From positions 1-57,147 of the forward strand of contig CANRZD010000002.1 in NCBI GenBank assembly GCA_947644325.1: DNA of 57,147 nt, given 5' to 3'. Of the stretch, positions 1 to 57,147 are shown piece by piece. This DNA is from an uncultured Clostridia bacterium (GTDB lineage Bacteria; Bacillota; Clostridia; Oscillospirales; Acutalibacteraceae). The notes under the pieces were generated by a model, which ran no database searches, had not been told where the DNA came from, and worked only from the letters and a program-made list of their open reading frames with translations. Every line of letters begins with the position of its first letter. The stretch's first letter is position 1. A program made the position numbers and the translations under genes.

Positions 1-105
1 CAGCATGAATTCCACCGGAATGCCCTTCTCCTTCTCCAAAAGCCCCAGGGCGATGAACAGCTCCTCGTTCCCCTGCTGTTCGGGCTCCTTCTTCTTTCTT
101 GCCAT
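1..105 (-). CDS. nusA: NusA, N-terminal fragment (cut by window edge)
   Basis: Transcription termination/antitermination factor that binds RNA polymerase. Only the first 35 codons lie in the window, reading off the left edge. The visible residues after a Lys-rich start (MARKKKEP) include LFIALGLLEKEKGIP, which matches the NusA N-terminal helix that usually reads 'ALDxLEKEKGI'. The ATG at 105 has a weak upstream site (TAGGA). It lies 20 nt downstream of an unknown membrane-protein gene and follows rimP in the same direction, as expected for the rimP-nusA-infB operon. The identification rests on a short stretch plus conserved gene order. Confidence 0.8.
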   Translation of the reverse strand, partial: MARKKKEPEQQGNEELFIALGLLEKEKGIPVEFML

Positions 106-125
106 TTTTTCCTACCACTCCTTAT

Positions 126-1160
126 TTATTTATTGCGTTTGTCTATTTCTTGTTCTCTGAGGATTCCCCTCGTAACGTATTCTTCTGTGGAAAGCTTCCC
201 CCTGCCCAGGGCCTCCGCGTCCGTATAGGGCCCGTCGCCGGTCAGGGCGTTGAACATGCGCTCTTTATCGTCCATCTCCTTTTCCAGGGCTTCCCGCTCT
301 TTGTCCGCCTCCTGTGCGGCTTCCTCCTCCTTTTGCAGGCGCAGGCTGCGGAAGGTGCCGGGGAGGAAGAGATTTAAGAAAGACAGGTAAGAAAAGAGAT
401 GGAAAAACGCGGGGACCAAAGTCATGGGGATGAAGAGCAGTATGGTAGTGGACAGGCCCTGATAGCTGATGGGGTAAATGCTGCGTTCCAGCAGGACATA
501 GAGGAAGCAGAACACCACGACCTTCCCAAAGTGGGCCGCCGCGATCCAAAAGAAAGAGCCGTCCTGCCGCGCCACGGAAATGAAAAATTTCAACGCAAGA
601 ATCAGAAAAACCACAGCGGTAACTTTCATATTCCACCGCCAGCCCAGTATGTCCAGGTTGGGCACAAGCTCCCCCATGTGCAGTTCCATGTCCAGGCCGT
701 CGTAGATATACATGACCAGGGAGGGGATGAGAAAATAAAGTGTAACGGGAAGCTTGAAAAGGGGCATCTCGGGATTCCCTTGCTTCTTTTTGACCCTATG
801 GCTTATGATGCTGAGCAAAATAACCGCCAGCAAAATCCCCAGATAAACCGGGAACTGGCCCTTGCCATCGGTTTTGCACCAGCGGACGATCTGCTCGTGA
901 TAGGGCAGTATCAGGCAGACGATATCCGCCGCGATGCCCAGGCCCGCAATAAAGAACAAAAAACTGTTGTCGATCTCCTCAATGGCCCCGAAGAACGTGA
1001 CGCACAGGACGATCACTGTGGCGGCCAGGCCGAAAAAGCCCATCCCCGCCCCGTCCGGGGTCAGGAAAAATTCCAAAACGGTCATGCCTTCCACCTGGCT
1101 CCCCACTACCCCTAAAATGGGGCCGATCCACGGCACCAGCGTATAGATAAGCGCTAACAT
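126..1160 (-). CDS. Unknown polytopic membrane protein inside the rimP-nusA operon
   Basis: I do not recognise a family. The 344 residues hold about eight hydrophobic segments, near residues 2-20, 40-58, 66-87, 104-121, 137-153, 178-196, 204-224 and 238-262. A charged, probably cytoplasmic helix follows at about 273-304, rich in Glu and Lys, then a polar tail. No catalytic motif stands out. The gene sits 32 nt after rimP and 20 nt before nusA, all on the minus strand, so it is probably co-transcribed with them. In most bacteria rimP and nusA are adjacent, so this is an insertion into a very conserved operon. Base composition is close to its neighbours. The long open frame and tight spacing make it a real gene; the function is unknown. 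Confidence 0.75.
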   Translation of the reverse strand: MLALIYTLVPWIGPILGVVGSQVEGMTVLEFFLTPDGAGMGFFGLAATVIVLCVTFFGAIEEIDNSFLFFIAGLGIAADIVCLILPYHEQIVRWCKTDGKGQFPVYLGILLAVILLSIISHRVKKKQGNPEMPLFKLPVTLYFLIPSLVMYIYDGLDMELHMGELVPNLDILGWRWNMKVTAVVFLILALKFFISVARQDGSFFWIAAAHFGKVVVFCFLYVLLERSIYPISYQGLSTTILLFIPMTLVPAFFHLFSYLSFLNLFLPGTFRSLRLQKEEEAAQEADKEREALEKEMDDKERMFNALTGDGPYTDAEALGRGKLSTEEYVTRGILREQEIDKRNK

Positions 1161-1192
1161 ATCCCCACTCCCACTCTCTTAAATCCCCGCGG

Positions 1193-1681
1193 CTAAAAAT
1201 CATCGTCCATCAAAATAACGGACACGCACTCCTTTTTCTCCAGGGTCACGCTCTGCTCCTCGTCGAGCTTCAGCTCGAAGCGCCCGCCGGGCCCGCAGTC
1301 TATGAGCTCTCCCGAAAGCTCCCGCCTGCCGTCCTCCAGGGGCCGTATGAGCTTTGCCTTTACCGGCGCGCCCAAAAGGGCCTCGAAGTGCTCGGGCCGG
1401 GTGAGCCTGCGGTTGAGCCCTGGGGAGGAGACCTCCAAAGTGTACTCCTGGGGGATGGGGTCTTCCTTATCCAGCACGGGGTTTATGGCGTGGGTCATAT
1501 CCACGCAGTCGTCTATGCCCACGCCCTCCTCCTTGTCGATAAAAATGCGGAGGAACCAATCGGCGCCTTCCTTTACAAACTGCACGTCCCATAGGCTGAG
1601 GCCCAGCCCTGCGGCCAGGGGCTCCGCCATCCCGCGCACGCGCTCTGCGACGCTTCCTTTCTTTTTCGGTGCTGCCTCCAT
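1193..1681 (-). CDS. rimP: Ribosome maturation factor RimP
   Basis: Assists maturation of the 30S subunit. The 162-residue length fits the family (about 150). Family-typical features are the N-terminal block ending GLSLWDVQFVKEG, the segment FLRIFIDKEEGVGIDDC and the strongly conserved 'LEVSSPGLNRRL' (residues about 83-94). The C-terminal part is the SH3-like domain. The start ATG gives MEAAPKKKGS and is the first gene of the operon. A near-consensus promoter lies about 80 nt upstream. The downstream genes are a membrane protein and nusA. Confidence 0.95.
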   Translation of the reverse strand: MEAAPKKKGSVAERVRGMAEPLAAGLGLSLWDVQFVKEGADWFLRIFIDKEEGVGIDDCVDMTHAINPVLDKEDPIPQEYTLEVSSPGLNRRLTRPEHFEALLGAPVKAKLIRPLEDGRRELSGELIDCGPGGRFELKLDEEQSVTLEKKECVSVILMDDDF

Positions 1682-1760
1682 AGGCTCCCATCCTTTCCTG
1701 CCAAAGCAAACGAAAGAGCGGGTCGCCCCACTCTTTCATCATCCTACTATTACCATATCT

Positions 1761-1789
1761 AGTATACCACTGTATTCCGCAAAAATCAA
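1761..1789 (-). promoter_or_regulatory. Sigma-A type promoter of the rimP operon
   Basis: On the minus strand TTGATT (1789-1784), a 17-nt spacer and TATACT (1766-1761) face rimP. It lies between the spoVT stop codon and rimP, so rimP-nusA can be transcribed independently of spoVT. Confidence 0.65.
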
Positions 1790-1830
1790 GGGCAAACCCA
1801 GAGTTTTTCGGGGATACGCGGCTTTTTTCC

Positions 1831-2370
1831 TCAGGCCTCCAGCTGGCGGGACAGGAACATGGACGCGGCCTTGACGCTTTCGGCCGCTTCGCCGGAGACC
1901 CGGGCCGGGGACTTCTCGCTTTTTAAGAGCATCACCGCCCCCATCACGTCCCCCGAGGACACCACCGGGAATACCGCCAGCGCCGCCGCCGGCGGGTTCT
2001 GAGAGGCCAAGACCGTGCTGTCGGCGCTGCTGATGAAGATGCGCTTGCCCTGCACCAGCTCCTCCAGCTGGGGGGCCAGGGGCTTGTGCAGCAGGTCCTT
2101 CTTGGCGGGGCCCGCCACGGCGATGATCTGCTCGGTGTCGCACACCGCGGCCCCGTGGCCCGTCAGGTGCACCAGGGTCTCGGCGTAGGCCGCCGCCAGC
2201 TGGGACATTTCCCCCACCGGCGAATACTTCTTCAAGATCACCCCGCCCGATACGTCCGTGAAGATTTCCATGGGCATGCCCTCCCGTATCTTCAGGGTGC
2301 GCCGGATCTCCTTGGGGATCACCACCCGGCCCAGGTCGTCGATGCGGCGTACAATGCCAGTTGCTTTCAT
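1831..2370 (-). CDS. spoVT: Stage V sporulation regulator SpoVT
   Basis: AbrB-family transcription regulator that in Bacillus tunes late forespore (sigma-G) genes. The 179 residues match the family length (178 in B. subtilis). Residues 1-52 form the swapped-hairpin DNA-binding domain, with GIVRRIDDLGRVVIPKEIRR and 'GMPMEIFTD'. The rest (about 55-179) is the GAF-like domain. The start chosen is the ATG at 2370, with AAAGGGAG just upstream. A longer in-frame extension to 2553 runs through low-complexity upstream sequence and is not family-like. The gene supports a spore-forming host. A sigma-G-like site lies about 90 nt upstream. Confidence 0.93.
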   Translation of the reverse strand: MKATGIVRRIDDLGRVVIPKEIRRTLKIREGMPMEIFTDVSGGVILKKYSPVGEMSQLAAAYAETLVHLTGHGAAVCDTEQIIAVAGPAKKDLLHKPLAPQLEELVQGKRIFISSADSTVLASQNPPAAALAVFPVVSSGDVMGAVMLLKSEKSPARVSGEAAESVKAASMFLSRQLEA

Positions 2371-2459
2371 ATAAAAAACTCCCTTTCGCACAAAATATTG
2401 CCGGGCAAAGCAGCGCAACCCATCCCAAATGCCCGCCGTTTTGCCGGCTTTTTCCGTCT

Positions 2460-2488
2460 TAGTATTTGCGCCGATTTTTCCATTATTC
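2460..2488 (-). promoter_or_regulatory. Possible sigma-G/sigma-F type promoter of spoVT
   Basis: Read on the minus strand, GAATA (2488-2484), a 17-nt spacer and AATACTA (2466-2460) resemble the Bacillus sigma-G pattern (GHATR, 17-18 nt, CATNHTA) with one mismatch at the first position of the -10. Bacillus spoVT is sigma-G dependent, so the position is sensible, but such short motifs also occur by chance. Confidence 0.4.
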
Positions 2489-2540
2489 CATCCGCCGCCC
2501 TCAGCGCGCCCACAGTTTGCGCCGCAAAAAAAGTTTTTCC

Positions 2541-2568
2541 TTGACGGGAACAAATGGGGTGCTATAAT
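2541..2568 (+). promoter_or_regulatory. Sigma-A promoter of the ABC transporter gene
   Basis: TTGACG (2541-2546), a 16-nt spacer and TATAAT (2563-2568) lie 32 nt upstream of the start codon. It diverges from the spoVT upstream region. Confidence 0.8.
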
Positions 2569-2600
2569 GAATACAAATCCACCGCAAAGGAAGAAACCCC

Positions 2601-4277
2601 ATGAAAATAAAAAAACTGGACCCCGCCCTAAAACGCACCTTCTCCTACCTAAAACCCTTCAAAAAAGAATTCACATTCATCGTCCTGACACTTCTAGTCT
2701 CCACCGCCGTAGGCTTCTTCCAGCCCTTGGTGATCCGTGCCATCACTGACGACGGAATGTTACAACAGGACATGTCCGTAATTGCCCGTTCGGTGCTGGC
2801 GCTGGTGGGGCTGGTGCTGGTCAATCAGGCCATAGAATTGTGGCAGACGCGCGTTTTCGCCGACATACATAACCAGTCCTACTACACCATTTTCCATCAG
2901 GTTTTCGAGAAGCTGCTGCACCTGGAAAAGTCCTATTTCGAAGATAAAAACAACACAGAAATTCTAAGTTTCTTGCAGATGGACGTGTCCCAGGTGTCCT
3001 CCATCACCGACCGCTACACGGTCATGAGCGCCAGCTATATTTTCCGAATCATCAGCGGCCTTGTGGGCCTTTTCGTCATAAGCTGGAAGCTGGCGCTGGT
3101 GGTGCTGGCCATGGTTCCCGTGAAGTTTTTCCTGGTGCGCGGCCTCTCGAAACGCCGGGAAAAGGCCATGGACGAGATGATAGAATCCAGCCGCGACTTC
3201 TCCCGCTGGTTCGGAGACAATCTTAACGGCGTCGATGAAATCAAGCTTTGGAACCTCTTTCAGTGCCGGGAAAAAGTTTTCTCCCAGCGCCAGAAAAACC
3301 TTTTGAAGCTGGAGAAAAAAGGCACCATGATTGACGCCTGGAACATGTTTTGGGAGGTTTTATTGGAGTGGTCTGTGACCATTGTTCTGTACCTTTTGGG
3401 TGGCTGGCTCATCTGTGCCGGTAGTCTGACCATAGGCGCGGTTTTCGCATTTGCCAGCTACTCCGGCTACGTGACGGGGCCTGTTTCGGCGCTTATCAAC
3501 ATCAAAATGTACTTCGCGCGAATTATGCCATCAGCCCGCAGATTGTTCAAATTTTTGGACATGGAAACGGAAAAAGACGATGGCAAAAAGACGGTTTCTA
3601 GCCGCCCGCCGCGCCTGGAATTTCGGGACGTGGCGTTCCGATATGAGGAAAACCGGCCCATTCTGCAGGGCGCAAATTTCACGGTGGAGCCCGGGGAAAA
3701 GGTCGCTATCATCGGCCAAAATGGCAGCGGGAAATCGACGATTCTGAACCTGATTTTGCGGTTTTACCAGCCGGATTCCGGGTTGGTTCTGGCTGATGGG
3801 GAAGATGTAAATTCCCTGTCGCTGGAGGATTACCGCGGCCTGTTTTCCGTGGTCAGCCAGGAGCCTTATTTGTTTTTGGGCGACATTCTGGAGAACACGG
3901 ACCTGACGGGAAATACAACAAACGAACAGCTTCAAGCAGCTTTGCAGGCCAGCGGCGTGGCCGGTTATTTAGAGCGCATGCCTGACGGCGAGAAGACGCA
4001 GATCGGCCGCAATGGGGCGAAGCTTTCCGGCGGCGAAAAGCAGAAATTGGCGGTGGCCCGGGCGCTCTTGAAGGACGCACCGGTGGTGATTCTGGACGAG
4101 GCTACGTCGGGATTCGACGTGGAGTCGGACGCCTACCTGCACGGCATTATTTTGAATGAAATGCGGGAGAAATCGGTGATTATGATCACGCACCATTACG
4201 AGCATTTGGGAGGAATGGATAAGGTTTATCAGTTGGAGGAGGGCGTTTTGCGGGAGGTGGAAGGCCCGGTGAGATAG
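2601..4277 (+). CDS. ABC transporter, fused membrane and ATPase domains (exporter type)
   Basis: Half-transporter of 558 residues, expected to dimerise in the membrane; the substrate is unknown. Residues about 20-310 form the six-helix exporter domain. The ATPase domain shows Walker A GQNGSGKST (372-380), Q-loop Gln420, signature LSGGE (475-479), Walker B PVVILDE (494-500) and H-loop His531, so it looks catalytically complete. The start ATG follows AAAGGAAG. It is a single gene with its own promoter and terminator and no partner beside it, so a homodimer is likely, or a partner lies elsewhere. The 5' part is A- and C-rich and less GC-rich than its neighbours, which may point to transfer. A lipid, peptide or drug exporter cannot be told apart from sequence. 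Confidence 0.92.
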   Translation: MKIKKLDPALKRTFSYLKPFKKEFTFIVLTLLVSTAVGFFQPLVIRAITDDGMLQQDMSVIARSVLALVGLVLVNQAIELWQTRVFADIHNQSYYTIFHQVFEKLLHLEKSYFEDKNNTEILSFLQMDVSQVSSITDRYTVMSASYIFRIISGLVGLFVISWKLALVVLAMVPVKFFLVRGLSKRREKAMDEMIESSRDFSRWFGDNLNGVDEIKLWNLFQCREKVFSQRQKNLLKLEKKGTMIDAWNMFWEVLLEWSVTIVLYLLGGWLICAGSLTIGAVFAFASYSGYVTGPVSALINIKMYFARIMPSARRLFKFLDMETEKDDGKKTVSSRPPRLEFRDVAFRYEENRPILQGANFTVEPGEKVAIIGQNGSGKSTILNLILRFYQPDSGLVLADGEDVNSLSLEDYRGLFSVVSQEPYLFLGDILENTDLTGNTTNEQLQAALQASGVAGYLERMPDGEKTQIGRNGAKLSGGEKQKLAVARALLKDAPVVILDEATSGFDVESDAYLHGIILNEMREKSVIMITHHYEHLGGMDKVYQLEEGVLREVEGPVR

Positions 4278-4284
4278 GCAGCAG

Positions 4285-4312
4285 AAAAGCGCCCCGGCTG
4301 GGACGCTTTTTT
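4285..4312. terminator. Shared terminator between convergent genes
   Basis: AAAAGCG-C-CCC (4285-4295) pairs with GGG-A-CGCTTTT (4300-4310) with one mismatch, followed by T residues on the plus strand. On the minus strand the A-run at 4285-4288 also gives Ts. It lies between the converging ABC transporter and SpoU genes. Confidence 0.75.
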
Positions 4313-4317
4313 GTGCG

Positions 4318-5148
4318 CTATTTCGTTTTGCCTGCCCGCTGCCGCACCGCCTCGTAAAGCAGCACCGTGGCCGCGCAGGCCACGTTGAAGGAGGACGCGG
4401 CGCAGCCTTCGGCCATGGGGATGGTGCACAGGGTGTCGCAGGCCTCCTTGAAGGCGTAGGAGAGACCGTCGGTCTCATTGCCTATCATAATGAGCAGCGG
4501 CCCCGACAGGTCCTCCCCGTACACCGGGGACTGCCGGTGGGCCGTGGTACCCAGCACCCGCAGGGCGGGGTACCGGGCGCGCACGGCTTCTATGAAGTCC
4601 AATACCGAGCGGTTGTCCGCCGCGTGGACGGCCGGCACCCGGAAGAAGGAGCCCATGGAAGCCCCCACCACCTCCGGGTCGTACAGGTCCACCCCGTGGC
4701 CGGTGAGGATGAGCCCGCTTGCCCCCAAAGCGTCGCAGGAGCGCAGAAGGGTGCCCAGGTTCCCCCGGTTGGAGGGCCGGTCAAAGAGCACCCAGAGGGG
4801 GTTTTCCGGCATCTTTAGCTGAGAGAAGTCTTCCGGGCGCATGGCGGCAATGGCCAGAAGCTCAGAGGTGTCCTCCTTGCCGCTGAGCTCCTCCATAAGG
4901 GCCGGGGCCAGCCGGTAGTTCACCTGGGTCTTTACAGTGGCCAGCAGCTCCCCGGCCCAGCCGGACAGAGGGGCCTCGGGGCTATAGAGGAAGGAGACGA
5001 TCTCCCACCCGCCCCTTACGGCCTCGTTGATATTGCGCACCCCCTCCACCAGAAACTGCCCGTAGCGGCGGCGCTTCTGGCGGTTCGTCTTCAACACCTG
5101 GAACTTCTGGTAATCCGCGTTTTTGCTGTAGACTCGGCGGTCCATCAC
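4318..5148 (-). CDS. SpoU/TrmH-family RNA 2'-O-methyltransferase (divergent)
   Basis: SPOUT-class methyltransferase using S-adenosylmethionine on an rRNA or tRNA ribose. An N-terminal substrate-binding part (residues about 1-105) precedes the knotted domain. Motif 1 is intact (DRPSNRGNLGTLLRSCDALG). Motif 2 reads IGNETDGLS, where GNEGxGLS is usual. Motif 3 reads CAASSFNVACAATVLLYE, where SLNV is usual. The protein therefore belongs to the superfamily but to an unusual branch, and the target RNA is unknown. Its ATG (5148) overlaps the stop of the upstream UroD-like gene as ATGA, so the two are probably translationally coupled. A second, more canonical paralogue lies at 51914-52726. Confidence 0.88.
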   Translation of the reverse strand: MMDRRVYSKNADYQKFQVLKTNRQKRRRYGQFLVEGVRNINEAVRGGWEIVSFLYSPEAPLSGWAGELLATVKTQVNYRLAPALMEELSGKEDTSELLAIAAMRPEDFSQLKMPENPLWVLFDRPSNRGNLGTLLRSCDALGASGLILTGHGVDLYDPEVVGASMGSFFRVPAVHAADNRSVLDFIEAVRARYPALRVLGTTAHRQSPVYGEDLSGPLLIMIGNETDGLSYAFKEACDTLCTIPMAEGCAASSFNVACAATVLLYEAVRQRAGKTK

Positions 5149-6098
5149 CGCAGGGCCTCTACAATAGCCCGCACGCGCTTATAGTCGATCTCCGTGGGCA
5201 GGGTGCAGTCCGCGCCTAGAATGAACCCGGTGTCCCCGTAGCGGGCCACGGCGTCCCGGGCGGCCTTTCCCAGCTCCTCTATAGTGCCCTCTACCATGAC
5301 GCCGCTGCGGTTGGCAAGGCCCCCCATGATGGTCTTCCCCGGGAAGAGCTTACGGGCCTCCTCCACCGAGAAGGGCACCTCGTAGATGCCCCAGTTGACT
5401 ACATCGCACACGTCGTTATAGCCCTTGTAGCGGTCCATGTCCAGGCCGTCCTTGCAGATGTGCAGGAAGGCCTTGCACCCGGCCTTCTGAATTTCCGAGA
5501 GGATGAGCTTGTCAAAGGGGGCGATCCACTTCTCGAACTCCTCCGCCGTGAACCACCGGCGCTCCGCCCCCAGAGAGGCGTAGTACACCGCGTCCACCCC
5601 GGCCTCCCCGTAGCCGTGGGCCAGGGCGCACATGCCCTCGGCGATGCGTGCCATGGCGTCCAAGACCGGCTGGCTGTTCTCCCGCAGGTGCTCGGTGAGC
5701 AGGGTGCGCACCGGGTCATAGCCGTACACGGGCTCGATGGGGTGGATGGTGGAGGCCGTGATGCCGTGCAGGGTGCCCATGGTAAAGCCCTCGGGCTCGC
5801 AGCGGGAGAGGATCTCCTTTGTGAACTCCAGCTGGCGGTGGATAAAGGGGGTGTCCTTGTCCATTTTGCCGATGCAGGCCCAGTCGGCCGGGGCCTTGAT
5901 GGGGCCGTAATTTGGCACCAGGTTCTCGTTCATCACCTTGAGGATGTCCGTGTCTGTCTCCCGGAAGAACTCCAGGTGGGCCTGCACCCCGGCCTCCCCG
6001 CTGTTCTTATCCGGCGGGAAGTGCAGGGAGAACCCGGCGGGCACGTGGTCCACGGGCTTCTGGGCGATGGCGGAGAGTACGCGTTCTTTCTTTGTCAT
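5145..6098 (-). CDS. UroD-superfamily protein, MtaA-like with HxC...C zinc motif
   Basis: Member of the uroporphyrinogen decarboxylase fold. The 317 residues carry His213-Ile-Cys215 and a later Cys298 (GADCTLPTEI). This is the His-x-Cys ... Cys arrangement that binds zinc in corrinoid:coenzyme M methyltransferases such as MtaA and MtbA, rather than the HemE active site, so a methyl-transfer role is more likely than haem synthesis. No corrinoid protein or methylamine/methanol partner gene lies nearby, so the substrate is open. The start chosen is the ATG at 6098, nine nt after AAAGGAG. An in-frame TTG at 6107 directly abuts that site and is rejected. It is coupled to the downstream SpoU gene. 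Confidence 0.82.
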   Translation of the reverse strand: MTKKERVLSAIAQKPVDHVPAGFSLHFPPDKNSGEAGVQAHLEFFRETDTDILKVMNENLVPNYGPIKAPADWACIGKMDKDTPFIHRQLEFTKEILSRCEPEGFTMGTLHGITASTIHPIEPVYGYDPVRTLLTEHLRENSQPVLDAMARIAEGMCALAHGYGEAGVDAVYYASLGAERRWFTAEEFEKWIAPFDKLILSEIQKAGCKAFLHICKDGLDMDRYKGYNDVCDVVNWGIYEVPFSVEEARKLFPGKTIMGGLANRSGVMVEGTIEELGKAARDAVARYGDTGFILGADCTLPTEIDYKRVRAIVEALR

Positions 6099-6130
6099 GA
6101 AAAACAACTCCTTTGATTTTAATTTATCCG

Positions 6131-6166
6131 AAAATAAGGAAAAGGGGCCCCGAAAAAGAGCCCCTT
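6131..6166 (-). terminator. Intrinsic terminator after glgP
   Basis: On the minus strand AAGGGGC (6166-6160) pairs with GCCCCTT (6148-6142) across an 11-nt loop, followed by TTTTCC. It lies between glgP and the UroD-like gene. Confidence 0.7.
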
Positions 6167-6177
6167 GCTGCCTTCGT

Positions 6178-8619
6178 TTATTTTACGTCCACCCGGGCCA
6201 TCAGGTTCTTTTCCGGGGGCACAGGAGAGGCGTGCCAGATGCTGCCCGCGTAGTCGCGGATGGAGCGGTCGGCGGCAAAGCGGCCGGCGTTTGCGATGTT
6301 CACAAGGCCCATCTTGTTCCACACGTGCTGGTTCTGGTAGAGCCGCTCGGCCCGGAACTGGGCTTCCCGGTAGGACTTGAAGTCCGCCAGGGCCATGTAG
6401 CGGTCCTCGCTGATAAGGGCGTGGAAGATATTCTGGAACTGCTGGCCGCCAATGCCCTGGTTTAAGGAATCCATGGCCCGGCGCAGCAGAGCGTCGTGCT
6501 GGTACTGCAGGGTGGGGTTGTAGCCGGAGCGCTTTAACTCCTCCACCTGAGAGGCCGTCATGCCGAAGAGGATGATGTTTTCGTCCCCCACAGCCTCGTG
6601 TATCTCCACGTTGGCCCCATCTAAGGTGCCCAGGGTGATGGCGCCGTTTATCATGAACTTCATGTTGCTGGTGCCGCTGGCCTCGGTGCCGGCCAGGGAG
6701 ATCTGCTCGCTGATCTCGGCGGCGGGGGTGAGAAGCTCCGCCCAGGTGACGCAGTAGTTTTCCACGAACACCACTTTCAGCTTCTTATTCACCCGCTGGT
6801 CGTTGTTGATGACCTTTGCCAGCGCCGCGATGAACTGGATGATCTGCTTTGCGAAGTAGTACCCCGGCGCCGCCTTGGCCCCGAAGAAGTAGGTGTGGGG
6901 GGTGAACTCCGCGTTGGGGTTCTCCAGCAGCCACTGGTAGGTGGCTAAGATGTTCAGGGCGTTCATGTGCTGGCGCTTGTACTCGTGCAGGCGCTTTACC
7001 TGCACATCGAAGATGGAGTCGGGGTCCACGTCCTGGTTCTGTATGCGCTTGAGGTACTTTGCCAGACGCTCCTTATTGCCGCGCTTTATCTTCTCCAGGC
7101 GCTCCAGCACAGAGGGGTCGTCCTTATACTTCATCAGCTCTGAAAGCTTGTTGGCGTCGTAGATGTAGTCTTTTCCGATGAGCTCCGTCACCAGCTCCGC
7201 CAGCTGGGGGTTCGACTGGTTCAGCCACCGGCGGTGGGCGATGCCGTTTGTGACGTTCGTAAACTTATAGGGCTCATCCATGTAGAAGTCATGGAACAAA
7301 TCGTCCTTTAATATCTCGCTGTGCAGGGCCGACACGCCGTTCACGCTGTGAGAGCCGATGACCGCCAGGTTCGCCATCTTCACATAGCCGTTTGAGATAG
7401 GCGCCATGCGGCCGATGCGGTTGTGGTCCATGCCCTTTGCCTTCATCTCCTCCCAGAAGCGGCGGTTGATCTCCTCCACAATCTGGTAAATACGGGGCAG
7501 GCGCATGCGGAAGATGTCGCAGGGCCAGGCCTCCAGGGCCTCGCTCATGACGGTGTGGTTGGTGTAGGCCACCGTGCGCTTGATGATGTCCCAGGCGGCC
7601 TCCCAGCCGTAGCCGCACTCGTCCAGCATGACCCGCATCATCTCGGGGATGGCCAGCACCGGGTGGGTGTCGTTCAAGTGAATGGCCGCCAGCTTCGGCA
7701 GGTCGTCTAAGCTGCTGTGGGAGTAAAGGTGCCGCCGGATGATATCCTGGATGGAGGCGGACACCAGAAAGTACTGCTGGGAAAGGCGCAGGAGCTTGCC
7801 GTCGGTGTGGTTATCTTCGGGGTACAGCACCTTGGTGATGACCTCGGCCATGGCCTGCTGCTCCATGGCGCGCATATAGTTGCCGCCGTTAAAGAGGCTC
7901 ATGTCGAACTTGTTGTTTTCGGCCTTCCACACCCTGAGTAAGCTCACGCCCTTGCCGTCCATGCCGGCCACGTACAGGTCGTAGGGCACGGCGGTGACGG
8001 TGGTGTAGTCCTTGTGGCGCACAGAGTGGTACTGGTCGTGCCACTTTTCCTCAATGTGCCCGTCAAAGTGCACCTCTACCGAGCTGTCGGCCACGGGCTG
8101 CATCCACACAGAGCCCCCGGGAATCCAGAAGTCGGGCAGCTCCGTCTGCCAGCCGTCCACCAGCTTCTGGCGGAAAAGGCCGTACTCGTACCGCAGGGAG
8201 TACCCCATGGCCGGGTACCCCTGGGTGGCAAGGCCGTCTAAGAAGCAGGCGGCAAGGCGCCCCAGGCCTCCGTTCCCCAGGCCCGCGTCGGGCTCCTGCT
8301 CGTAGAGGGAGCTGAGTTTAATGCCCATATCCGAGAGGGCCAGCCGGAAGTTTTCCTCCAGGCCCAGGTTGTAGAGGTTGTTTCTGAGAGAGCGCCCCAG
8401 AAGGAACTCCATGCACAGGTAGTATATCTGCTTAGTCTCGGTCTTTTCGGCGTTCGAAACAAACTCGGCCCGGCCCTTTGCCAGCAGCTCGCGCACGATG
8501 AGCACCACCGCCTTGTAATATTCCTCGTTGCTGGCGTTTTCCAGCGACACGCCGAAGCTGTGGGACAGCCGGTCCCGTATGGCCGTCTTGATCTGCGGAA
8601 CGGTCAAATCGTAATTCAT
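6178..8619 (-). CDS. glgP: Glycogen/alpha-glucan phosphorylase
   Basis: Cytosolic GT35 enzyme that releases glucose 1-phosphate from alpha-1,4-glucan chains with pyridoxal phosphate. The 813 residues match the family. An N-terminal block includes EFLLGRSLRNNLYNLGL and GLGNGGLGRLAACFLDGLAT. The cofactor Lys is at about position 654 in TEASGTSNMKFMINGA. The start is the ATG at 8619, 8 nt after GGAGG; the 26 residues of upstream open frame are rejected. It has its own promoter and terminator on the minus strand, 26 kb from the glgBCDA operon on the other strand, so breakdown and synthesis are transcribed separately here. Confidence 0.97.
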   Translation of the reverse strand: MNYDLTVPQIKTAIRDRLSHSFGVSLENASNEEYYKAVVLIVRELLAKGRAEFVSNAEKTETKQIYYLCMEFLLGRSLRNNLYNLGLEENFRLALSDMGIKLSSLYEQEPDAGLGNGGLGRLAACFLDGLATQGYPAMGYSLRYEYGLFRQKLVDGWQTELPDFWIPGGSVWMQPVADSSVEVHFDGHIEEKWHDQYHSVRHKDYTTVTAVPYDLYVAGMDGKGVSLLRVWKAENNKFDMSLFNGGNYMRAMEQQAMAEVITKVLYPEDNHTDGKLLRLSQQYFLVSASIQDIIRRHLYSHSSLDDLPKLAAIHLNDTHPVLAIPEMMRVMLDECGYGWEAAWDIIKRTVAYTNHTVMSEALEAWPCDIFRMRLPRIYQIVEEINRRFWEEMKAKGMDHNRIGRMAPISNGYVKMANLAVIGSHSVNGVSALHSEILKDDLFHDFYMDEPYKFTNVTNGIAHRRWLNQSNPQLAELVTELIGKDYIYDANKLSELMKYKDDPSVLERLEKIKRGNKERLAKYLKRIQNQDVDPDSIFDVQVKRLHEYKRQHMNALNILATYQWLLENPNAEFTPHTYFFGAKAAPGYYFAKQIIQFIAALAKVINNDQRVNKKLKVVFVENYCVTWAELLTPAAEISEQISLAGTEASGTSNMKFMINGAITLGTLDGANVEIHEAVGDENIILFGMTASQVEELKRSGYNPTLQYQHDALLRRAMDSLNQGIGGQQFQNIFHALISEDRYMALADFKSYREAQFRAERLYQNQHVWNKMGLVNIANAGRFAADRSIRDYAGSIWHASPVPPEKNLMARVDVK

Positions 8620-8695
8620 GAAAAAGCCTCCAGTTACTGTGAAAAATACCTTAATTTTTGGCCAAAACAAATGGTCCTCATGCAATATACTAGGC

Positions 8696-8724
8696 ATTAT
8701 ACACTAAAAAAAGCAAAAAATCAA
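8696..8724 (-). promoter_or_regulatory. Sigma-A promoter of glgP
   Basis: On the minus strand TTGATT (8724-8719), a 17-nt spacer and TATAAT (8701-8696) predict a leader of about 70 nt before the glgP ATG. Confidence 0.8.
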
Positions 8725-8892
8725 CTGTAATTCATGCCTAGGCGGAAAGAAATTTCCCGAAGGGAACAATAAAGAAGTTTTGCTGCTATCATCATAACAC
8801 AAGCGGGGGCCGTAGACAACACAAATTTATGGGGGAAAGGCACTTTCTTACAAGATGAACAATTTTTTTACGGAAAATCCGTCCGAAAGGGG

Positions 8893-8921
8893 TTCCCGAA
8901 AGGCTTTTTTTGCTCTATAAT
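8893..8921 (+). promoter_or_regulatory. Promoter of zapA and the U32 gene
   Basis: A perfect TATAAT (8916-8921) stands 17 nt after TTCCCG (8893-8898), a poor -35 overlapped by the repeated TTCCCGAA, which could suit activator control. Confidence 0.55.
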
Positions 8922-8956
8922 AGATAAAGTACCAGGACGGGAAAGGAGGAAGCATT

Positions 8957-9793
8957 GTGGAAAAAAGGCGGATGCGGCTGGAGATAAACGGCATCGTGTG
9001 CGGGCTCATCACCCAGGAGAGCGAGGAGTACATGAAGGCCCTCTCGGAGGAGGTGGGGAGCCTTATGCGGGAGGTCATGGGTTCCTCCCCCTACATCACC
9101 CGGGAGGCCGCTGCCCTGACGGCGGCGCTCTCCTGCTGCGACGACGCGAAGAAGAACGGCCGGAAGGCGGCCTCCCTGCAGGAGCGGGTGGACGAGCTGG
9201 AGGTGGAGGCCGAGCTGTGGAAGGAGGAAAAGGAGGAGCTCCTAAAGTCCGTGGTGGACACCCAGAAGGACGCAAGGCTCCAGGAGCGGGCGGCCAGGCT
9301 GGAGGCGGAGAACGCCTCCCTTTCGGAAGCGGCCGGGAAGGCCCAGGAGCTCAAAGAGGAAGCCGCCCGGCTGGAGGACGAGAACCGGGCCTTAAAAGAG
9401 AGCGCGTCCATTGGGGCCGAGGCATTGAGAGAGCTCTCCGTCCTGCGGGAAAAGGTGAAGGAGCTGGAGCCCCTGGCGGCCCAGGCCCGCCGGGAAAGCG
9501 AGGAGGGCGAGAAATTATTGCGGCTGCAAAGCGAGATAGAGGCCCTGCGCAAAGAGGCCCGCACCGCCCAGGAGGAGGCAAGGCGCCTGCGGGAAGCTGG
9601 GGCGTCCCCGGCGCTGGACGCCCTGGAGAGGCAGGCGGCCAAAGCCCAGGAGGCCGGGGAGGCGGAGAACGCCCCGAAACCGGAAGCCCCCAAAGAAAAG
9701 CCTGCCCCCCGAAAGAAAAGGAAAAACCCCCTGCGGTACGAGGAGGACTTCGAGCAGGAAGGGTTCGTGAGCTTTTTTGAAAAAAATGGATAG
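8957..9793 (+). CDS. zapA: ZapA-like cell-division protein with long coiled-coil tail
   Basis: The N-terminal 70 residues match ZapA: short beta strands (MRLEINGIVCGLIT), then a helix beginning EEYMKALSEEVGSLM. ZapA tetramers crosslink FtsZ filaments at the septum. Ordinary ZapA proteins are about 90-110 residues; this one is 278. Residues about 70-230 are almost unbroken Glu/Lys/Arg/Ala heptad sequence (coiled coil). A basic proline patch (PAPRKKRK) follows, and the protein ends in an acidic-aromatic tail (EDFEQEGFVSFF). The start is GTG at 8957, with GAAAGGAGGA 6 nt before it. The last codons overlap the U32 gene start by 8 nt. Division role is inferred from the N-terminal domain; the tail has no assigned partner. 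Confidence 0.8.
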   Translation: MEKRRMRLEINGIVCGLITQESEEYMKALSEEVGSLMREVMGSSPYITREAAALTAALSCCDDAKKNGRKAASLQERVDELEVEAELWKEEKEELLKSVVDTQKDARLQERAARLEAENASLSEAAGKAQELKEEAARLEDENRALKESASIGAEALRELSVLREKVKELEPLAAQARRESEEGEKLLRLQSEIEALRKEARTAQEEARRLREAGASPALDALERQAAKAQEAGEAENAPKPEAPKEKPAPRKKRKNPLRYEEDFEQEGFVSFFEKNG

Positions 9794-11846
9794 GGGCAAG
9801 CTGGAGGTGCTGGCCCCAGCCGGGGGGCCCGAGGCCCTGCGGGCGGCGGTCTTCGCCGGGGCGGACGCGGTGTACTTAGGGGGCCCTGCCTTTGGGGCCC
9901 GGGCCAGCGCCAAGAATTTTTCCCGGGAGGAGCTCAGGGAGGCCGTCCGCTTCTGCCATGGCCGGGGCGTGCGGGTGCACGTGACCGTCAATACCCTTCT
10001 GCGGGACAGGGAGCTGGACGAGGCCCTGGAGTTCGTGGGGTTTCTGTGCTCTCTGCCCGTGGACGCGGTGCTGGTGCAGGACATGGGGCTTTTTGCGCTT
10101 CTGCGGGAGAGGGCCCCGGGCCTGCCCCTGCACGCCTCTACCCAGATGAGCCTGCACACCCCGGCGGGGGTGCGCCTGATCCATGAGCTGGGGGCCGCCC
10201 GGGTGGTGCTGGCCCGGGAGCTGAGCCTTCCGGAGATCCAAGAAATCGCCCGCTGCTGCCCGGCGGAGCTGGAGGCTTTTGTCCACGGGGCCCTGTGCAT
10301 GTCGGTGTCGGGCCAGTGCTATTTCAGCGCCCTTTTGGGCGGGCGCAGCGGCAACCGGGGCATGTGCGCCCAGACCTGCCGCCTGCCCTTCGCGTCCCCC
10401 GGGGGCACGGGCCATGATTTGTCGTTAAAAGACCTATCCTTTATCCCACAGCTGCGAGAGCTGGAAAAGGCCGGGGTCTGCTCCGGGAAGATAGAGGGCC
10501 GCATGAAGCGCCCGGAGTACGTGGCCGCGGCGGTCTCCGCCTGCAGGCGGGCGGCGGACGGGGAGGAGGTCCCCCAGGACCTTTTGGAAAAGCTGGAGAA
10601 GGTGTTCTCCCGCTCGGGCTTTACCCAGGGCTACCTGCGGGGGAAGCGGGGCCGGGAGATGTTCGGCGTGCGCACCAAAGAGGACGTGGCCGGGGCCACG
10701 GAGAAGGTCTTCGCCTCGCTGCGGGGCCTGTACCGGGGCGAGAGGCAGAGCGTGCCCGCGGCCTTCTCGCTGGAAGCGGAGGACGGCGCGCTCCTTCTCA
10801 CCGCCCGGGACAAGGAGGGCCATGAGGCCCGGGTGTCGGCCTCCATAGAGGGGAAGGCCCCGGCGCTCCCTCGGGAAAGGTGCCTGCAGCAGCTGAAAAA
10901 GACAGGGGGCACGCCCTTCTTCCCAGCGGAAGCGTCGGCCCCGGAGGAGGCTCCCGTAAGCGTCTCGGCCCTGAACGCCCTGCGCCGGGAGGCCCTGGGG
11001 GAGCTCCTGCGCCTGCGGGAAGAGGGAAAGGCCATTCCCTTTACAGAGGGGCCCGTGGAAAAAGCCCCCCGCCATGAAACGGTGGAATTCGGCCTGCGGG
11101 CGGCTTTCCGCAGCGTTTCTCAGGTGTGCCCGGAGGCGAAGGGGTGTAAAGGGATATCCCTTCCCTTAGAGACGCCGGTGGAGGAACTCATACGTCTGAG
11201 AGAGGCGGGTTACCCGCCCGTACTGCTGGAGCTGCCCCGGGCCATGTTCGGGGAAGAGGAGGCGGTGCGCCGGGCGATGCGGGAGAAAATGGACGCGGGC
11301 TTTATGGATTTCGTGTGCGGCAACCTGGGCGCTGTGGCCCTGTGCCGGGACCTGGGGGCCCGGGCCCACGGGGGCTTCTCCCTGAATATCACCAATACCC
11401 AGACCCTAAGGTTTTTCGAGAGCCTGGGGCTTGTGGACGCGGAGCTCTCCTTCGAACTCTCGGGCCGGGAGGCCGGGGCCCTGGGGGGCGGGCTTCCCCG
11501 GGGGGTCATGGTCTACGGCCGGCAGGCGGCCATGCTCACCCGGAACTGCCCCCTGGCAAACTCCAAAAAGGGCTGCCTGGGCTGCAAAACCCCGGGCGTT
11601 CTCACCGACCGCATGGGCAAGGCTTTCCCGGTGGTGTGCCGGGGGCGGGGGCGCTGGGGGGTGGAAGTTCTCAACAGCGTGCCCCTGTGGCTGGGGGGCC
11701 TGCCGGTACAGGGCGTGGATTTCGGGATTTTCCGCTTTACCATAGAGGAAAAGGCCGAATGCGGGCGTATTTTGTCGGCTTTTCGGGAAAAAGGGTCCCT
11801 GAAAGGCCTTTACACCCGGGGCTTGTGGCGCAAAGGCGTAGAGTGA
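9786..11846 (+). CDS. U32-family peptidase-like protein (RlhA/YdcP-type)
   Basis: Family once called collagenase-like peptidases; several members are now known to hydroxylate RNA (RlhA on 23S rRNA, TrhP on tRNA). The N-terminal TIM-barrel-like domain opens LEVLAPAGGPEALRAAVFAG. The family signature ELEAFVHGALCMSVSGQC is at about residues 162-179, with more cysteines in 'GNRGMCAQTC'. The C-terminal half (about 380-686) resembles the long U32 extension, with clustered cysteines near 'TRNCPLANSKKGCLGC' that could bind a metal or Fe-S cluster. The ATG at 9786 lies inside the end of zapA; a TTG at 9777 is also in frame. Whether it acts on protein or RNA cannot be read from sequence; the long form favours RNA modification. 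Confidence 0.88.
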   Translation: MDRGKLEVLAPAGGPEALRAAVFAGADAVYLGGPAFGARASAKNFSREELREAVRFCHGRGVRVHVTVNTLLRDRELDEALEFVGFLCSLPVDAVLVQDMGLFALLRERAPGLPLHASTQMSLHTPAGVRLIHELGAARVVLARELSLPEIQEIARCCPAELEAFVHGALCMSVSGQCYFSALLGGRSGNRGMCAQTCRLPFASPGGTGHDLSLKDLSFIPQLRELEKAGVCSGKIEGRMKRPEYVAAAVSACRRAADGEEVPQDLLEKLEKVFSRSGFTQGYLRGKRGREMFGVRTKEDVAGATEKVFASLRGLYRGERQSVPAAFSLEAEDGALLLTARDKEGHEARVSASIEGKAPALPRERCLQQLKKTGGTPFFPAEASAPEEAPVSVSALNALRREALGELLRLREEGKAIPFTEGPVEKAPRHETVEFGLRAAFRSVSQVCPEAKGCKGISLPLETPVEELIRLREAGYPPVLLELPRAMFGEEEAVRRAMREKMDAGFMDFVCGNLGAVALCRDLGARAHGGFSLNITNTQTLRFFESLGLVDAELSFELSGREAGALGGGLPRGVMVYGRQAAMLTRNCPLANSKKGCLGCKTPGVLTDRMGKAFPVVCRGRGRWGVEVLNSVPLWLGGLPVQGVDFGIFRFTIEEKAECGRILSAFREKGSLKGLYTRGLWRKGVE

Positions 11847-11849
11847 ATG

Positions 11850-11879
11850 TTGAAAACTCTGTGGAAAGTGTGAAATACT
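11850..11879 (+). promoter_or_regulatory. Weak promoter candidate before dut
   Basis: TTGAAA (11850-11855), an 18-nt spacer and AATACT (11874-11879) begin at the U32 stop codon. The 122-nt gap suggests dut may have its own start site, but the -10 is poor. Confidence 0.35.
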
Positions 11880-11968
11880 TTACAGCCGGGAGACGGCTTC
11901 GCTATTGGGCTTGCCCCGGATGTTGAATTGTGGATAGTGGAAACCTTTGGAAAAGAGGGCGGAAATTT

Positions 11969-12412
11969 ATGCGGGAAAACGTATTAAAAATCAAGCGCAT
12001 GGGGGAGGACGTGGCCCTGCCCTGCCGGGAGACCCCGGGCAGCGCGGGCTACGACCTGCGGGCCCATCTGACGGCCCCCCTGGGGGTAGAGCCCGGGGCG
12101 TGGGCCATGGTGCCCACGGGCCTTATGGCGGAGATACCGGAGGGCCTTGCGGGCATGGTCTTTTCCCGCAGCGGCCTGGGCACGAAGCAGGGCATGGTGG
12201 TGGCCCAGGGGGTGGGGGTCATTGACAGCGACTACCGGGGGGAAATCAAGGTCCCCCTGCGCAACATGGGCGAGGCCCCCTATGAAATCAAGCCCGGGGA
12301 GCGCATCGCCCAGATGGTGCTGCTGCCCGCGGCCCTTTTGCCTGTAGAGGAGGTGCAGGCCCTCAGCGAGACCCAGCGGGGCGAAGGGGGCTTCGGCAGC
12401 ACGGGAAAATAG
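11969..12412 (+). CDS. dut: dUTP diphosphatase
   Basis: Hydrolyses dUTP to dUMP and pyrophosphate, keeping uracil out of DNA and feeding dTMP synthesis. All five trimeric dUTPase motifs are present: PGSAGYDLRA, 'FSRSGLGTKQG', GVIDSDYRGEIKVPLRN, 'GERIAQMVLLP' and the C-terminal RGEGGFGSTGK. The 147-residue length is normal. The ATG at 11969 follows a G-rich site (GAGGGCGG); 13 upstream in-frame residues are rejected as they lack such a site. Confidence 0.96.
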   Translation: MRENVLKIKRMGEDVALPCRETPGSAGYDLRAHLTAPLGVEPGAWAMVPTGLMAEIPEGLAGMVFSRSGLGTKQGMVVAQGVGVIDSDYRGEIKVPLRNMGEAPYEIKPGERIAQMVLLPAALLPVEEVQALSETQRGEGGFGSTGK

Positions 12413-12493
12413 GCATATCTGGTAGAGAAGCCCCAGAAACGTGGCATATATGCGGGATTTTGCGGTTTTCTGCGAATTGTTCCGGCGGGGCGG

Positions 12494-12522
12494 TTGAGAA
12501 TTGGCAGGAAATGGGGTATAAT
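12494..12522 (+). promoter_or_regulatory. Sigma-A promoter of the mreBCD operon
   Basis: TTGAGA (12494-12499), a 17-nt spacer and TATAAT (12517-12522), with a leader of roughly 60 nt before mreB. Confidence 0.8.
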
Positions 12523-12587
12523 AGAGAAGCGAGTTTACGGAAACCACGCGGCAGGCACAGCCGCTTATGTAGAAAGGCAGAATAGAA

Positions 12588-13640
12588 ATGGCAGGATTTT
12601 CAAGTTTTTTCTCGATGTTTTCCATGTTTTCCAAGGATATCGGCATTGACCTGGGCACCGCGAACACCTTAGTCTTTATGCGGGGCAAGGGCATCGTCAT
12701 GCGCGAGCCCTCTGTGGTGGCCGTAGACGTGCGCACCGACGAGGTGCTGGCCGTGGGCAAGCAGGCCAAGGAGATGCTGGGGCGCACCCCGGGCTCCATT
12801 GTGGCGGTGCGGCCCTTAAAGGACGGCGTCATCGCCGACTTCGACGTGACGGCGGCCATGCTGAAATACTTTATTAAGAAGGCCCTGAAGGCCGGGGCCC
12901 TGAGCCGGCCCAGAATCGTCATCTGCATCCCCTCCGGCGTCACAGAAGTGGAGCGCCGGGCCGTGGAGGACGCCGCCCGCCAGGCGGGCTCCAACAACGT
13001 GGACCTGGTGGAGGAGCCCATGGCGGCGGCCATCGGGGCCGGGCTGCCCGTGGGGGAGGCCACCGGCAGCATGGTGGTGGACATCGGCGGCGGCACCAGC
13101 GAGGTGGCCGTCATCTCCCTGGGGGACATCGTCACCGCCGTATCGGTGCGCATGGCCGGGGACAAGTTCGACGAGGCCATCGTCACCTATGTAAAGAAGA
13201 AGTATAATTTGCTCATCGGCGAGCGCACCGCCGAGGAGATCAAGATGAAGATCGGCTCGGCCTTCCCCACAGAGGAGACCATCAATTCCTTTGTGGAGAT
13301 AAAGGGCCGCAACCTCATAGACGGCCTGCCCAAGAACGTGACCATCCACGCCGACGAGGTGCGGGAGGCCCTCACCGACAGCGTCATGATTGTGGTGGAG
13401 GCCATAAAGGACACCCTGGAGCAGACGCCCCCTGAACTGGCGGCGGACATCATCGACCGGGGCATCATGCTCACAGGGGGCGGGGCCCTTCTGCGGGGGC
13501 TGGACCAGCTGGTGAGCCAGGAGACGGGCATCCCCGTGCACGTGGCCGAGCGGCCCCTGGATTGCGTGGTGGAGGGCACCGGCAAGAGCCTGGAGATCGA
13601 GCTGCCTAAGTCCTACTACCGCTCCCGCAAGCGCGCGTAG
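12588..13640 (+). CDS. mreB: Rod-shape protein MreB (bacterial actin)
   Basis: Cytoskeletal ATPase that forms membrane-bound filaments steering lateral wall synthesis. The 350 residues carry the actin phosphate-1 motif ([14 protein letters not shown], about residues 17-30), phosphate-2 ([16 protein letters not shown], about 162-177) and the adenosine motif ([15 protein letters not shown]). The N-terminus ([13 protein letters not shown]) is hydrophobic with one basic residue and could be a membrane-binding helix. First gene of mreB-mreC-mreD-PBP2. The organism is therefore expected to be rod-shaped or ovoid. Confidence 0.97.
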
Positions 13641-13678
13641 GCCGGGGGCCCGGGCGGGCCGCAAGAGAGGAAAAAGGA

Positions 13679-13714
13679 GGACTGCCAGGGGGCTTTTTGC
13701 GCTCTTGGCAGTCC
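13679..13714 (+). other. Hairpin between mreB and mreC
   Basis: GGACTGCCA (13679-13687) pairs perfectly with TGGCAGTCC (13706-13714) across an 18-nt loop, within an unusual 102-nt gap in an otherwise tight operon. Only a weak T-run (CGCTTTT) follows. It may be a partial terminator, an RNA-processing site or a stability element. Confidence 0.55.
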
Positions 13715-13742
13715 GTGTTCGCTTTTATGGAAGGGGGCCGCT

Positions 13743-14633
13743 ATGAAGGATTTTTTCAAGGGGAGCTCGCTTAAAGTGCTCATCATCGCGGTGGTGGTGC
13801 TTCTGGGCCTTGCCATCTACACGGCTACGGCGGGGGGCTCCATTGTGGCGGGGCTTCTGGGGTTCGTGTCGGCGCCCATGCAGGGCATCGCCACGGACGT
13901 GACCGGCAGCGTGACGGAATTTTTTGACCTGGAAAGCTACTCGAAGGAGGAACTGTTGGACTTAGTGGACCGCCTGCAGCGGGAGCGCAGCGCCCTGGCC
14001 CAGCAGCTGGTGGATTATGAAGAGAAGAAGCGGGAGAACGAGCAGTTAAAAGTGCAGCTGCGCATTGCCCAGCTGCAGCCGGAAAACGAGATGCGCTCGG
14101 CTTCTGTCATCGGCCGGGACCCCAACGACGTGTTTTCGGGGTTTTCTATTGATAAAGGGTCTTTGGCGGGCGTCAGCGCCGGGGACCCGGTGATAACGGA
14201 ACAGGGCTTAGTGGGGGTGGTGAGCCAGGTGTACGCCACCAGCAGCATGGTCACCTGCCTGCTTTCAGAGGACCTGCAGGTGGCGGCCATGTCCATCGAC
14301 CGGGAGGAAAGCGGCGTGGTCAGCAGCAACATCATGACCGCAAGCTCGGGGCTTCTGCGCATGGGGTATCTTTCCAGCGAGACGGGGCTTAAAGAGGGGG
14401 ACATCATCACCACCTCCGGGGCGGGGGGGTCCTTCCCGCCGAACCTTATCATCGGCCAGGTGCAGAGCGTGGAGAAGTCGGAGAACGACATCTCCAAATA
14501 CGCGGTCATAAAGCCCTATGAGGACCTGGCCCACGTGCAGGACGTGCAGGTCATCGTCAGCTTCCCCGGCAAGGGGGAGGAGACCCCGGCCCTGCCGGAG
14601 GAGGGGGACCCCGCGGAGGAGGACGTGGAATGA
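13743..14633 (+). CDS. mreC: Rod-shape protein MreC
   Basis: Bitopic scaffold linking MreB to the wall synthases. The 296 residues show one transmembrane helix (about 7-26), a coiled coil (about 58-108, DLVDRLQRERSALAQQLVDY region), then the beta-rich MreC core with 'DPNDVFSGFSIDKGSLAGVS' and 'VQSVEKSENDISKYAVIKPY'. An acidic tail ends the protein. The ATG at 13743 has GGAAGGGGG upstream. The stop overlaps the mreD ATG by 4 nt. Confidence 0.95.
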   Translation: MKDFFKGSSLKVLIIAVVVLLGLAIYTATAGGSIVAGLLGFVSAPMQGIATDVTGSVTEFFDLESYSKEELLDLVDRLQRERSALAQQLVDYEEKKRENEQLKVQLRIAQLQPENEMRSASVIGRDPNDVFSGFSIDKGSLAGVSAGDPVITEQGLVGVVSQVYATSSMVTCLLSEDLQVAAMSIDREESGVVSSNIMTASSGLLRMGYLSSETGLKEGDIITTSGAGGSFPPNLIIGQVQSVEKSENDISKYAVIKPYEDLAHVQDVQVIVSFPGKGEETPALPEEGDPAEEDVE

Positions 14634-15142
14634 GGGACATGAACCGGGTCATACGCTTTCTGGCCTATACCCTGGAGCTTCTGGTGCTCTTTATGCTGCA
14701 GGAGACCCCGGGCCTTCTGCCCCACATCTACGGGGTGCGCCCGGTGCTCCTGTTCCCGGCGGCCGTTGCCATCGCCCTGTTCGAGGAGGAACTGCCCGCC
14801 ATGGCCTTCGGCATCGTGGGCGGGCTTTTCTGTGACTTCGGCCTGGGGTGCGCTCTGGGCTTTCACGGGGTGGTGCTGGCGGTGCTGTGCTTTTTCATCA
14901 GCCTGCAGAGCCGCGCCTTCCTGCAGGTGAACCTGATGACCGCCCTGCTGACGGGGCTGTGGTCTTTGGCGCTTATTACCGGGGCCCAGTGGTTTTTCCT
15001 GTACTATTTTACTTATTCCCTGCCGGAGTACGCCTTCATGCACCATTACCTGCCGAAATATTTCTATACGCTTCTGTTCCTGCCCCTGCTGTATTTCCTC
15101 AATAAGGGCCTCTATCAGGCCGTGCGGGCGCAGGACCGCTGA
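14630..15142 (+). CDS. mreD: Rod-shape protein MreD
   Basis: Small polytopic membrane protein of the elongation complex. The 170 residues contain about five hydrophobic helices and the family-typical stretch 'AFGIVGGLFCDFGLG'. The ATG at 14630 overlaps the mreC stop (ATGA); an ATG three codons later is possible. It lies 18 nt before the PBP2 gene. MreD proteins are poorly conserved, so gene order carries much of the assignment. Confidence 0.9.
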   Translation: MRDMNRVIRFLAYTLELLVLFMLQETPGLLPHIYGVRPVLLFPAAVAIALFEEELPAMAFGIVGGLFCDFGLGCALGFHGVVLAVLCFFISLQSRAFLQVNLMTALLTGLWSLALITGAQWFFLYYFTYSLPEYAFMHHYLPKYFYTLLFLPLLYFLNKGLYQAVRAQDR

Positions 15143-15160
15143 GAAGGGAGGGCCATACAG

Positions 15161-17587
15161 ATGGATAAACCCAAAAGGAAAAAGCCCGGCCGCTTCGCGG
15201 TGTGCGTGCTGCTGATCCTGCTGGTTTTCGCGGGGTTCGAGCTGCGGCTGATGCAGTGGCAGATCATCGACGGGGACAAGTACGAGCAGCAGTCTTTATC
15301 GAGCCTTACGGACTCCATCGAGATCGACGCCGCCCGGGGGGAGTTGTGGGACCGAAACGGCAAGGTGCTGGCGGGCAACCGCACCTCTTACGACGTGATC
15401 TATAACGCCCTGTATATGGATTTCACCCCCGGGGCCAGAAACGCCACCATCCTGGAGGTGGTGGACCTGCTGGAGGAAAACGGCGAGGACTGGGTGGATA
15501 ACCTGCCCATAGAGCTCAGCGAGGAGGGGGAGTACCTTTTTAAGGAGGAGGACGGCAGCGAAAGGGAGATTTCGCGATTAAAGGGCAAGGACATGCTGAA
15601 CCTTGCGGACTACGCCACCGCCGACGACTGCATGCGGGAACTGGCCAGGCTCTACGGCTGCCAGGGCTTTTCCAAGCGGGACACCCTCACCATCACTTCC
15701 GTGCGCTACGGCATGACAAAGGGCGCTTACTCCCGCAACAACCCCTACACCATCGCCAAGGACATCTCCCCGGACACCGTGGGCATTTTAAGCGAGGCGG
15801 CCCATAAATGGCCGGGCATAGAGGTGCGGGTCAGCGTGGCCCGCTACAACGGCGGCGACGGCACCCTGGCCCCCCACGTGCTGGGGTATTCCGGCAAGAT
15901 ACCCGACACCACCCTGCAGAAGGTGCAGGAGGACGGCCGGGGCTACAACTCCAAGACCAACCTCTCGGGCTACAAGATGAACGACATCATCGGCATCAGC
16001 GGGGCCGAGGCGGCCTTCGAGGAGCAGCTGCGGGGGCAGCGGGGGCAGCAGTCCATCTTCACCGATGAAAACGGCGACGTGGTCAGCACCGCCATGACCG
16101 TGCAGCCCCAAGAGGGCCACACCGTGCAGCTGACCTTGGACAGCGAGCTGCAAAGGGTAGCAAACCTCTCTCTGGAAAAGAATATAAAGGGCAACACAGA
16201 GGCCCGGCATTGTACCGCCGGGGCCGTGGTTGCCCTGGACGTGAAGAATTTCGACGTGCTGGTGTGCAGCTCTTACCCCACCTACGACCTGAACCGCTCT
16301 TTGGAGGACGCCAAGTACTATCAGGAGCTGGTGGAGGACGAGGAGAACAAGCCTTTAGTGGACCGCGCCCTGGGCGGCACCTTCGTGCCGGGCTCTGTGT
16401 TCAAGCCCATGGTGGCCATAGCCGGGCTGCAGGAGGGAGTCTTCAATTCCGGCACGGCCCTGTACCCCTGCAACGGAAAGTTCGAGTACTACGACATGAC
16501 CATGGGCTGCACGGACATCCACGGATATACCAATGTATACGGGGCCATTTCCGGCTCCTGCAACGCCTTCTTTGCCCAGGCGGGCCTGGATATCGGCATC
16601 GCCCGGCTGGACGCCTACGCGGAGTACTTCGGCCTGGGCCAGTACACGGGGGTGGAGCTCTCTGAGCGCAAGGGCGTTATGTCGAACCCCCAGGAGTACA
16701 TGGAAAAGTGGAACGGCGCCGCCTGGACCGGCGGCATCACCGCCCAGACGGCCATCGGCCAGGCGGACAACCTCTTCACCCCCATCCAGCTGGCCACCTA
16801 CTGCGCCACCATCGCCAACATGGGGGTGCGCAAGCAGGCCCATTTCCTGGATAAAGTCCTGGACTACACCGGGGAGGAAGTCCTGGAGGACTTCGAGTCC
16901 CCGGTGATAGCGGACGCGGGCATCTCGCAGGACGTGATGAGCGTGGTGTGGGAGGCCATGCGCCGGGTGTGCACCGAGGGCACCGCCCGCAGCATTTTCT
17001 CCGACTACCCGGTGACCCTGGCCGCCAAGACCGGCACCGCTGAAAACTCCAACGACCCCGAGGGCCGCCAGGCGAACCTGAGCTTCATCTGCTTTGCCCC
17101 CATGGAGGACCCGGAGATTGCCGTGGCCGTCATGATAGAGGAGGGCCACAAGGGCTCTTACGCCCAGAACGTGGCCAAGGACGTGCTGGACCAGTATTTC
17201 GGCTTCTACACCTGGGACGAGGACGGCAACCGCCGCAACCCCGAGGGCAAGCGGGTGGACGAGGAAGGAAACGTGATAGAGGGCCAGGATGACGAGAAGG
17301 AGGAAGAGGGCGAAAAGGGAAAGGACCCCGCCTCCAGCGAGCCCGAGGAGGGCGAGCCCACGGCTTCCCCGTCCCCGAAGCCCTCCCGGGGCAGCGACAT
17401 ACCCGACGCCCCCTATGCCGGGGAGTCCCCCGGCTCAGCCCCGGAGGGCAGCGCGGCCCCCAGCCCCACCCCCCGGCCCAATAACGGCCCAGAGGGCGCG
17501 CCTTACTATAAGGGCTCCGGCACAAAAAAGAGCGGCGAAAAGGGGGAAAGCTCCGCCCCAAGTGAGCCCGAAGGGGAGGAAACCTGA
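15161..17587 (+). CDS. mrdA: Penicillin-binding protein 2 (elongasome transpeptidase) with long acidic-proline tail
   Basis: Class B transpeptidase that crosslinks peptidoglycan during elongation, paired with RodA. An N-terminal transmembrane helix (about 11-30) precedes the dimerisation domain (about 45-320). The transpeptidase motifs are intact: Ser412-x-x-Lys415 in GSVFKPM, Ser466-x-Asn468 in SGSCN and Lys623-Thr-Gly in AAKTGTAEN. After the fold ends near residue 685 there are about 120 residues of Glu/Asp/Lys then Pro/Ser/Gly-rich sequence, likely extended outside the membrane in or across the wall. Such tails vary between species. Fourth gene of the mre operon; rodA is not in the window. 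Confidence 0.93.
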   Translation: MDKPKRKKPGRFAVCVLLILLVFAGFELRLMQWQIIDGDKYEQQSLSSLTDSIEIDAARGELWDRNGKVLAGNRTSYDVIYNALYMDFTPGARNATILEVVDLLEENGEDWVDNLPIELSEEGEYLFKEEDGSEREISRLKGKDMLNLADYATADDCMRELARLYGCQGFSKRDTLTITSVRYGMTKGAYSRNNPYTIAKDISPDTVGILSEAAHKWPGIEVRVSVARYNGGDGTLAPHVLGYSGKIPDTTLQKVQEDGRGYNSKTNLSGYKMNDIIGISGAEAAFEEQLRGQRGQQSIFTDENGDVVSTAMTVQPQEGHTVQLTLDSELQRVANLSLEKNIKGNTEARHCTAGAVVALDVKNFDVLVCSSYPTYDLNRSLEDAKYYQELVEDEENKPLVDRALGGTFVPGSVFKPMVAIAGLQEGVFNSGTALYPCNGKFEYYDMTMGCTDIHGYTNVYGAISGSCNAFFAQAGLDIGIARLDAYAEYFGLGQYTGVELSERKGVMSNPQEYMEKWNGAAWTGGITAQTAIGQADNLFTPIQLATYCATIANMGVRKQAHFLDKVLDYTGEEVLEDFESPVIADAGISQDVMSVVWEAMRRVCTEGTARSIFSDYPVTLAAKTGTAENSNDPEGRQANLSFICFAPMEDPEIAVAVMIEEGHKGSYAQNVAKDVLDQYFGFYTWDEDGNRRNPEGKRVDEEGNVIEGQDDEKEEEGEKGKDPASSEPEEGEPTASPSPKPSRGSDIPDAPYAGESPGSAPEGSAAPSPTPRPNNGPEGAPYYKGSGTKKSGEKGESSAPSEPEGEET

Positions 17588-17638
17588 GGGTTTGTTAGAA
17601 AATAGACACAATAATTTCTGATTTGGCAATATTTCTTT

Positions 17639-17667
17639 TTGACAATTTGGCTTCTATGTGCTAAGAT
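17639..17667 (+). promoter_or_regulatory. Sigma-A promoter of minD
   Basis: A consensus TTGACA (17639-17644), a 17-nt spacer and TAAGAT (17662-17667), 22 nt before the start codon. Confidence 0.75.
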
Positions 17668-17689
17668 GATAGGGTGAGGTGGAATTCTC

Positions 17690-18430
17690 ATGGGAGTTTC
17701 AGTGGTAGTCACCTCCGGCAAGGGCGGCGTGGGGAAATCCACCGTGGCCCTGGGGGTGGGCCGGGCCCTGGCCCAAAGGGGCCGCCGGGTGCTTCTGGTA
17801 GACTGCGACGCGGGCCTTCGGAGCCTGGACCGCATGACCGGGGCCGAAGAAAACCTGGTGTTTGACATTTCAGACGTGGTGTTCGGCCGGTGCGCCCCCG
17901 CCGAGGCCATTTATCCCTGCGGGGAGGGCCAGGGGCTGTATCTGCTGCCGGCCCCGGCCGCGGGGGAAAACCAGATACGCCCGGCGGTCATGCGCAAGCT
18001 GGTGCCGGTGCTGTCGCGGTATTACGATTACGTTTTCCTGGATTCGCCCGCGGGCGTGGGCGGGGGGTTCCGCACGGCGGCCTGCGCGGCGGACAGGGCC
18101 CTGATCGTCTGCAGCCCGGACCCGGTGTGCGTGCGAAACGCCGGGGCGGCCCGGGAGCTGCTCTTGAAGCTGGGGGTGGAGGACAGGCGGCTGGTGATAA
18201 ACCGCTTTAGCGGCCCCTTGTTCGAGGCCACGGGGGCCTACCCGGATTTGGACGGCGTCATAGACGCGGCGGGGGTGCGGCTTTTCGGCGTGGTGCCCGA
18301 GGACCAGCTGCTGGCGGCCTCGTTCCTGCGGGGCAGGAAGGCCCCGGAGATGTGCGCCGCCATGAAGGCCATGAGCCGCATGGCCGGGCGGCTGGAGGGA
18401 GAGGCCGTGCCGATCCCCGATGAGCTCTGA
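17690..18430 (+). CDS. minD: MinD-like ParA/Mrp-type ATPase
   Basis: Deviant Walker A ATPase. Residues 10-18 read GKGGVGKST with signature Lys11. DSPAGVGGG is the Walker B-like loop, and 'LYLLPAPAAG' fits the MinD pattern. In other bacteria MinD places the division site with MinC. Here the 246-residue protein ends in an acidic, proline-containing tail (EGEAVPIPDEL) in place of the short basic amphipathic helix that anchors MinD to membranes, and there is no minC or minE in the cluster. Clostridial relatives often have mreBCD-pbp2-minC-minD-mgsA order, which supports the MinD call. A different ParA-like role is possible. Confidence 0.78.
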   Translation: MGVSVVVTSGKGGVGKSTVALGVGRALAQRGRRVLLVDCDAGLRSLDRMTGAEENLVFDISDVVFGRCAPAEAIYPCGEGQGLYLLPAPAAGENQIRPAVMRKLVPVLSRYYDYVFLDSPAGVGGGFRTAACAADRALIVCSPDPVCVRNAGAARELLLKLGVEDRRLVINRFSGPLFEATGAYPDLDGVIDAAGVRLFGVVPEDQLLAASFLRGRKAPEMCAAMKAMSRMAGRLEGEAVPIPDEL

Positions 18431-18476
18431 GAAAGTCGGAATGCGCCGGGTGGGACCGGCGTTTGGGAATTTTGTA

Positions 18477-18505
18477 TTGAAAAGCCTATTGTGAATCTGT
18501 ATTGT
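18477..18505 (+). promoter_or_regulatory. Promoter candidate of mgsA
   Basis: TTGAAA (18477-18482), a 17-nt spacer and TATTGT (18500-18505), 18 nt before the mgsA start. Confidence 0.5.
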
Positions 18506-18522
18506 TGGGAGGAGAAAACACC

Positions 18523-18921
18523 ATGAACATCGCACTTACTGCCCACGACGCGAAGAAGGAGCTGATGGTACAGTTCTGCATTGCCTACTGCGGCATACTC
18601 AGCCGCCACAGCCTGTGCGGCACGGGCACCACCGGCAAGATGGTCTCGGACGCCACGGGCCTTGAGCTCCAGCGGTTTCTGAGCGGGCCCCAGGGGGGCG
18701 ACCAGCAGATCGCGGCGCGCATCGCCTGCAATGAGATCGACCTGCTCCTGTTCTTCCGGGACCCCCTAAACCCCAAGCCCCACGAGCCCAACGACATGAA
18801 CCTTCTGCGCCTGTGCGACATGCACAACATCCCCGTGGCCACCAACATCGCCACGGCCGAGGTGCTGGTGCACGGCCTGGAGCGCGGCGACCTGGATTGG
18901 CGCGACATTGTGAAGGGGTAA
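18523..18921 (+). CDS. mgsA: Methylglyoxal synthase
   Basis: Converts dihydroxyacetone phosphate to methylglyoxal and phosphate, a bypass of lower glycolysis when sugar phosphates build up. The 132 residues include the phosphate-binding 'CGTGTTGKM', the catalytic '[14 protein letters not shown]' with Asp60, and [14 protein letters not shown] with His87. The position of E. coli Asp101 is filled by Asn90 or Asp91, depending on the alignment. The ATG at 18523 follows GGGAGGAG; the TTG at 18502 is rejected because it precedes that site. The next open reading frames are tRNA synthetases. Confidence 0.95.
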
Positions 18922-18929
18922 AGAAACCC

Positions 18930-18958
18930 TTGCAAAATCCGGGCGCACGGGGTATAAT
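18930..18958 (+). promoter_or_regulatory. Sigma-A promoter of the hisS operon
   Basis: TTGCAA (18930-18935), a 17-nt spacer and TATAAT (18953-18958). The predicted start near 18965 puts an intrinsic terminator inside the leader. Confidence 0.75.
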
Positions 18959-18978
18959 AGGGTGACCCCACGAAAGAT

Positions 18979-19026
18979 AACCTTCGCCCCTTCAGGCTTT
19001 GCCGGGGGGAGAAGGTTTTTTTGTTT
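18979..19026 (+). terminator. Intrinsic terminator (attenuator candidate) in the hisS leader
   Basis: AACCTTC-G-CCCC (18979-18990) pairs with the GGGG...GAAGGTT strand ending at 19017 (7 + 4 bp with one mismatch), followed by TTTTTTTGTTT. It lies after the only visible promoter and before the hisS ribosome site, so it either attenuates hisS or ends mgsA read-through. No T-box sequence (GGGTGGNACCGCG-like) is present. Confidence 0.75.
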
Positions 19027-19049
19027 AGCGAGAGAAGGAGGAAATGGAC

Positions 19050-20336
19050 ATGGAACTACTGACAAAAGCGCCCAAGGGCACCGTGGACCTGGTGCCCGGC
19101 GCGACGGAAAAGTGGCAGGCGGCGGAGGACGTATTCCGAAGCGAGGCGGAATTAAACGGCTTCTCTGAGATACGCACCCCGGTGTTCGAGCACACAGAGC
19201 TTTTCCTGCGCAGCGTGGGCGACACCACCGATGTGGTGGAAAAGCAGATGTACACCTTTGAGGACAAGGGCGGGCGGTCTGTGACCCTGCGGCCCGAGGG
19301 CACGGCGGGGGCCGTGCGGGCCATGCTGGAAAACGGCCTTTATAACGCCGGGTACCCGGTGAAGCTCTATTACCTTACGTCCTGCTACCGCTACGAGAAG
19401 CCCCAGGCCGGCCGCCTGCGGGAGCTGCACCAGTTTGGGGTGGAGATGTTCGGCGCGGCGGAGCCTGTGGCGGACGTGCAGGTGATTGCCCTGGGCCTGG
19501 GGGCCTTTAAGCGTTTGGGGCTCACAGACGTGGGCCTGCAGCTCAATTCCATCGGCTGCCCCGCCTGCCGTAAGGAGTACCACAAGGCCCTGACGGAATA
19601 TTTTGGCGCCAGAAGGGACGAGCTCTGCGAGACCTGCCAGTCGAGGCTGGAGAGAAACCCCATGCGCATTCTCGACTGCAAGAGCCCCGTGTGCCAGGAG
19701 ATCGCCAAGGGCGCGCCGAAAATCACCGACTACCTGTGCGACGACTGCCGGGCCCACTTTGAAAAGGTGCAGGAGCTGCTGACGGCTTTGGGCATAGAAT
19801 ATGAGCTGGACCCGGGCCTTGTGCGGGGGCTTGACTACTACACCCGCACGGTGTTCGAGTTCCCTTCAAAGAGCCTGGGCTTTGCCCTGGGCGGCGGCGG
19901 GCGCTATGACGGCTTAGTAGAGGAGATCGGCGGCAAGCCCACCCCGGCTTTGGGCTTCGGGCTGGGGCTCGATCGGATTTTAATGGCCCTGGAGCAGCAG
20001 GGGGCAGAGTTCCCGGAGCCGGTGCGGTGTGAGGTCTATCTGGCTGCCATGGGCGAAAAGGCCCAGAAAGAGGCCCTGGTGCTCATGGACCGGCTGCACA
20101 AATGCGGCGTGGCCGCCGACTGCGACCTGTGCGCCCGGGGCCTGAAGGCCCAGATGAAGTACGCCGACCGCATAGGGGCCAAGTACACCATGGTGCTGGG
20201 GGACAACGAGCTGGAAGCCGGGAAAGCGGAGCTTAAAAACATGAAGACCGGGGAGAAGGTGAAGATCTCCATCGGCGAGGGCTTTATAGACGAGTACCTG
20301 ACTGCCGCAACGGCCCAGGACGATTTGAGCTTTTGA
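19050..20336 (+). CDS. hisS: Histidyl-tRNA synthetase
   Basis: Class II synthetase charging tRNA-His. The 428 residues contain KGTVDLVPG near the start, motif 2 (YRYEKPQAGRLRELHQFGVE), the HisA signature 'RGLDYYTRTVFEF' and motif 3 'GFGLGLDRILMALE', then the C-terminal anticodon domain. Two ATGs lie close together. The one at 19050 is 8 nt after AAGGAGG; the one at 19044 is only 2 nt after it, so 19050 is preferred. It is first in the operon with a VOC protein and aspS; hisS-aspS pairing is common in Firmicutes. Confidence 0.97.
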   Translation: MELLTKAPKGTVDLVPGATEKWQAAEDVFRSEAELNGFSEIRTPVFEHTELFLRSVGDTTDVVEKQMYTFEDKGGRSVTLRPEGTAGAVRAMLENGLYNAGYPVKLYYLTSCYRYEKPQAGRLRELHQFGVEMFGAAEPVADVQVIALGLGAFKRLGLTDVGLQLNSIGCPACRKEYHKALTEYFGARRDELCETCQSRLERNPMRILDCKSPVCQEIAKGAPKITDYLCDDCRAHFEKVQELLTALGIEYELDPGLVRGLDYYTRTVFEFPSKSLGFALGGGGRYDGLVEEIGGKPTPALGFGLGLDRILMALEQQGAEFPEPVRCEVYLAAMGEKAQKEALVLMDRLHKCGVAADCDLCARGLKAQMKYADRIGAKYTMVLGDNELEAGKAELKNMKTGEKVKISIGEGFIDEYLTAATAQDDLSF

Positions 20337-20351
20337 CAGGGGGCGGCGGAA

Positions 20352-20738
20352 ATGAAGTGCTACACCCAGGTGTATGTCATGAACAGCCTGGAGGCCGTGG
20401 AACACTACTGCCGGGCCTTTGGGGCGGAGGTAAGCTTTGAGATCAAGAACGAGGCCAAGACCGAGTATGAGCACTGTGAGCTGTCTGTAAAGGGCGAGCC
20501 GGTGCTGGCCGTGTCAGAGGCGCCGGAGCCCTATGACGTAAGCGCCATCCACAAGATGAGGTGGCAGACCATGACCTTCAACGCCTTCGAGCTGGGCAGC
20601 GAGGCGGCGGTACAAAAGGCTTTTGATGTGCTGACGGAGGGCGGCCTTGTGCTGGAGCCCATCCACCAGGCGCCCTGGAGCAAGTGCTGCGCCACGGTGA
20701 TGGATAAATACGGCGTGTGCTGGTGGATCGCCATCTGA
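20352..20738 (+). CDS. VOC-superfamily (PhnB/glyoxalase-like) protein
   Basis: A 128-residue protein of the vicinal oxygen chelate fold, closest in look to the PhnB-type branch (MKCYTQVYVMNSLEAVEHYC at the start, 'MDKYGVCWWI' at the end). It might act in small-molecule binding, resistance or an enzymatic step; the metal ligands are not clearly those of glyoxalase I. It sits 15 nt after hisS and 35 nt before aspS, so it is co-expressed with tRNA synthetases. That placement is unusual and has no obvious meaning for its job. Confidence 0.8.
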   Translation: MKCYTQVYVMNSLEAVEHYCRAFGAEVSFEIKNEAKTEYEHCELSVKGEPVLAVSEAPEPYDVSAIHKMRWQTMTFNAFELGSEAAVQKAFDVLTEGGLVLEPIHQAPWSKCCATVMDKYGVCWWIAI

Positions 20739-20773
20739 GCCCTGAAAGGGAAAAAATAAAGGAGCGGATCAAA

Positions 20774-22567
20774 ATGGAAACCATACAAGGATTAAAGCGG
20801 AGCCGCTATTGCGGGGAGTTCCGCATGGAGCACGTGGGGGAGAGGGCCGTGGTGTTCGGCTGGTGCCAGCGGCAGCGGGACTTAGGGCAGCTGATCTTCA
20901 TCGACCTGCGGGACCGCACGGGCATCGTGCAGCTGGCCTTTGACGAGGACAGCGGCAAGGAGGTCTTTGGGAAGGCCTTCCGGGTGCGGTCGGAATTTGT
21001 GCTGGCCGCCGTGGGCACGGTGCGGGAGCGCACCTCCAAAAACAAGGACATCCCCACCGGGGACGTGGAAATCTTCGTGGAAGAGCTGCGGGTGCTGGGG
21101 GAGTCGGAGACGCCGCCCTTTGAGATCGTGGAGGGCACAAAGGCCAACGAGGAGCTGCGCTTAAAGTACCGCTATCTGGACCTGCGCCGGCCGGAGCTGC
21201 AGCGGAACCTCCTTCTGCGCCACAAGGTGGCAAAGGCCACCCGGGACTACTTCTACGACAACGGCTTTATCGAAATAGAGACGCCCATGCTCATCCGCTC
21301 CACCCCCGAGGGGGCCCGGGACTTCCTGGTGCCCTCTAGGCTTCACAAGGGGGAGTTCTACGCCTTGCCCCAGTCGCCCCAGCTCTATAAGCAGCTTTCT
21401 ATGGTGGCGGGCTTTGACCGGTACATCCAGCTGGCCCGGTGCTTCAGGGACGAGGAGCTGCGGGCCGACCGCCAGCCGGAGTTCGTGCAGATCGACATGG
21501 AAATGTCCTTTGTGGACGTGGAGGACGTGCTCTCTATGGCGGAGGGCTTTGTGCGCCACGTCTTCAAAGAGGTCATGGGGGAGGACATCCCCCTGCCGCT
21601 GCCCCGCATGACCTATCAGGAGGCCATGGAGCGCTACGGCTCGGACAAGCCCGACACCCGGTACGGGATGGAGATCGAGGACATCAGCGGTTTGGTGAAG
21701 GACTGCGGCTTCGGGGTGTTTGCAAACGCCGTGCAGGGGGGCGGCAGCGTGCGGGCCATTGTGGCAAAGGACGCCGTGAAGGCCCTCTCCCGCAAGGAGA
21801 TCGACAAGCTCACAGAGGCTATAAAGGGCATCGGCGGCAAGGGCGTGGCCTGGGTGCGCTGGCTGCCCGAAGGGCCCGCGGGCTCCTTCTTAAAGTTCAT
21901 GAAGGAGGAGGAGATGGAGGCCATCTACCAGCGCACCGGGGCAGAAGTGGGCGACGTGCTGCTTATCATCGCCGACACCAAGACCAGCCACGTGCTCTCC
22001 CAGCTGGGGTACCTGCGGGTCATAACGGCCCAGAAGCTGGGCATCGTGCCCCAGGGCATGAGAAACCTTCTGTGGATCACGGAGATGCCCTTCTTCGAGT
22101 TCGACGAGGACCTGGGGGAGTGGGTGGCCATGCATCACCCCTTCACGTCGCCCCTGGACGAGTGCCTGCCATATCTGGAGACCGACAAGGGCCGGGTGCG
22201 GGCCAAGGCCTACGACCTGGTGATGAACGGCATGGAGCTGTGCTCCGGCTCCATCCGCATTACAGACCCGCAGCTGCAGGGCCGCATCTTCGCGCTTTTG
22301 GGGCTTAGTGATGAGGAGGCCCACGAGAAGTTCGGGTTCTTATTGGACGCCTTCCGCTACGGGGCGCCGCCCCACGGGGGCATCGGCCTGGGGCTCGACC
22401 GGCTTGTGATGCAGATGACGGGCGCTGGGAGCATGCGGGACGTGGTGGCCTTCCCCAAGGTGCAGAACATGAGCGAGCTCATGACCCAGGCGCCCTCGGC
22501 GGTAGACGCGGCCCAGCTGGACGAGCTTGGCATAGAGCTTATGGATGATGATAAACAGCAAGGATAA
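20774..22567 (+). CDS. aspS: Aspartyl-tRNA synthetase (bacterial type)
   Basis: Class II synthetase of 597 residues: an N-terminal OB-fold anticodon domain (about 15-105), the catalytic core with 'LPQSPQLYKQLSMVAGFDRY' and FRDEELRADRQPEF, a bacterial GAD insertion (about 290-410) and motif 3 GIGLGLDRLVMQM. The ATG at 20774 follows AAAGGAG; the upstream in-frame extension overlaps the VOC gene and is rejected. From sequence I cannot decide whether it also charges tRNA-Asn (non-discriminating form). Confidence 0.96.
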   Translation: METIQGLKRSRYCGEFRMEHVGERAVVFGWCQRQRDLGQLIFIDLRDRTGIVQLAFDEDSGKEVFGKAFRVRSEFVLAAVGTVRERTSKNKDIPTGDVEIFVEELRVLGESETPPFEIVEGTKANEELRLKYRYLDLRRPELQRNLLLRHKVAKATRDYFYDNGFIEIETPMLIRSTPEGARDFLVPSRLHKGEFYALPQSPQLYKQLSMVAGFDRYIQLARCFRDEELRADRQPEFVQIDMEMSFVDVEDVLSMAEGFVRHVFKEVMGEDIPLPLPRMTYQEAMERYGSDKPDTRYGMEIEDISGLVKDCGFGVFANAVQGGGSVRAIVAKDAVKALSRKEIDKLTEAIKGIGGKGVAWVRWLPEGPAGSFLKFMKEEEMEAIYQRTGAEVGDVLLIIADTKTSHVLSQLGYLRVITAQKLGIVPQGMRNLLWITEMPFFEFDEDLGEWVAMHHPFTSPLDECLPYLETDKGRVRAKAYDLVMNGMELCSGSIRITDPQLQGRIFALLGLSDEEAHEKFGFLLDAFRYGAPPHGGIGLGLDRLVMQMTGAGSMRDVVAFPKVQNMSELMTQAPSAVDAAQLDELGIELMDDDKQQG

Positions 22568-22593
22568 AAAATAATTTTCCCGGCATCCCTCCG

Positions 22594-22625
22594 CCCCCCG
22601 GGGGGAAGGTCTGTGAAACATAGAC
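22594..22625 (+). other. Palindrome and small hairpin after aspS
   Basis: CCCCCCGGGGGG (22594-22605) is a perfect 12-bp palindrome. GTCTGTG-AAA-CATAGAC (22609-22625) is a 7-bp hairpin with one G-T pair. With the larger hairpin just downstream they form a compact structured stretch. Confidence 0.5.
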
Positions 22626-22645
22626 TGGGGAAAGCCTTGCGGGGC

Positions 22646-22681
22646 CTGTCCCGGCGTGGTCGTGAAACCATGCCGGGACAG
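22646..22681 (+). terminator. Large 14-bp hairpin ending the hisS-aspS operon
   Basis: CTGTCCCGGCGTGG (22646-22659) pairs with CCATGCCGGGACAG (22668-22681) with a single G-T pair and an 8-nt loop. The following T-run is poor (TACATTTTG). It probably terminates aspS transcripts or protects their 3' end, but could be part of another structured RNA. Confidence 0.6.
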
Positions 22682-22719
22682 TACATTTTGAGTAGAGATA
22701 TGCATAAAACGGGGATGAC

Positions 22720-22735
22720 CCACAATATATGGTAT
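22720..22735 (+). promoter_or_regulatory. NrdR-box-like site before nrdD
   Basis: CCACAATATATGGTAT matches 13 of 16 positions of an NrdR-box pattern written ACACAATATATTGTGT. It abuts the -35 hexamer, a position suited to repression by NrdR. NrdR usually needs two boxes; I see only a weak second candidate (about 22754-22769), so this is tentative. Confidence 0.45.
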
Positions 22736-22763
22736 TGACAGGGAGGGGGAGAACTACTATAAT
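22735..22763 (+). promoter_or_regulatory. Consensus sigma-A promoter of the nrdD operon
   Basis: TTGACA (22735-22740), a 17-nt spacer and TATAAT (22758-22763): a perfect match. A stem GCGCGGC/GCCGCGC (22770-22792) starts at the predicted transcript 5' end and may stabilise the mRNA. Confidence 0.88.
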
Positions 22764-22818
22764 AAGAGAGCGCGGCGGGAAGAGTGCCGCGCCTATCGCG
22801 AGGAAAGGATCGGGATGT

Positions 22819-25116
22819 ATGCTCAAAAATATTATCAAGCGCAGCGGGGAAAAGGCCCCCTTTGACGCGGCCAAGATACGGGGCGCCATCTTCAAGGCCA
22901 ACGTGCGCATCGCCACGGAGAAGTTTAGCGAGGAGGAGCTGGACCGGCTCACCCAGGAAGTGGTGAAGGAGCTGGAAAAGATGAAGGAGACCCCCACCGT
23001 GGAGCAGACCCAGGACGTGGTGGAGGAAAAGCTCATCGCGGCGGACTACGCCAAGACCGCCAAGGCCTATATCTTGTACCGGGCGGAGCACCAGAAGCTG
23101 CGGGAAATGGATGACGAGCTGGTGAAGATCTACTCGGCGCTGACCTTCGTGCCGGCAGAGGACACGGACTTAAAGCGGGAGAACGCCAACATCAACGCCG
23201 ACACGGCCATGGGCACCATGCTCAAGTACGGCTCGGAGGGGGCCAAGAGCTTCTATGACAAGTACGTGATCCCCCCCCATATCGCCCAGGCGGACGCGGG
23301 CGGGGATATCCATATCCACGACAAGGACTTCTACACCCTGACGGAGACCTGCTGCCAGATCGACCTGATAAAGCTTTTTAAGAACGGCTTCTCTACCGGC
23401 CACGGCTACCTGCGGGAGCCAAACGACATCCGCAGCTACGCGGCCCTGGCCTGCATCGCCATACAGGCCAACCAGAACGAGATGCACGGGGGCCAGAGCG
23501 TGCCCATCTTCGACTACGCCATGGCCCAGGGGGTGGACAAGACCTACCGCAAGGAGTTCTTCAAGGCCCTCATCCAGTTCTTGCAGATACACAAGGGCAT
23601 GCCCCACAGCCACGCCGAGGCCCTGATAAACGCCGCCCGGCGGGAGCTGGGCTCGAAAGTCACCATGAAGAACGTGGAAAGCTACAGCGAGCGGTTCATA
23701 AAGTTCCTGCCCCGGCACCAGAAGGAGAACGGCTACGAGGAGATCATCACCGAAGAGGCCGAGGACGCCTGCGCCTACGCCAGGGAGGCCGCCTGGCGGG
23801 AGACCGACCACGCCACCTATCAGGCCATGGAGGCCCTGGTGCACAACTTAAATACCATGAATTCCCGGGCGGGGGCCCAGGTGCCCTTCTCGTCCTTAAA
23901 TTACGGCACAGATACAAGCGAGCAGGGGCGCATGGTCATACGAAACCTCCTGTTTGCCACCGAGGCCGGCCTGGGGGATGGGGAGACGCCCATCTTCCCG
24001 GTGCAGATCTTCAAGGTGAAGGAGGGCGTAAACTACAACGAGGGCGACCCCAACTACGACCTTTTCAAGCTGGCCATGAAGGTGTCCGCAAAACGGCTGT
24101 TCCCCAATTTCAGCTTTATCGACGCGCCCTTTAATCTGCAGTACTATAAGCCCGGGGACTACGACACGGAAGTGGCCTACATGGGCTGCCGCACCCGCGT
24201 CATGGGCAACACCCACGACCCGGACCACGAGACCACCTGCGGCCGGGGCAACCTGAGCTTTACATCCATCAACCTGCCCCGCATCGGCATAGAGGCGGAA
24301 AAGGACGTGAAGAAGTTCTATGAAATCTTGGATGAGCGCATGGAGCTTGCCGCGGAGCAGCTTCTGCACCGGTTCAAGATACAGTGCAGCAAGAAGGCCT
24401 ACAACTACCCCTTCTTAATGGGCCAGGGGGTGTGGATCGACTCGGAGAAGCTGGGCCGCAACGACTCTGTGGCGGAGGTGTTAAAGCATGGGACCCTTTC
24501 CGTGGGGTTCATCGGCCTGGCCGAGACCCTGAAGGCCCTGACCGGCAAGCACCACGGGGAGGACGAAAAAAGCTACCAGCTGGGCCTTCAGATCATCACC
24601 CACATGCGGGAATACATGGACGGCCTCTCGAAGAAGACGGGGCTCAACTTCACTCTGCTTGCCACCCCCGCCGAGGGCCTTTCCGGGCGGTTTGTGCGCA
24701 TAGACCAGAAGAAGTTCGGGAAGATACCCGGGGTCACGGACCGGGAATACTACACGAACTCCTTCCACATCCCGGTGTACTACCCCATCGGGGCCTTCGA
24801 GAAGATCAAGAAGGAAGCCCCCTTCCACGCCCTCACGAACGCCGGGCACATCAGCTATGTAGAGCTGGACGGGGACATCTGCAAGAACATCGAAGCCTTC
24901 GAGAGCGTCATCCGCTGCATGAAGGAGTCCGGCATCGGCTACGGCTCTGTGAACCACCCGGTGGACCGGGACCCGGTGTGCGGCTACAACGGCATCATCG
25001 ACGACGTGTGCCCCCGCTGCGGCCGCCGGGCCGGAGAGGGCGTGCCCCTGTCGAAGCTGGAGGAGCTGAGAAAGAAATACCACGACGTGCCGGACTATAC
25101 GAGCTTGATACGCTGA
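22819..25116 (+). CDS. nrdD: Class III ribonucleotide reductase large protein lacking the glycyl-radical loop
   Basis: Anaerobic reduction of ribonucleoside triphosphates to deoxy forms. The 765 residues include an N-terminal ATP-cone (about 1-95, KRSGEKAPFDAAKIRGAI) and the NrdD barrel, with 'HDKDFYTLTETCCQIDL' and 'NQNEMHGGQSVP'. Near the end NHPVDRDPVCGYNG and DVCPRCG (Cys721, Cys731, Cys734) look like the zinc site. The protein then ends in 28 unrelated residues. The usual C-terminal RVxGYL...RVKH glycyl-radical segment is absent and is found in a separate gene at 25916. The start is the ATG at 22819 after GAGGAAAGG. Promoter and NrdR-like site lie upstream. Confidence 0.93.
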   Translation: MLKNIIKRSGEKAPFDAAKIRGAIFKANVRIATEKFSEEELDRLTQEVVKELEKMKETPTVEQTQDVVEEKLIAADYAKTAKAYILYRAEHQKLREMDDELVKIYSALTFVPAEDTDLKRENANINADTAMGTMLKYGSEGAKSFYDKYVIPPHIAQADAGGDIHIHDKDFYTLTETCCQIDLIKLFKNGFSTGHGYLREPNDIRSYAALACIAIQANQNEMHGGQSVPIFDYAMAQGVDKTYRKEFFKALIQFLQIHKGMPHSHAEALINAARRELGSKVTMKNVESYSERFIKFLPRHQKENGYEEIITEEAEDACAYAREAAWRETDHATYQAMEALVHNLNTMNSRAGAQVPFSSLNYGTDTSEQGRMVIRNLLFATEAGLGDGETPIFPVQIFKVKEGVNYNEGDPNYDLFKLAMKVSAKRLFPNFSFIDAPFNLQYYKPGDYDTEVAYMGCRTRVMGNTHDPDHETTCGRGNLSFTSINLPRIGIEAEKDVKKFYEILDERMELAAEQLLHRFKIQCSKKAYNYPFLMGQGVWIDSEKLGRNDSVAEVLKHGTLSVGFIGLAETLKALTGKHHGEDEKSYQLGLQIITHMREYMDGLSKKTGLNFTLLATPAEGLSGRFVRIDQKKFGKIPGVTDREYYTNSFHIPVYYPIGAFEKIKKEAPFHALTNAGHISYVELDGDICKNIEAFESVIRCMKESGIGYGSVNHPVDRDPVCGYNGIIDDVCPRCGRRAGEGVPLSKLEELRKKYHDVPDYTSLIR

Positions 25117-25137
25117 TTTTTCGGGGAAGGATGTTAT

Positions 25138-25887
25138 ATGGGAGACACGAAAATTGCCTACAGTGAAAAATTCGGGATCGGCACTTTTAAGCGGGAAATC
25201 TGTGCGGAGCTGGGAGAGGCCTTTTGGAAAGAGCTTACGGAAGGCCTGGAGCTCCCGGACATAGATACCGAGGGCGGCCGCCAATGCCGTAATATGTACC
25301 AGTTCATGGTCCGGCTGGAAGGACGGGCTGAAAAGGAAACAGTCAAGAAAATATTATGCCGGGTGCGCCACGGCCTGCATCCCTCCATGAGCGCTTGGGC
25401 GCGGGAGGAGTTTCTGGCGCTGGGAGATTTGGACGTGTTTTTGAATAAGCATCTGCAAAGCGAGCTGGAGCACTTTACAGAGCTTAACCGCGAAGGGAAG
25501 GATTTCTACGGGCAGGAGATTACCGATGATGTCTTGCAATTCATAAAAGAGAATCCGTCTATGGCGGCGCCTGTCCGAGAAGGGAACAAGCTGCGCTGTA
25601 TGGCATTCCCTTACAGCATGGACGAGTATCTGCATGCCGCCGATGAAAAAATGAAACGGTATCATGCCTGCCACTGCCCCTTCGCAAAGGAATCGATTTT
25701 GTCCGAAAAGGTTGTGCCGGCCGCGCTGTGTAATTGCAGCCTGGGCCATGTGATGAACTTTACGGAAGCCTTTCTGGGCCGGGCCTTGGATGGAAGGGTG
25801 GTTCGTTCCGCGCTGAACGGGGATTTGGCCTGCGAGTATGAAATCGATATACCCGATGACATTATGGAAGAATATGTAAACTGCTAG
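25138..25887 (+). CDS. Uncharacterised Cys-rich protein between the two NrdD parts (DUF6144/V4R-like look)
   Basis: I do not recognise a characterised protein. The 249 residues are mostly helical in look, with cysteine clusters near the C-terminus: HACHCPFAKES, 'AALCNCSLGHVMNF', then 'GDLACEYEIDIP' and a final Cys. This CHCP...CxCS...GD..C pattern resembles uncharacterised families grouped as DUF6144 and the small-molecule-binding V4R fold; that comparison is from memory. Codon use is visibly less GC-rich than nrdD and surE. It lies 21 nt after nrdD and 28 nt before the radical-domain gene. An acquired gene dropped into the operon is the simplest reading; a role in redox or metal handling for the reductase is only a guess. 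Confidence 0.75.
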   Translation: MGDTKIAYSEKFGIGTFKREICAELGEAFWKELTEGLELPDIDTEGGRQCRNMYQFMVRLEGRAEKETVKKILCRVRHGLHPSMSAWAREEFLALGDLDVFLNKHLQSELEHFTELNREGKDFYGQEITDDVLQFIKENPSMAAPVREGNKLRCMAFPYSMDEYLHAADEKMKRYHACHCPFAKESILSEKVVPAALCNCSLGHVMNFTEAFLGRALDGRVVRSALNGDLACEYEIDIPDDIMEEYVNC

Positions 25888-25915
25888 GACAGCCTAATTT
25901 AAGGAGGAATTTCAC

Positions 25916-26092
25916 ATGACAAGCGTAAAAGAGTACAAAGTAGAAGAAAACGAGGTCATCATCGGCGAGGGCCGGGACTTTGAGCGCATCCGCCGCATCA
26001 CCGGCTACCTGGTGGGCACCATCGACCGCTGGAACAACGCCAAGCGCGCCGAGGAGCAGGACCGGGTGAAGCACACCCTGGGAGGGAACTGA
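25916..26092 (+). CDS. Stand-alone glycyl-radical domain of NrdD (58 residues)
   Basis: A 58-residue protein, too short for ordinary ORF cut-offs but with a strong site (AAGGAGGAA) 7 nt before its ATG. Residues 23-53 correspond to the extreme C-terminus of class III reductases. ERIRRITGYLVG matches the glycyl-radical loop (E. coli NrdD RRVCGYLG with radical Gly681), and 'NNAKRAEEQDRVKH' matches the closing 'NAGKQEEVKRRVKH'. Gly30 is therefore the expected radical residue, formed by NrdG. The large NrdD at 22819 lacks this segment, so the two proteins probably assemble. Different start, own ribosome site and an intervening gene exclude a simple frameshift. Confidence 0.85.
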   Translation: MTSVKEYKVEENEVIIGEGRDFERIRRITGYLVGTIDRWNNAKRAEEQDRVKHTLGGN

Positions 26093-26093
26093 G

Positions 26094-26843
26094 TTGCATA
26101 TCCTACTGGTAAACGACGACGGCATAAACGCACCGGGCCTGGGGGCCCTGGCAATGGAGCTCTCGAAAGAGCACAAGATCACCATAAGCGCCCCCACAGA
26201 GGAGCGCAGCGCCGTGGGCCACGGCCTGACCACCCGCCTGCCCCTCTTTGTGGAAAAGCGGCAGGCGCCGGGGGCGGATGCCGCCTACGCGGTCTCCGGC
26301 ACCCCGGCGGACTGCGCCCGGGTGGGCGTGCTGTGTCTGGCAGAAGAGCCCATAGACCTGGTGGTCTCGGGCATCAACAAGGGCCTAAACGTGGCCATGG
26401 ACATGCTCTATTCCGGCACGGTGTCCGCCGCCATGGAGGCGGCTATGCTGGACAAGAAGTCCATAGCGGTCTCCACCCAGTGGGACGGGGACTTTGAGAA
26501 GGCGGCGGGGATATTCGCGAAGCTCCTGGGCCAGCTGGACCTGGAAAGGGACATCGATTTCATGCTCAACGTGAACATCCCCACCCTGCCCGGCCAGGAG
26601 GTAAAGGGTACAAAGTGGGTGCCCGCCGGGCGCGTGCACCTGTGGGCCGACACCTACGAGCACCGGAAGACCCCGGACGGCCGGGACTACTATTGGCTGA
26701 AGAACCTGCAGGACGCCGCCACCCCCGACTTCGGCACGGACACGGACATCGGCTGCGTGGCAAACGGGTATGTGAGCCTGTCGCCCCTGGTCTACGACCT
26801 GACCGACGGCGAGGGCTTCCGGGATAAGGAGTTCGCCCTGTGA
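26094..26843 (+). CDS. surE: 5'-nucleotidase SurE
   Basis: Metal-dependent nucleoside monophosphate phosphatase. The metal site NDDGINAPG is at residues 7-15, followed by 'SAPTEERSAVGHG' and 'VSGINKGLNVAMDMLYSGTV', all typical of SurE. Length 249 is normal. The start is TTG at 26094, 7 nt after GGAGGG, because the conserved 'ILLVNDDG' begins two residues in and no ATG fits. It starts 1 nt after the radical-domain gene and overlaps nrdG by 4 nt, so it belongs to the nucleotide-reduction operon, perhaps trimming nucleotide pools. Confidence 0.94.
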   Translation: MHILLVNDDGINAPGLGALAMELSKEHKITISAPTEERSAVGHGLTTRLPLFVEKRQAPGADAAYAVSGTPADCARVGVLCLAEEPIDLVVSGINKGLNVAMDMLYSGTVSAAMEAAMLDKKSIAVSTQWDGDFEKAAGIFAKLLGQLDLERDIDFMLNVNIPTLPGQEVKGTKWVPAGRVHLWADTYEHRKTPDGRDYYWLKNLQDAATPDFGTDTDIGCVANGYVSLSPLVYDLTDGEGFRDKEFAL

Positions 26844-27337
26844 AGGTGCGGCTGGCGGGGGTCGTGGGGGAGTCTGTTGTAGACGGGCCCGGCATACGCT
26901 ATACGGTGTTCGTGCAGGGGTGCCCCCACCACTGCCCCGGCTGCCACAACCCCCAGACCCACGATTTCGACGGGGGATATGAGGGGGACACGGAGGAGCT
27001 TTTTGAGCAGTTTCGGGTGGACCCCATCTTAAAGGGTATCACCCTGAGCGGCGGCGAGCCCTTCTGCCAGCCGGGGCCTTTGGCGGAGCTTGCCCGGCAG
27101 GTGCACGCCCTGGGTAAGGACGTGGTGGTCTACACCGGCTACACCTACGAGAAGCTTTCGGCCATGGAGGACCCGGAGGTGCGGGCGCTGCTGGCGGAAA
27201 CGGATTTGCTGGTGGACGGCCCCTTTATAGAGGAGGAGAAGGACCTGGAGCTCCCCTTTCGGGGCAGCGCAAACCAGCGCCTCATCTGCATGGAGGCCAC
27301 CCGGCGGGAAGGGCGGCCTGTCCTGCGGGAGGACTGA
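26840..27337 (+). CDS. nrdG: Anaerobic ribonucleotide reductase activase
   Basis: Radical SAM protein that creates the glycyl radical on NrdD. The 165 residues hold the cluster motif CPHHCPGC (Cys-x3-Cys-x2-Cys, about residues 30-37) and 'GITLSGGEPFCQP', the SAM-binding GGE. The start GTG at 26840 overlaps the surE stop as GTGA, implying coupling. A terminator follows 6 nt after the stop. Its target Gly here is predicted to be in the separate 58-residue protein. Confidence 0.96.
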   Translation: MKVRLAGVVGESVVDGPGIRYTVFVQGCPHHCPGCHNPQTHDFDGGYEGDTEELFEQFRVDPILKGITLSGGEPFCQPGPLAELARQVHALGKDVVVYTGYTYEKLSAMEDPEVRALLAETDLLVDGPFIEEEKDLELPFRGSANQRLICMEATRREGRPVLRED

Positions 27338-27342
27338 AGAAT

Positions 27343-27367
27343 GGGGCGCCCCGGGCGTCCCGTTTTT
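27343..27367 (+). terminator. Terminator of the nrd operon
   Basis: GGGGCGC (27343-27349) pairs with GCGTCCC (27355-27361) with one G-T pair, then G and five Ts. Confidence 0.75.
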
Positions 27368-27407
27368 GCTTTTGCACGTCTATTTTAATTAGAAAGAAGG
27401 ATGCCGG

Positions 27408-27950
27408 ATGAAATGGATGATCGCCTCGGACATACACGGCTCGGCCCTGTGGTGCGAAAGGATGCTGAAGGCCTGGGAGCGGGAGCGGGCGGACCGGCTG
27501 CTGCTTCTGGGGGACCTGCTCTACCACGGCCCCCGAAACGACCTGCCGGAGGGCTACGCGCCCAAAGAAACGGCGGCCATGCTCAACGGGCTCAAGGAGA
27601 AGATCTTCTGCGTGCGGGGCAACTGCGAGGCCGAAGTGGACCAGATGGTGCTGGAGTTCCCGGTGATGGCCGAGTACTGCCTCTTGGAGGCGGCGGGGCG
27701 GCTGGTCTTCTGCACCCATGGGCACCACATCCATATGCAGACGCCCCCGCCCCTTACCCCCGGGGCCGTGCTGCTGCACGGCCACACCCACGTGCCCGTT
27801 AAGATCCAGCGGGACGGCTGGTGGCACCTGAACCCAGGCTCTGTGGCCCTGCCCAAGGAGGGCTCGGCCCATAGCTACATGACGCTGGAAAACGGCGGCT
27901 TTACCTGGAAAAACATGGACGGGGAAGCCTACGACGCCCTGACCCTTTGA
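27408..27950 (+). CDS. YfcE/MJ0936-type metallophosphodiesterase
   Basis: Calcineurin-like phosphoesterase of 180 residues. The metal-binding motifs appear in order: ASDIHGS (about 6-12), 'LLGDLLYHGPRN', GNCEAE, CTHGHH and GHTHVP. E. coli YfcE hydrolyses model phosphodiesters; the cellular substrate is unknown. RBS AGAAAGAAGG precedes the ATG. An esterase gene follows 16 nt later, so they may be co-transcribed. Confidence 0.9.
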   Translation: MKWMIASDIHGSALWCERMLKAWERERADRLLLLGDLLYHGPRNDLPEGYAPKETAAMLNGLKEKIFCVRGNCEAEVDQMVLEFPVMAEYCLLEAAGRLVFCTHGHHIHMQTPPPLTPGAVLLHGHTHVPVKIQRDGWWHLNPGSVALPKEGSAHSYMTLENGGFTWKNMDGEAYDALTL

Positions 27951-27966
27951 AGAAAGGAGAGCCTTT

Positions 27967-28779
27967 ATGGAAATCATTCACTTTAAGCCCTTTGCCCACA
28001 CAGACGGGGAGGTGACCGGCTACCTGCACGGCCCCATCACAGAGATGGAGGGGCACCGCACCGTGTTCCCCGCGGTGCTCGTCTGCCCCGGGGGCGGGTA
28101 CGAGTTCTGCTCTATGCGGGAGGACGAGCCCGTGGCAATGGCCTTTTTCGCCCGGGGATACCAGGTGTTCGTGCTGCACTACTCTGTAGGCCGGGAGAAG
28201 GCCAAGGACTTCCTGCCCCTGGCCGAAGCCTCCCAGGCCCTCAAAATGATACGGGAGAACCACGAAAAGTGGGGCGCGGACCCCAATCGCATCGCCGTGT
28301 GCGGCTTCTCGGCGGGCGGGCACCTGGCGGGCTCTCTGGGCACCATGTGGAACGACCCGGAGCTTCTGAAGCGCTATGACTTCGGGGGATTGAACCGGCC
28401 CGACGCCATGATCCTCTGCTACCCGGTGGTGCTCATGGGGGAGTTCGCCCACGTGGGCTCGGCGGAAAACGTCAGCGGGGCGAGGCAGGGGGACCCGGTG
28501 TGCGAGTACTTTTCCCTGGAAAAGCACGTGGGGCCCCACACCTGCCCGGCCTTTCTGTGGCACACGGTGACGGACGAGACGGTGCCGGTGGAAAACACAC
28601 TGGCCATGATGGCCGCCCTGCGGAAGGCCCGGGTGCCCTTTGAGGCCCACATCTTCCCGGAGGGGCCCCACGGGCTCTCTGTGTGCACCGAGGAGACCGG
28701 CAGCCGGGACGACTACAACGCCCGGTGGGTGGACCTGTGCCTTGCGTGGCTCGATAGGCTTTTCGGGCACCATCTGTGA
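27967..28779 (+). CDS. Alpha/beta-hydrolase, acetyl-esterase type
   Basis: A 270-residue serine hydrolase resembling acetyl-xylan/BD-FAE type esterases. CPGGGYEF is the HGGG-like oxyanion loop, GFSAGGHLA carries the nucleophile Ser, the Asp is likely in 'TVTDETVP' and the His in 'EGPHGLS'. There is no signal peptide, so it is cytoplasmic and would act on imported acetylated sugars or oligosaccharides. RBS GAAAGGAG. Substrate is inferred only from family resemblance. Confidence 0.86.
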   Translation: MEIIHFKPFAHTDGEVTGYLHGPITEMEGHRTVFPAVLVCPGGGYEFCSMREDEPVAMAFFARGYQVFVLHYSVGREKAKDFLPLAEASQALKMIRENHEKWGADPNRIAVCGFSAGGHLAGSLGTMWNDPELLKRYDFGGLNRPDAMILCYPVVLMGEFAHVGSAENVSGARQGDPVCEYFSLEKHVGPHTCPAFLWHTVTDETVPVENTLAMMAALRKARVPFEAHIFPEGPHGLSVCTEETGSRDDYNARWVDLCLAWLDRLFGHHL

Positions 28780-28788
28780 TGGTTTTAC

Positions 28789-28821
28789 TTGACTTCCCTT
28801 TGGGGCTTGTGTTATTATAAT
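28789..28821 (+). promoter_or_regulatory. Promoter region of the SLH protein gene
   Basis: A perfect TATAAT (28816-28821) is present. The best -35, TTGACT (28789-28794), is 21 nt away, longer than ideal, so the site may use another -35 or an activator. Confidence 0.45.
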
Positions 28822-28843
28822 CAAGTCGGCAATAATAGGGGGG

Positions 28844-30166
28844 ATGGATTTTGTGAGGAAACTTTATGGCTTTTTGGCGGCGTTGCTTTTTACGGCGCTT
28901 TTGCCCGTGGCGGCCCGTGCTGCGGAAGGGGAGCTGCCAAAGCTGGAAACAGAGGAGCACATTGCCTACATACAGGGCAGCGGCGACCTTGTGCGGCCCT
29001 TAGACCCCCTGACCCGGGCCGAAGCGGCGCAGATCGTATATTCCCTTCTGGCATCGCCCCCGGCGGCGGAGCCGGACGCCTGTTTCCCCGATGTGCCCCA
29101 GGGGGCCTGGTATAAAAGCGTGGTGGATTCCCTCTCGGCCATTGGCCTCATCAGCGGCTACCCAAACGGGAATTTCGGGCCCTTGGACCCCATCTCCCGG
29201 GCGGAGTACGTGACCATCTTCACCCGCTGCTTCGAGCCCCAAAAGCTCGACCTGCCCTTTACCGACGCCCAGGGCCACTGGGCCTATGAGCAGCTTTCCA
29301 CGGCGGTCTCTTACGGGTGGCTCAACGGCTACCCCGACGGCACCCTGCGCCCGGACGCGGACATCACAAGGGCCGAGGCGGTGGCCATCGCCAACCGGGT
29401 ATTGGGCCGCACAGGGGACGCCCAGGCGGCAAAGGCCGGCGGGAAGCTGGTCTTCCTGGACCTCTCGGAGGGCTTCTGGGCCTATGGGGACATTATGGAA
29501 GCGGCCCTTCCCCACAGCTACGAAAAGGACGGGGACAGGGAACTGTGGAAGGCCTGCGTCTACCCCCGGGCCCAGCGGGGCAAGGGGTACCACACTGTAG
29601 ACGGGGAGCTTTACTATGTAGGCGACGACGGCTACTATGTGCGCGGCACGAAAATAGGGCTTCTGGAGTTTAACGCCTCCGGCCGGTACGTGACGGGAAA
29701 CAGCCGGCTGGACGCCCTTCTGACCCAGGTGGTGCAGCAGCAGACGGTGGAGGGGGACACCCCTTATAACAACCTGCGCAGGCTCTATAACTACACCATG
29801 AACAGCTTTACTTACCGGGCGAACATCCTTCTGCCCGACGGCGCTTCCGATTGGGAAGCGGCCCGGGCCCTGCCCATGCTGCAGGGCCACAAGGGCAACT
29901 GCTACGACTACGCCGCCGTCTTCACCATGCTGGCAAGGAAGCTGGGCTATCAGGCCCGGGGGCGCTCCGGGCGGATACGCACGGACAGCTGGGGCTGGGA
30001 CGAGCACGGCTGGGTGGAGATCCCCACTGAGGAAGGCCCGCGGCTGTGCGACCCGGAATTCCAGGGGGTGTACGTGAGAAACCACGGCCTTAACTGGGAC
30101 CTCTTTATGAAGCCATACGGCAGCACGCCCACCCGTTACCGGGTGGCAGGCGCCGTTTTGGGATAA
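28844..30166 (+). CDS. Secreted S-layer-homology protein with transglutaminase-like domain
   Basis: Exported surface protein of 440 residues. A signal peptide (about 1-26, ending AARA) precedes SLH-type repeats at about 38-73 (partial), 79-130, 138-188 and a remnant near 204-225, which would attach it to wall polymers. Residues about 285-440 form a transglutaminase-like domain with Cys353 (GNCYDYA), His388 (DEHGWVE) and Asp403 (CDPEFQG) as a likely catalytic triad. Such bacterial domains act as proteases or amidases or crosslink proteins; the substrate is unknown. The ATG at 28844 sits 1 nt after a G-run; an in-frame GTG at 28853 has better spacing and a cleaner signal peptide. Confidence 0.88.
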   Translation: MDFVRKLYGFLAALLFTALLPVAARAAEGELPKLETEEHIAYIQGSGDLVRPLDPLTRAEAAQIVYSLLASPPAAEPDACFPDVPQGAWYKSVVDSLSAIGLISGYPNGNFGPLDPISRAEYVTIFTRCFEPQKLDLPFTDAQGHWAYEQLSTAVSYGWLNGYPDGTLRPDADITRAEAVAIANRVLGRTGDAQAAKAGGKLVFLDLSEGFWAYGDIMEAALPHSYEKDGDRELWKACVYPRAQRGKGYHTVDGELYYVGDDGYYVRGTKIGLLEFNASGRYVTGNSRLDALLTQVVQQQTVEGDTPYNNLRRLYNYTMNSFTYRANILLPDGASDWEAARALPMLQGHKGNCYDYAAVFTMLARKLGYQARGRSGRIRTDSWGWDEHGWVEIPTEEGPRLCDPEFQGVYVRNHGLNWDLFMKPYGSTPTRYRVAGAVLG

Positions 30167-30194
30167 ATCAACAAATACGCTGGGAGCGGCCCCT

Positions 30195-30224
30195 CTTTCC
30201 GGTACCGCCCTCCGGCCCGGAAAG
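30195..30224 (+). promoter_or_regulatory. Hairpin that covers the lipoprotein ribosome site
   Basis: CTTTCCGG (30195-30202) pairs perfectly with CCGGAAAG (30217-30224). The 3' arm includes most of the AAAGGA Shine-Dalgarno of the next gene, so the fold could limit its translation. Confidence 0.45.
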
Positions 30225-30235
30225 GAATGGGAACC

Positions 30236-30811
30236 ATGAAGAAACTGTATTTGCTTTTGATGGCGGCATTGCTGGCCCTCGCCTTGTGCGCCTGCGGCGC
30301 GGGGGACGAAGAGGAGAGCTCCTCCTCTTCCCTGATAAGCCCCAGCCCCAGCCCCAGCGCCAGTGTGAGCCCCAGCCCAAAGGCCAGCCCCTCTGTAAAG
30401 CCCAAGGCCAGCAAGAAGCCCAAGGCCAGCGCCAGCCCCAAGGCGGCCTCCTCCTCTCAGCAGCCGGAGGAATCGTCGAGCCAGCAGGAGACCCAGACGC
30501 CGCCCCCCGTTGTGGACGAGGGCACGCCCCCTCCCGACCAGACCATCGATGTGCCCGATAACCCCACCCCCGTGCCCACCCCGGAGCCGACCCCCGAGGT
30601 CACCCCGGAGCCCACGCCTGTGCCGGTGAGCCCCTATGACTACGTCGGCCAGGACGTGAACGCCCTCTATGGGGCCTTCGGCTACCCCAGCGGCAGCACC
30701 TACGGCACCAGCTGCATGGGCGCCGGGGAAGACGGCATCCTGTACTTCGGCAGCTTCACCGCCTACACCTACCGTGAGAACGGCTACGAGTACGTGGTGA
30801 GCATCGGGTAA
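30236..30811 (+). CDS. Lipoprotein with Ser/Pro-rich linker and small C-terminal domain
   Basis: I do not recognise a named family. The 191 residues start with a lipoprotein signal (MKKLYLLLMAALLALALCAC, acylation probably at Cys20). A long disordered region follows (about 25-130), first Ser/Pro/Lys-rich and then Pro/Thr/Glu-rich. A compact domain of about 60 residues comes last (YDYVGQDVNALYGAFGYPSG and a Tyr-rich end), perhaps a binding module held away from the membrane. The ATG at 30236 is 9 nt after AAAGGA; one at 30227 abuts that site. It is flanked by an SLH protein and an acyltransferase, so it is probably a surface factor. Confidence 0.82.
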   Translation: MKKLYLLLMAALLALALCACGAGDEEESSSSSLISPSPSPSASVSPSPKASPSVKPKASKKPKASASPKAASSSQQPEESSSQQETQTPPPVVDEGTPPPDQTIDVPDNPTPVPTPEPTPEVTPEPTPVPVSPYDYVGQDVNALYGAFGYPSGSTYGTSCMGAGEDGILYFGSFTAYTYRENGYEYVVSIG

Positions 30812-30829
30812 AAGCAGATATTTTCGAGA

Positions 30830-30852
30830 TGGGCAAGGCGCCGCCTTGTCCA
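30830..30852 (+). terminator. Terminator-like hairpin after the lipoprotein gene
   Basis: TGGGCAAGGC (30830-30839) pairs with GCCTTGTCCA (30843-30852), 10 bp with one G-T pair and a 3-nt loop. Only TTT follows, so termination may be partial and read into the MBOAT gene. Confidence 0.5.
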
Positions 30853-30887
30853 TTTCCTTGTGAAAAGAGGAAAGGGGGAGGGTGCCG

Positions 30888-32321
30888 GTGGTATTCAGTT
30901 CGGCGGCGTTCTTGTTTGTATTCCTGCCGGTGGTGGTGTGCATAGAGAGGCTTGTGCCCGGCATAAAGGCCAAAAACGCGGTGCTGGCGGTGTGCAGCCT
31001 GCTGTTTTACGGGTTCGGGGAGCCCGTGTATATCCTGCTGCTCATGGCTTCCGTTGTGATAAACTACACGGCCGGGCGGCTGGTAACAGGCCTGCCCGCC
31101 CATAAAAAGCTCACGGCTGCTGCAGTCGTAGTGCTCAATTTGGGGCTTTTGTGCGTCTTCAAGTACACGGACTTTCTCATAGGCACCCTCAATATCCTGC
31201 CCGGGGTGTCCATTGCCCCCACGGGGATTCTGCTGCCGGCGGGCATCTCCTTTTTCACCTTCCAGGGGCTCTCTTACGTGATAGACGTGTACCGGGACGA
31301 AAGCCAGGTCACCCGGGACTTTGTGAAGCTGACCTTGTACATAGCCTTCTTCCCCCAGCTCATCGCCGGGCCCATTGTGAAATATCATGACGTGAGCCTG
31401 CAGATAGACAGCCGAAAGGCCACCCCGGCCCTGACGGCCGACGGCACGCGGCGGTTCATCCTGGGGCTCTCCAAGAAGCTGCTGCTGTCAAACACCGTGG
31501 GCCAGGCGGCGGACATGGCCTTCGGGGCCGCGGCCTCCCAGCTGGACGCCCGGTCGGCCTGGCTGGGGGCGGTGTGCTACATGATGCAGATCTACTTCGA
31601 CTTTTCCGGCTACTCCGACATGGCCATCGGTCTGGGGCGCATCTTCGGCTTCCAGTTTCTGGAAAACTTCATGCACCCCTATAACAGCCAGTCCTTAAAG
31701 GAGTTCTGGCGCAGGTGGCACATTTCCCTGTCCTCCTGGTTTCGGGACTACCTCTACATTCCCCTAGGCGGCAACAGAAAGGGCAGGGCCCGCACGGCCC
31801 TGAATAAAGTTATCGTCTTCTTCTGCACGGGGCTGTGGCACGGGGCCTCCTGGAACTTCGTGCTGTGGGGCCTGTGGCACGGGGCCGTGCTGCTCATAGA
31901 AGACGCCCTGCCCAAAAAGTGCAAACCCCGAAAGCTCTGGGGCAGGCTTCTCACCCTGCTGACGGTGTGCCTGAGCTTCGTCTTGTTCCGGGCGGACACC
32001 CTGTCGGGGGCGGGGCTCATGTACCGGGAGATGTTCACAGGCTTCTGGCCCACGGCGGAGAGCACGGCGTTTCTGGGTTCTATGTGCTCTGTGCTGCTCT
32101 TTGCCACCCTGGCTGTGTGCGTGATCGCCTGCCTGCCCGTGCCCGCCGCCTTGCGGCAGCTGCTGCGGGGGGAGCTCTCCGGCGGCCGGCATGACAGGAC
32201 CGCCGGCCGGGCCACGGCCTGGGAGATCTTCTCCTACGGGGGCGCTTTTCTGCTGCTTGTGCTGTGCGTGCTGAACCTTTCGGGGTCAGACTTCAACCCG
32301 TTCATCTATTTCCGGTTCTGA
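30888..32321 (+). CDS. MBOAT O-acyltransferase (AlgI/DltB-like)
   Basis: Polytopic membrane acyltransferase of 477 residues that passes acetyl groups across the membrane to exported polysaccharides. Family features are the MVFSS start, 'IDFSGYSDMAIGLGR'-like text (here YFDFSGYSDMAIGLG), the 'EFWRRWHISLSSWFRDY' block, and CTGLWHGASWNF with the invariant His. About ten to twelve hydrophobic helices span the protein. The start chosen is GTG at 30888, which gives the family MVFSS start and a 6-nt gap to the G-rich site; GTG 30882 directly abuts that site. The next gene encodes the extracellular partner. Confidence 0.92.
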   Translation: MVFSSAAFLFVFLPVVVCIERLVPGIKAKNAVLAVCSLLFYGFGEPVYILLLMASVVINYTAGRLVTGLPAHKKLTAAAVVVLNLGLLCVFKYTDFLIGTLNILPGVSIAPTGILLPAGISFFTFQGLSYVIDVYRDESQVTRDFVKLTLYIAFFPQLIAGPIVKYHDVSLQIDSRKATPALTADGTRRFILGLSKKLLLSNTVGQAADMAFGAAASQLDARSAWLGAVCYMMQIYFDFSGYSDMAIGLGRIFGFQFLENFMHPYNSQSLKEFWRRWHISLSSWFRDYLYIPLGGNRKGRARTALNKVIVFFCTGLWHGASWNFVLWGLWHGAVLLIEDALPKKCKPRKLWGRLLTLLTVCLSFVLFRADTLSGAGLMYREMFTGFWPTAESTAFLGSMCSVLLFATLAVCVIACLPVPAALRQLLRGELSGGRHDRTAGRATAWEIFSYGGAFLLLVLCVLNLSGSDFNPFIYFRF

Positions 32322-32333
32322 GGGGGGACAGGT

Positions 32334-33668
32334 ATGAAAAAGGAATGGCTTTACCGGGTGTTCATAGGGGTGTTCTTCGCGGTGCTGGCACTGCCCCTGC
32401 TGGGCACCCTGGCCCTGGGCCCCGGGGACGCGGTGGCAAACGAGGCCCTGGTGCCCCCGCCCCGGCTGAAAGAGCCCCAGGGCGGTATCAACTGGGGGTT
32501 CCTGTCGGACGCGGGGGACTGGTTCTCCAAGCACTTTGCCTTTCGCAAGGAGCTCATCACCGCCGACTCCCTGTGGAAGGCAAAGCTCCTGGGCACTTCG
32601 GCCCGCTCCAACGTGGCCCTGGGGGAGGACGGCTGGCTCTTTTACGCCGAGACCGTGGACGACTACACGGGCCTTGACAACATCACCCCCCGGCAGGCCT
32701 GGTGCGCGGCCCACTCCCTGCGCATGGTGCAGGACTGTGTGGAGTGGGAGGGGGCCGGGTTCGTCTTCACGGTGGCGCCCAATAAGCTTTCCCTGTACCC
32801 CGAGCATTATAGGGGCTCAATAGACCGGGCGGAGACGACCGCCTGGGACCAGCTGGCAGAGGCCCTGGAGGCCGAGGGCGTCCGGTACGCCGACCTGTTT
32901 TCCGCCCTGGGCGGCGCGGGGGAGGTGCTCTACCACGAGACGGACTCCCACTGGACCAACAAGGGCGCGGCCCTGGGGCACGACGTGATTCTCACTGCCC
33001 TGGGCCTTCCGGCCGATGCCTATGAGAAGCCCGGCCATTTTGAAGACATTCATGAGGGCGACCTGCAGGTGATGCTCTACCCGGCCTGGAAGAAGACGGA
33101 GGGCCAGTTTGTCTTCGACACACCCCTGGACTTCACGTACACCAGCAATTTCCGGGCGGCCGACGACCTTATCATCGAGACCCAGGGCCCGGGGGAGGGC
33201 ACGCTCCTTATGTTCCGGGATTCTTTCGGGAACGCCCTGCACACGCTCATGGCCGAGAGTTTCGGGAAATCGACCTTCACCCGGGCCACCCCCTACGACC
33301 TGACAGGGGCGGCAGAGGCCGACTACGTGGTGCTGGAGATCGTGGAACGCAACATCCCCCGCCTGGCGGAGGGGAACTACCTGATGCCCGCCCCGGAAAT
33401 GGAGCTCAGCGGGGAGTGGGCCCAGGGGGAGGAAGCCGCCCCCGTATCCTATCAGCCGGAGCAGGGGCGCTATAGGGGCACCCTGCCCGGGGGGTGCGAT
33501 GTGGATTCCCCCATCTATCTGGAGGCAGGGGGCGCCTACTTTGAGGCCTTCCCCACCGCCGGGGAGCAGGAGGGCTTTGCGGCCCTGCTGCCCCAGGAGG
33601 CCGCGCCCCAGGCGGTACTGTACTGGAAAGACGGGCAGGCCCTGCGGCAGGCCGTCTCTTTGGGGTGA
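32334..33668 (+). CDS. AlgX/AlgJ-like (DHHW-type) polysaccharide acetylation protein
   Basis: SGNH-like protein of 444 residues with an N-terminal membrane anchor (about 7-28) and an extracellular domain. The catalytic residues known for AlgX/AlgJ can be seen: Asp204 and His206 in HETDSHWTNKG and Ser297 in MFRDSFGN. It should accept acetyl groups delivered by the MBOAT protein encoded 12 nt upstream and place them on a surface polysaccharide or wall polymer. About 80 C-terminal residues form an extra beta-type region. The identity of the polysaccharide is not given by the window; no glycosyltransferase cluster is adjacent. Confidence 0.88.
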   Translation: MKKEWLYRVFIGVFFAVLALPLLGTLALGPGDAVANEALVPPPRLKEPQGGINWGFLSDAGDWFSKHFAFRKELITADSLWKAKLLGTSARSNVALGEDGWLFYAETVDDYTGLDNITPRQAWCAAHSLRMVQDCVEWEGAGFVFTVAPNKLSLYPEHYRGSIDRAETTAWDQLAEALEAEGVRYADLFSALGGAGEVLYHETDSHWTNKGAALGHDVILTALGLPADAYEKPGHFEDIHEGDLQVMLYPAWKKTEGQFVFDTPLDFTYTSNFRAADDLIIETQGPGEGTLLMFRDSFGNALHTLMAESFGKSTFTRATPYDLTGAAEADYVVLEIVERNIPRLAEGNYLMPAPEMELSGEWAQGEEAAPVSYQPEQGRYRGTLPGGCDVDSPIYLEAGGAYFEAFPTAGEQEGFAALLPQEAAPQAVLYWKDGQALRQAVSLG

Positions 33669-33672
33669 GCCT

Positions 33673-34353
33673 ATGGAAACAGTGGAGATGCAGGTCATAG
33701 GCCACATACACAGCCCCTTCCCCTCGAAATTCGGCATCCCCCGGCAGAGCGGCCTGGTAGAGGCCCTGCGGGCCCAGATCGTGCTGCTGCCGGAGTTCCG
33801 GGTAAAAGAAGCCTTCCGGGGGCTGGAGGGCTTTTCCCACCTGTGGCTGTTGTGGGAGTTTTCAGAGAGCCGCCGGGAGGGGTGGTCGCCTACGGTGCGG
33901 CCCCCGCGCCTGGGGGGCAACCGGCGGGTGGGGGTGTTTGCCAGCCGGTCGCCGTACCGGCCCAGCCCGGTGGGGCTCTCCTGCGTGGCGCTGCTGGGCA
34001 TAGACATGGAAAGCCCCCAGGCCCCGGTGCTCACCGTGGGCGGGGCCGACCTGCTGGACGGCACGCCGATTTTGGACATCAAGCCCTACGTGCCCCTGTC
34101 TGACTGCCGGCCGGAGGCGGTGGGGGGCTTTTCCGATGAGCACCGGGAGGACGGGCTCACAGTGGATTTCCCGCCCGAATTGCTCGAGAAAGTGCCCGAG
34201 GCCCTGCGGGAGGCCCTCTTGGGGGTGCTCTCCGGCGACCCGCGCCCCGGCTACCACCGGGACCCCCAGCGGGTGTACGGCCTGCCCTTTGGGGGGATAG
34301 AGGTGAAATTCACCGTGGCGGCGGGCGTGCTGCGGGTGCATTCGGTAGAATAA
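33673..34353 (+). CDS. trmO: tRNA (N6-threonylcarbamoyladenosine37-N6)-methyltransferase TrmO
   Basis: TsaA/YaeB family protein that methylates t6A37 in some tRNAs. Residues 1-150 are the family domain: VIGHIHSPFPSKFGIPRQ, 'GFSHLWLLWEF' and the SAM-loop NRRVGVFASRSPYRPSPVGL; the smaller C-terminal domain contains DPRPGYHRDPQRVYG. Length 226 is normal. The ATG at 33673 lies 4 nt after the acetylation gene stop, so it is transcribed with it although unrelated in function. A terminator overlaps its stop codon. Confidence 0.93.
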   Translation: METVEMQVIGHIHSPFPSKFGIPRQSGLVEALRAQIVLLPEFRVKEAFRGLEGFSHLWLLWEFSESRREGWSPTVRPPRLGGNRRVGVFASRSPYRPSPVGLSCVALLGIDMESPQAPVLTVGGADLLDGTPILDIKPYVPLSDCRPEAVGGFSDEHREDGLTVDFPPELLEKVPEALREALLGVLSGDPRPGYHRDPQRVYGLPFGGIEVKFTVAAGVLRVHSVE

Positions 34354-34400
34354 AAACAGACGCTTTGGGCTTTTTGGGGCCCGGGGCGCCTGTTTTTTCT
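34352..34400 (+). terminator. Intrinsic terminator after trmO
   Basis: AAAAACAGACGC (34352-34363) pairs with GCGCCTGTTTTT (34386-34397), 11 of 12 positions, followed by more Ts. Confidence 0.8.
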
Positions 34401-34557
34401 TTTTCAAAAGGGCGTTCGGGAAAAAGCGACAGGGTGTTTCAGGGGCCCTGTGGTATGATTTAGGCGTTTTTACCCATAGAGCCGGAGGTTTATTGGGAAA
34501 TGAGACAAAGTTTTTGGGGAAGCGGGGTAGATTTTTAATCAAATCACTAAAAACTAC

Positions 34558-34585
34558 TTGAAATTTTCGCAAAATATGATATGAT
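34558..34585 (+). promoter_or_regulatory. Sigma-A promoter of the glgBCDA operon
   Basis: TTGAAA (34558-34563), a 16-nt spacer and TATGAT (34580-34585), 43 nt before glgB. The region upstream (34401-34557) has a small ACAGGG/CCCTGT hairpin near 34430-34452 and no gene. Confidence 0.65.
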
Positions 34586-34628
34586 AGTAACAAAGAACCG
34601 GCAGCGGCCGGAATAAGGAGTATGCACT

Positions 34629-36635
34629 ATGGATACCGAAAAGGCAACGACCCCCAAGAAGCCGGAAAAGCAAGAGGAAAATGTGCCCCTCTATCTGTTC
34701 CGGGGCGGGAAAAACCGCCGGGCCTATGAATATATGGGCCTGCACAAGACTGTACAAAACGGGAAGCCCTGCATGGTGGCCCGGGTGTGGGCCCCTAATG
34801 CCAAGGCCGTTTCCCTGGTGGGCAATTTCTGCAACTGGGACTACGCCAAGTACCCTCTCCGGCGCCTGGACGACGGCGTGTGGGAGGGGTACACGGATTT
34901 CGAGTTCCCTCCCTACGAGCTCTATAAATTCTACATCAAGACGGCGGACGGCGAGGACACCTATAAGGCCGACCCCTATGCCAGGCACTGTGAGACCCGG
35001 CCCGGCACGGCCTCCCGCTGGTTTGACCTGGAGGGGTATGCCTGGCACGACAAGTCCTGGTATGACCAGAAGGCCCGGCACCCCCACTACAACCAGCCGG
35101 TGAACATCTACGAGGTGCACGCGGGATCCTGGCGGAAGTACGCGGACGGCAGCGTCTTCTCTTATGAAAAGCTGGGTGATGAGCTCATCCCCTACGTGCG
35201 GGACATGGGCTTTACCCACATTGAGTTCATGCCCCTGACGGAATACCCCTACGACGGCTCCTGGGGCTACCAGGTGATGGGGTACTTTGCCCCTACCTCC
35301 CGCTACGGCACGCCCCATGACTTTATGCGCTTTGTGGACCGCTGCCACGAGGCGGGCATCGGCGTCATCATGGACTGGGTGCCCGGGCACTTCCCCCGGG
35401 ACGCGGCGGGGCTGGCGAAGTTTGACGGCACCCCCTGCTACGAGTACGCCGACCCCCGCAAGGGCGAGCACAAGGAGTGGGGCACCCTGGTCTTCGACTA
35501 CGGCCGGCCCGAGGTCATGAGCTTCCTCATCTCCAGCGCCGTGTTCTGGCTCAAGGAGTACCACATCGACGGCCTGCGGGTGGACGCGGTGGCGTCTATG
35601 CTGTATCTCGACTACAACCGCCGGGACGGCGAGTGGGTGCCCAACAAGGACGGCGGCAAGGAAAATTTAGAGGCCATCGCCTTCCTGCAGGCCTTAAACG
35701 AAGCCGTCTTCGCCGAGATACCCGACCCCATGATGATCGCGGAGGAGTCCACCTCCTGGCCCATGGTGTCGAAGCCCACCTATCTGGGGGGCCTGGGCTT
35801 TAACTATAAATGGAACATGGGCTGGATGAACGACATGCTCCGATACATGTCCATGGACCCGCTCTTCAGAAGCGGCAACCACAACAGCCTTACCTTCTCC
35901 TTCTTCTACGCCTTCTCCGAGAACTTCGTGCTGCCCATCTCTCATGACGAGGTGGTGTACGGCAAGGGGTCGCTTATCAATAAGATGCCCGGCGACGACA
36001 AGATGAAGGCCGCAGGCATGCGGTGCTTTGTCAGTTACATGATGGCCCACCCGGGCAAGAAGCTGCAGTTCATGGGCACAGAGTTCGCCCAGAAGAACGA
36101 GTGGAACTTCGAAAAGGAGCTGGAGTGGGGCCTCTTGCAGTACAAGGAGCACCAGGACGCCCAGAAGTTCTTTAAGGCCGTGAACCACTTCTACTTAAGC
36201 CGCCCGGAGCTGTGGGAAATCGACTTCTCCTGGGAGGGCTTCGAGTGGATCTCTCACGACGACTACCAGCAGAGCGTCATCGCCTTCCGCAGGAAATCGA
36301 AGGACGGCAAGGAGCTGGTGGCCGTGTGCAACTTCGTGCCCGTACAGCGGGAGAACTACTGCATCGGCGTGCCCATAAGGGGCGTGTGGGCCGAGGTGTT
36401 CTCCTCTGACGACAAGGAGTTCGGCGGCGAGGGCGTCACTAACGGCGGGAAGATCAAGACCATTGACGAGCCCATGCACGGCTGCGAGCAGAGCGTGAGC
36501 CTCACCCTGCCCGCTAACTCCGTGTTCTTCCTGGAGTGCGTGGAGCGGATACCGAAAAAAGAAAAGGCCCAGAAGCTGCCCGTGCCCAAGAAAGCAGAGG
36601 GGAAGCCGGGCCCCAAGCCCCGTATGGCGGGGTGA
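34629..36635 (+). CDS. glgB: 1,4-alpha-glucan branching enzyme
   Basis: GH13 enzyme that makes alpha-1,6 branches in glycogen. The 668 residues have an N-terminal CBM48 (about 35-130, ARVWAPNAKAVSLVGNF) and the catalytic barrel with nucleophile Asp319 (DGLRVDAVAS), acid/base Glu in IAEESTSWP (372-373) and transition-state Asp440 (PISHDEVVYG). A lysine/proline-rich tail of about 25 residues ends the protein. RBS AAGGAG. First gene of glgBCDA. Confidence 0.97.
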   Translation: MDTEKATTPKKPEKQEENVPLYLFRGGKNRRAYEYMGLHKTVQNGKPCMVARVWAPNAKAVSLVGNFCNWDYAKYPLRRLDDGVWEGYTDFEFPPYELYKFYIKTADGEDTYKADPYARHCETRPGTASRWFDLEGYAWHDKSWYDQKARHPHYNQPVNIYEVHAGSWRKYADGSVFSYEKLGDELIPYVRDMGFTHIEFMPLTEYPYDGSWGYQVMGYFAPTSRYGTPHDFMRFVDRCHEAGIGVIMDWVPGHFPRDAAGLAKFDGTPCYEYADPRKGEHKEWGTLVFDYGRPEVMSFLISSAVFWLKEYHIDGLRVDAVASMLYLDYNRRDGEWVPNKDGGKENLEAIAFLQALNEAVFAEIPDPMMIAEESTSWPMVSKPTYLGGLGFNYKWNMGWMNDMLRYMSMDPLFRSGNHNSLTFSFFYAFSENFVLPISHDEVVYGKGSLINKMPGDDKMKAAGMRCFVSYMMAHPGKKLQFMGTEFAQKNEWNFEKELEWGLLQYKEHQDAQKFFKAVNHFYLSRPELWEIDFSWEGFEWISHDDYQQSVIAFRRKSKDGKELVAVCNFVPVQRENYCIGVPIRGVWAEVFSSDDKEFGGEGVTNGGKIKTIDEPMHGCEQSVSLTLPANSVFFLECVERIPKKEKAQKLPVPKKAEGKPGPKPRMAG

Positions 36636-36647
36636 CAAAAATGGGAT

Positions 36648-36682
36648 AAAAGCGGTTGTTTTTCCGTTAAACTGCGCTTTTT
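36648..36682 (+). terminator. Partial terminator candidate between glgB and glgC
   Basis: AAAAGCG (36648-36654) pairs with CGCTTTT (36675-36681) over a 20-nt loop, ending in five Ts. It may lower glgCDA expression relative to glgB, or end some transcripts. Confidence 0.5.
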
Positions 36683-36726
36683 ATGCTACTGACAGCAAGA
36701 ATATATTGATTTAGGAGGAAGCAAAA

Positions 36727-37938
36727 ATGTTACCCAAACAAGAGGTCGTGGCCATGCTGCTTGCGGGCGGCCAGGGCAGCCGGCTGGGGGTGCTGACAAA
36801 GAACATCGCCAAGCCTGCCGTGCCCTTCGGGGGGAAATACCGCATCATCGACTTCCCTCTTTCCAACTGTGTCAATTCCGGCATTGAGACCGTGGGGGTG
36901 CTGACCCAGTACCAGCCTTTGGAGCTCAATGAGTACATCGGCAGCGGGCAGCCCTGGGACCTGGACAGCATGAACGCCGGCGTGCACGTGTTGTCGCCCT
37001 ACGAGAAGCGGAAGAAGACCGACTGGTACAAGGGCACCGCCAACGCCATCACCCAGAACATCTCCTTTATCGAGCGCTATAACCCCGACTACGTGGTGGT
37101 GCTCTCGGGCGACCACATCTACAAGATGGACTACTCCAAGATGATCTCCTTCCACAAGGAGAACGACGCGGCCGTGACCATCGCCGTGCAGCCCGTGCCC
37201 ATGGAGGAGGCAAGCCGCTTCGGCATCCTCAACACCAACGAGGACAACTCCATCTACGAGTTCGACGAGAAGCCCAAGAAGCCCAAGTCGAACCTTGCCA
37301 ACATGGGCATCTACGTCTTCACCTGGGAGAAGCTGCGCAAGTTCCTTCTGGAAGACGAGGAGGACCCCAAGAGCTCCAATGACTTCGGCAAGAACGTGCT
37401 GCCCGCTATGCTCAATGCCGGCGAGAAGATGTTCGCCTACCGCTTTGAGGGCTACTGGAAGGACGTGGGCACCATCGACAGCCTGTGGGAGTCCAACATG
37501 GACCTTCTGGACCCCAACGTCCCCCTGGATCTGAGCGACGCCGACTGGCGCATCTATTCCCGCAACCCGGTCATGCCGCCCCATTATGTGGCAAAGGGCG
37601 CGAAGGTGCAGAACTCCCTTATAGCGGAGGGCTGCAACGTGTACGGCCAGCTGGAGTTCTCCGTGCTGTTCGCCGGGGTGTACGTGGCCCCCGGGGCCGT
37701 GGTGACGGATTCCATCATCATGCCCGGTGCCCGCATTGAGGAAGGCGCCCATGTGCAGTACGCCATCGTTTCAGAGAACGCGGTGATAGGCCCGAACTCT
37801 GTAGTGGGCAAGCGGCCCGAGGACGTGGAAAACAAAGACGAGTGGGGCGTGGCCGTTGTGGGCCCGGACTGCAGGCTGCCCGCCGGCAGCGTAGTGGCCC
37901 CCAAGGCTATGATCGATGCTGAGGAGGTGGAGAAATAA
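36727..37938 (+). CDS. glgC: Glucose-1-phosphate adenylyltransferase, catalytic subunit
   Basis: Makes ADP-glucose, the glucosyl donor for glycogen. The 403 residues start with the nucleotide-binding [14 protein letters not shown] and [20 protein letters not shown]. '[12 protein letters not shown]' holds the metal-binding Asp region, and [11 protein letters not shown] is typical. The C-terminal part (about 285-403) is the left-handed helix. RBS TAGGAGGA. The stop codon overlaps the glgD ATG by one base. Confidence 0.96.
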
Positions 37939-39050
37939 TGCGCGGCAATGAAGTGATCGGCATCCTTTTCGCCTATGTGCATGAGGAGCGCGTGCGGGAG
38001 CTGACCCAGAACCGGGTCATGGCTTCCATACCCTTTGGCGGCAGGTACCGCCTGGTAGATTTCCCCTTGTCCAACATGGTGAACTCCGGTATGAACAAGG
38101 TGGGCGTTATTACAGAAGAAAATTATCAGTCCCTGATGGACCATCTGGGCTCCGGAAAGGCCTGGAACCTCTCCCGCAAGAGCGAGGGTCTGTACATGCT
38201 GCCCCCCTTCGGGGCGGACACCCGGCGCACCGACGGCAAGATAGAGTCTCTGGCCTCTATCATGCGGTTTTTGCAGAACTCCCACGAGGAGTACGTGCTG
38301 CTCTCTGACTGCGACACGGTCATGAACATCGACTACCGTGAGGTCTTCCAGTTCCACACGGAGAAGCAGGCGGACATCACCGTCATCTACCGCCACGGCA
38401 TGTCCCCCGATACGGACAAGAACGTGGTGTATACCGTGGACCCCGAGGGCGTGGTGCGGGATATGCTCATTAAGCGCGGCAGTGACGCCGACTGCAACTA
38501 CGCCGTGGGCATGCGGCTGATGAAGCGCGACCTGCTCATCCGGTTAGTCAACGACTGCGTGGCCCGGAACATGACCGACTTCGACCGGGACCTGATGCAG
38601 CGCAACCTGGGCGACCTGCGCATCTGCGGCTATGAGTACACGGGGGCGGCCTACACCATCACCTCCTTCAGCAGCTACTTTAACGCCAACATGGCCCTGA
38701 TGGACCCCAAGGTGCGAAATTCCCTCTTTGTGCCCGACCACCCCATCTACACCAAGGTGCGCGACGAGATGCCCGCCCGCTACGGCCTGGGCTCCTCCGC
38801 CTCTAACTCCATTATCGCCGACGGCTGCATCATCGACGGCGAGGTGGAAAACTGCATCCTCTTCAGGGGCGTGAAGGTGAAGAAGGGCGCGAAGCTCAAG
38901 AACTGCGTCATCATGCAGAACTGCGTCATCGGCGAGAACACGAAGCTGGACTTCGTGGTGGCCGACAAGAACGTGACCTTTGCCGACAATCGCACCATGG
39001 CGGGCTATCAGACCTACCCCGTCTATGTAGCCAAGGGCGGCCAGGTGTAA
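37938..39050 (+). CDS. glgD: GlgD, regulatory partner of ADP-glucose pyrophosphorylase
   Basis: GlgC paralogue found in Firmicutes that forms a mixed enzyme with GlgC. In 370 residues it keeps the fold (IPFGGRYRLVDFPLSNMVNS) but the N-terminal glycine-rich loop of GlgC is replaced by GILFAYVHEERVRELTQNR, so it should not bind ATP in the usual way. 'LSDCDTVMNIDY' takes the place of the GDHIYKMDY block. Starts one base inside glgC, so the two subunits are coupled in translation. Confidence 0.93.
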   Translation: MRGNEVIGILFAYVHEERVRELTQNRVMASIPFGGRYRLVDFPLSNMVNSGMNKVGVITEENYQSLMDHLGSGKAWNLSRKSEGLYMLPPFGADTRRTDGKIESLASIMRFLQNSHEEYVLLSDCDTVMNIDYREVFQFHTEKQADITVIYRHGMSPDTDKNVVYTVDPEGVVRDMLIKRGSDADCNYAVGMRLMKRDLLIRLVNDCVARNMTDFDRDLMQRNLGDLRICGYEYTGAAYTITSFSSYFNANMALMDPKVRNSLFVPDHPIYTKVRDEMPARYGLGSSASNSIIADGCIIDGEVENCILFRGVKVKKGAKLKNCVIMQNCVIGENTKLDFVVADKNVTFADNRTMAGYQTYPVYVAKGGQV

Positions 39051-39087
39051 GAGATCGAGAATTCATGCGAGAAAGGAAGTTTTCCCT

Positions 39088-40515
39088 ATGAAGGTCCTAT
39101 TTTGCGCCAGTGAGGCCCTCCCCTTTTCCGCCTCCGGCGGGCTTGCGGACGTAGCGGGCTCTCTGCCCGTGGCACTCAGGCAGCGGCTCATCGGCTGCCG
39201 TGTGGTGACGCCCCTTTATGACTGCATCCCCCAAGAGCTGCGGGACAACATGAAGTTCATCACCAGCATCAGCGTGCCGGTGGCCTGGCGGCGGCAGTAC
39301 TGCGGCATTTTCGAGGCCAAGGTCAATAACGTCATCTACTACCTGATTGATAACCAGTATTACTTCAAACGCAACGGCCTCTACGGCCACTTCGACGACG
39401 CCGAGCGCTTTGCCTTCTTCTCCCGGGCCATCCTGGAGATGCTGCCCTACGTGGACTTCAAGCCCGACATCATCCAGGCCAACGACTGGGAGACGGGCCT
39501 CGTGCCTGTGTACTACCGGCTGTTCTACGCCAACAACGAGTGGTATTCCGGCATCAAGACCCTCTTTACCATCCACAACATCCAGTACCAGGGCCAGTAC
39601 GGCAAGGAAATACTGGAGGACGTGTTCGGCATCCCCAACTACGAGAGCCAGCTTCTGGAGTTTAACGGCGACGTGAACCTGATGAAGGGCGCCATCGAGT
39701 GCTCCAACTGGGTGTCTACCGTGAGCCCCACCTACGCCCAGGAGATCTTGGACCCCTGGTTCGCCCACAAGCTGGACCCCATCCTGCGGGAGCGCTCTTG
39801 GAAGCTTTCGGGCATCTTAAACGGCATCGACACCGAAAACTACGACCCCCAGACCGACCCGGCCCTCTACGCCAACTACAGCCAGGCGGACAAGAAAAAC
39901 AAGGCCGTCAACAAGGAGAAGCTGCAGGAGCGCCTGTGCATCAACGTGGACCCGGACGTGCCGCTTATCGGCATGGTCACCCGGCTTGTGTCCCACAAGG
40001 GCCTGGACCTTGTGAAGGACGCTGTGGACAACGTGATGGAATACTCCAACGCCCAGATTGTCATTTTGGGCAGCGGCGACCTGGAATATGAAAACTACTT
40101 CAAGTGGATGCAGGAGAAGTATCCTGGCCGGTTCGTGCTGTGCCTGGGCTTCGTGCCGGAGCTGGGCCGGAAGATCTACGCGGCCTCCGACATCTTCCTG
40201 ATGCCCAGCAAGTCCGAGCCCTGCGGCCTGTCCCAGATGATCGCCCTGCGCTACGGGTCCATCCCCGTGGTGCGGGAGACCGGCGGCCTGAAGGACTCCA
40301 TCACCGACAGCGGCGACGGCGTGGGCAACGGCTTCACCTTCCTGACCTACAACGCCGGTGACATGCTCAATTCCCTGCACCGGGCCATCTACGCCTACAA
40401 CTCTGACAAAGAGGGCTGGGGCGTGCTGGTGGACCGGGCCATGGGCTGCGACAACAGCTGGGGCAAGTCTGCGGGCGAGTACATCCGTCTCTATAAGGAC
40501 ATCATGAAAAACTAG
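39088..40515 (+). CDS. glgA: Glycogen synthase (ADP-glucose, GT5)
   Basis: Extends alpha-1,4-glucan from ADP-glucose. The 475 residues show the GT-B fold with the N-terminal KVLFCASEALPFSASGGLAD, 'QANDWETGLVPVYYR', GILNGIDTENY and the C-terminal 'MPSKSEPCGLSQMIALRYG'. In E. coli the N-terminal motif is KTGGL with Lys15 contacting ADP-glucose; here the aligned residue is Ala15 (ASGGL). The rest of the active site looks normal, so it is probably active. Last gene of glgBCDA; a strong terminator follows. Confidence 0.95.
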   Translation: MKVLFCASEALPFSASGGLADVAGSLPVALRQRLIGCRVVTPLYDCIPQELRDNMKFITSISVPVAWRRQYCGIFEAKVNNVIYYLIDNQYYFKRNGLYGHFDDAERFAFFSRAILEMLPYVDFKPDIIQANDWETGLVPVYYRLFYANNEWYSGIKTLFTIHNIQYQGQYGKEILEDVFGIPNYESQLLEFNGDVNLMKGAIECSNWVSTVSPTYAQEILDPWFAHKLDPILRERSWKLSGILNGIDTENYDPQTDPALYANYSQADKKNKAVNKEKLQERLCINVDPDVPLIGMVTRLVSHKGLDLVKDAVDNVMEYSNAQIVILGSGDLEYENYFKWMQEKYPGRFVLCLGFVPELGRKIYAASDIFLMPSKSEPCGLSQMIALRYGSIPVVRETGGLKDSITDSGDGVGNGFTFLTYNAGDMLNSLHRAIYAYNSDKEGWGVLVDRAMGCDNSWGKSAGEYIRLYKDIMKN

Positions 40516-40534
40516 GACCCATCCTTCCCCTTTT

Positions 40535-40573
40535 GTGTGCCGGGAGAGCGCAAAGCTTTCCCGGCACACTTTT
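40535..40573 (+). terminator. Terminator of the glg operon
   Basis: GTGTGCCGGGA (40535-40545) pairs perfectly with TCCCGGCACAC (40559-40569), followed by TTTT at 40570-40573. It runs directly into the addB promoter -35. Confidence 0.85.
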
Positions 40574-40574
40574 C

Positions 40575-40603
40575 TTGCCTATGGCGCGGGAAAATGGTAT
40601 AAT
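40575..40603 (+). promoter_or_regulatory. Sigma-A promoter of addBA
   Basis: TTGCCT (40575-40580), a 17-nt spacer and TATAAT (40598-40603), 31 nt before addB. Confidence 0.78.
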
Positions 40604-40633
40604 AGGGGGCAGAAAAACACAAGGGGGCGGAGT

Positions 40634-43600
40634 ATGCTGCAGTTTGTGCTGGGCCGCGCGGGAAGCGGGAAAACCGAATACATGCGCCGGCTGCTGTCTG
40701 ACAGGGCCCTGGCCGGGGACAGCCGCTGCCTGATGCTGGTGCCCGAGCAGTATTCCTTCGAGACGGAGAAGGCCATGCTGCGGCTGGCTGGGGCCCAGCG
40801 GGCCAACGCCATCGGGGTCTATAGCTTCACGCGGCTAGCGGAGACGGTCTTCCGCAGGGAGGGGGGCGCCGCCGGACGCAGGCTCAGCGACGGGGGCAGG
40901 CGCATCCTCATGTCCTCGGCGGTGGCGGCCTGCCGGGAGCACCTGGAGGTGTACCGCTCTGCCGCCGGCACCGGGCGGGTGACGGACATGATGCTCACCG
41001 CCGTAAACGAGATGAAGATGTGCGGCATCGGCCCGCAGGAGCTTTTCGGGGCGGCAGAGCGCCTGGAGGGTCGGGGCCTGGGGCAGAAGGTGCGGGAGTT
41101 GGGCCTCATCTATGAAACATATGAAGCGCTGGTGGCGGCTTCCTATCTCGACTCCCGGGACGACCTGACGCGGCTTTCGGACGCGCTGGAGACAAGCGCG
41201 TTCTTCGAAGGGTGCACCGTGGCGGTGGATTCCTTCGAGGGCTTCACCGTGCAGGAGCTGCGGGTGCTGGGCCGCATTCTGCAGAAGGCACAGACGGTCA
41301 TAGTCTCCCTGTGCACCGACGGCCGGGGGGACGACACGGGGCTTTTCGCCCTGGTAGACCGCACCCATCAGCGGCTGCAACGCCTTGCCAAGGAGCTGGG
41401 GGTGCCGGTGCTGCCCCCGGTGGTGCTCACCGGGGCCCCCCGCTTTCAGAACGAGAGCCTGAAACTCTTGGAGGCCGGGCTCTTTTCCCCGGAGGAGGGG
41501 CTTGCGGCACAGAGCAGCGAGGGCGTCACCCTGTACCGGGCCCGGGATGTGTACCGGGAGTCGGAGTTCGTGGCGGCGTCTATACGGCGGCTGGTGCGGG
41601 AGCGGGGCTGGCGGTACCGGGACATCTCCATCATCTGCCGGGACCCCCAGCACTACTACGGCAGCCTGGACGTGGCCCTGAAGAAGCGGGACATCCCCTG
41701 CTTCCTGTCACAGCCCATGCGGGTGGACGCGGAGCCCGTGACCCGCTTTGCCCTGGGGGCCTTCGAGTGCGTACAGTCGGGCCTTGCCACAGACAGCCTT
41801 TTAGAGCTCTTGAAGACCGGGGTGTCGGGGTTTTCCGCCGAGGAGATCTCGGACCTTGAGAACTACGCCTTTTTGTGGAAGATCACCGGCAGCGACTGGC
41901 GGGAGGAGTTTGTCCGGCACCCCCGGGGCTTCGGCCAGGAGATGACGGAGGAGGACCGGGCGCTGCTGGAAAGGCTCAACAGCCTGCGGGCCCGGCTCAT
42001 AGAGCCTTTGCGCCGCTTTGCTGACGCCACCCGGGACGCCACTGGGGAGGAAATTTCCCAGGCGGTGTACACGCTCCTTACTGAATACGGCCTGGAGGAG
42101 ACCCTGCCCGCTTACTGCGCCCGGCTGGAGGAAAAAGGGGAAGAGGAGCTTGCAAAGCGCCAGGTGCGGGTGTGGGAGCTCCTTATGGAGCTTTTGGACC
42201 AGATGCACAGCATCTTAGGCGGCCGCAAGGTGCCAAGGGAGCGCTACTACCAGCTTCTGCGGGAGGTGGTGGCCGCGGAGGATGTGTCGGAAATACCCCA
42301 GACCGTGGACCAGGTGCTTTTCGGCACAGCGGAGCAGGTGCGGCAGTCCTCGCCCAAGGCGGCCTTTCTCATCGGGGTGGTGCAGGGGGAGTTCCCCTTG
42401 GCGCCCCGCTCCTCGGGGGTCTTCTCCGATTCGGAGCGCCGGGCCCTCTTAGAGCTCGAGCTGCCCCTGGGGGACCCCCTGGAAAAGAAGGCTATAGAGG
42501 AGCGGTACCTGGCCTACTCTGTGGCCTGCGCTCCTTCACAGGAGCTCTTTATCAGCTGGCCCCGCGCCTATGGGGGCGAAGACCGGGAGCCCAGCGAGCT
42601 GGTGGCAGGGGTGCGGGCGCTGTTCCCGAACCTTGCGCCTTTAGAGGACCTGCCGGAGGAATTTTTCGCCGACTCCTACGAAGCGGCCTTTTCGTACATG
42701 GCCCCCCGCCTGCACGACCCCAGCCCCCAGGCCGGGGCCCTGCGCCTGCTCTTTGCGGAGGAGCCCGACTACCGGGGCCGCCTGCAGGCCCTGGAGCGGG
42801 CGGCGGGCCGGGGGCAGCAGCGCGTAGAGGACCCGGAGCTTGCCCGACAGGTGTACGGGGAGCGGCTTTTTGTGTCGCCCACCCAGGTGGAAAATTTCTA
42901 CAGCTGCGCCTTCAAGTACTTCTGCCGCTACGGCCTAAACGCCCGAGAGCGCCGCCCCGCCGAGGTGGACGTGATGCAGTACGGCACCCTGATGCACTAT
43001 ATATTCGAGCAGGTCTTCCGCCTGCCAAAGGAGCAGCGGGAGGCCTGGGATGAAAACGAGCTGGAGGCCCGCATACAGGGCCACATCGAGCGCTACGCCC
43101 AGGAGAACCTGGGGGGCATGGAGCTGCTTACCGGCCGGCAGAAGTACCGGCTGGGGCGCATGGCCCGGTCCGCCTGCAAGCTGGTGCGGCACGTGGAGAA
43201 GGAGCTCTCCCAGAGCAAATTTACTCCCGCCCACCTGGAGCTGGGCCTGGGGGACGACCGGGAGTACCCGCCCCTAAAGGTAGAGACGGGCACGGGCCGC
43301 ACGGTGACGGTGGGGGGCACCATCGACCGGGTGGACGTGTACCACAGCCCCAGCGGGCAGGACTACGTGCGGGTGATAGATTACAAGACCGGGCGGAAGA
43401 TGTTTAGGCTTTCCGACGTGCTCTACGGCCTTAACATGCAGATGCTGGTGTACCTGGCGGCTTTGGTGGAAAACGGCCAGAGCCTGCCCGCGGGCATCTT
43501 GTACATGCCTGCGGCGGAGCCCTCGGTCAGCGCCGGGCGGGGGGAGGGCGAGACCTCCATCGAGAGCCGGGCGGAGAAGCAGCTGCGCATGAACGGCGTG

Positions 43601-43969
43601 GTGCTGGCGGACACGGAGATCATAGAGGCTATGGAAAGCGGGGCCAAGGGGCGGTTCGTGCCGGCTGCCCTCAATAAGGACGGGAGCCTGCGGAAAAGCT
43701 CCTCGCCCCCCCTGACAGAGGAGCAGATGGGGGTGGTGCTGGGGTACTCGAAAAAGCTCATCGCTGCCATGGGCCGTGAGCTCACCCGGGGGGCCGCCCA
43801 GGCCCAGCCCAACATGAAAAACCACAACGCCTGCAAGCTGTGCCCCTACGGGCCCGTTTGCGGCAGCGAAATGGAGGACCGGGACGTGGAGGAGGACCCC
43901 TCCACCCAGGAGGAGGCCCTTTGGAAGATGCGGGAATCCCTGCGGGAAGGAGGCGGGCCCCATGGCTGA
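40634..43969 (+). CDS. addB: ATP-dependent nuclease/helicase subunit AddB
   Basis: Partner of AddA in double-strand-break end processing and Chi recognition. The 1111 residues start with LGRAGSGKTEYM (Walker A-like). The middle is helicase-like without the usual complete set of motifs. The C-terminal nuclease domain has 'VIDYKTGRKMF'. An Fe-S site is suggested by Cys in ENFYSCAFKYFC and the trio CKLCPYGPVC. The ATG at 40634 follows GGCGGAG; the 33 upstream in-frame residues cross the promoter and terminator and are rejected. It overlaps addA by 8 nt. Confidence 0.95.
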   Translation: MLQFVLGRAGSGKTEYMRRLLSDRALAGDSRCLMLVPEQYSFETEKAMLRLAGAQRANAIGVYSFTRLAETVFRREGGAAGRRLSDGGRRILMSSAVAACREHLEVYRSAAGTGRVTDMMLTAVNEMKMCGIGPQELFGAAERLEGRGLGQKVRELGLIYETYEALVAASYLDSRDDLTRLSDALETSAFFEGCTVAVDSFEGFTVQELRVLGRILQKAQTVIVSLCTDGRGDDTGLFALVDRTHQRLQRLAKELGVPVLPPVVLTGAPRFQNESLKLLEAGLFSPEEGLAAQSSEGVTLYRARDVYRESEFVAASIRRLVRERGWRYRDISIICRDPQHYYGSLDVALKKRDIPCFLSQPMRVDAEPVTRFALGAFECVQSGLATDSLLELLKTGVSGFSAEEISDLENYAFLWKITGSDWREEFVRHPRGFGQEMTEEDRALLERLNSLRARLIEPLRRFADATRDATGEEISQAVYTLLTEYGLEETLPAYCARLEEKGEEELAKRQVRVWELLMELLDQMHSILGGRKVPRERYYQLLREVVAAEDVSEIPQTVDQVLFGTAEQVRQSSPKAAFLIGVVQGEFPLAPRSSGVFSDSERRALLELELPLGDPLEKKAIEERYLAYSVACAPSQELFISWPRAYGGEDREPSELVAGVRALFPNLAPLEDLPEEFFADSYEAAFSYMAPRLHDPSPQAGALRLLFAEEPDYRGRLQALERAAGRGQQRVEDPELARQVYGERLFVSPTQVENFYSCAFKYFCRYGLNARERRPAEVDVMQYGTLMHYIFEQVFRLPKEQREAWDENELEARIQGHIERYAQENLGGMELLTGRQKYRLGRMARSACKLVRHVEKELSQSKFTPAHLELGLGDDREYPPLKVETGTGRTVTVGGTIDRVDVYHSPSGQDYVRVIDYKTGRKMFRLSDVLYGLNMQMLVYLAALVENGQSLPAGILYMPAAEPSVSAGRGEGETSIESRAEKQLRMNGVVLADTEIIEAMESGAKGRFVPAALNKDGSLRKSSSPPLTEEQMGVVLGYSKKLIAAMGRELTRGAAQAQPNMKNHNACKLCPYGPVCGSEMEDRDVEEDPSTQEEALWKMRESLREGGGPHG

Positions 43970-46900
43970 GACAAAGTGGACAGAGGCCCAGCGGGACGCC
44001 ATTTCGGCCCGGCGGGGCACGGTGCTGGTGGCGGCCGCCGCCGGGTCCGGCAAGACGGCGGTGCTGGTGCAGCGGGCCATGGAGCGACTAACGGACCCCC
44101 AGGCACCCCTGCCCGCCGACCGGCTGCTTATCGTCACCTTTACAAAGGCGGCGGCCCAGGAGATGCGGGCCCGGCTGGAGCAGAGCCTCTTTCAAAGGAT
44201 GCGGGAGAACCCCAAAGACCCGGTGCTGCGCAGGCAGAGCCTTCTGCTGCCCCAGGCCCACATCGGCACGGTAGACAGCTTCTGCGCGGAGATGGTGCGG
44301 GAATTTTTCCACCTGCTGGGCATCGCCCCGGACTTCAAGATCCTCTCGGACAAGCGGGAAGAGGAGCTTGCGGCCCAGGCCCTGGAGGAGGCCATGCAGG
44401 CCGCCTTTGAGACCGGCGAGGCCCTGGAGCTGGCCGACGCCTTCACCGGCGAGCGGGACGACCGGCGGCTCATGAACATGGTGCGCACGCTGTACCGGTT
44501 CATGCAGTCCCACCCCTTCCCGGAAAAATGGCTGGAGGAAAAGGCCGCCCAGTACGAGACGGGGGACGCCTCCCCCTGGGAGAAGGCCGTGCTTTCCTAC
44601 GCCCGGGAGACGGCCGCCTACTGCGCGGGGCTCTTGGGGGCCGGTATAGAGGCCGCGGCCTGGGACGTGAAGCTGGAAGAAAACTTCGCCCCGGTGCTTA
44701 TGGAGGACCGGCGGAGCCTTTTGGAATTGGCAAAGGCCTGTGAAAAAGGGGCCTGGGACGAGGCCGTAAGGCTGCGGGAGGCCTTCGCCCCGGCCCGCCG
44801 CAAGCCCCTGCGGGGGTACAAGGAAGACCCGCTGTTCTGCCGGCTGGAGGCCTGCCGGGAGGAAGTGAAGAAGGCGTTGGAGCCCCTTGCCCGCTGCCTG
44901 TGCTGCGAGGCGGAGGACAACCGCCGGGAGCTGCTGGCGACGGCGCCCCTTATGCGCAGCCTGCAGGCGCTGACCTTGGATTTCTCCCGGCGGTACCGGG
45001 AAAAGAAGCGGGAGCGGGACTTTCTGGACTACAGCGACCTGGAGCACCTGGCTATCGAGCTTTTCTGCAGGGAGGACGGCTCGCCCACCCCGGCGGCCCG
45101 GGAGGTAGCGGAGCGCTTCGGGGAGATCATGATCGACGAGTACCAGGATATAAACGAGGTGCAGGATTCCCTGTTCCGGGCCGTGTCTAAGGGAGAAAAG
45201 AACCTTTTCATGGTGGGGGACGTAAAGCAGAGCATCTACGGCTTCCGCCGGGCCATGCCGGAAATCTTCCTCCGGCGGCGGGACGATTTCCCCCTTTATG
45301 ACCGGCAGCGGGACGCGTACCCGGCAACTATCGTGCTGGACCGGAACTTCCGCTCCCGGCGGGAGGTGACGGAGACGGTGAACTTCGTATTCTCCCAGCT
45401 CATGAGCAAGGCGGCGGGGGACATCGACTACACCGGGGCCGAGCGGCTGGTGTGCGCCGCCCCCTATGAGGACAAGCCCGGGTGCGAAACAGAGCTGCTG
45501 CTCATAGACCGCATGGGCGACACCGCCGAGGCGGCGGAGGCCGCGGCCATCGCCGGAAAGATACGGGAGATGCTGGACGCGGGCTTCACCGTCACTACTA
45601 AAGATGGGGAGCGGCCCGCCCAGTGGGGGGATTTCTGCATCCTGCTGCGCAGCGCCAACAAGTACGCCCACAGCTACGCCCGGGAGCTCTGCGCCCTGGG
45701 GGTGCCCGCCCGGGCGTCCTCCGGCGGGGGGTTCTTCGCCGCCAGGGAGGTGCAGGGGGTGCTGTCCCTTCTCAGGGTCATCGATAACCCTAACCAGGAC
45801 ATCCCCCTGCTTTCGGTGCTCATGAGCCCCCTGTACGGCTTCACCCCCGACGACTGCGCGAGGCTACGGGGGAAAGACAAGAAGCCCAGCCTCTACATCT
45901 GCCTGCTGCGGGCGGCCCATAGCGACCCCCGGTGCCGCCGTGTCATCGAAGAGGTGGGGGAGCTGCGGAGCCTTTCGGCCACCATGCCCGCCGACGGGTT
46001 TTTGTCCCTCTTATACGGCCGCACGGGCTGGCCGGATATGGTGCTGGCTATGGAGGAGGGGCCTGGGAGGCTCGAAAACCTGCGGCTTTTAGAGCGGTAC
46101 GCAAAGGAATACGAGAGCTCGGGCTACCATGGGCTGTCGGGGTTCGTGCGGTTTTTGGACAGGCTGCGGGACAGCGGCTCTGATTTACAGGCGGCAGAGC
46201 TGCAGCCGGAGGACGGCTCGGCGGTGTCCATCATGAGCGTGCACAGGGCCAAGGGCCTGGAGTTCCCGGTGTGCATCGTGGCCGGGTGCGGGCGCAATTT
46301 CGTAAACGACCAGCGGGAGGACATCCTGCTGCACCCGGCCCTGGGGCTGGGGGTGAAGCTGAAGGACCCGGAGCACTCGGCCCGCTACACCACCACCGCC
46401 CGGGAGGCCATCGCCCTGGAGTCGGCCCGCTCGGCGGCGGCGGAGGAGCTGCGGGTGCTGTACGTGGCCATGACCAGGGCCAAAGAGAAGCTGATCTTAG
46501 TGGGCTCCGGCGAGAAAATGGCCGGGAAAGTGGAGAAGCTTTGCATGCGCGCCGCCGGGGCGGGGGTCACCCCCTACCTGGTGCGCATGGCGAAAAATGC
46601 CCTGGAATGGCTCATCCTCTGCGCCCTGCACCACCCGGACGGGGCCGGGCTGCGCAAGGCCGCCGGGGCAGAGGAGCTGCCTGTAAATCTGGATAGCTTT
46701 ACACCCTGGCGCATCCGCCTGGAGGCCCATACCCCTCAGCCTCCCCAGCCGGAGGAGGCGCCCCCGCCTCCCCAGCCGCCGGACCTGGACATGCTGGCCC
46801 GGCTGCGGGAGAGCGCGGAATTCTACTACCCCCACGCGGGGCAGATGGACATCCCTGCCAAAGTGGCGGCCTCCAAGCTGGCGGCGGAGGAAGGGGCCGG

Positions 46901-47456
46901 GGAGCTGGGCCTCTCCCGGCCGGCCTGGCTGGGGGAGAAGGGCATGACCCCTGCGGAAAGGGGTATAGCTTTACACGAGTTCATGCAGTTTGCGGATTTC
47001 CCCTCTGCGGCGGCGGACCCGGAAGGGGAGCTCAGGCGGCTGGTGGAGAAGGCCTGGCTCACTCCTGAGCAGGGGGAGGCCGTGGACATCCACCGGGTGC
47101 GGGCCTTCTTCCAGGGGGAGCTGGGGCGGCGGGTGCTGGCTTCAAGGGAAGTTATAAAGGAGAAACGCTTTACAGTTATTGTCCCCCCGGAGATGGTGCG
47201 GGAGGGCATGGAAAGCGGGGAGGAAGTGGTGCTGCAGGGCGCGGTGGACTGCGTCTTTTCCGAGGGGGGAAGGCTGCACATCATCGACTTCAAGACCGAC
47301 CGGGTGGACGCTGTGGAGGAGCTCTGGCAGCGGTACGAGAGGCAGATACGCCTGTACGCCTACGCCATGGAGCAGGCCTGCGGCTGCCAGGTGGGGGACC
47401 TGATCTTGTACTCCACCTATCTCAGCCAGGCCGGGGCAAGGCCCTACAGGCCGTAA
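43962..47456 (+). CDS. addA: ATP-dependent helicase/nuclease subunit AddA
   Basis: UvrD-like helicase with a RecB-type nuclease, 1164 residues. Motifs in order are: Q-motif region TEAQRDAISA, Walker A AAAGSGKTAVL (about 24-34), Walker B 'IMIDEYQDINE', 'GDVKQSIYGFRRA' (motif III), motif V 'MSVHRAKGLEFPV', motif VI VAMTRAKEKL, and the nuclease 'IIDFKTDRVD' near the C-terminus. A proline-rich linker (PQPPQPEEAPPPPQPP) joins helicase and nuclease regions. It starts inside addB and is coupled to it. Confidence 0.97.
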   Translation: MAETKWTEAQRDAISARRGTVLVAAAAGSGKTAVLVQRAMERLTDPQAPLPADRLLIVTFTKAAAQEMRARLEQSLFQRMRENPKDPVLRRQSLLLPQAHIGTVDSFCAEMVREFFHLLGIAPDFKILSDKREEELAAQALEEAMQAAFETGEALELADAFTGERDDRRLMNMVRTLYRFMQSHPFPEKWLEEKAAQYETGDASPWEKAVLSYARETAAYCAGLLGAGIEAAAWDVKLEENFAPVLMEDRRSLLELAKACEKGAWDEAVRLREAFAPARRKPLRGYKEDPLFCRLEACREEVKKALEPLARCLCCEAEDNRRELLATAPLMRSLQALTLDFSRRYREKKRERDFLDYSDLEHLAIELFCREDGSPTPAAREVAERFGEIMIDEYQDINEVQDSLFRAVSKGEKNLFMVGDVKQSIYGFRRAMPEIFLRRRDDFPLYDRQRDAYPATIVLDRNFRSRREVTETVNFVFSQLMSKAAGDIDYTGAERLVCAAPYEDKPGCETELLLIDRMGDTAEAAEAAAIAGKIREMLDAGFTVTTKDGERPAQWGDFCILLRSANKYAHSYARELCALGVPARASSGGGFFAAREVQGVLSLLRVIDNPNQDIPLLSVLMSPLYGFTPDDCARLRGKDKKPSLYICLLRAAHSDPRCRRVIEEVGELRSLSATMPADGFLSLLYGRTGWPDMVLAMEEGPGRLENLRLLERYAKEYESSGYHGLSGFVRFLDRLRDSGSDLQAAELQPEDGSAVSIMSVHRAKGLEFPVCIVAGCGRNFVNDQREDILLHPALGLGVKLKDPEHSARYTTTAREAIALESARSAAAEELRVLYVAMTRAKEKLILVGSGEKMAGKVEKLCMRAAGAGVTPYLVRMAKNALEWLILCALHHPDGAGLRKAAGAEELPVNLDSFTPWRIRLEAHTPQPPQPEEAPPPPQPPDLDMLARLRESAEFYYPHAGQMDIPAKVAASKLAAEEGAGELGLSRPAWLGEKGMTPAERGIALHEFMQFADFPSAAADPEGELRRLVEKAWLTPEQGEAVDIHRVRAFFQGELGRRVLASREVIKEKRFTVIVPPEMVREGMESGEEVVLQGAVDCVFSEGGRLHIIDFKTDRVDAVEELWQRYERQIRLYAYAMEQACGCQVGDLILYSTYLSQAGARPYRP

Positions 47457-47500
47457 AGGGAAATGACTTTACAAAAATAAACTGGAAATGAGGGACGCGA

Positions 47501-49927
47501 ATGATTACCCAAAGCTTACATGAGGGATGGACCCTGGAACTGGCGGAGAGCCGCAGGCGGGTGCCCGCCGCAGTGCCGGGCTCGGTGTACGGCGACCTGC
47601 TGGCCGCCGGGGAAATGGAGGACCCCTATTGGCGGGACAACGAGCTGAAGGCCCTAAAGCGCATGGAGGGCGACTTCCTTTACGAGACCGCCTTCGTGCC
47701 CCGGGAGGGGATGCTAGACTGCCAGAACGTCTATCTGCGGTTCGAGGGCATCGACACCCTGGGCGAGGTGAGCCTAAACGGCGTCCCTCTGGGGAAGGTG
47801 GATAACATGCACCGCGCCTATGAGTTCGAGGTGCGGCACCTGCTGCGGCAGGGCGAAAACGCCCTGCGGGTGCGCATTTTCTCCCCCACCCGGTACATCC
47901 GGGACCACTACGACCCCCAGAAGGCCGACGGCACTCCGGACGCCATGCGGGGCTTCACCAGCCTGCGCAAGGCCCACTGCATGTTCGGCTGGGACTGGGG
48001 CCCCCGCCTGCCCGACGCGGGCATCTGGCGGCCGGTGACGCTTTTGGGGGACGAGGGCGCGTACATTCACGAGGTGCGGGTGCGGCAGAAGCACGAGGGC
48101 GGCAAAGTTGAGCTTTCCCTGGGGCTCAGCGCGTCTTCTACTGCAAAGGATATGACCTTTACAGCTGAGCTTACAGACCCCCAGGGGAACGTGCGGCCTT
48201 TCCCGCAGTCCCCCATGCGCCTGACGATAGAGGACCCCCAGCTGTGGTGGCCCCGGGGCTACGGGGAGCAGCCTCTGTATACTATAAAGGTAGAGGCCTT
48301 GTCAGATGGCAAGGTGCTGGACACCTGGCAGCGGCGCATCGGCCTGCGCACGGCTGCGATGCATATAGAAAAGGATGAGTATGGGGAGAGCTTCGCCCAT
48401 GAGATAAACGGCCTGCAGATTTTCGCCATGGGCGCCGACTACATCCCCGAGGACAATATACGGGGCCGCATCACCCCAGAGCGCACCCGGCGCCTCTTAG
48501 AAGACTGCTGCGCCGCCAACTTCAACTGCATCCGGGTGTGGGGCGGCGGGTATTACCCGGACGACTGGTTCTACGACCTGTGCGACGAGCTGGGCCTTTT
48601 GGTCTGGCAGGACTGCATGTTCGCCTGCGGCACCTACGAGCTGACCCCGGAGTTCTCCCGGAACATCCAGGAGGAGATCGCCCAGAACGTGAAGCGCCTG
48701 CGCAACCATCCCTCCCTGGCCCTGTGGTGCGGCAACAACGAAATGGAGATGTTCGTGGAAAAGGGCCTGTGGGCCCCCACCCCCCGGCACAAGGCCGACT
48801 ACATCCGCATGTACGAGTATATCATCCCCAAGGTCATAAAGGAGCAGGACCCCGATGCCTTCTACTGGCCGGGCAGCCCCTCCAGCGGCGGGGCCTTCGA
48901 CGACCCCAACGGCCAGGACCGAGGGGACGTGCACGACTGGGGCGTCTGGCACGGCATGCAGCCCTTTGCCGACTATAGAAAGCGCACGGCCCGGTACCTG
49001 TCAGAGTTCGGGTTCGAGTCCTTCCCCTGCCTCAAGACCATCGAGACCTTCACCCTGCCCGAGGACCGCAACCTGTTCTCCTACGCCATGGAGAAGCACC
49101 AGCGCTGCGCCCGGGGCAACGCATTGACCATGGCCTACCTGCAGCAGATGTACCTGTACCCCACCAGCTTCGAATGCGCCCTGTACGCCTCCCAGCTTTT
49201 GCAGGCCGAGGCCGTGCGCTATGGGGTAGAGCACATGCGCCGCCAGCGGGGGGTGTGCATGGGCACCGTCTACTGGCAGCTAAATGACTGCTGGCCCGCC
49301 GCCTCCTGGTCCTCCATCGACTACACCGGCCGGTGGAAGGCCCTGCACTATTTCGCCAAGAGATTCTTCGCCCCGGTGCTGCTCTCCTGCTGCGAGGAGG
49401 GGATGCTGACCCAGAGCACCAATATAAACGCCGAGCCCTACGACATGGAAAAGAGCATCGCCCTGGCCGTGACAAACGAGACCCAGGCGACCCGCCACCT
49501 CGTAGCCAAGTGGGCCCTGCGGGACCGCATGGGTCGCATCAAGCGCGAGGAGACCATCAGCCTTTCGGTGAACGCCCTGCAGAGCGTCAGCCTGCCCAAG
49601 GTGAACCTGCCCGAGGCCGACATCTTCGAGGACTACGTGAGCTACCACCTCTACGAGCGGGGCCGGGAGCTCTCCGGCGGCACGGCGATCTTCTCCCTGC
49701 CCAAGTACTTCCGCTTCGCCGACCCCCGCCTGGGGCTGCGGCTGGAGGGGGACGAGATCGTGGTGAGCTCCCGGGCCTACGCCAAGGGCGTGGAGATTCA
49801 GAACAGCGGGGAGGACCTGCTGCTCTCTGACAACTACTTCGACATGGACCCCGGGGAGCGCCGGGTGAAGATACTCAGAGGCAAGGCAGAGGGCCTGCGG
49901 GTGAGAAGCGTGTATGATATTCGGTAA
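47501..49927 (+). CDS. Beta-mannosidase (GH2)
   Basis: Removes terminal beta-mannose from mannan or N-glycan fragments. The 808 residues follow the GH2 plan: a sugar-binding jelly roll (about 1-170, '[16 protein letters not shown]'), an immunoglobulin-like domain, then the barrel with acid/base Glu in CGNNEMEMF and nucleophile Glu in SEFGFESFP. '[17 protein letters not shown]' is typical of mannosidases rather than galactosidases. There is no signal peptide, so the enzyme is cytoplasmic. It starts 44 nt after addA with no clear promoter. No transporter for the sugars is adjacent. Confidence 0.9.
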
Positions 49928-49932
49928 AAGGC

Positions 49933-49961
49933 TTGACAACCTCTTTTGAAAAGCGTATAAT
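49933..49961 (+). promoter_or_regulatory. Consensus sigma-A promoter of the Nudix gene
   Basis: TTGACA (49933-49938), a 17-nt spacer and TATAAT (49956-49961), beginning 6 nt after the mannosidase stop. Confidence 0.85.
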
Positions 49962-50012
49962 TATTAGCCCAACTTACCAAGCGCAACAGCATTTCAGAAA
50001 GGGGAGAGTCAC

Positions 50013-50450
50013 ATGAAAATCGACAAGACCGTGGGCGCCCGTGAGCCCGGCAAGGCCTATATGGACCGGGAGGGCGCCTACCTGCTGGCCCTTAATAAGG
50101 GCATGCTGGCCGTGGCCGATACGCCCACCGGGTGGTTCCTGCCCGGCGGGGGCATCGACCCCGGGGAGGACCACGAGACGTGCATCCGGCGGGAGTGCCT
50201 GGAGGAGCTGGGCTGCCCGGCCCGGGTGGGCGCGTACATAGGCTGCGCCGAGGCCTTCATGATGCTGGAGAGGGACGGCCCCTTCCACCCCATACAGTTT
50301 TACTACGCCGGGTCCCTGGGGGAAAAGACACAGGAGCCCATAGAGCCCGACCACCCCCTTCTCTGGGTGCCTGCAGAAGAAGCTGCCCAGAAGATGAAGC
50401 TCGCCATGCAGCGGTGGGCGGTGGAGAGGGTTTTGGAAAAAACCTCTTGA
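50013..50450 (+). CDS. Nudix hydrolase
   Basis: A 145-residue pyrophosphohydrolase. The Nudix box is complete: the Gly-Gly at about 46-47, then the Glu and the RECLEELG block, fitting G-x5-E-x7-RE-x2-EE-x-G. The fold is compact, without extra domains, so it may clean up oxidised or unusual nucleotides, or act on a sugar nucleotide; the substrate cannot be named. RBS AAAGGGGAG. Its stop codon lies within the -35 of the infC promoter. Confidence 0.9.
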   Translation: MKIDKTVGAREPGKAYMDREGAYLLALNKGMLAVADTPTGWFLPGGGIDPGEDHETCIRRECLEELGCPARVGAYIGCAEAFMMLERDGPFHPIQFYYAGSLGEKTQEPIEPDHPLLWVPAEEAAQKMKLAMQRWAVERVLEKTS

Positions 50451-50475
50451 CAAACCGCCGCACCCGGCGTATAAT
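50447..50475 (+). promoter_or_regulatory. Consensus sigma-A promoter of infC-rpmI-rplT
   Basis: TTGACA (50447-50452), a 17-nt spacer and TATAAT (50470-50475). It gives a leader of about 188 nt before infC. Confidence 0.88.
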
Positions 50476-50481
50476 ACTTTA

Positions 50482-50669
50482 GGAAAACAAAGAGGTACAG
50501 TGTGCCCACCGGTGCGGTTTTTGTCTGCCACAGGTCAATATTTGCGTGGAGGCCTTCTGGGCTTTCTTTGCGGATGTTTTGACGGGCAGGCTTTCTGCCC
50601 GTTTTTTGCGCGCTGGGCTTTTTTGGAAGAAGTTATTCTGAGGATCAACGTGTGATGGAGGTGCTACCA
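50482..50669 (+). ncRNA. infC leader, L20/IF3-type autoregulatory region
   Basis: A 5' leader of about 190 nt with no gene. It holds a CACCGGTG dyad near its start, several U-rich stretches and a full intrinsic terminator at 50582-50607 before the infC ribosome site. In Firmicutes the infC-rpmI-rplT leader is controlled by ribosomal protein L20 through early termination. I have not matched it to the known consensus structure; position and terminator are the evidence. Confidence 0.65.
50582..50607 (+). terminator. Attenuator terminator in the infC leader
   Basis: ACGGGCAG (50582-50589) pairs perfectly with CTGCCCGT (50595-50602) across a 5-nt loop and runs into six Ts. It stands downstream of the promoter and 62 nt before the infC start, so transcription into the operon must bypass it. 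Confidence 0.85.
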
Positions 50670-51188
50670 ATTAGCAACAAGGAACTGCAGATCAATGAAC
50701 AGATCCGCGATAAGGAGGTCCGCGTGGTGGACTCGGACGGCTCGCAGCTGGGGGTCATGCCTTTAGGGAAGGCCAAGGAGCTGGCCGCCCAGCGGGACCT
50801 GGATCTGGTGAAGATCGCCCCCCAGGCCAACCCCCCGGTGTGCAAGATCATCGACTACGGCAAGTTCCGTTTCGAGCAGTCGAAGCGGGAGAAGGAACAG
50901 CGGAAGAACCAGCGCACGGTGGAGATCAAGGAGGTGCGCCTTTCCCTGAACATCGACACCCACGACTTTGAGACAAAGCGCAACCACGCGGTGCGCTTCA
51001 TCGGCGAGGGCAACAAGGTGAAGGCTTCCATCCGTTTTCGCGGCCGTGAAATGGGCCACCCGGAGCTGGGGCAGGAGATCATGCGCAAATTTGCCGAGAG
51101 CATGGCGGAAGTGGCCAACGTAGAAAAGCCCCCGAAGCTCGAGGGCAGGACGATGCTTATGTTCCTTGCCCCCAAGCCCGTTAAGTGA
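50670..51188 (+). CDS. infC: Translation initiation factor IF-3, AUU start
   Basis: Binds the 30S subunit, keeps it apart from 50S and proofreads start codons. The 172 residues carry the N-domain (SNKELQINEQIRDKEVRVVD) and C-domain ('KEVRLSLNIDTHDFETK', KVKASIRFRGREM). Upstream GTG (50652) and ATG (50655) are in frame, but the only good site, GGAGGTG (50657-50663), lies after both. Six nt later comes ATT at 50670, giving I/M-S-N-K-E-L, which aligns with the B. subtilis start (AUU, ISKD). An AUU start is the known self-control device of infC in E. coli and Bacillus. Confidence 0.93.
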   Translation: MSNKELQINEQIRDKEVRVVDSDGSQLGVMPLGKAKELAAQRDLDLVKIAPQANPPVCKIIDYGKFRFEQSKREKEQRKNQRTVEIKEVRLSLNIDTHDFETKRNHAVRFIGEGNKVKASIRFRGREMGHPELGQEIMRKFAESMAEVANVEKPPKLEGRTMLMFLAPKPVK

Positions 51189-51230
51189 CCCTATGATACC
51201 TAGAAGAACCTAGTCAAGGAGGACTGCAAA

Positions 51231-51434
51231 ATGCCGAAGCTTAAAACACACAGCGGCGCCAAAAAGCGCTTCAAGCTTTCCAAGAACGGGAAGGTGATCC
51301 GCGGACACGCCTTTACCAGCCACCTTTTCAACGGCCATGGCAAGACCCCGAAGGTCAAGCGCCACGCCCGTGGCACTACCGTGACCGACAAGACCAACGC
51401 CGCCGCCGTAAAGCGGATGCTGCCCTATAAATAA
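51231..51434 (+). CDS. rpmI: 50S ribosomal protein L35
   Basis: A 67-residue basic protein starting MPKLKTHSGAKKRFKLSKNG, which is the L35 signature; it ends 'VKRMLPYK'. Second gene of infC-rpmI-rplT, 42 nt after infC, with RBS AAGGAGG. Length is normal (about 65). Confidence 0.98.
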   Translation: MPKLKTHSGAKKRFKLSKNGKVIRGHAFTSHLFNGHGKTPKVKRHARGTTVTDKTNAAAVKRMLPYK

Positions 51435-51488
51435 GGCGGCAGGGACCCCAAAACGCAACGAGAACCTTTTGAAAGGAATGAATGATAA

Positions 51489-51842
51489 ATGGCTAGAGTA
51501 AAGGGCGCCATGATGACGCGCAAAAGAAGGAAAAAGGTACTAAAGCTCGCTAAGGGCTACTGGGGCTCCAAGTCCCGCCACTTTAAGATGGCCAAACAGG
51601 CCGTCATGAAGTCCGGCAACTACGCCTACATCGGCCGCAAGCAGCGCAAGCGGGACTTCCGCCGCCTGTGGATCACCCGCATCTCCGCCGCCTGCAAGTG
51701 TAACGGCATCAACTACTCCACCTTCATGAACGGCCTCAAGAAGGCAGGGGTGGGCCTCAACCGCAAGATGCTCTCTGAGATCGCCATTGCGGATGCCGCC
51801 GCCTTTACCGCCCTGGTGGAAAAGGCCAAGGCCGCCCTATAA
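51489..51842 (+). CDS. rplT: 50S ribosomal protein L20
   Basis: A 117-residue protein that starts large-subunit assembly and in Firmicutes represses its own operon through the leader. Signature text is [20 protein letters not shown] and '[17 protein letters not shown]'. RBS GAAAGGAATG region. The attenuator upstream of infC is its expected target. Confidence 0.98.
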
Positions 51843-51855
51843 AAAGCTGAAACTG

Positions 51856-51896
51856 CGCCTGAGGCAGCAATGCCTTAGGCGTTTCCGCTTCTTTTT
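51856..51896 (+). terminator. Terminator of infC-rpmI-rplT
   Basis: CGCCTGAGGCA (51856-51866) pairs with TGCCTTAGGCG (51871-51881) around a GCAA tetraloop with one G-T pair. A pyrimidine-rich stretch ending in six Ts (51891-51896) follows after a short gap. Confidence 0.72.
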
Positions 51897-51913
51897 TGAG
51901 AAAGGAGGGCCCT

Positions 51914-52726
51914 ATGGACATCCCCCGCATCACCAGCCGGAAAAACCCCCTTATACGGGCCGCGGCGCAGCTTTTATCCTCCCCGGGCGAAAGGGAGAGC
52001 CGCCGGGAGTTCCTGTGCGAGGGCGCCCGCCTGTGCGAAGATGCCGCCCGCTCCGGGGTGGAGATACGCGTTTGCTTCTTTACCCAGAGCGCCCGGGAAA
52101 AGTACCCCCGCTACCTGGCCCCTGTGCTGGAGCGCGCCCAAGAGGCCTTCTTGATAGAAGACCACGTGGCGGCCCTGCTGTCTGACACCAGAAGCCCCCA
52201 GGGCGTCTTCTGTGTGTGCAAATGGCTCCCTGCCCTGGGGGAGGGCGTTATTGGCTTTGCCCCGGCGCGGCCCTGCCTGGTGCTGGAAAACCTCCAGGAC
52301 CCGGGGAACCTGGGGACCATCCTGCGCACGGCCGAGGCCCTGGGGGTCTATAAGGTGTTCCTTTCGGGCGGGTGCGACCCCATGTCTCCCAAGGTACTGC
52401 GGGCCTCTATGGGGGCGGTGTTCCGGCTGGGGCTTGTGCGGGAGCCCTCTGTAGGGCGGCTCTGCGGGCTCTTAAAAGAGCACGGCTACGCCCTGCATGC
52501 CGCCGTGCCGGACAGCGGGGCCAAAGACGTAACGGAGATCGATTTTACAAAAGGCGTCCACGGGGTGCTTATCGGCAACGAGGGCGGGGGGCTCACGGAA
52601 GAAGCCTGCCGCCTGTGCGACGACAAGGTGACCATCCCCATGGGGGGTCGGGCGGAATCTTTGAACGCGGCGGCCGCGGCTACCATCTTGCTGTGGGAGC
52701 TGCGCCGGGGCGCGGCGGAGGGGTGA
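51914..52726 (+). CDS. SpoU-family rRNA 2'-O-methyltransferase
   Basis: SPOUT methyltransferase of 270 residues, canonical in all three motifs: NLQDPGNLGTILRTAEALG, 'VLIGNEGGGLTEEA' and 'IPMGGRAESLNAAAAATILL'. The N-terminal part (about 1-95) is the RNA-binding L30e-like domain (ITSRKNPLIRAAAQLL). Such proteins after rplT are common in Clostridia and act on 23S rRNA or tRNA ribose. The ATG at 51914 follows AAAGGAGGG. dprA begins 2 nt after its stop. Confidence 0.92.
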   Translation: MDIPRITSRKNPLIRAAAQLLSSPGERESRREFLCEGARLCEDAARSGVEIRVCFFTQSAREKYPRYLAPVLERAQEAFLIEDHVAALLSDTRSPQGVFCVCKWLPALGEGVIGFAPARPCLVLENLQDPGNLGTILRTAEALGVYKVFLSGGCDPMSPKVLRASMGAVFRLGLVREPSVGRLCGLLKEHGYALHAAVPDSGAKDVTEIDFTKGVHGVLIGNEGGGLTEEACRLCDDKVTIPMGGRAESLNAAAAATILLWELRRGAAEG

Positions 52727-52728
52727 CT

Positions 52729-53898
52729 ATGGACCACAGAGCCTACTGGGTATGGCTTCAGCACGCCTTTGGGGCGGGCAGCCGCCGGCCCTGGGAGATC
52801 AGTAAATGGTTCGAAGGCGGCGTGCGGGAGTTTTATAAGGGCGGGGCCCGGCTGTGGAACTCCCTTTCCTACATCACAGAGGGCCAGGCCGTGGCCCTGT
52901 TCGACTTCACCTTGGCCCAGGCCAGGGCCCAGCTGGAGCATGCGGAAAAGATCGGCTGGACGGTGCTAACGCCGGAGTGTGAGAAATATCCCGAGCCGCT
53001 CAGGCATATTTCTGACCCTCCCGCGGTACTGTATGTCAAGGGCAGCCTGCCGGACCTGGACCGCTACCCGGCCATTGCCATCGCCGGGGCCCGCAAGGCC
53101 ACAGCGGAATCCATCGACGCGGCCCGGAAGATCGGCTACCAGCTGGCCTGCGGCAGCGTGACGGTGGTGGGCGGCGGGGCCGCGGGCATCGACGCCGCCG
53201 CCCTGGATGGGGCCATCCAGTCCTACGGCCGGGTGGTGAGCATCCTGCCTGTGGACCTTTCCAGCTCTTACGTGAGCCAGAACGCCCGCCTGCGCCGGGA
53301 GATACTGGAAAAGGGCGGCGCCCTTTTAAGCGAGTACTTCAGCCAGAGCCGCCCCGGGTACAGCACCTTCCAGGAGCGCAACCGGCTGATAACCGGCATG
53401 AGCCGGGGTGTGGTGCTCATACAGGCGGCGGAGAAAAGCGGCACCATGATCTACGCCCGCCACGCCCTGGAGCAGAACCGGGACGTGTTCGTCTACCCGG
53501 GGCCGGAGGATTCCCCGGAGTACTCGGGCAGCCGGGCCCTTCTGCTCGACGGCGCCAAGGCCGTCACCTGCGGGGAGGAGGTGCTGGAGGAGTACGACCG
53601 CCGCTACGCCATGGAGACAAGCGGCCTTTTCTCCCGGCCGGACACAGACTTTGAAGGGGGCCTGGACCGGGAGACAGAAAGGGAGCGGGAGCTTGTGTTC
53701 TGCGACCCGGGGGACGGGGAGGAGCTGGGCCCGGAGGCCGAAAAGGTCCTTACGGCCCTTGGCGGCGAGACGCTTACCATCTCCCAGCTGGAGGAGCGCA
53801 CGGGGATGGGCGCGGGGGCGCTTTTGAGCCTTCTCACGGAACTGGAGCTGGAGGGGCGGGTGGAATCCGCCTCCGGCAAGCGGTACCGGCGGGTATGA
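52729..53898 (+). CDS. dprA: DNA-processing protein DprA (divergent Rossmann motifs)
   Basis: Loads RecA on incoming single-stranded DNA in transformation. The 389 residues have an N-terminal SAM-like region, the Rossmann domain (about 95-300) and a C-terminal winged helix (about 330-389, LTISQLEERTGMGAGALLSL). The family core is recognisable: IAGARKATAESIDAARKIG, 'FQERNRLITGMSRGVVLIQA', 'SGTMIYARHALEQNRDVFV'. The usual 'VSGGAxGID..AH' reads VVGGGAAGIDAAALDGA, and the 'GxDxxYP' block reads VDLSSSY. It is therefore an atypical branch. The dprA-topA-trmFO order supports the call. Confidence 0.88.
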   Translation: MDHRAYWVWLQHAFGAGSRRPWEISKWFEGGVREFYKGGARLWNSLSYITEGQAVALFDFTLAQARAQLEHAEKIGWTVLTPECEKYPEPLRHISDPPAVLYVKGSLPDLDRYPAIAIAGARKATAESIDAARKIGYQLACGSVTVVGGGAAGIDAAALDGAIQSYGRVVSILPVDLSSSYVSQNARLRREILEKGGALLSEYFSQSRPGYSTFQERNRLITGMSRGVVLIQAAEKSGTMIYARHALEQNRDVFVYPGPEDSPEYSGSRALLLDGAKAVTCGEEVLEEYDRRYAMETSGLFSRPDTDFEGGLDRETERERELVFCDPGDGEELGPEAEKVLTALGGETLTISQLEERTGMGAGALLSLLTELELEGRVESASGKRYRRV

Positions 53899-53947
53899 TT
53901 CTTTTATAGAATTATAAAGCCTTCAAAATATTGTAAGATGATAGGGT

Positions 53948-53965
53948 TTGCAGGGCACCCTGCAA
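53948..53965 (+). promoter_or_regulatory. Perfect dyad before topA
   Basis: TTGCAGGG-CA-CCCTGCAA is an 8-bp perfect inverted repeat 18 nt before the topA ATG. With a 2-nt spacer it looks more like an operator than an RNA hairpin. A TAAGAT (53934-53939) just upstream could be a -10, but no good -35 is seen. Confidence 0.5.
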
Positions 53966-53983
53966 GAAAGGAAGAGTTAGCAT

Positions 53984-56071
53984 ATGTCGAAGCTGGTGAT
54001 CGTGGAGTCGCCCTCCAAGGCGAAGACCATACAGAAATATTTGGGGCCCGGGTACGAGGTCATCGCCTCTATGGGCCATGTGCGCGACCTGCCCAAGGCG
54101 CGGCTGAGCGTGGACGTGAAGGACAGCTTCAAGCCCAAGTACGGCATCATCAAGGGCAAGGAGAAGCTGGTGAAGGAGCTGAAGGAGGCCGCCGCCAAGT
54201 CGGACGGCGTGCTGCTGGCCACCGACCCGGACCGGGAGGGGGAGGCCATTTCCTGGCACCTGGCGTACATTCTGGACCTGGAAGAAAACGCCCTGGACCG
54301 GGTGACCTTCAATGAGATCACCAAGACCGGCGTGGCCGAAGGCATGGCCCACCCCCGGGCCATCGACCTGGACCTGGTGAACGCCCAGCAGGCCCGCCGC
54401 ATTTTGGACCGGCTGGTGGGCTACACCCTGAGCCCCTTTCTGGCAAAGACCATCCGGCCCCGGCTGTCGGCGGGGCGGGTGCAGTCGGTGGCGGTGCGCA
54501 TGATCGTGGACCGGGAGGAGGAGATCAAGGCCTTCGTGCCCGAGGAGTACTGGAGCATCGACGCGAAGCTCTCCGCCCCCCCCAGCAAGGCCCTGTTCGC
54601 CGCCCAGTTCTATGGGGACGAAGCGGGGGAGATCAAGATCGGCTCCAAGGAGGAGTCGGATAAGCTCTTTTCTGAACTGGAGAAAGAGGAATTCATCGTG
54701 GGCCCTGTGAAGAAGGGCAAGCGCAACCGCACCCCGGCCCCGCCCTTTATCACCTCCACTCTCCAGCAGGAGGCCTCCCGGAAGCTGGGCTTCCAGGCGC
54801 GGCGCACCATGAAGGCCGCCCAGGAACTCTACGAGGGCGTGGACATTGAGGGCATGGGCACCATGGGCCTTATCACCTATATGCGTACCGACTCCCTGCG
54901 CATTTCCGAAGACGCCATACGGGAGGCCGGGGAGTATATCGAGGGCCGCTGGGGCAAAAAGTACCTGCCCCCCAAGCCCCGGCACTTCAAGTCCCGGGCA
55001 AACGCCCAGGACGGCCACGAGGCCATCCGCCCCTCCACCATCTCCCTGACGCCGGAGCAGGCCAAGGCCTCTTTGACCTCGGACCAGTATAAGCTTTATA
55101 AGCTCATCTGGGAGCGCTTCATCGCCTGCCAGATGGCAAACTGCGTGCTGAACACCAGTCAGGCGGTGATACGGGCAGGGAAGTATGTCTTCAAGGCCGC
55201 AGGCTTTAACGTGCACTTCGACGGCTTCACCGCCCTCTACGAGGAGAGCAAGGACGAGGAGGAGAAGGTCGGCAAGGACCTGCCCCCCCTGGAGGAGGGC
55301 CAGAAGCTGAAGGTGCGGGACTTAAAGGGCAACCAGCACTTCACCCAGCCGCCCCCCCGCTACACAGAGGCCAGCCTCATAAAGACCCTGGAGGAAAACG
55401 GCATCGGCCGGCCCTCTACCTACGCGGCCACCATTTCCACCATCACCAGCCGGGAGTACGTGGCCCGGGAGGGCAAGGCCTTCAAGCCCACGGAGCTGGG
55501 GGAGGTCATCACCAAGCTCATGAAGGAGCGCTTCCCGAAGATCGTCAACGTCCGCTTTACGGCCCAGGTGGAAGACGAGCTGGACGCCGTGCAGCGGGGG
55601 GACGAGGCCTGGGTGCAGACCCTGCAGCGCTTCTACGACGACTTCGACAAGACCGTGCAGAAGGCCAAGAAGGAAATGGACGGGGTGAAGATCAAGCTCA
55701 AGGAGGACGAGACCGGGGAGTTCTGCGAGAAATGCGGCAAGCCCATGGTGATAAAGTACGGCCGGTACGGGCGGTTCATGGCCTGCTCTGGCTACCCCGA
55801 GTGCAAGAACGTGAAGAAGATCGTAAACGAGACCGGCGCCGTTTGCCCCAAGTGCGGGGGCAAGATCATCGAGCGCAAGTCCAAAAGGGGCCGGGTCTTC
55901 TACGGCTGCAGCGAGTACCCCAACTGCGACTTCGTCTCTTGGGACCCCCCCGCCAAGGAGAACTGCCCCGTGTGCGGGAAAGTCCTCATGCAGAAGAAGA
56001 CAAAGGATAAGCGCATGTACTGCGTCACCCCCGGGTGCACCTTCCCGGGCAAGGTGCCCGCCGATGAGTAG
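53984..56071 (+). CDS. topA: DNA topoisomerase I
   Basis: Relaxes negative supercoils through a transient 5'-phosphotyrosine. The 695 residues begin with the TOPRIM domain ([27 protein letters not shown] at about 81-87). The catalytic Tyr299 lies in [14 protein letters not shown]. Three C-terminal zinc-ribbon repeats start at [16 protein letters not shown] and CPVCGKVL, each followed by a later Cys pair. RBS AAGGAAG. It overlaps trmFO by 8 nt. Confidence 0.98.
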
Positions 56072-57147
56072 CCCCGCAATCACCGTGCTGGGGGCGGGCC
56101 TGGCCGGGTGCGAGGCGGCCTGGCAGATCGCCCAGGGCGGCGGGCGGGTGAAGCTCTTTGAGATGAAGCCGGAAAAGTTCTCCTCCGCCCACAAGAGCGC
56201 CGGGTTTGCAGAGCTCATCTGCTCCAACTCCCTAAAGGCCGCCCGTATAGACAGCGCCGCCGGGCTCTTAAAAGAGGAGATGCGGCGGCTGGGCTCCCTG
56301 CTGGTAAGCTGCGCGGAGAAGTGCCGGGTGCCCGCCGGGGGCGCCCTGGCGGTGGACCGGGAGCAGTTTTCCCGTTTGGCCACAGAGGCCATCGAGGGCC
56401 ACCCGGGCATTGAAGTGCACAGGGAGGAAGTCACCGCCCTGCCGGAGGGCCCGGTGGTGGTGGCCACGGGCCCCCTGACATCCGAGGGGCTGGCCGGGGA
56501 GATAGAGAGGCTGTGCGGGCCGGCCCTCAATTTCTTCGACGCGGCCGCGCCCATCGTCGCCGCCGAGAGCCTTAAGCGGGACAAGTGCTTTGCGGCCTCC
56601 CGGTACGACAAGGGGGACGCGGACTATCTCAACTGCCCCTTAAATAAGGAAGAATACGACCGCTTCTTAGAGGCCCTGCTGGGGGCCCAGCGGGCCCCCG
56701 TGCACAGCTTTGACGCAAGGGACCCCAAGGTCTACGAGGGCTGTATGCCCGTGGAGGTGCTGGCCGGGCGGGGGCACGACGCTTTGCGCTTTGGCCCCAT
56801 GAAGCCCGTGGGCCTGCGGGACCCCCGCACGGGCCACCGCCCCTGGGCCGTGGTGCAGCTGCGCACGGAAAACCGGGAAAACAGCCTCTATAACCTGGTG
56901 GGCTTCCAGACGAACCTGAAATTCGGGGAGCAGAAACGGGTCTTCGGGCTGATACCCGGGCTGGAAAGGGCGGAGTTCGTGCGGTACGGGGTCATGCACC
57001 GGAACACGTTTCTGCGCTCGCCGGGGCTTCTGGCGGCGGATTTCTCTCTGATAGCGCGGCCCCAGGTGTTCTTCGCCGGGCAGATCACCGGGGTGGAGGG
57101 CTACATGGAGTCGGCGGCTTCTGGCATTCTGGCGGGGCAGAACGCCC
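56064..57147 (+). CDS. trmFO: TrmFO, tRNA U54 methyltransferase (cut by window edge)
   Basis: Folate- and FAD-dependent enzyme making m5U54 in the tRNA T-loop. The first 361 codons are visible (full length about 435) with no stop before the window end. The N-terminus has the FAD-binding [14 protein letters not shown], then [20 protein letters not shown]. '[11 protein letters not shown]' and [11 protein letters not shown] contain the conserved Cys residues used in catalysis, and '[19 protein letters not shown]' closes the visible part. The ATG at 56064 lies within the last codons of topA; dprA-topA-trmFO order is typical for Firmicutes. Confidence 0.96.

Follow-up and report, generated by a model that had tools for sequence, protein, structure and literature searches.

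Can an anaerobic ribonucleotide reductase be encoded without its radical glycine and obtain it from a second, separately encoded protein? The NrdD of P. copri and its relatives are single-chain proteins in which the radical domain forms the C-terminus of the same chain (PMC11226230; PDB 8p23). The question is raised by a window of 57,147 nucleotides from an uncultured Clostridia bacterium of the gut (the window being the whole stretch of DNA that was analyzed), in which nrdD stops short of the glycyl-radical motif and a small open reading frame (ORF) further downstream carries it. Judging from sequence, we read the locus as encoding a class III (anaerobic) ribonucleotide reductase of two polypeptides, in which NrdG would activate the small chain and the small chain would dock in NrdD, and we put the probability of this reading at roughly 0.88. 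The features of the locus are as follows.

22735..22763, + strand: sigma-70-like promoter site TTGACA-17-TATAAT, 5' of nrdD (12/12 consensus positions; pattern match only)
22819..25116, + strand: truncated nrdD, 765 aa (PF03477, ATP-cone; PF13597 positions 1-530 of 562; alignment to 8p23)
25138..25887, + strand: passenger ORF, 249 aa, outside the system (no family match, atypical GC3, missing here in relatives)
25916..26092, + strand: stand-alone glycyl-radical domain of NrdD, 58 aa, radical glycine Gly30 (PF13597 531-562; alignment to 8p23 708-738; purifying selection)
26094..26843, + strand: surE, 5'/3'-nucleotidase, operon neighbor in the window's genus (PF01975; TIGR00087 above cut-off)
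26840..27337, + strand: nrdG, radical SAM activase of NrdD (TIGR02491, 137.3 bits, cut-off 126.1)

We place the start of nrdD at the ATG at 22819 (stop at 25116) and favor it over an alternative in-frame ATG at 22729, which would give 795 aa, because of the promoter pattern at 22735-22763, itself a pattern match only. The product comprises an ATP-cone, a barrel with the radical Cys457 and zinc-type cysteines, and is devoid of a radical glycine; as the initial annotation had stated, its 765 residues end 31 residues past the last cysteine, which is C734. On the 562 positions of PF13597, NrdD covers 1-530 (634 bits) and the 58-aa protein matches 531-562, the part that holds the radical glycine (33.7 bits versus a cut-off of 26.2), so that the two ORFs tile the model. 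Gly30 of the small protein, which bears the RITGYLVG and RVKH motifs, aligns with the radical Gly711 of P. copri NrdD (8p23), and Cys457 of the large protein aligns with Cys416 of the same enzyme. The window shares with P. copri NrdD the body, the radical-domain sequence and the formate-type Asn, whereas its radical domain lies on a separate chain. Among the hallmarks of class III, the barrel body with the radical cysteine (PF13597 1-530, Cys457 alignment) and the dedicated activase NrdG (TIGR02491 above cut-off, 26840-27337) are both present, and the radical glycine motif is found in a separate ORF in place of the C-terminus of the same chain. Re-reading of the ORFs bore out the earlier description of the radical segment as an independent ORF at 25916-26092, with its own ATG and TTTAAGGAGG upstream, and of an unrelated 249-residue gene (25138-25887, the passenger) between the two parts. 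nrdG follows the 58-aa ORF in the same gene run, with surE in between.

The two pieces might still be joined into one chain by read-through, frameshifting or protein trans-splicing, and the genes do often adjoin, with gaps from 1 nt. Across 63 split loci, however, the two genes stand in all three relative frames (27/19/17) and the gaps range from 1 to 411 nt, which points to two separately translated chains. In the window the genes are separated by 799 nt and one whole ORF, in several other genomes nrdD and the radical domain are unlinked, and the NrdD tails past the zinc motif are short, which would leave no space for a split intein of the usual size. We therefore regard joining as extremely unlikely. 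Open frames of 830 to 890 aa had suggested an in-frame fusion for some domains; at the six such loci that were read (L135-L140) the ORFs proved to be separate. The small gene also keeps company with the activase: nrdG lies downstream in 52 of the 63 split loci, the radical domain sits with nrdG in five genomes with an unlinked nrdD (L143-L147), and in two further genomes (G908 and G885) the radical domain and NrdG are naturally fused in one ORF.

Reductase genes of phages are known to be interrupted by introns, inteins and homing endonucleases, as in nrdD, split in six phages, and in Aeh1 NrdA (PMC3653736). The window resembles these in having nrdD in more than one ORF, but its cut falls at the radical-domain boundary and recurs independently. 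An intron or endonuclease insertion was rejected, as the window has no Rfam match and the 249-aa gene belongs to no endonuclease family.

A sequencing or assembly error, which the initial annotation had considered capable of overturning its reading, is ruled out, since the split recurs in many assemblies. On whether relatives are fused or split, the pair was found in 24 of the 24 genomes of the window's genus that have an NRDD match, and it recurs in other Bacillota, including named isolates such as Scatolibacter rhodanostii P3890 and Massiliimalia timonensis. Every truncated NrdD was accompanied by a stand-alone domain among 16 scanned genomes (8/8) and among 46 scanned (29/29). A Bacillota sample that was not picked by the analyst (n = 86), the group covered by the prevalence survey, held a truncated NrdD in 6 genomes and a stand-alone radical domain in 6/6 of these; two of the six domains score under the Pfam cut-off, and a divergent partial match in G696 (profile 6-504, no domain) was left uncounted as a truncated NrdD. 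For named loci the scan kept the 80 best matches to split-type proteins, and 63 of these are pairs, a figure that is therefore not a prevalence. The TGY motif occurs in all stand-alone domains read (71/71 named and 147/147 viral loci), a universality that is partly built in, as the scans sought RIRRITGY.

In the sampled genomes, then, an NrdD that lacks the glycine always occurs with a stand-alone domain, which argues, short of proof, that the enzyme of the window lineage works as two polypeptides, one of the two proposals of the initial annotation. A competing reading makes the small protein a repair part only, with another protein giving the radical glycine in normal operation, and such domains do occur beside an intact NrdD in other genomes. 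Against it, the two parts are the sole PF13597 matches in the window genome assembly (90% complete, 136 contigs), so that the second full-length nrdD, whose presence had been raised as a check, does not appear among these matches, and no other NRDD radical domain is available there; a full nrdD may lie in the missing 10%. Nor was a truncated NrdD without a stand-alone domain found in the genus or in the 16-, 46- and 86-genome samples, and we consider a pure repair role very unlikely. The split form need not be the sole class III enzyme, as three genomes of the genus (G001, G007 and G018) additionally have a full-length NRDD match; that of G018, the one that was read, is of a distant type. The second NrdD of G086 and of G128 is without the zinc region as well, which the two-chain account leaves unexplained.

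The locus could also be decaying while a reductase of another class feeds replication, and the reductase search of the window genome was confined to NRDD (class III). The small gene is nevertheless under strong purifying selection: compared with nine relatives in the genus, its core has a dN of 0 to 0.03 and a dS of 0.17 to 0.96. In NrdD, Cys178, Cys457, Asn478, Glu619, C721, C731 and C734 are invariant in 48/48 aligned proteins, 7 of them single-chain. The steady co-occurrence of the parts and the independent repeats of the split in many families are likewise unlike decay, which we judge most improbable. On the NrdD tree the split or fused state changed at least 12 times; the tree uses 172 of 222 rows, with split rows over-represented by targeted fetching. 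It omits NrdDs whose score against the window protein is below 400 bits, near-copies (≥93% identity), and five proteins without the trimming landmark (L305 and L307, fused; L309, L311 and L312, ending earlier).

In the two-chain enzyme that we propose, the large chain would supply the ATP-cone, barrel, radical cysteine and zinc site, and the small chain the radical glycine. NrdG would introduce the radical at Gly30 while the small chain is either free or docked, the small-chain loop would enter the NrdD barrel, and the radical would be handed to Cys457 for turnover. A small chain cleaved by oxygen could in principle be replaced by a fresh copy.

Y06I of phage T4 is one of the proteins with which the stand-alone domain may be compared. 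It is the phage version of the GrcA-type part, and GrcA (YfiD) itself is a small glycyl-radical protein, activated by the radical SAM activase of pyruvate formate-lyase, that restores the oxygen-cleaved enzyme (PMC8683613). That source counts only the two pyruvate formate-lyase proteins as validated spare parts, allows that others may exist, and poses spare-part rescue in other glycyl radical enzymes as an open question (PMC8683613). Like GrcA, the window protein is small (58 aa) and autonomous, and its radical-domain motif is complete. Unlike GrcA, it matches PF13597 only (E up to 0.01) and not the pyruvate formate-lyase radical domain, and it replaces the domain of its enzyme, with no intact enzyme to back up in the window genome. 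Coexistence with an intact enzyme is instead seen in other genomes, where a longer stand-alone domain alongside an intact NrdD resembles the arrangement of GrcA/YfiD and pyruvate formate-lyase. Approximately 125 viral contigs, near-copies included, carry the radical domain and no NrdD in the fetched stretch, which mostly spans ≤5 kb on each side. The replaceable radical carrier, the other proposal of the initial annotation, fits these arrangements, in which the domain accompanies an intact NrdD or occurs by itself on phage contigs, while the evidence from the window lineage favors two polypeptides.

Another split reductase, the class II NrdJa-NrdJb of Pseudomonas, comes from a two-gene operon and requires both chains, the small one serving disulfide exchange and not radical storage; the 2015 paper gives it as the sole split reductase in a non-viral organism (PMC4520616). 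The window likewise builds a reductase from two genes of one operon, but its body is NRDD and not of class II. We found no description of a two-chain class III reductase in the open-access literature.

That related bacteria and phages have this detachable part too suggests that a spare-part strategy known so far from a single other enzyme is also used in making DNA precursors. With slightly better than even odds, in our estimate, radical domains of the NrdD type constitute a mobile and widespread system of spare parts for making DNA precursors anaerobically. In this scenario the C-terminal domain would first have been duplicated, the copy standing beside an intact NrdD. In many lineages NrdD would later have shed the domain it had, in some of them exactly at the radical glycine where oxygen cuts, so that the cell encodes a "damaged" enzyme and depends on an exchangeable part. 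Phages, including contigs of 200 to 258 kb, would carry the part alone to keep or restart the host reductase, a cheap means by which phages of anaerobes could support dNTP supply. A large natural set of detachable domains is now at hand for ribonucleotide reductase, and such a domain would make it possible to study NrdG activation, docking, radical transfer and oxygen repair separately, unlike in the single-chain enzyme. Annotators who meet a truncated nrdD together with an ORF of 50 to 100 codons, near or distant, are probably looking at a functional pair rather than a pseudogene.

Several other candidates were rejected. Matches of the small protein to C. difficile plasmids had looked like mobile domains, and the two regions opened hold ordinary full nrdD-nrdG genes. 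In Ilyobacter, the gene of 92 aa that separates nrdD from nrdG does not encode a radical domain, L009 and L020 both match the whole model, with a C-terminal extension (and fall under the tree score limit), and what seemed to be a break in G350 coincides with contig ends. The NrdD of G552 breaks before the zinc site, and its remainder is on another contig.

The 249-aa protein of the window has no Pfam, NCBIfam or PHROGs family above cut-off. Among the 29 genomes of the genus, 2 others have homologs, neither within 1.5 kb on each side of any nrdD, surE, nrdG or radical-domain match in the fetched stretches, and the other genus loci that were read do not have the gene at the corresponding place. 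With a GC3 of 64% versus 88% for nrdD, it is a local passenger outside the reductase system.

The class III (anaerobic) ribonucleotide reductase encoded in the window is divided between a truncated NrdD and a glycyl-radical domain in a separate open reading frame (ORF). Our ORF reading bore out where the initial annotation placed the ORFs, including its claim that the 58-residue one is separate, with an AAGGAGG and its own ATG. The locus reads as follows:

22819-25116, + strand: NrdD, 765 aa, ATG at 22819 to stop at 25116; positions 1-530 of PF13597 (NRDD)
25138-25887, + strand: passenger ORF, 249 aa, directly after NrdD
25916-26092, + strand: stand-alone radical domain, 58 aa; positions 531-562 of PF13597
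26094-26843, + strand: surE
26840-27337, + strand: nrdG, the radical SAM activase of NrdD

In the profile search, both parts of the 562-position PF13597 scored above the cut-off, and the window genome (1.99 Mb, 136 contigs, 90% complete) holds no other matches to it. The 58-residue ORF is a real gene, since its 37-codon core differs from that of nine genus relatives by 5 to 15 nucleotides, most at third positions, with a dN of 0 to 0.03 against a dS of 0.17 to 0.96. By pattern match only, a perfect sigma-70-like site lies upstream of the nrdD ATG at 22819, and no terminator-like site was found on the + strand from nrdD to nrdG. Just upstream of the promoter-like site, a 15-pair inverted repeat with a T-rich stretch after it (22646-22681) may be either the terminator of the preceding gene or a regulator site. 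The 249-aa gene (25138-25887), which is without a family, separates nrdD from the gene of the stand-alone radical domain (grd) only in the window among the genus loci read. It was taken as a passenger because its composition is odd and because, of the 28 other genus genomes, two carry homologues (L316 and L317; identities of 69% and 63%), located elsewhere.

The closest solved structure match is 8p23, the NrdD of P. copri (PMC12662201), to whose residues 708-738 the small protein was aligned with RITGYLVGT in register. The chain numbering of 8p23 appears to be offset by 4 residues from that of the paper, so Gly30 of the small protein corresponds to Gly711, reported as the radical site (PMC11226230). 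The same alignments equate Tyr31 and Arg38 with Tyr712 and Arg719, for which that source describes contacts towards the active-site flap (PMC11226230). The Arg38 position is not universal: Arg stands there in 58 of the 71 named stand-alone domains and in 117 of the 147 from viral contigs. In the window NrdD, Cys457 aligns with the radical Cys416 of P. copri NrdD, Asn478 with Asn435 (formate type), and Glu619 with Glu581, and all three are invariant in 48/48 aligned NrdDs (a set made up of the window protein and 47 of 70 named relatives, with seven single-chain members). The full set of residues is therefore present across the two chains together.

A survey of 40 genomes of the genus and order, 25 of them from the genus and including the window's own, showed that NrdD is split and accompanied by a stand-alone domain in all 24 genus genomes with an NRDD match (two, G002 and G014, judged from fragments); the only one of the 25 without a match, G024, is 60% complete. 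A full-length NRDD match accompanies the split in G001, G007, and G018. The genes typically run nrdD-grd-surE-nrdG in the genus loci read, and nrdD-grd-nrdG in other families. Truncated NrdDs were paired with a stand-alone domain in 8/8 cases among 16 genomes scanned and in 29/29 among 46, six of which had been picked for the longer form of the domain (one of the six truncated), as well as in 16/16 among 32 genomes chosen for having the domain; these sets share a few genomes. As a control, 86 tool-drawn Bacillota genomes were searched, 74 of which had an NRDD match. Truncated NrdDs were found in 6, the window genome included and eight genomes with weak or divergent partial matches not counted, and all 6 had a stand-alone domain, two scoring below the Pfam cut-off; 3 further genomes combined an intact NrdD with a stand-alone domain.

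In a scan of named organisms that took a single genome per species (84,980 species), the best 80 loci comprised 63 with truncated NrdD and domain, 9 fused, and 8 with the domain and no NrdD in the stretch. They include strain records of Scatolibacter rhodanostii P3890, Massiliimalia timonensis, Anaerovibrio slackiae, Anaerovibrio RM50, Oscillospiraceae MH27-2, and Bacterium 1XD42-1, and MAGs labelled Bacilli, Lachnospiraceae, Megamonas, and Desulfovibrio, labels that may be wrong. Two split loci (L138 and L139, in G071 and G052) carry a second stand-alone domain gene about 0.6 to 0.9 kb upstream of nrdD, besides the downstream one.

We built a tree from the cores of 172 NrdDs, 98 of them split and 74 fused, after cutting away the zinc and radical region (quick search under LG+G4 with SH-aLRT support only). 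It needs a minimum of 18 changes between split and fused, at least 12 of them forced by well-supported branches. Split L032, L033, and L081 group with fused L070 and L071 within one genus (support 100), split L141 with fused L277 (100), and L123 with fused L207 (95). The tree does not say which way these changes went, and some may be re-fusions.

The alignments distinguish a short form of the domain, mostly 50 to 61 aa with a GEG-type motif before FERIRRITGYLVGT, from a longer form of about 85 to 115 aa with its own N-terminal part of ~50 residues. This part matched no family over the cut-off in the proteins scanned, and a model built from it alone hit 10 of the 391 genomes of the class. The tail of NrdD in short-form splits has retained a decapeptide, xGEGVPxEKL, which lines up gap-free with the beginning of the small protein, xGEGVxFERI. 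Over 63 loci (five longer-form), whose relatedness inflates the consistency, the mean BLOSUM62 score of this overlap was 17.2; shuffled tails gave -8.7 and did not exceed -5.6 in 200 shuffles, and the score was negative at the eight other offsets tried. This overlap suggests that the 3' end was partially duplicated and that a loss within the first copy then produced the split, rather than a clean cut. Among the longer-form splits, several NrdDs terminate at the radical Gly or immediately ahead of it, with the endings EVEFERIHRITE (G706), HFERIPRL (G508), and CERIPRIKVE (G234), where single-chain relatives read FERIRRITGYLVG; in those of families f111 and f180 the tail ends earlier. Since oxygen cuts pyruvate formate-lyase at its radical glycine (PMC12288474), we interpret the genes stopping at or near this residue as resembling a cleaved enzyme in encoded form.

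The longer form also accompanies intact NrdDs in 17 genomes and, as more distant versions, in eight others (that of G673 under the Pfam cut-off). Its gene is flanked by a complete nrdD and nrdG in G569, G603, and G488, the layout that a spare part like GrcA/YfiD would be expected to show. It is the only radical domain found with truncated NrdD in six further genomes and likewise in genomes of f135, f163, f111, and f180, of which G781 (f135) also has a complete NrdD of another type. One stand-alone domain (L319, OY725840.1) is degenerate and has lost the radical glycine (FERLRRIKVYLVG). In G552 (L309, L166), the NrdD ORF, preceded by a cobalamin riboswitch, ends before the zinc site (GYGS), and on another contig a zinc site and radical domain are encoded together by a 95-aa ORF that precedes nrdG. 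G086 (L312) and G128 have a second NrdD without zinc region and radical domain (profile 6-502), overlapping nrdG in G086. In L310 (G350), a fused NrdD piece, the zinc site and the radical domain are separated by a long insertion, suggesting that this linker tolerates insertions.

Downstream nrdG was present in 52 of the 63 named split loci, some stretches stopping at contig ends, and in five f135 genomes (L143-L147) domain and nrdG lie together with nrdD elsewhere. In G908 and G885 (f213), one ORF encodes the domain and then NrdG (295 and 370 codons when counted between stops), besides separate complete NrdDs; this natural fusion argues that the free domain may be an NrdG substrate. Most likely, NrdG would radicalise the small chain, alone or docked, whose loop would insert into the NrdD barrel so that Gly30 could hand the radical to Cys457. 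Oxygen damage would then cost a 58-residue protein, not a 765-residue enzyme, and the amount of small protein could set activity, for cells or phages. In L056 (G006), a 401-codon ORF (2241-3443) has a PHP-domain-like start and, at its end, a segment that resembles the zinc and radical domain and contains YQRIVGYLV; an activase-like ORF comes next, and integrase-like and dUTPase-like ORFs lie in the same stretch (start and surroundings judged by eye).

Databases contain short proteins named as anaerobic reductase. In the open-access PMC literature covered, we found no account of a free-standing radical domain of the NrdD type. NrdJab was given as the only split reductase found in a non-viral organism as of 2015 (PMC4520616), split phage nrdD genes have been listed (PMC3653736), and one report considers spare parts possible for other glycyl radical enzymes, with Y06I as the phage counterpart for pyruvate formate-lyase (PMC8683613). 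The best 80 matches from each of two scans of viral contigs gave 158 loci on 145 distinct contigs, 13 of which carry one locus from each scan. Of these loci, 135 carry a stand-alone domain but show no NrdD ORF within the stretch, 12 combine the domain with an NrdD that lacks it, and 11 are fused (125, 9, and 11 by distinct contig). Forty such contigs (28 to 258 kb, possibly fragments) searched whole had exactly one NRDD match each, the domain, over the cut-off in 36. Among ten proteins tested from six contigs, three matched nothing, that of L412 among them, and hallmarks adjoining the domain included terminase (L460, 258 kb), a virion structural protein (L409, 238 kb), RecT and RusA (L402), and integrases (L353, L406). 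Some cellular genomes have further copies, in L052 and L053 on elements that also encode DUF4314/DUF3848, D12 methylase, and SpoVG, and in L153 and L154, judged by eye, close to recombinase- and tail-like ORFs.
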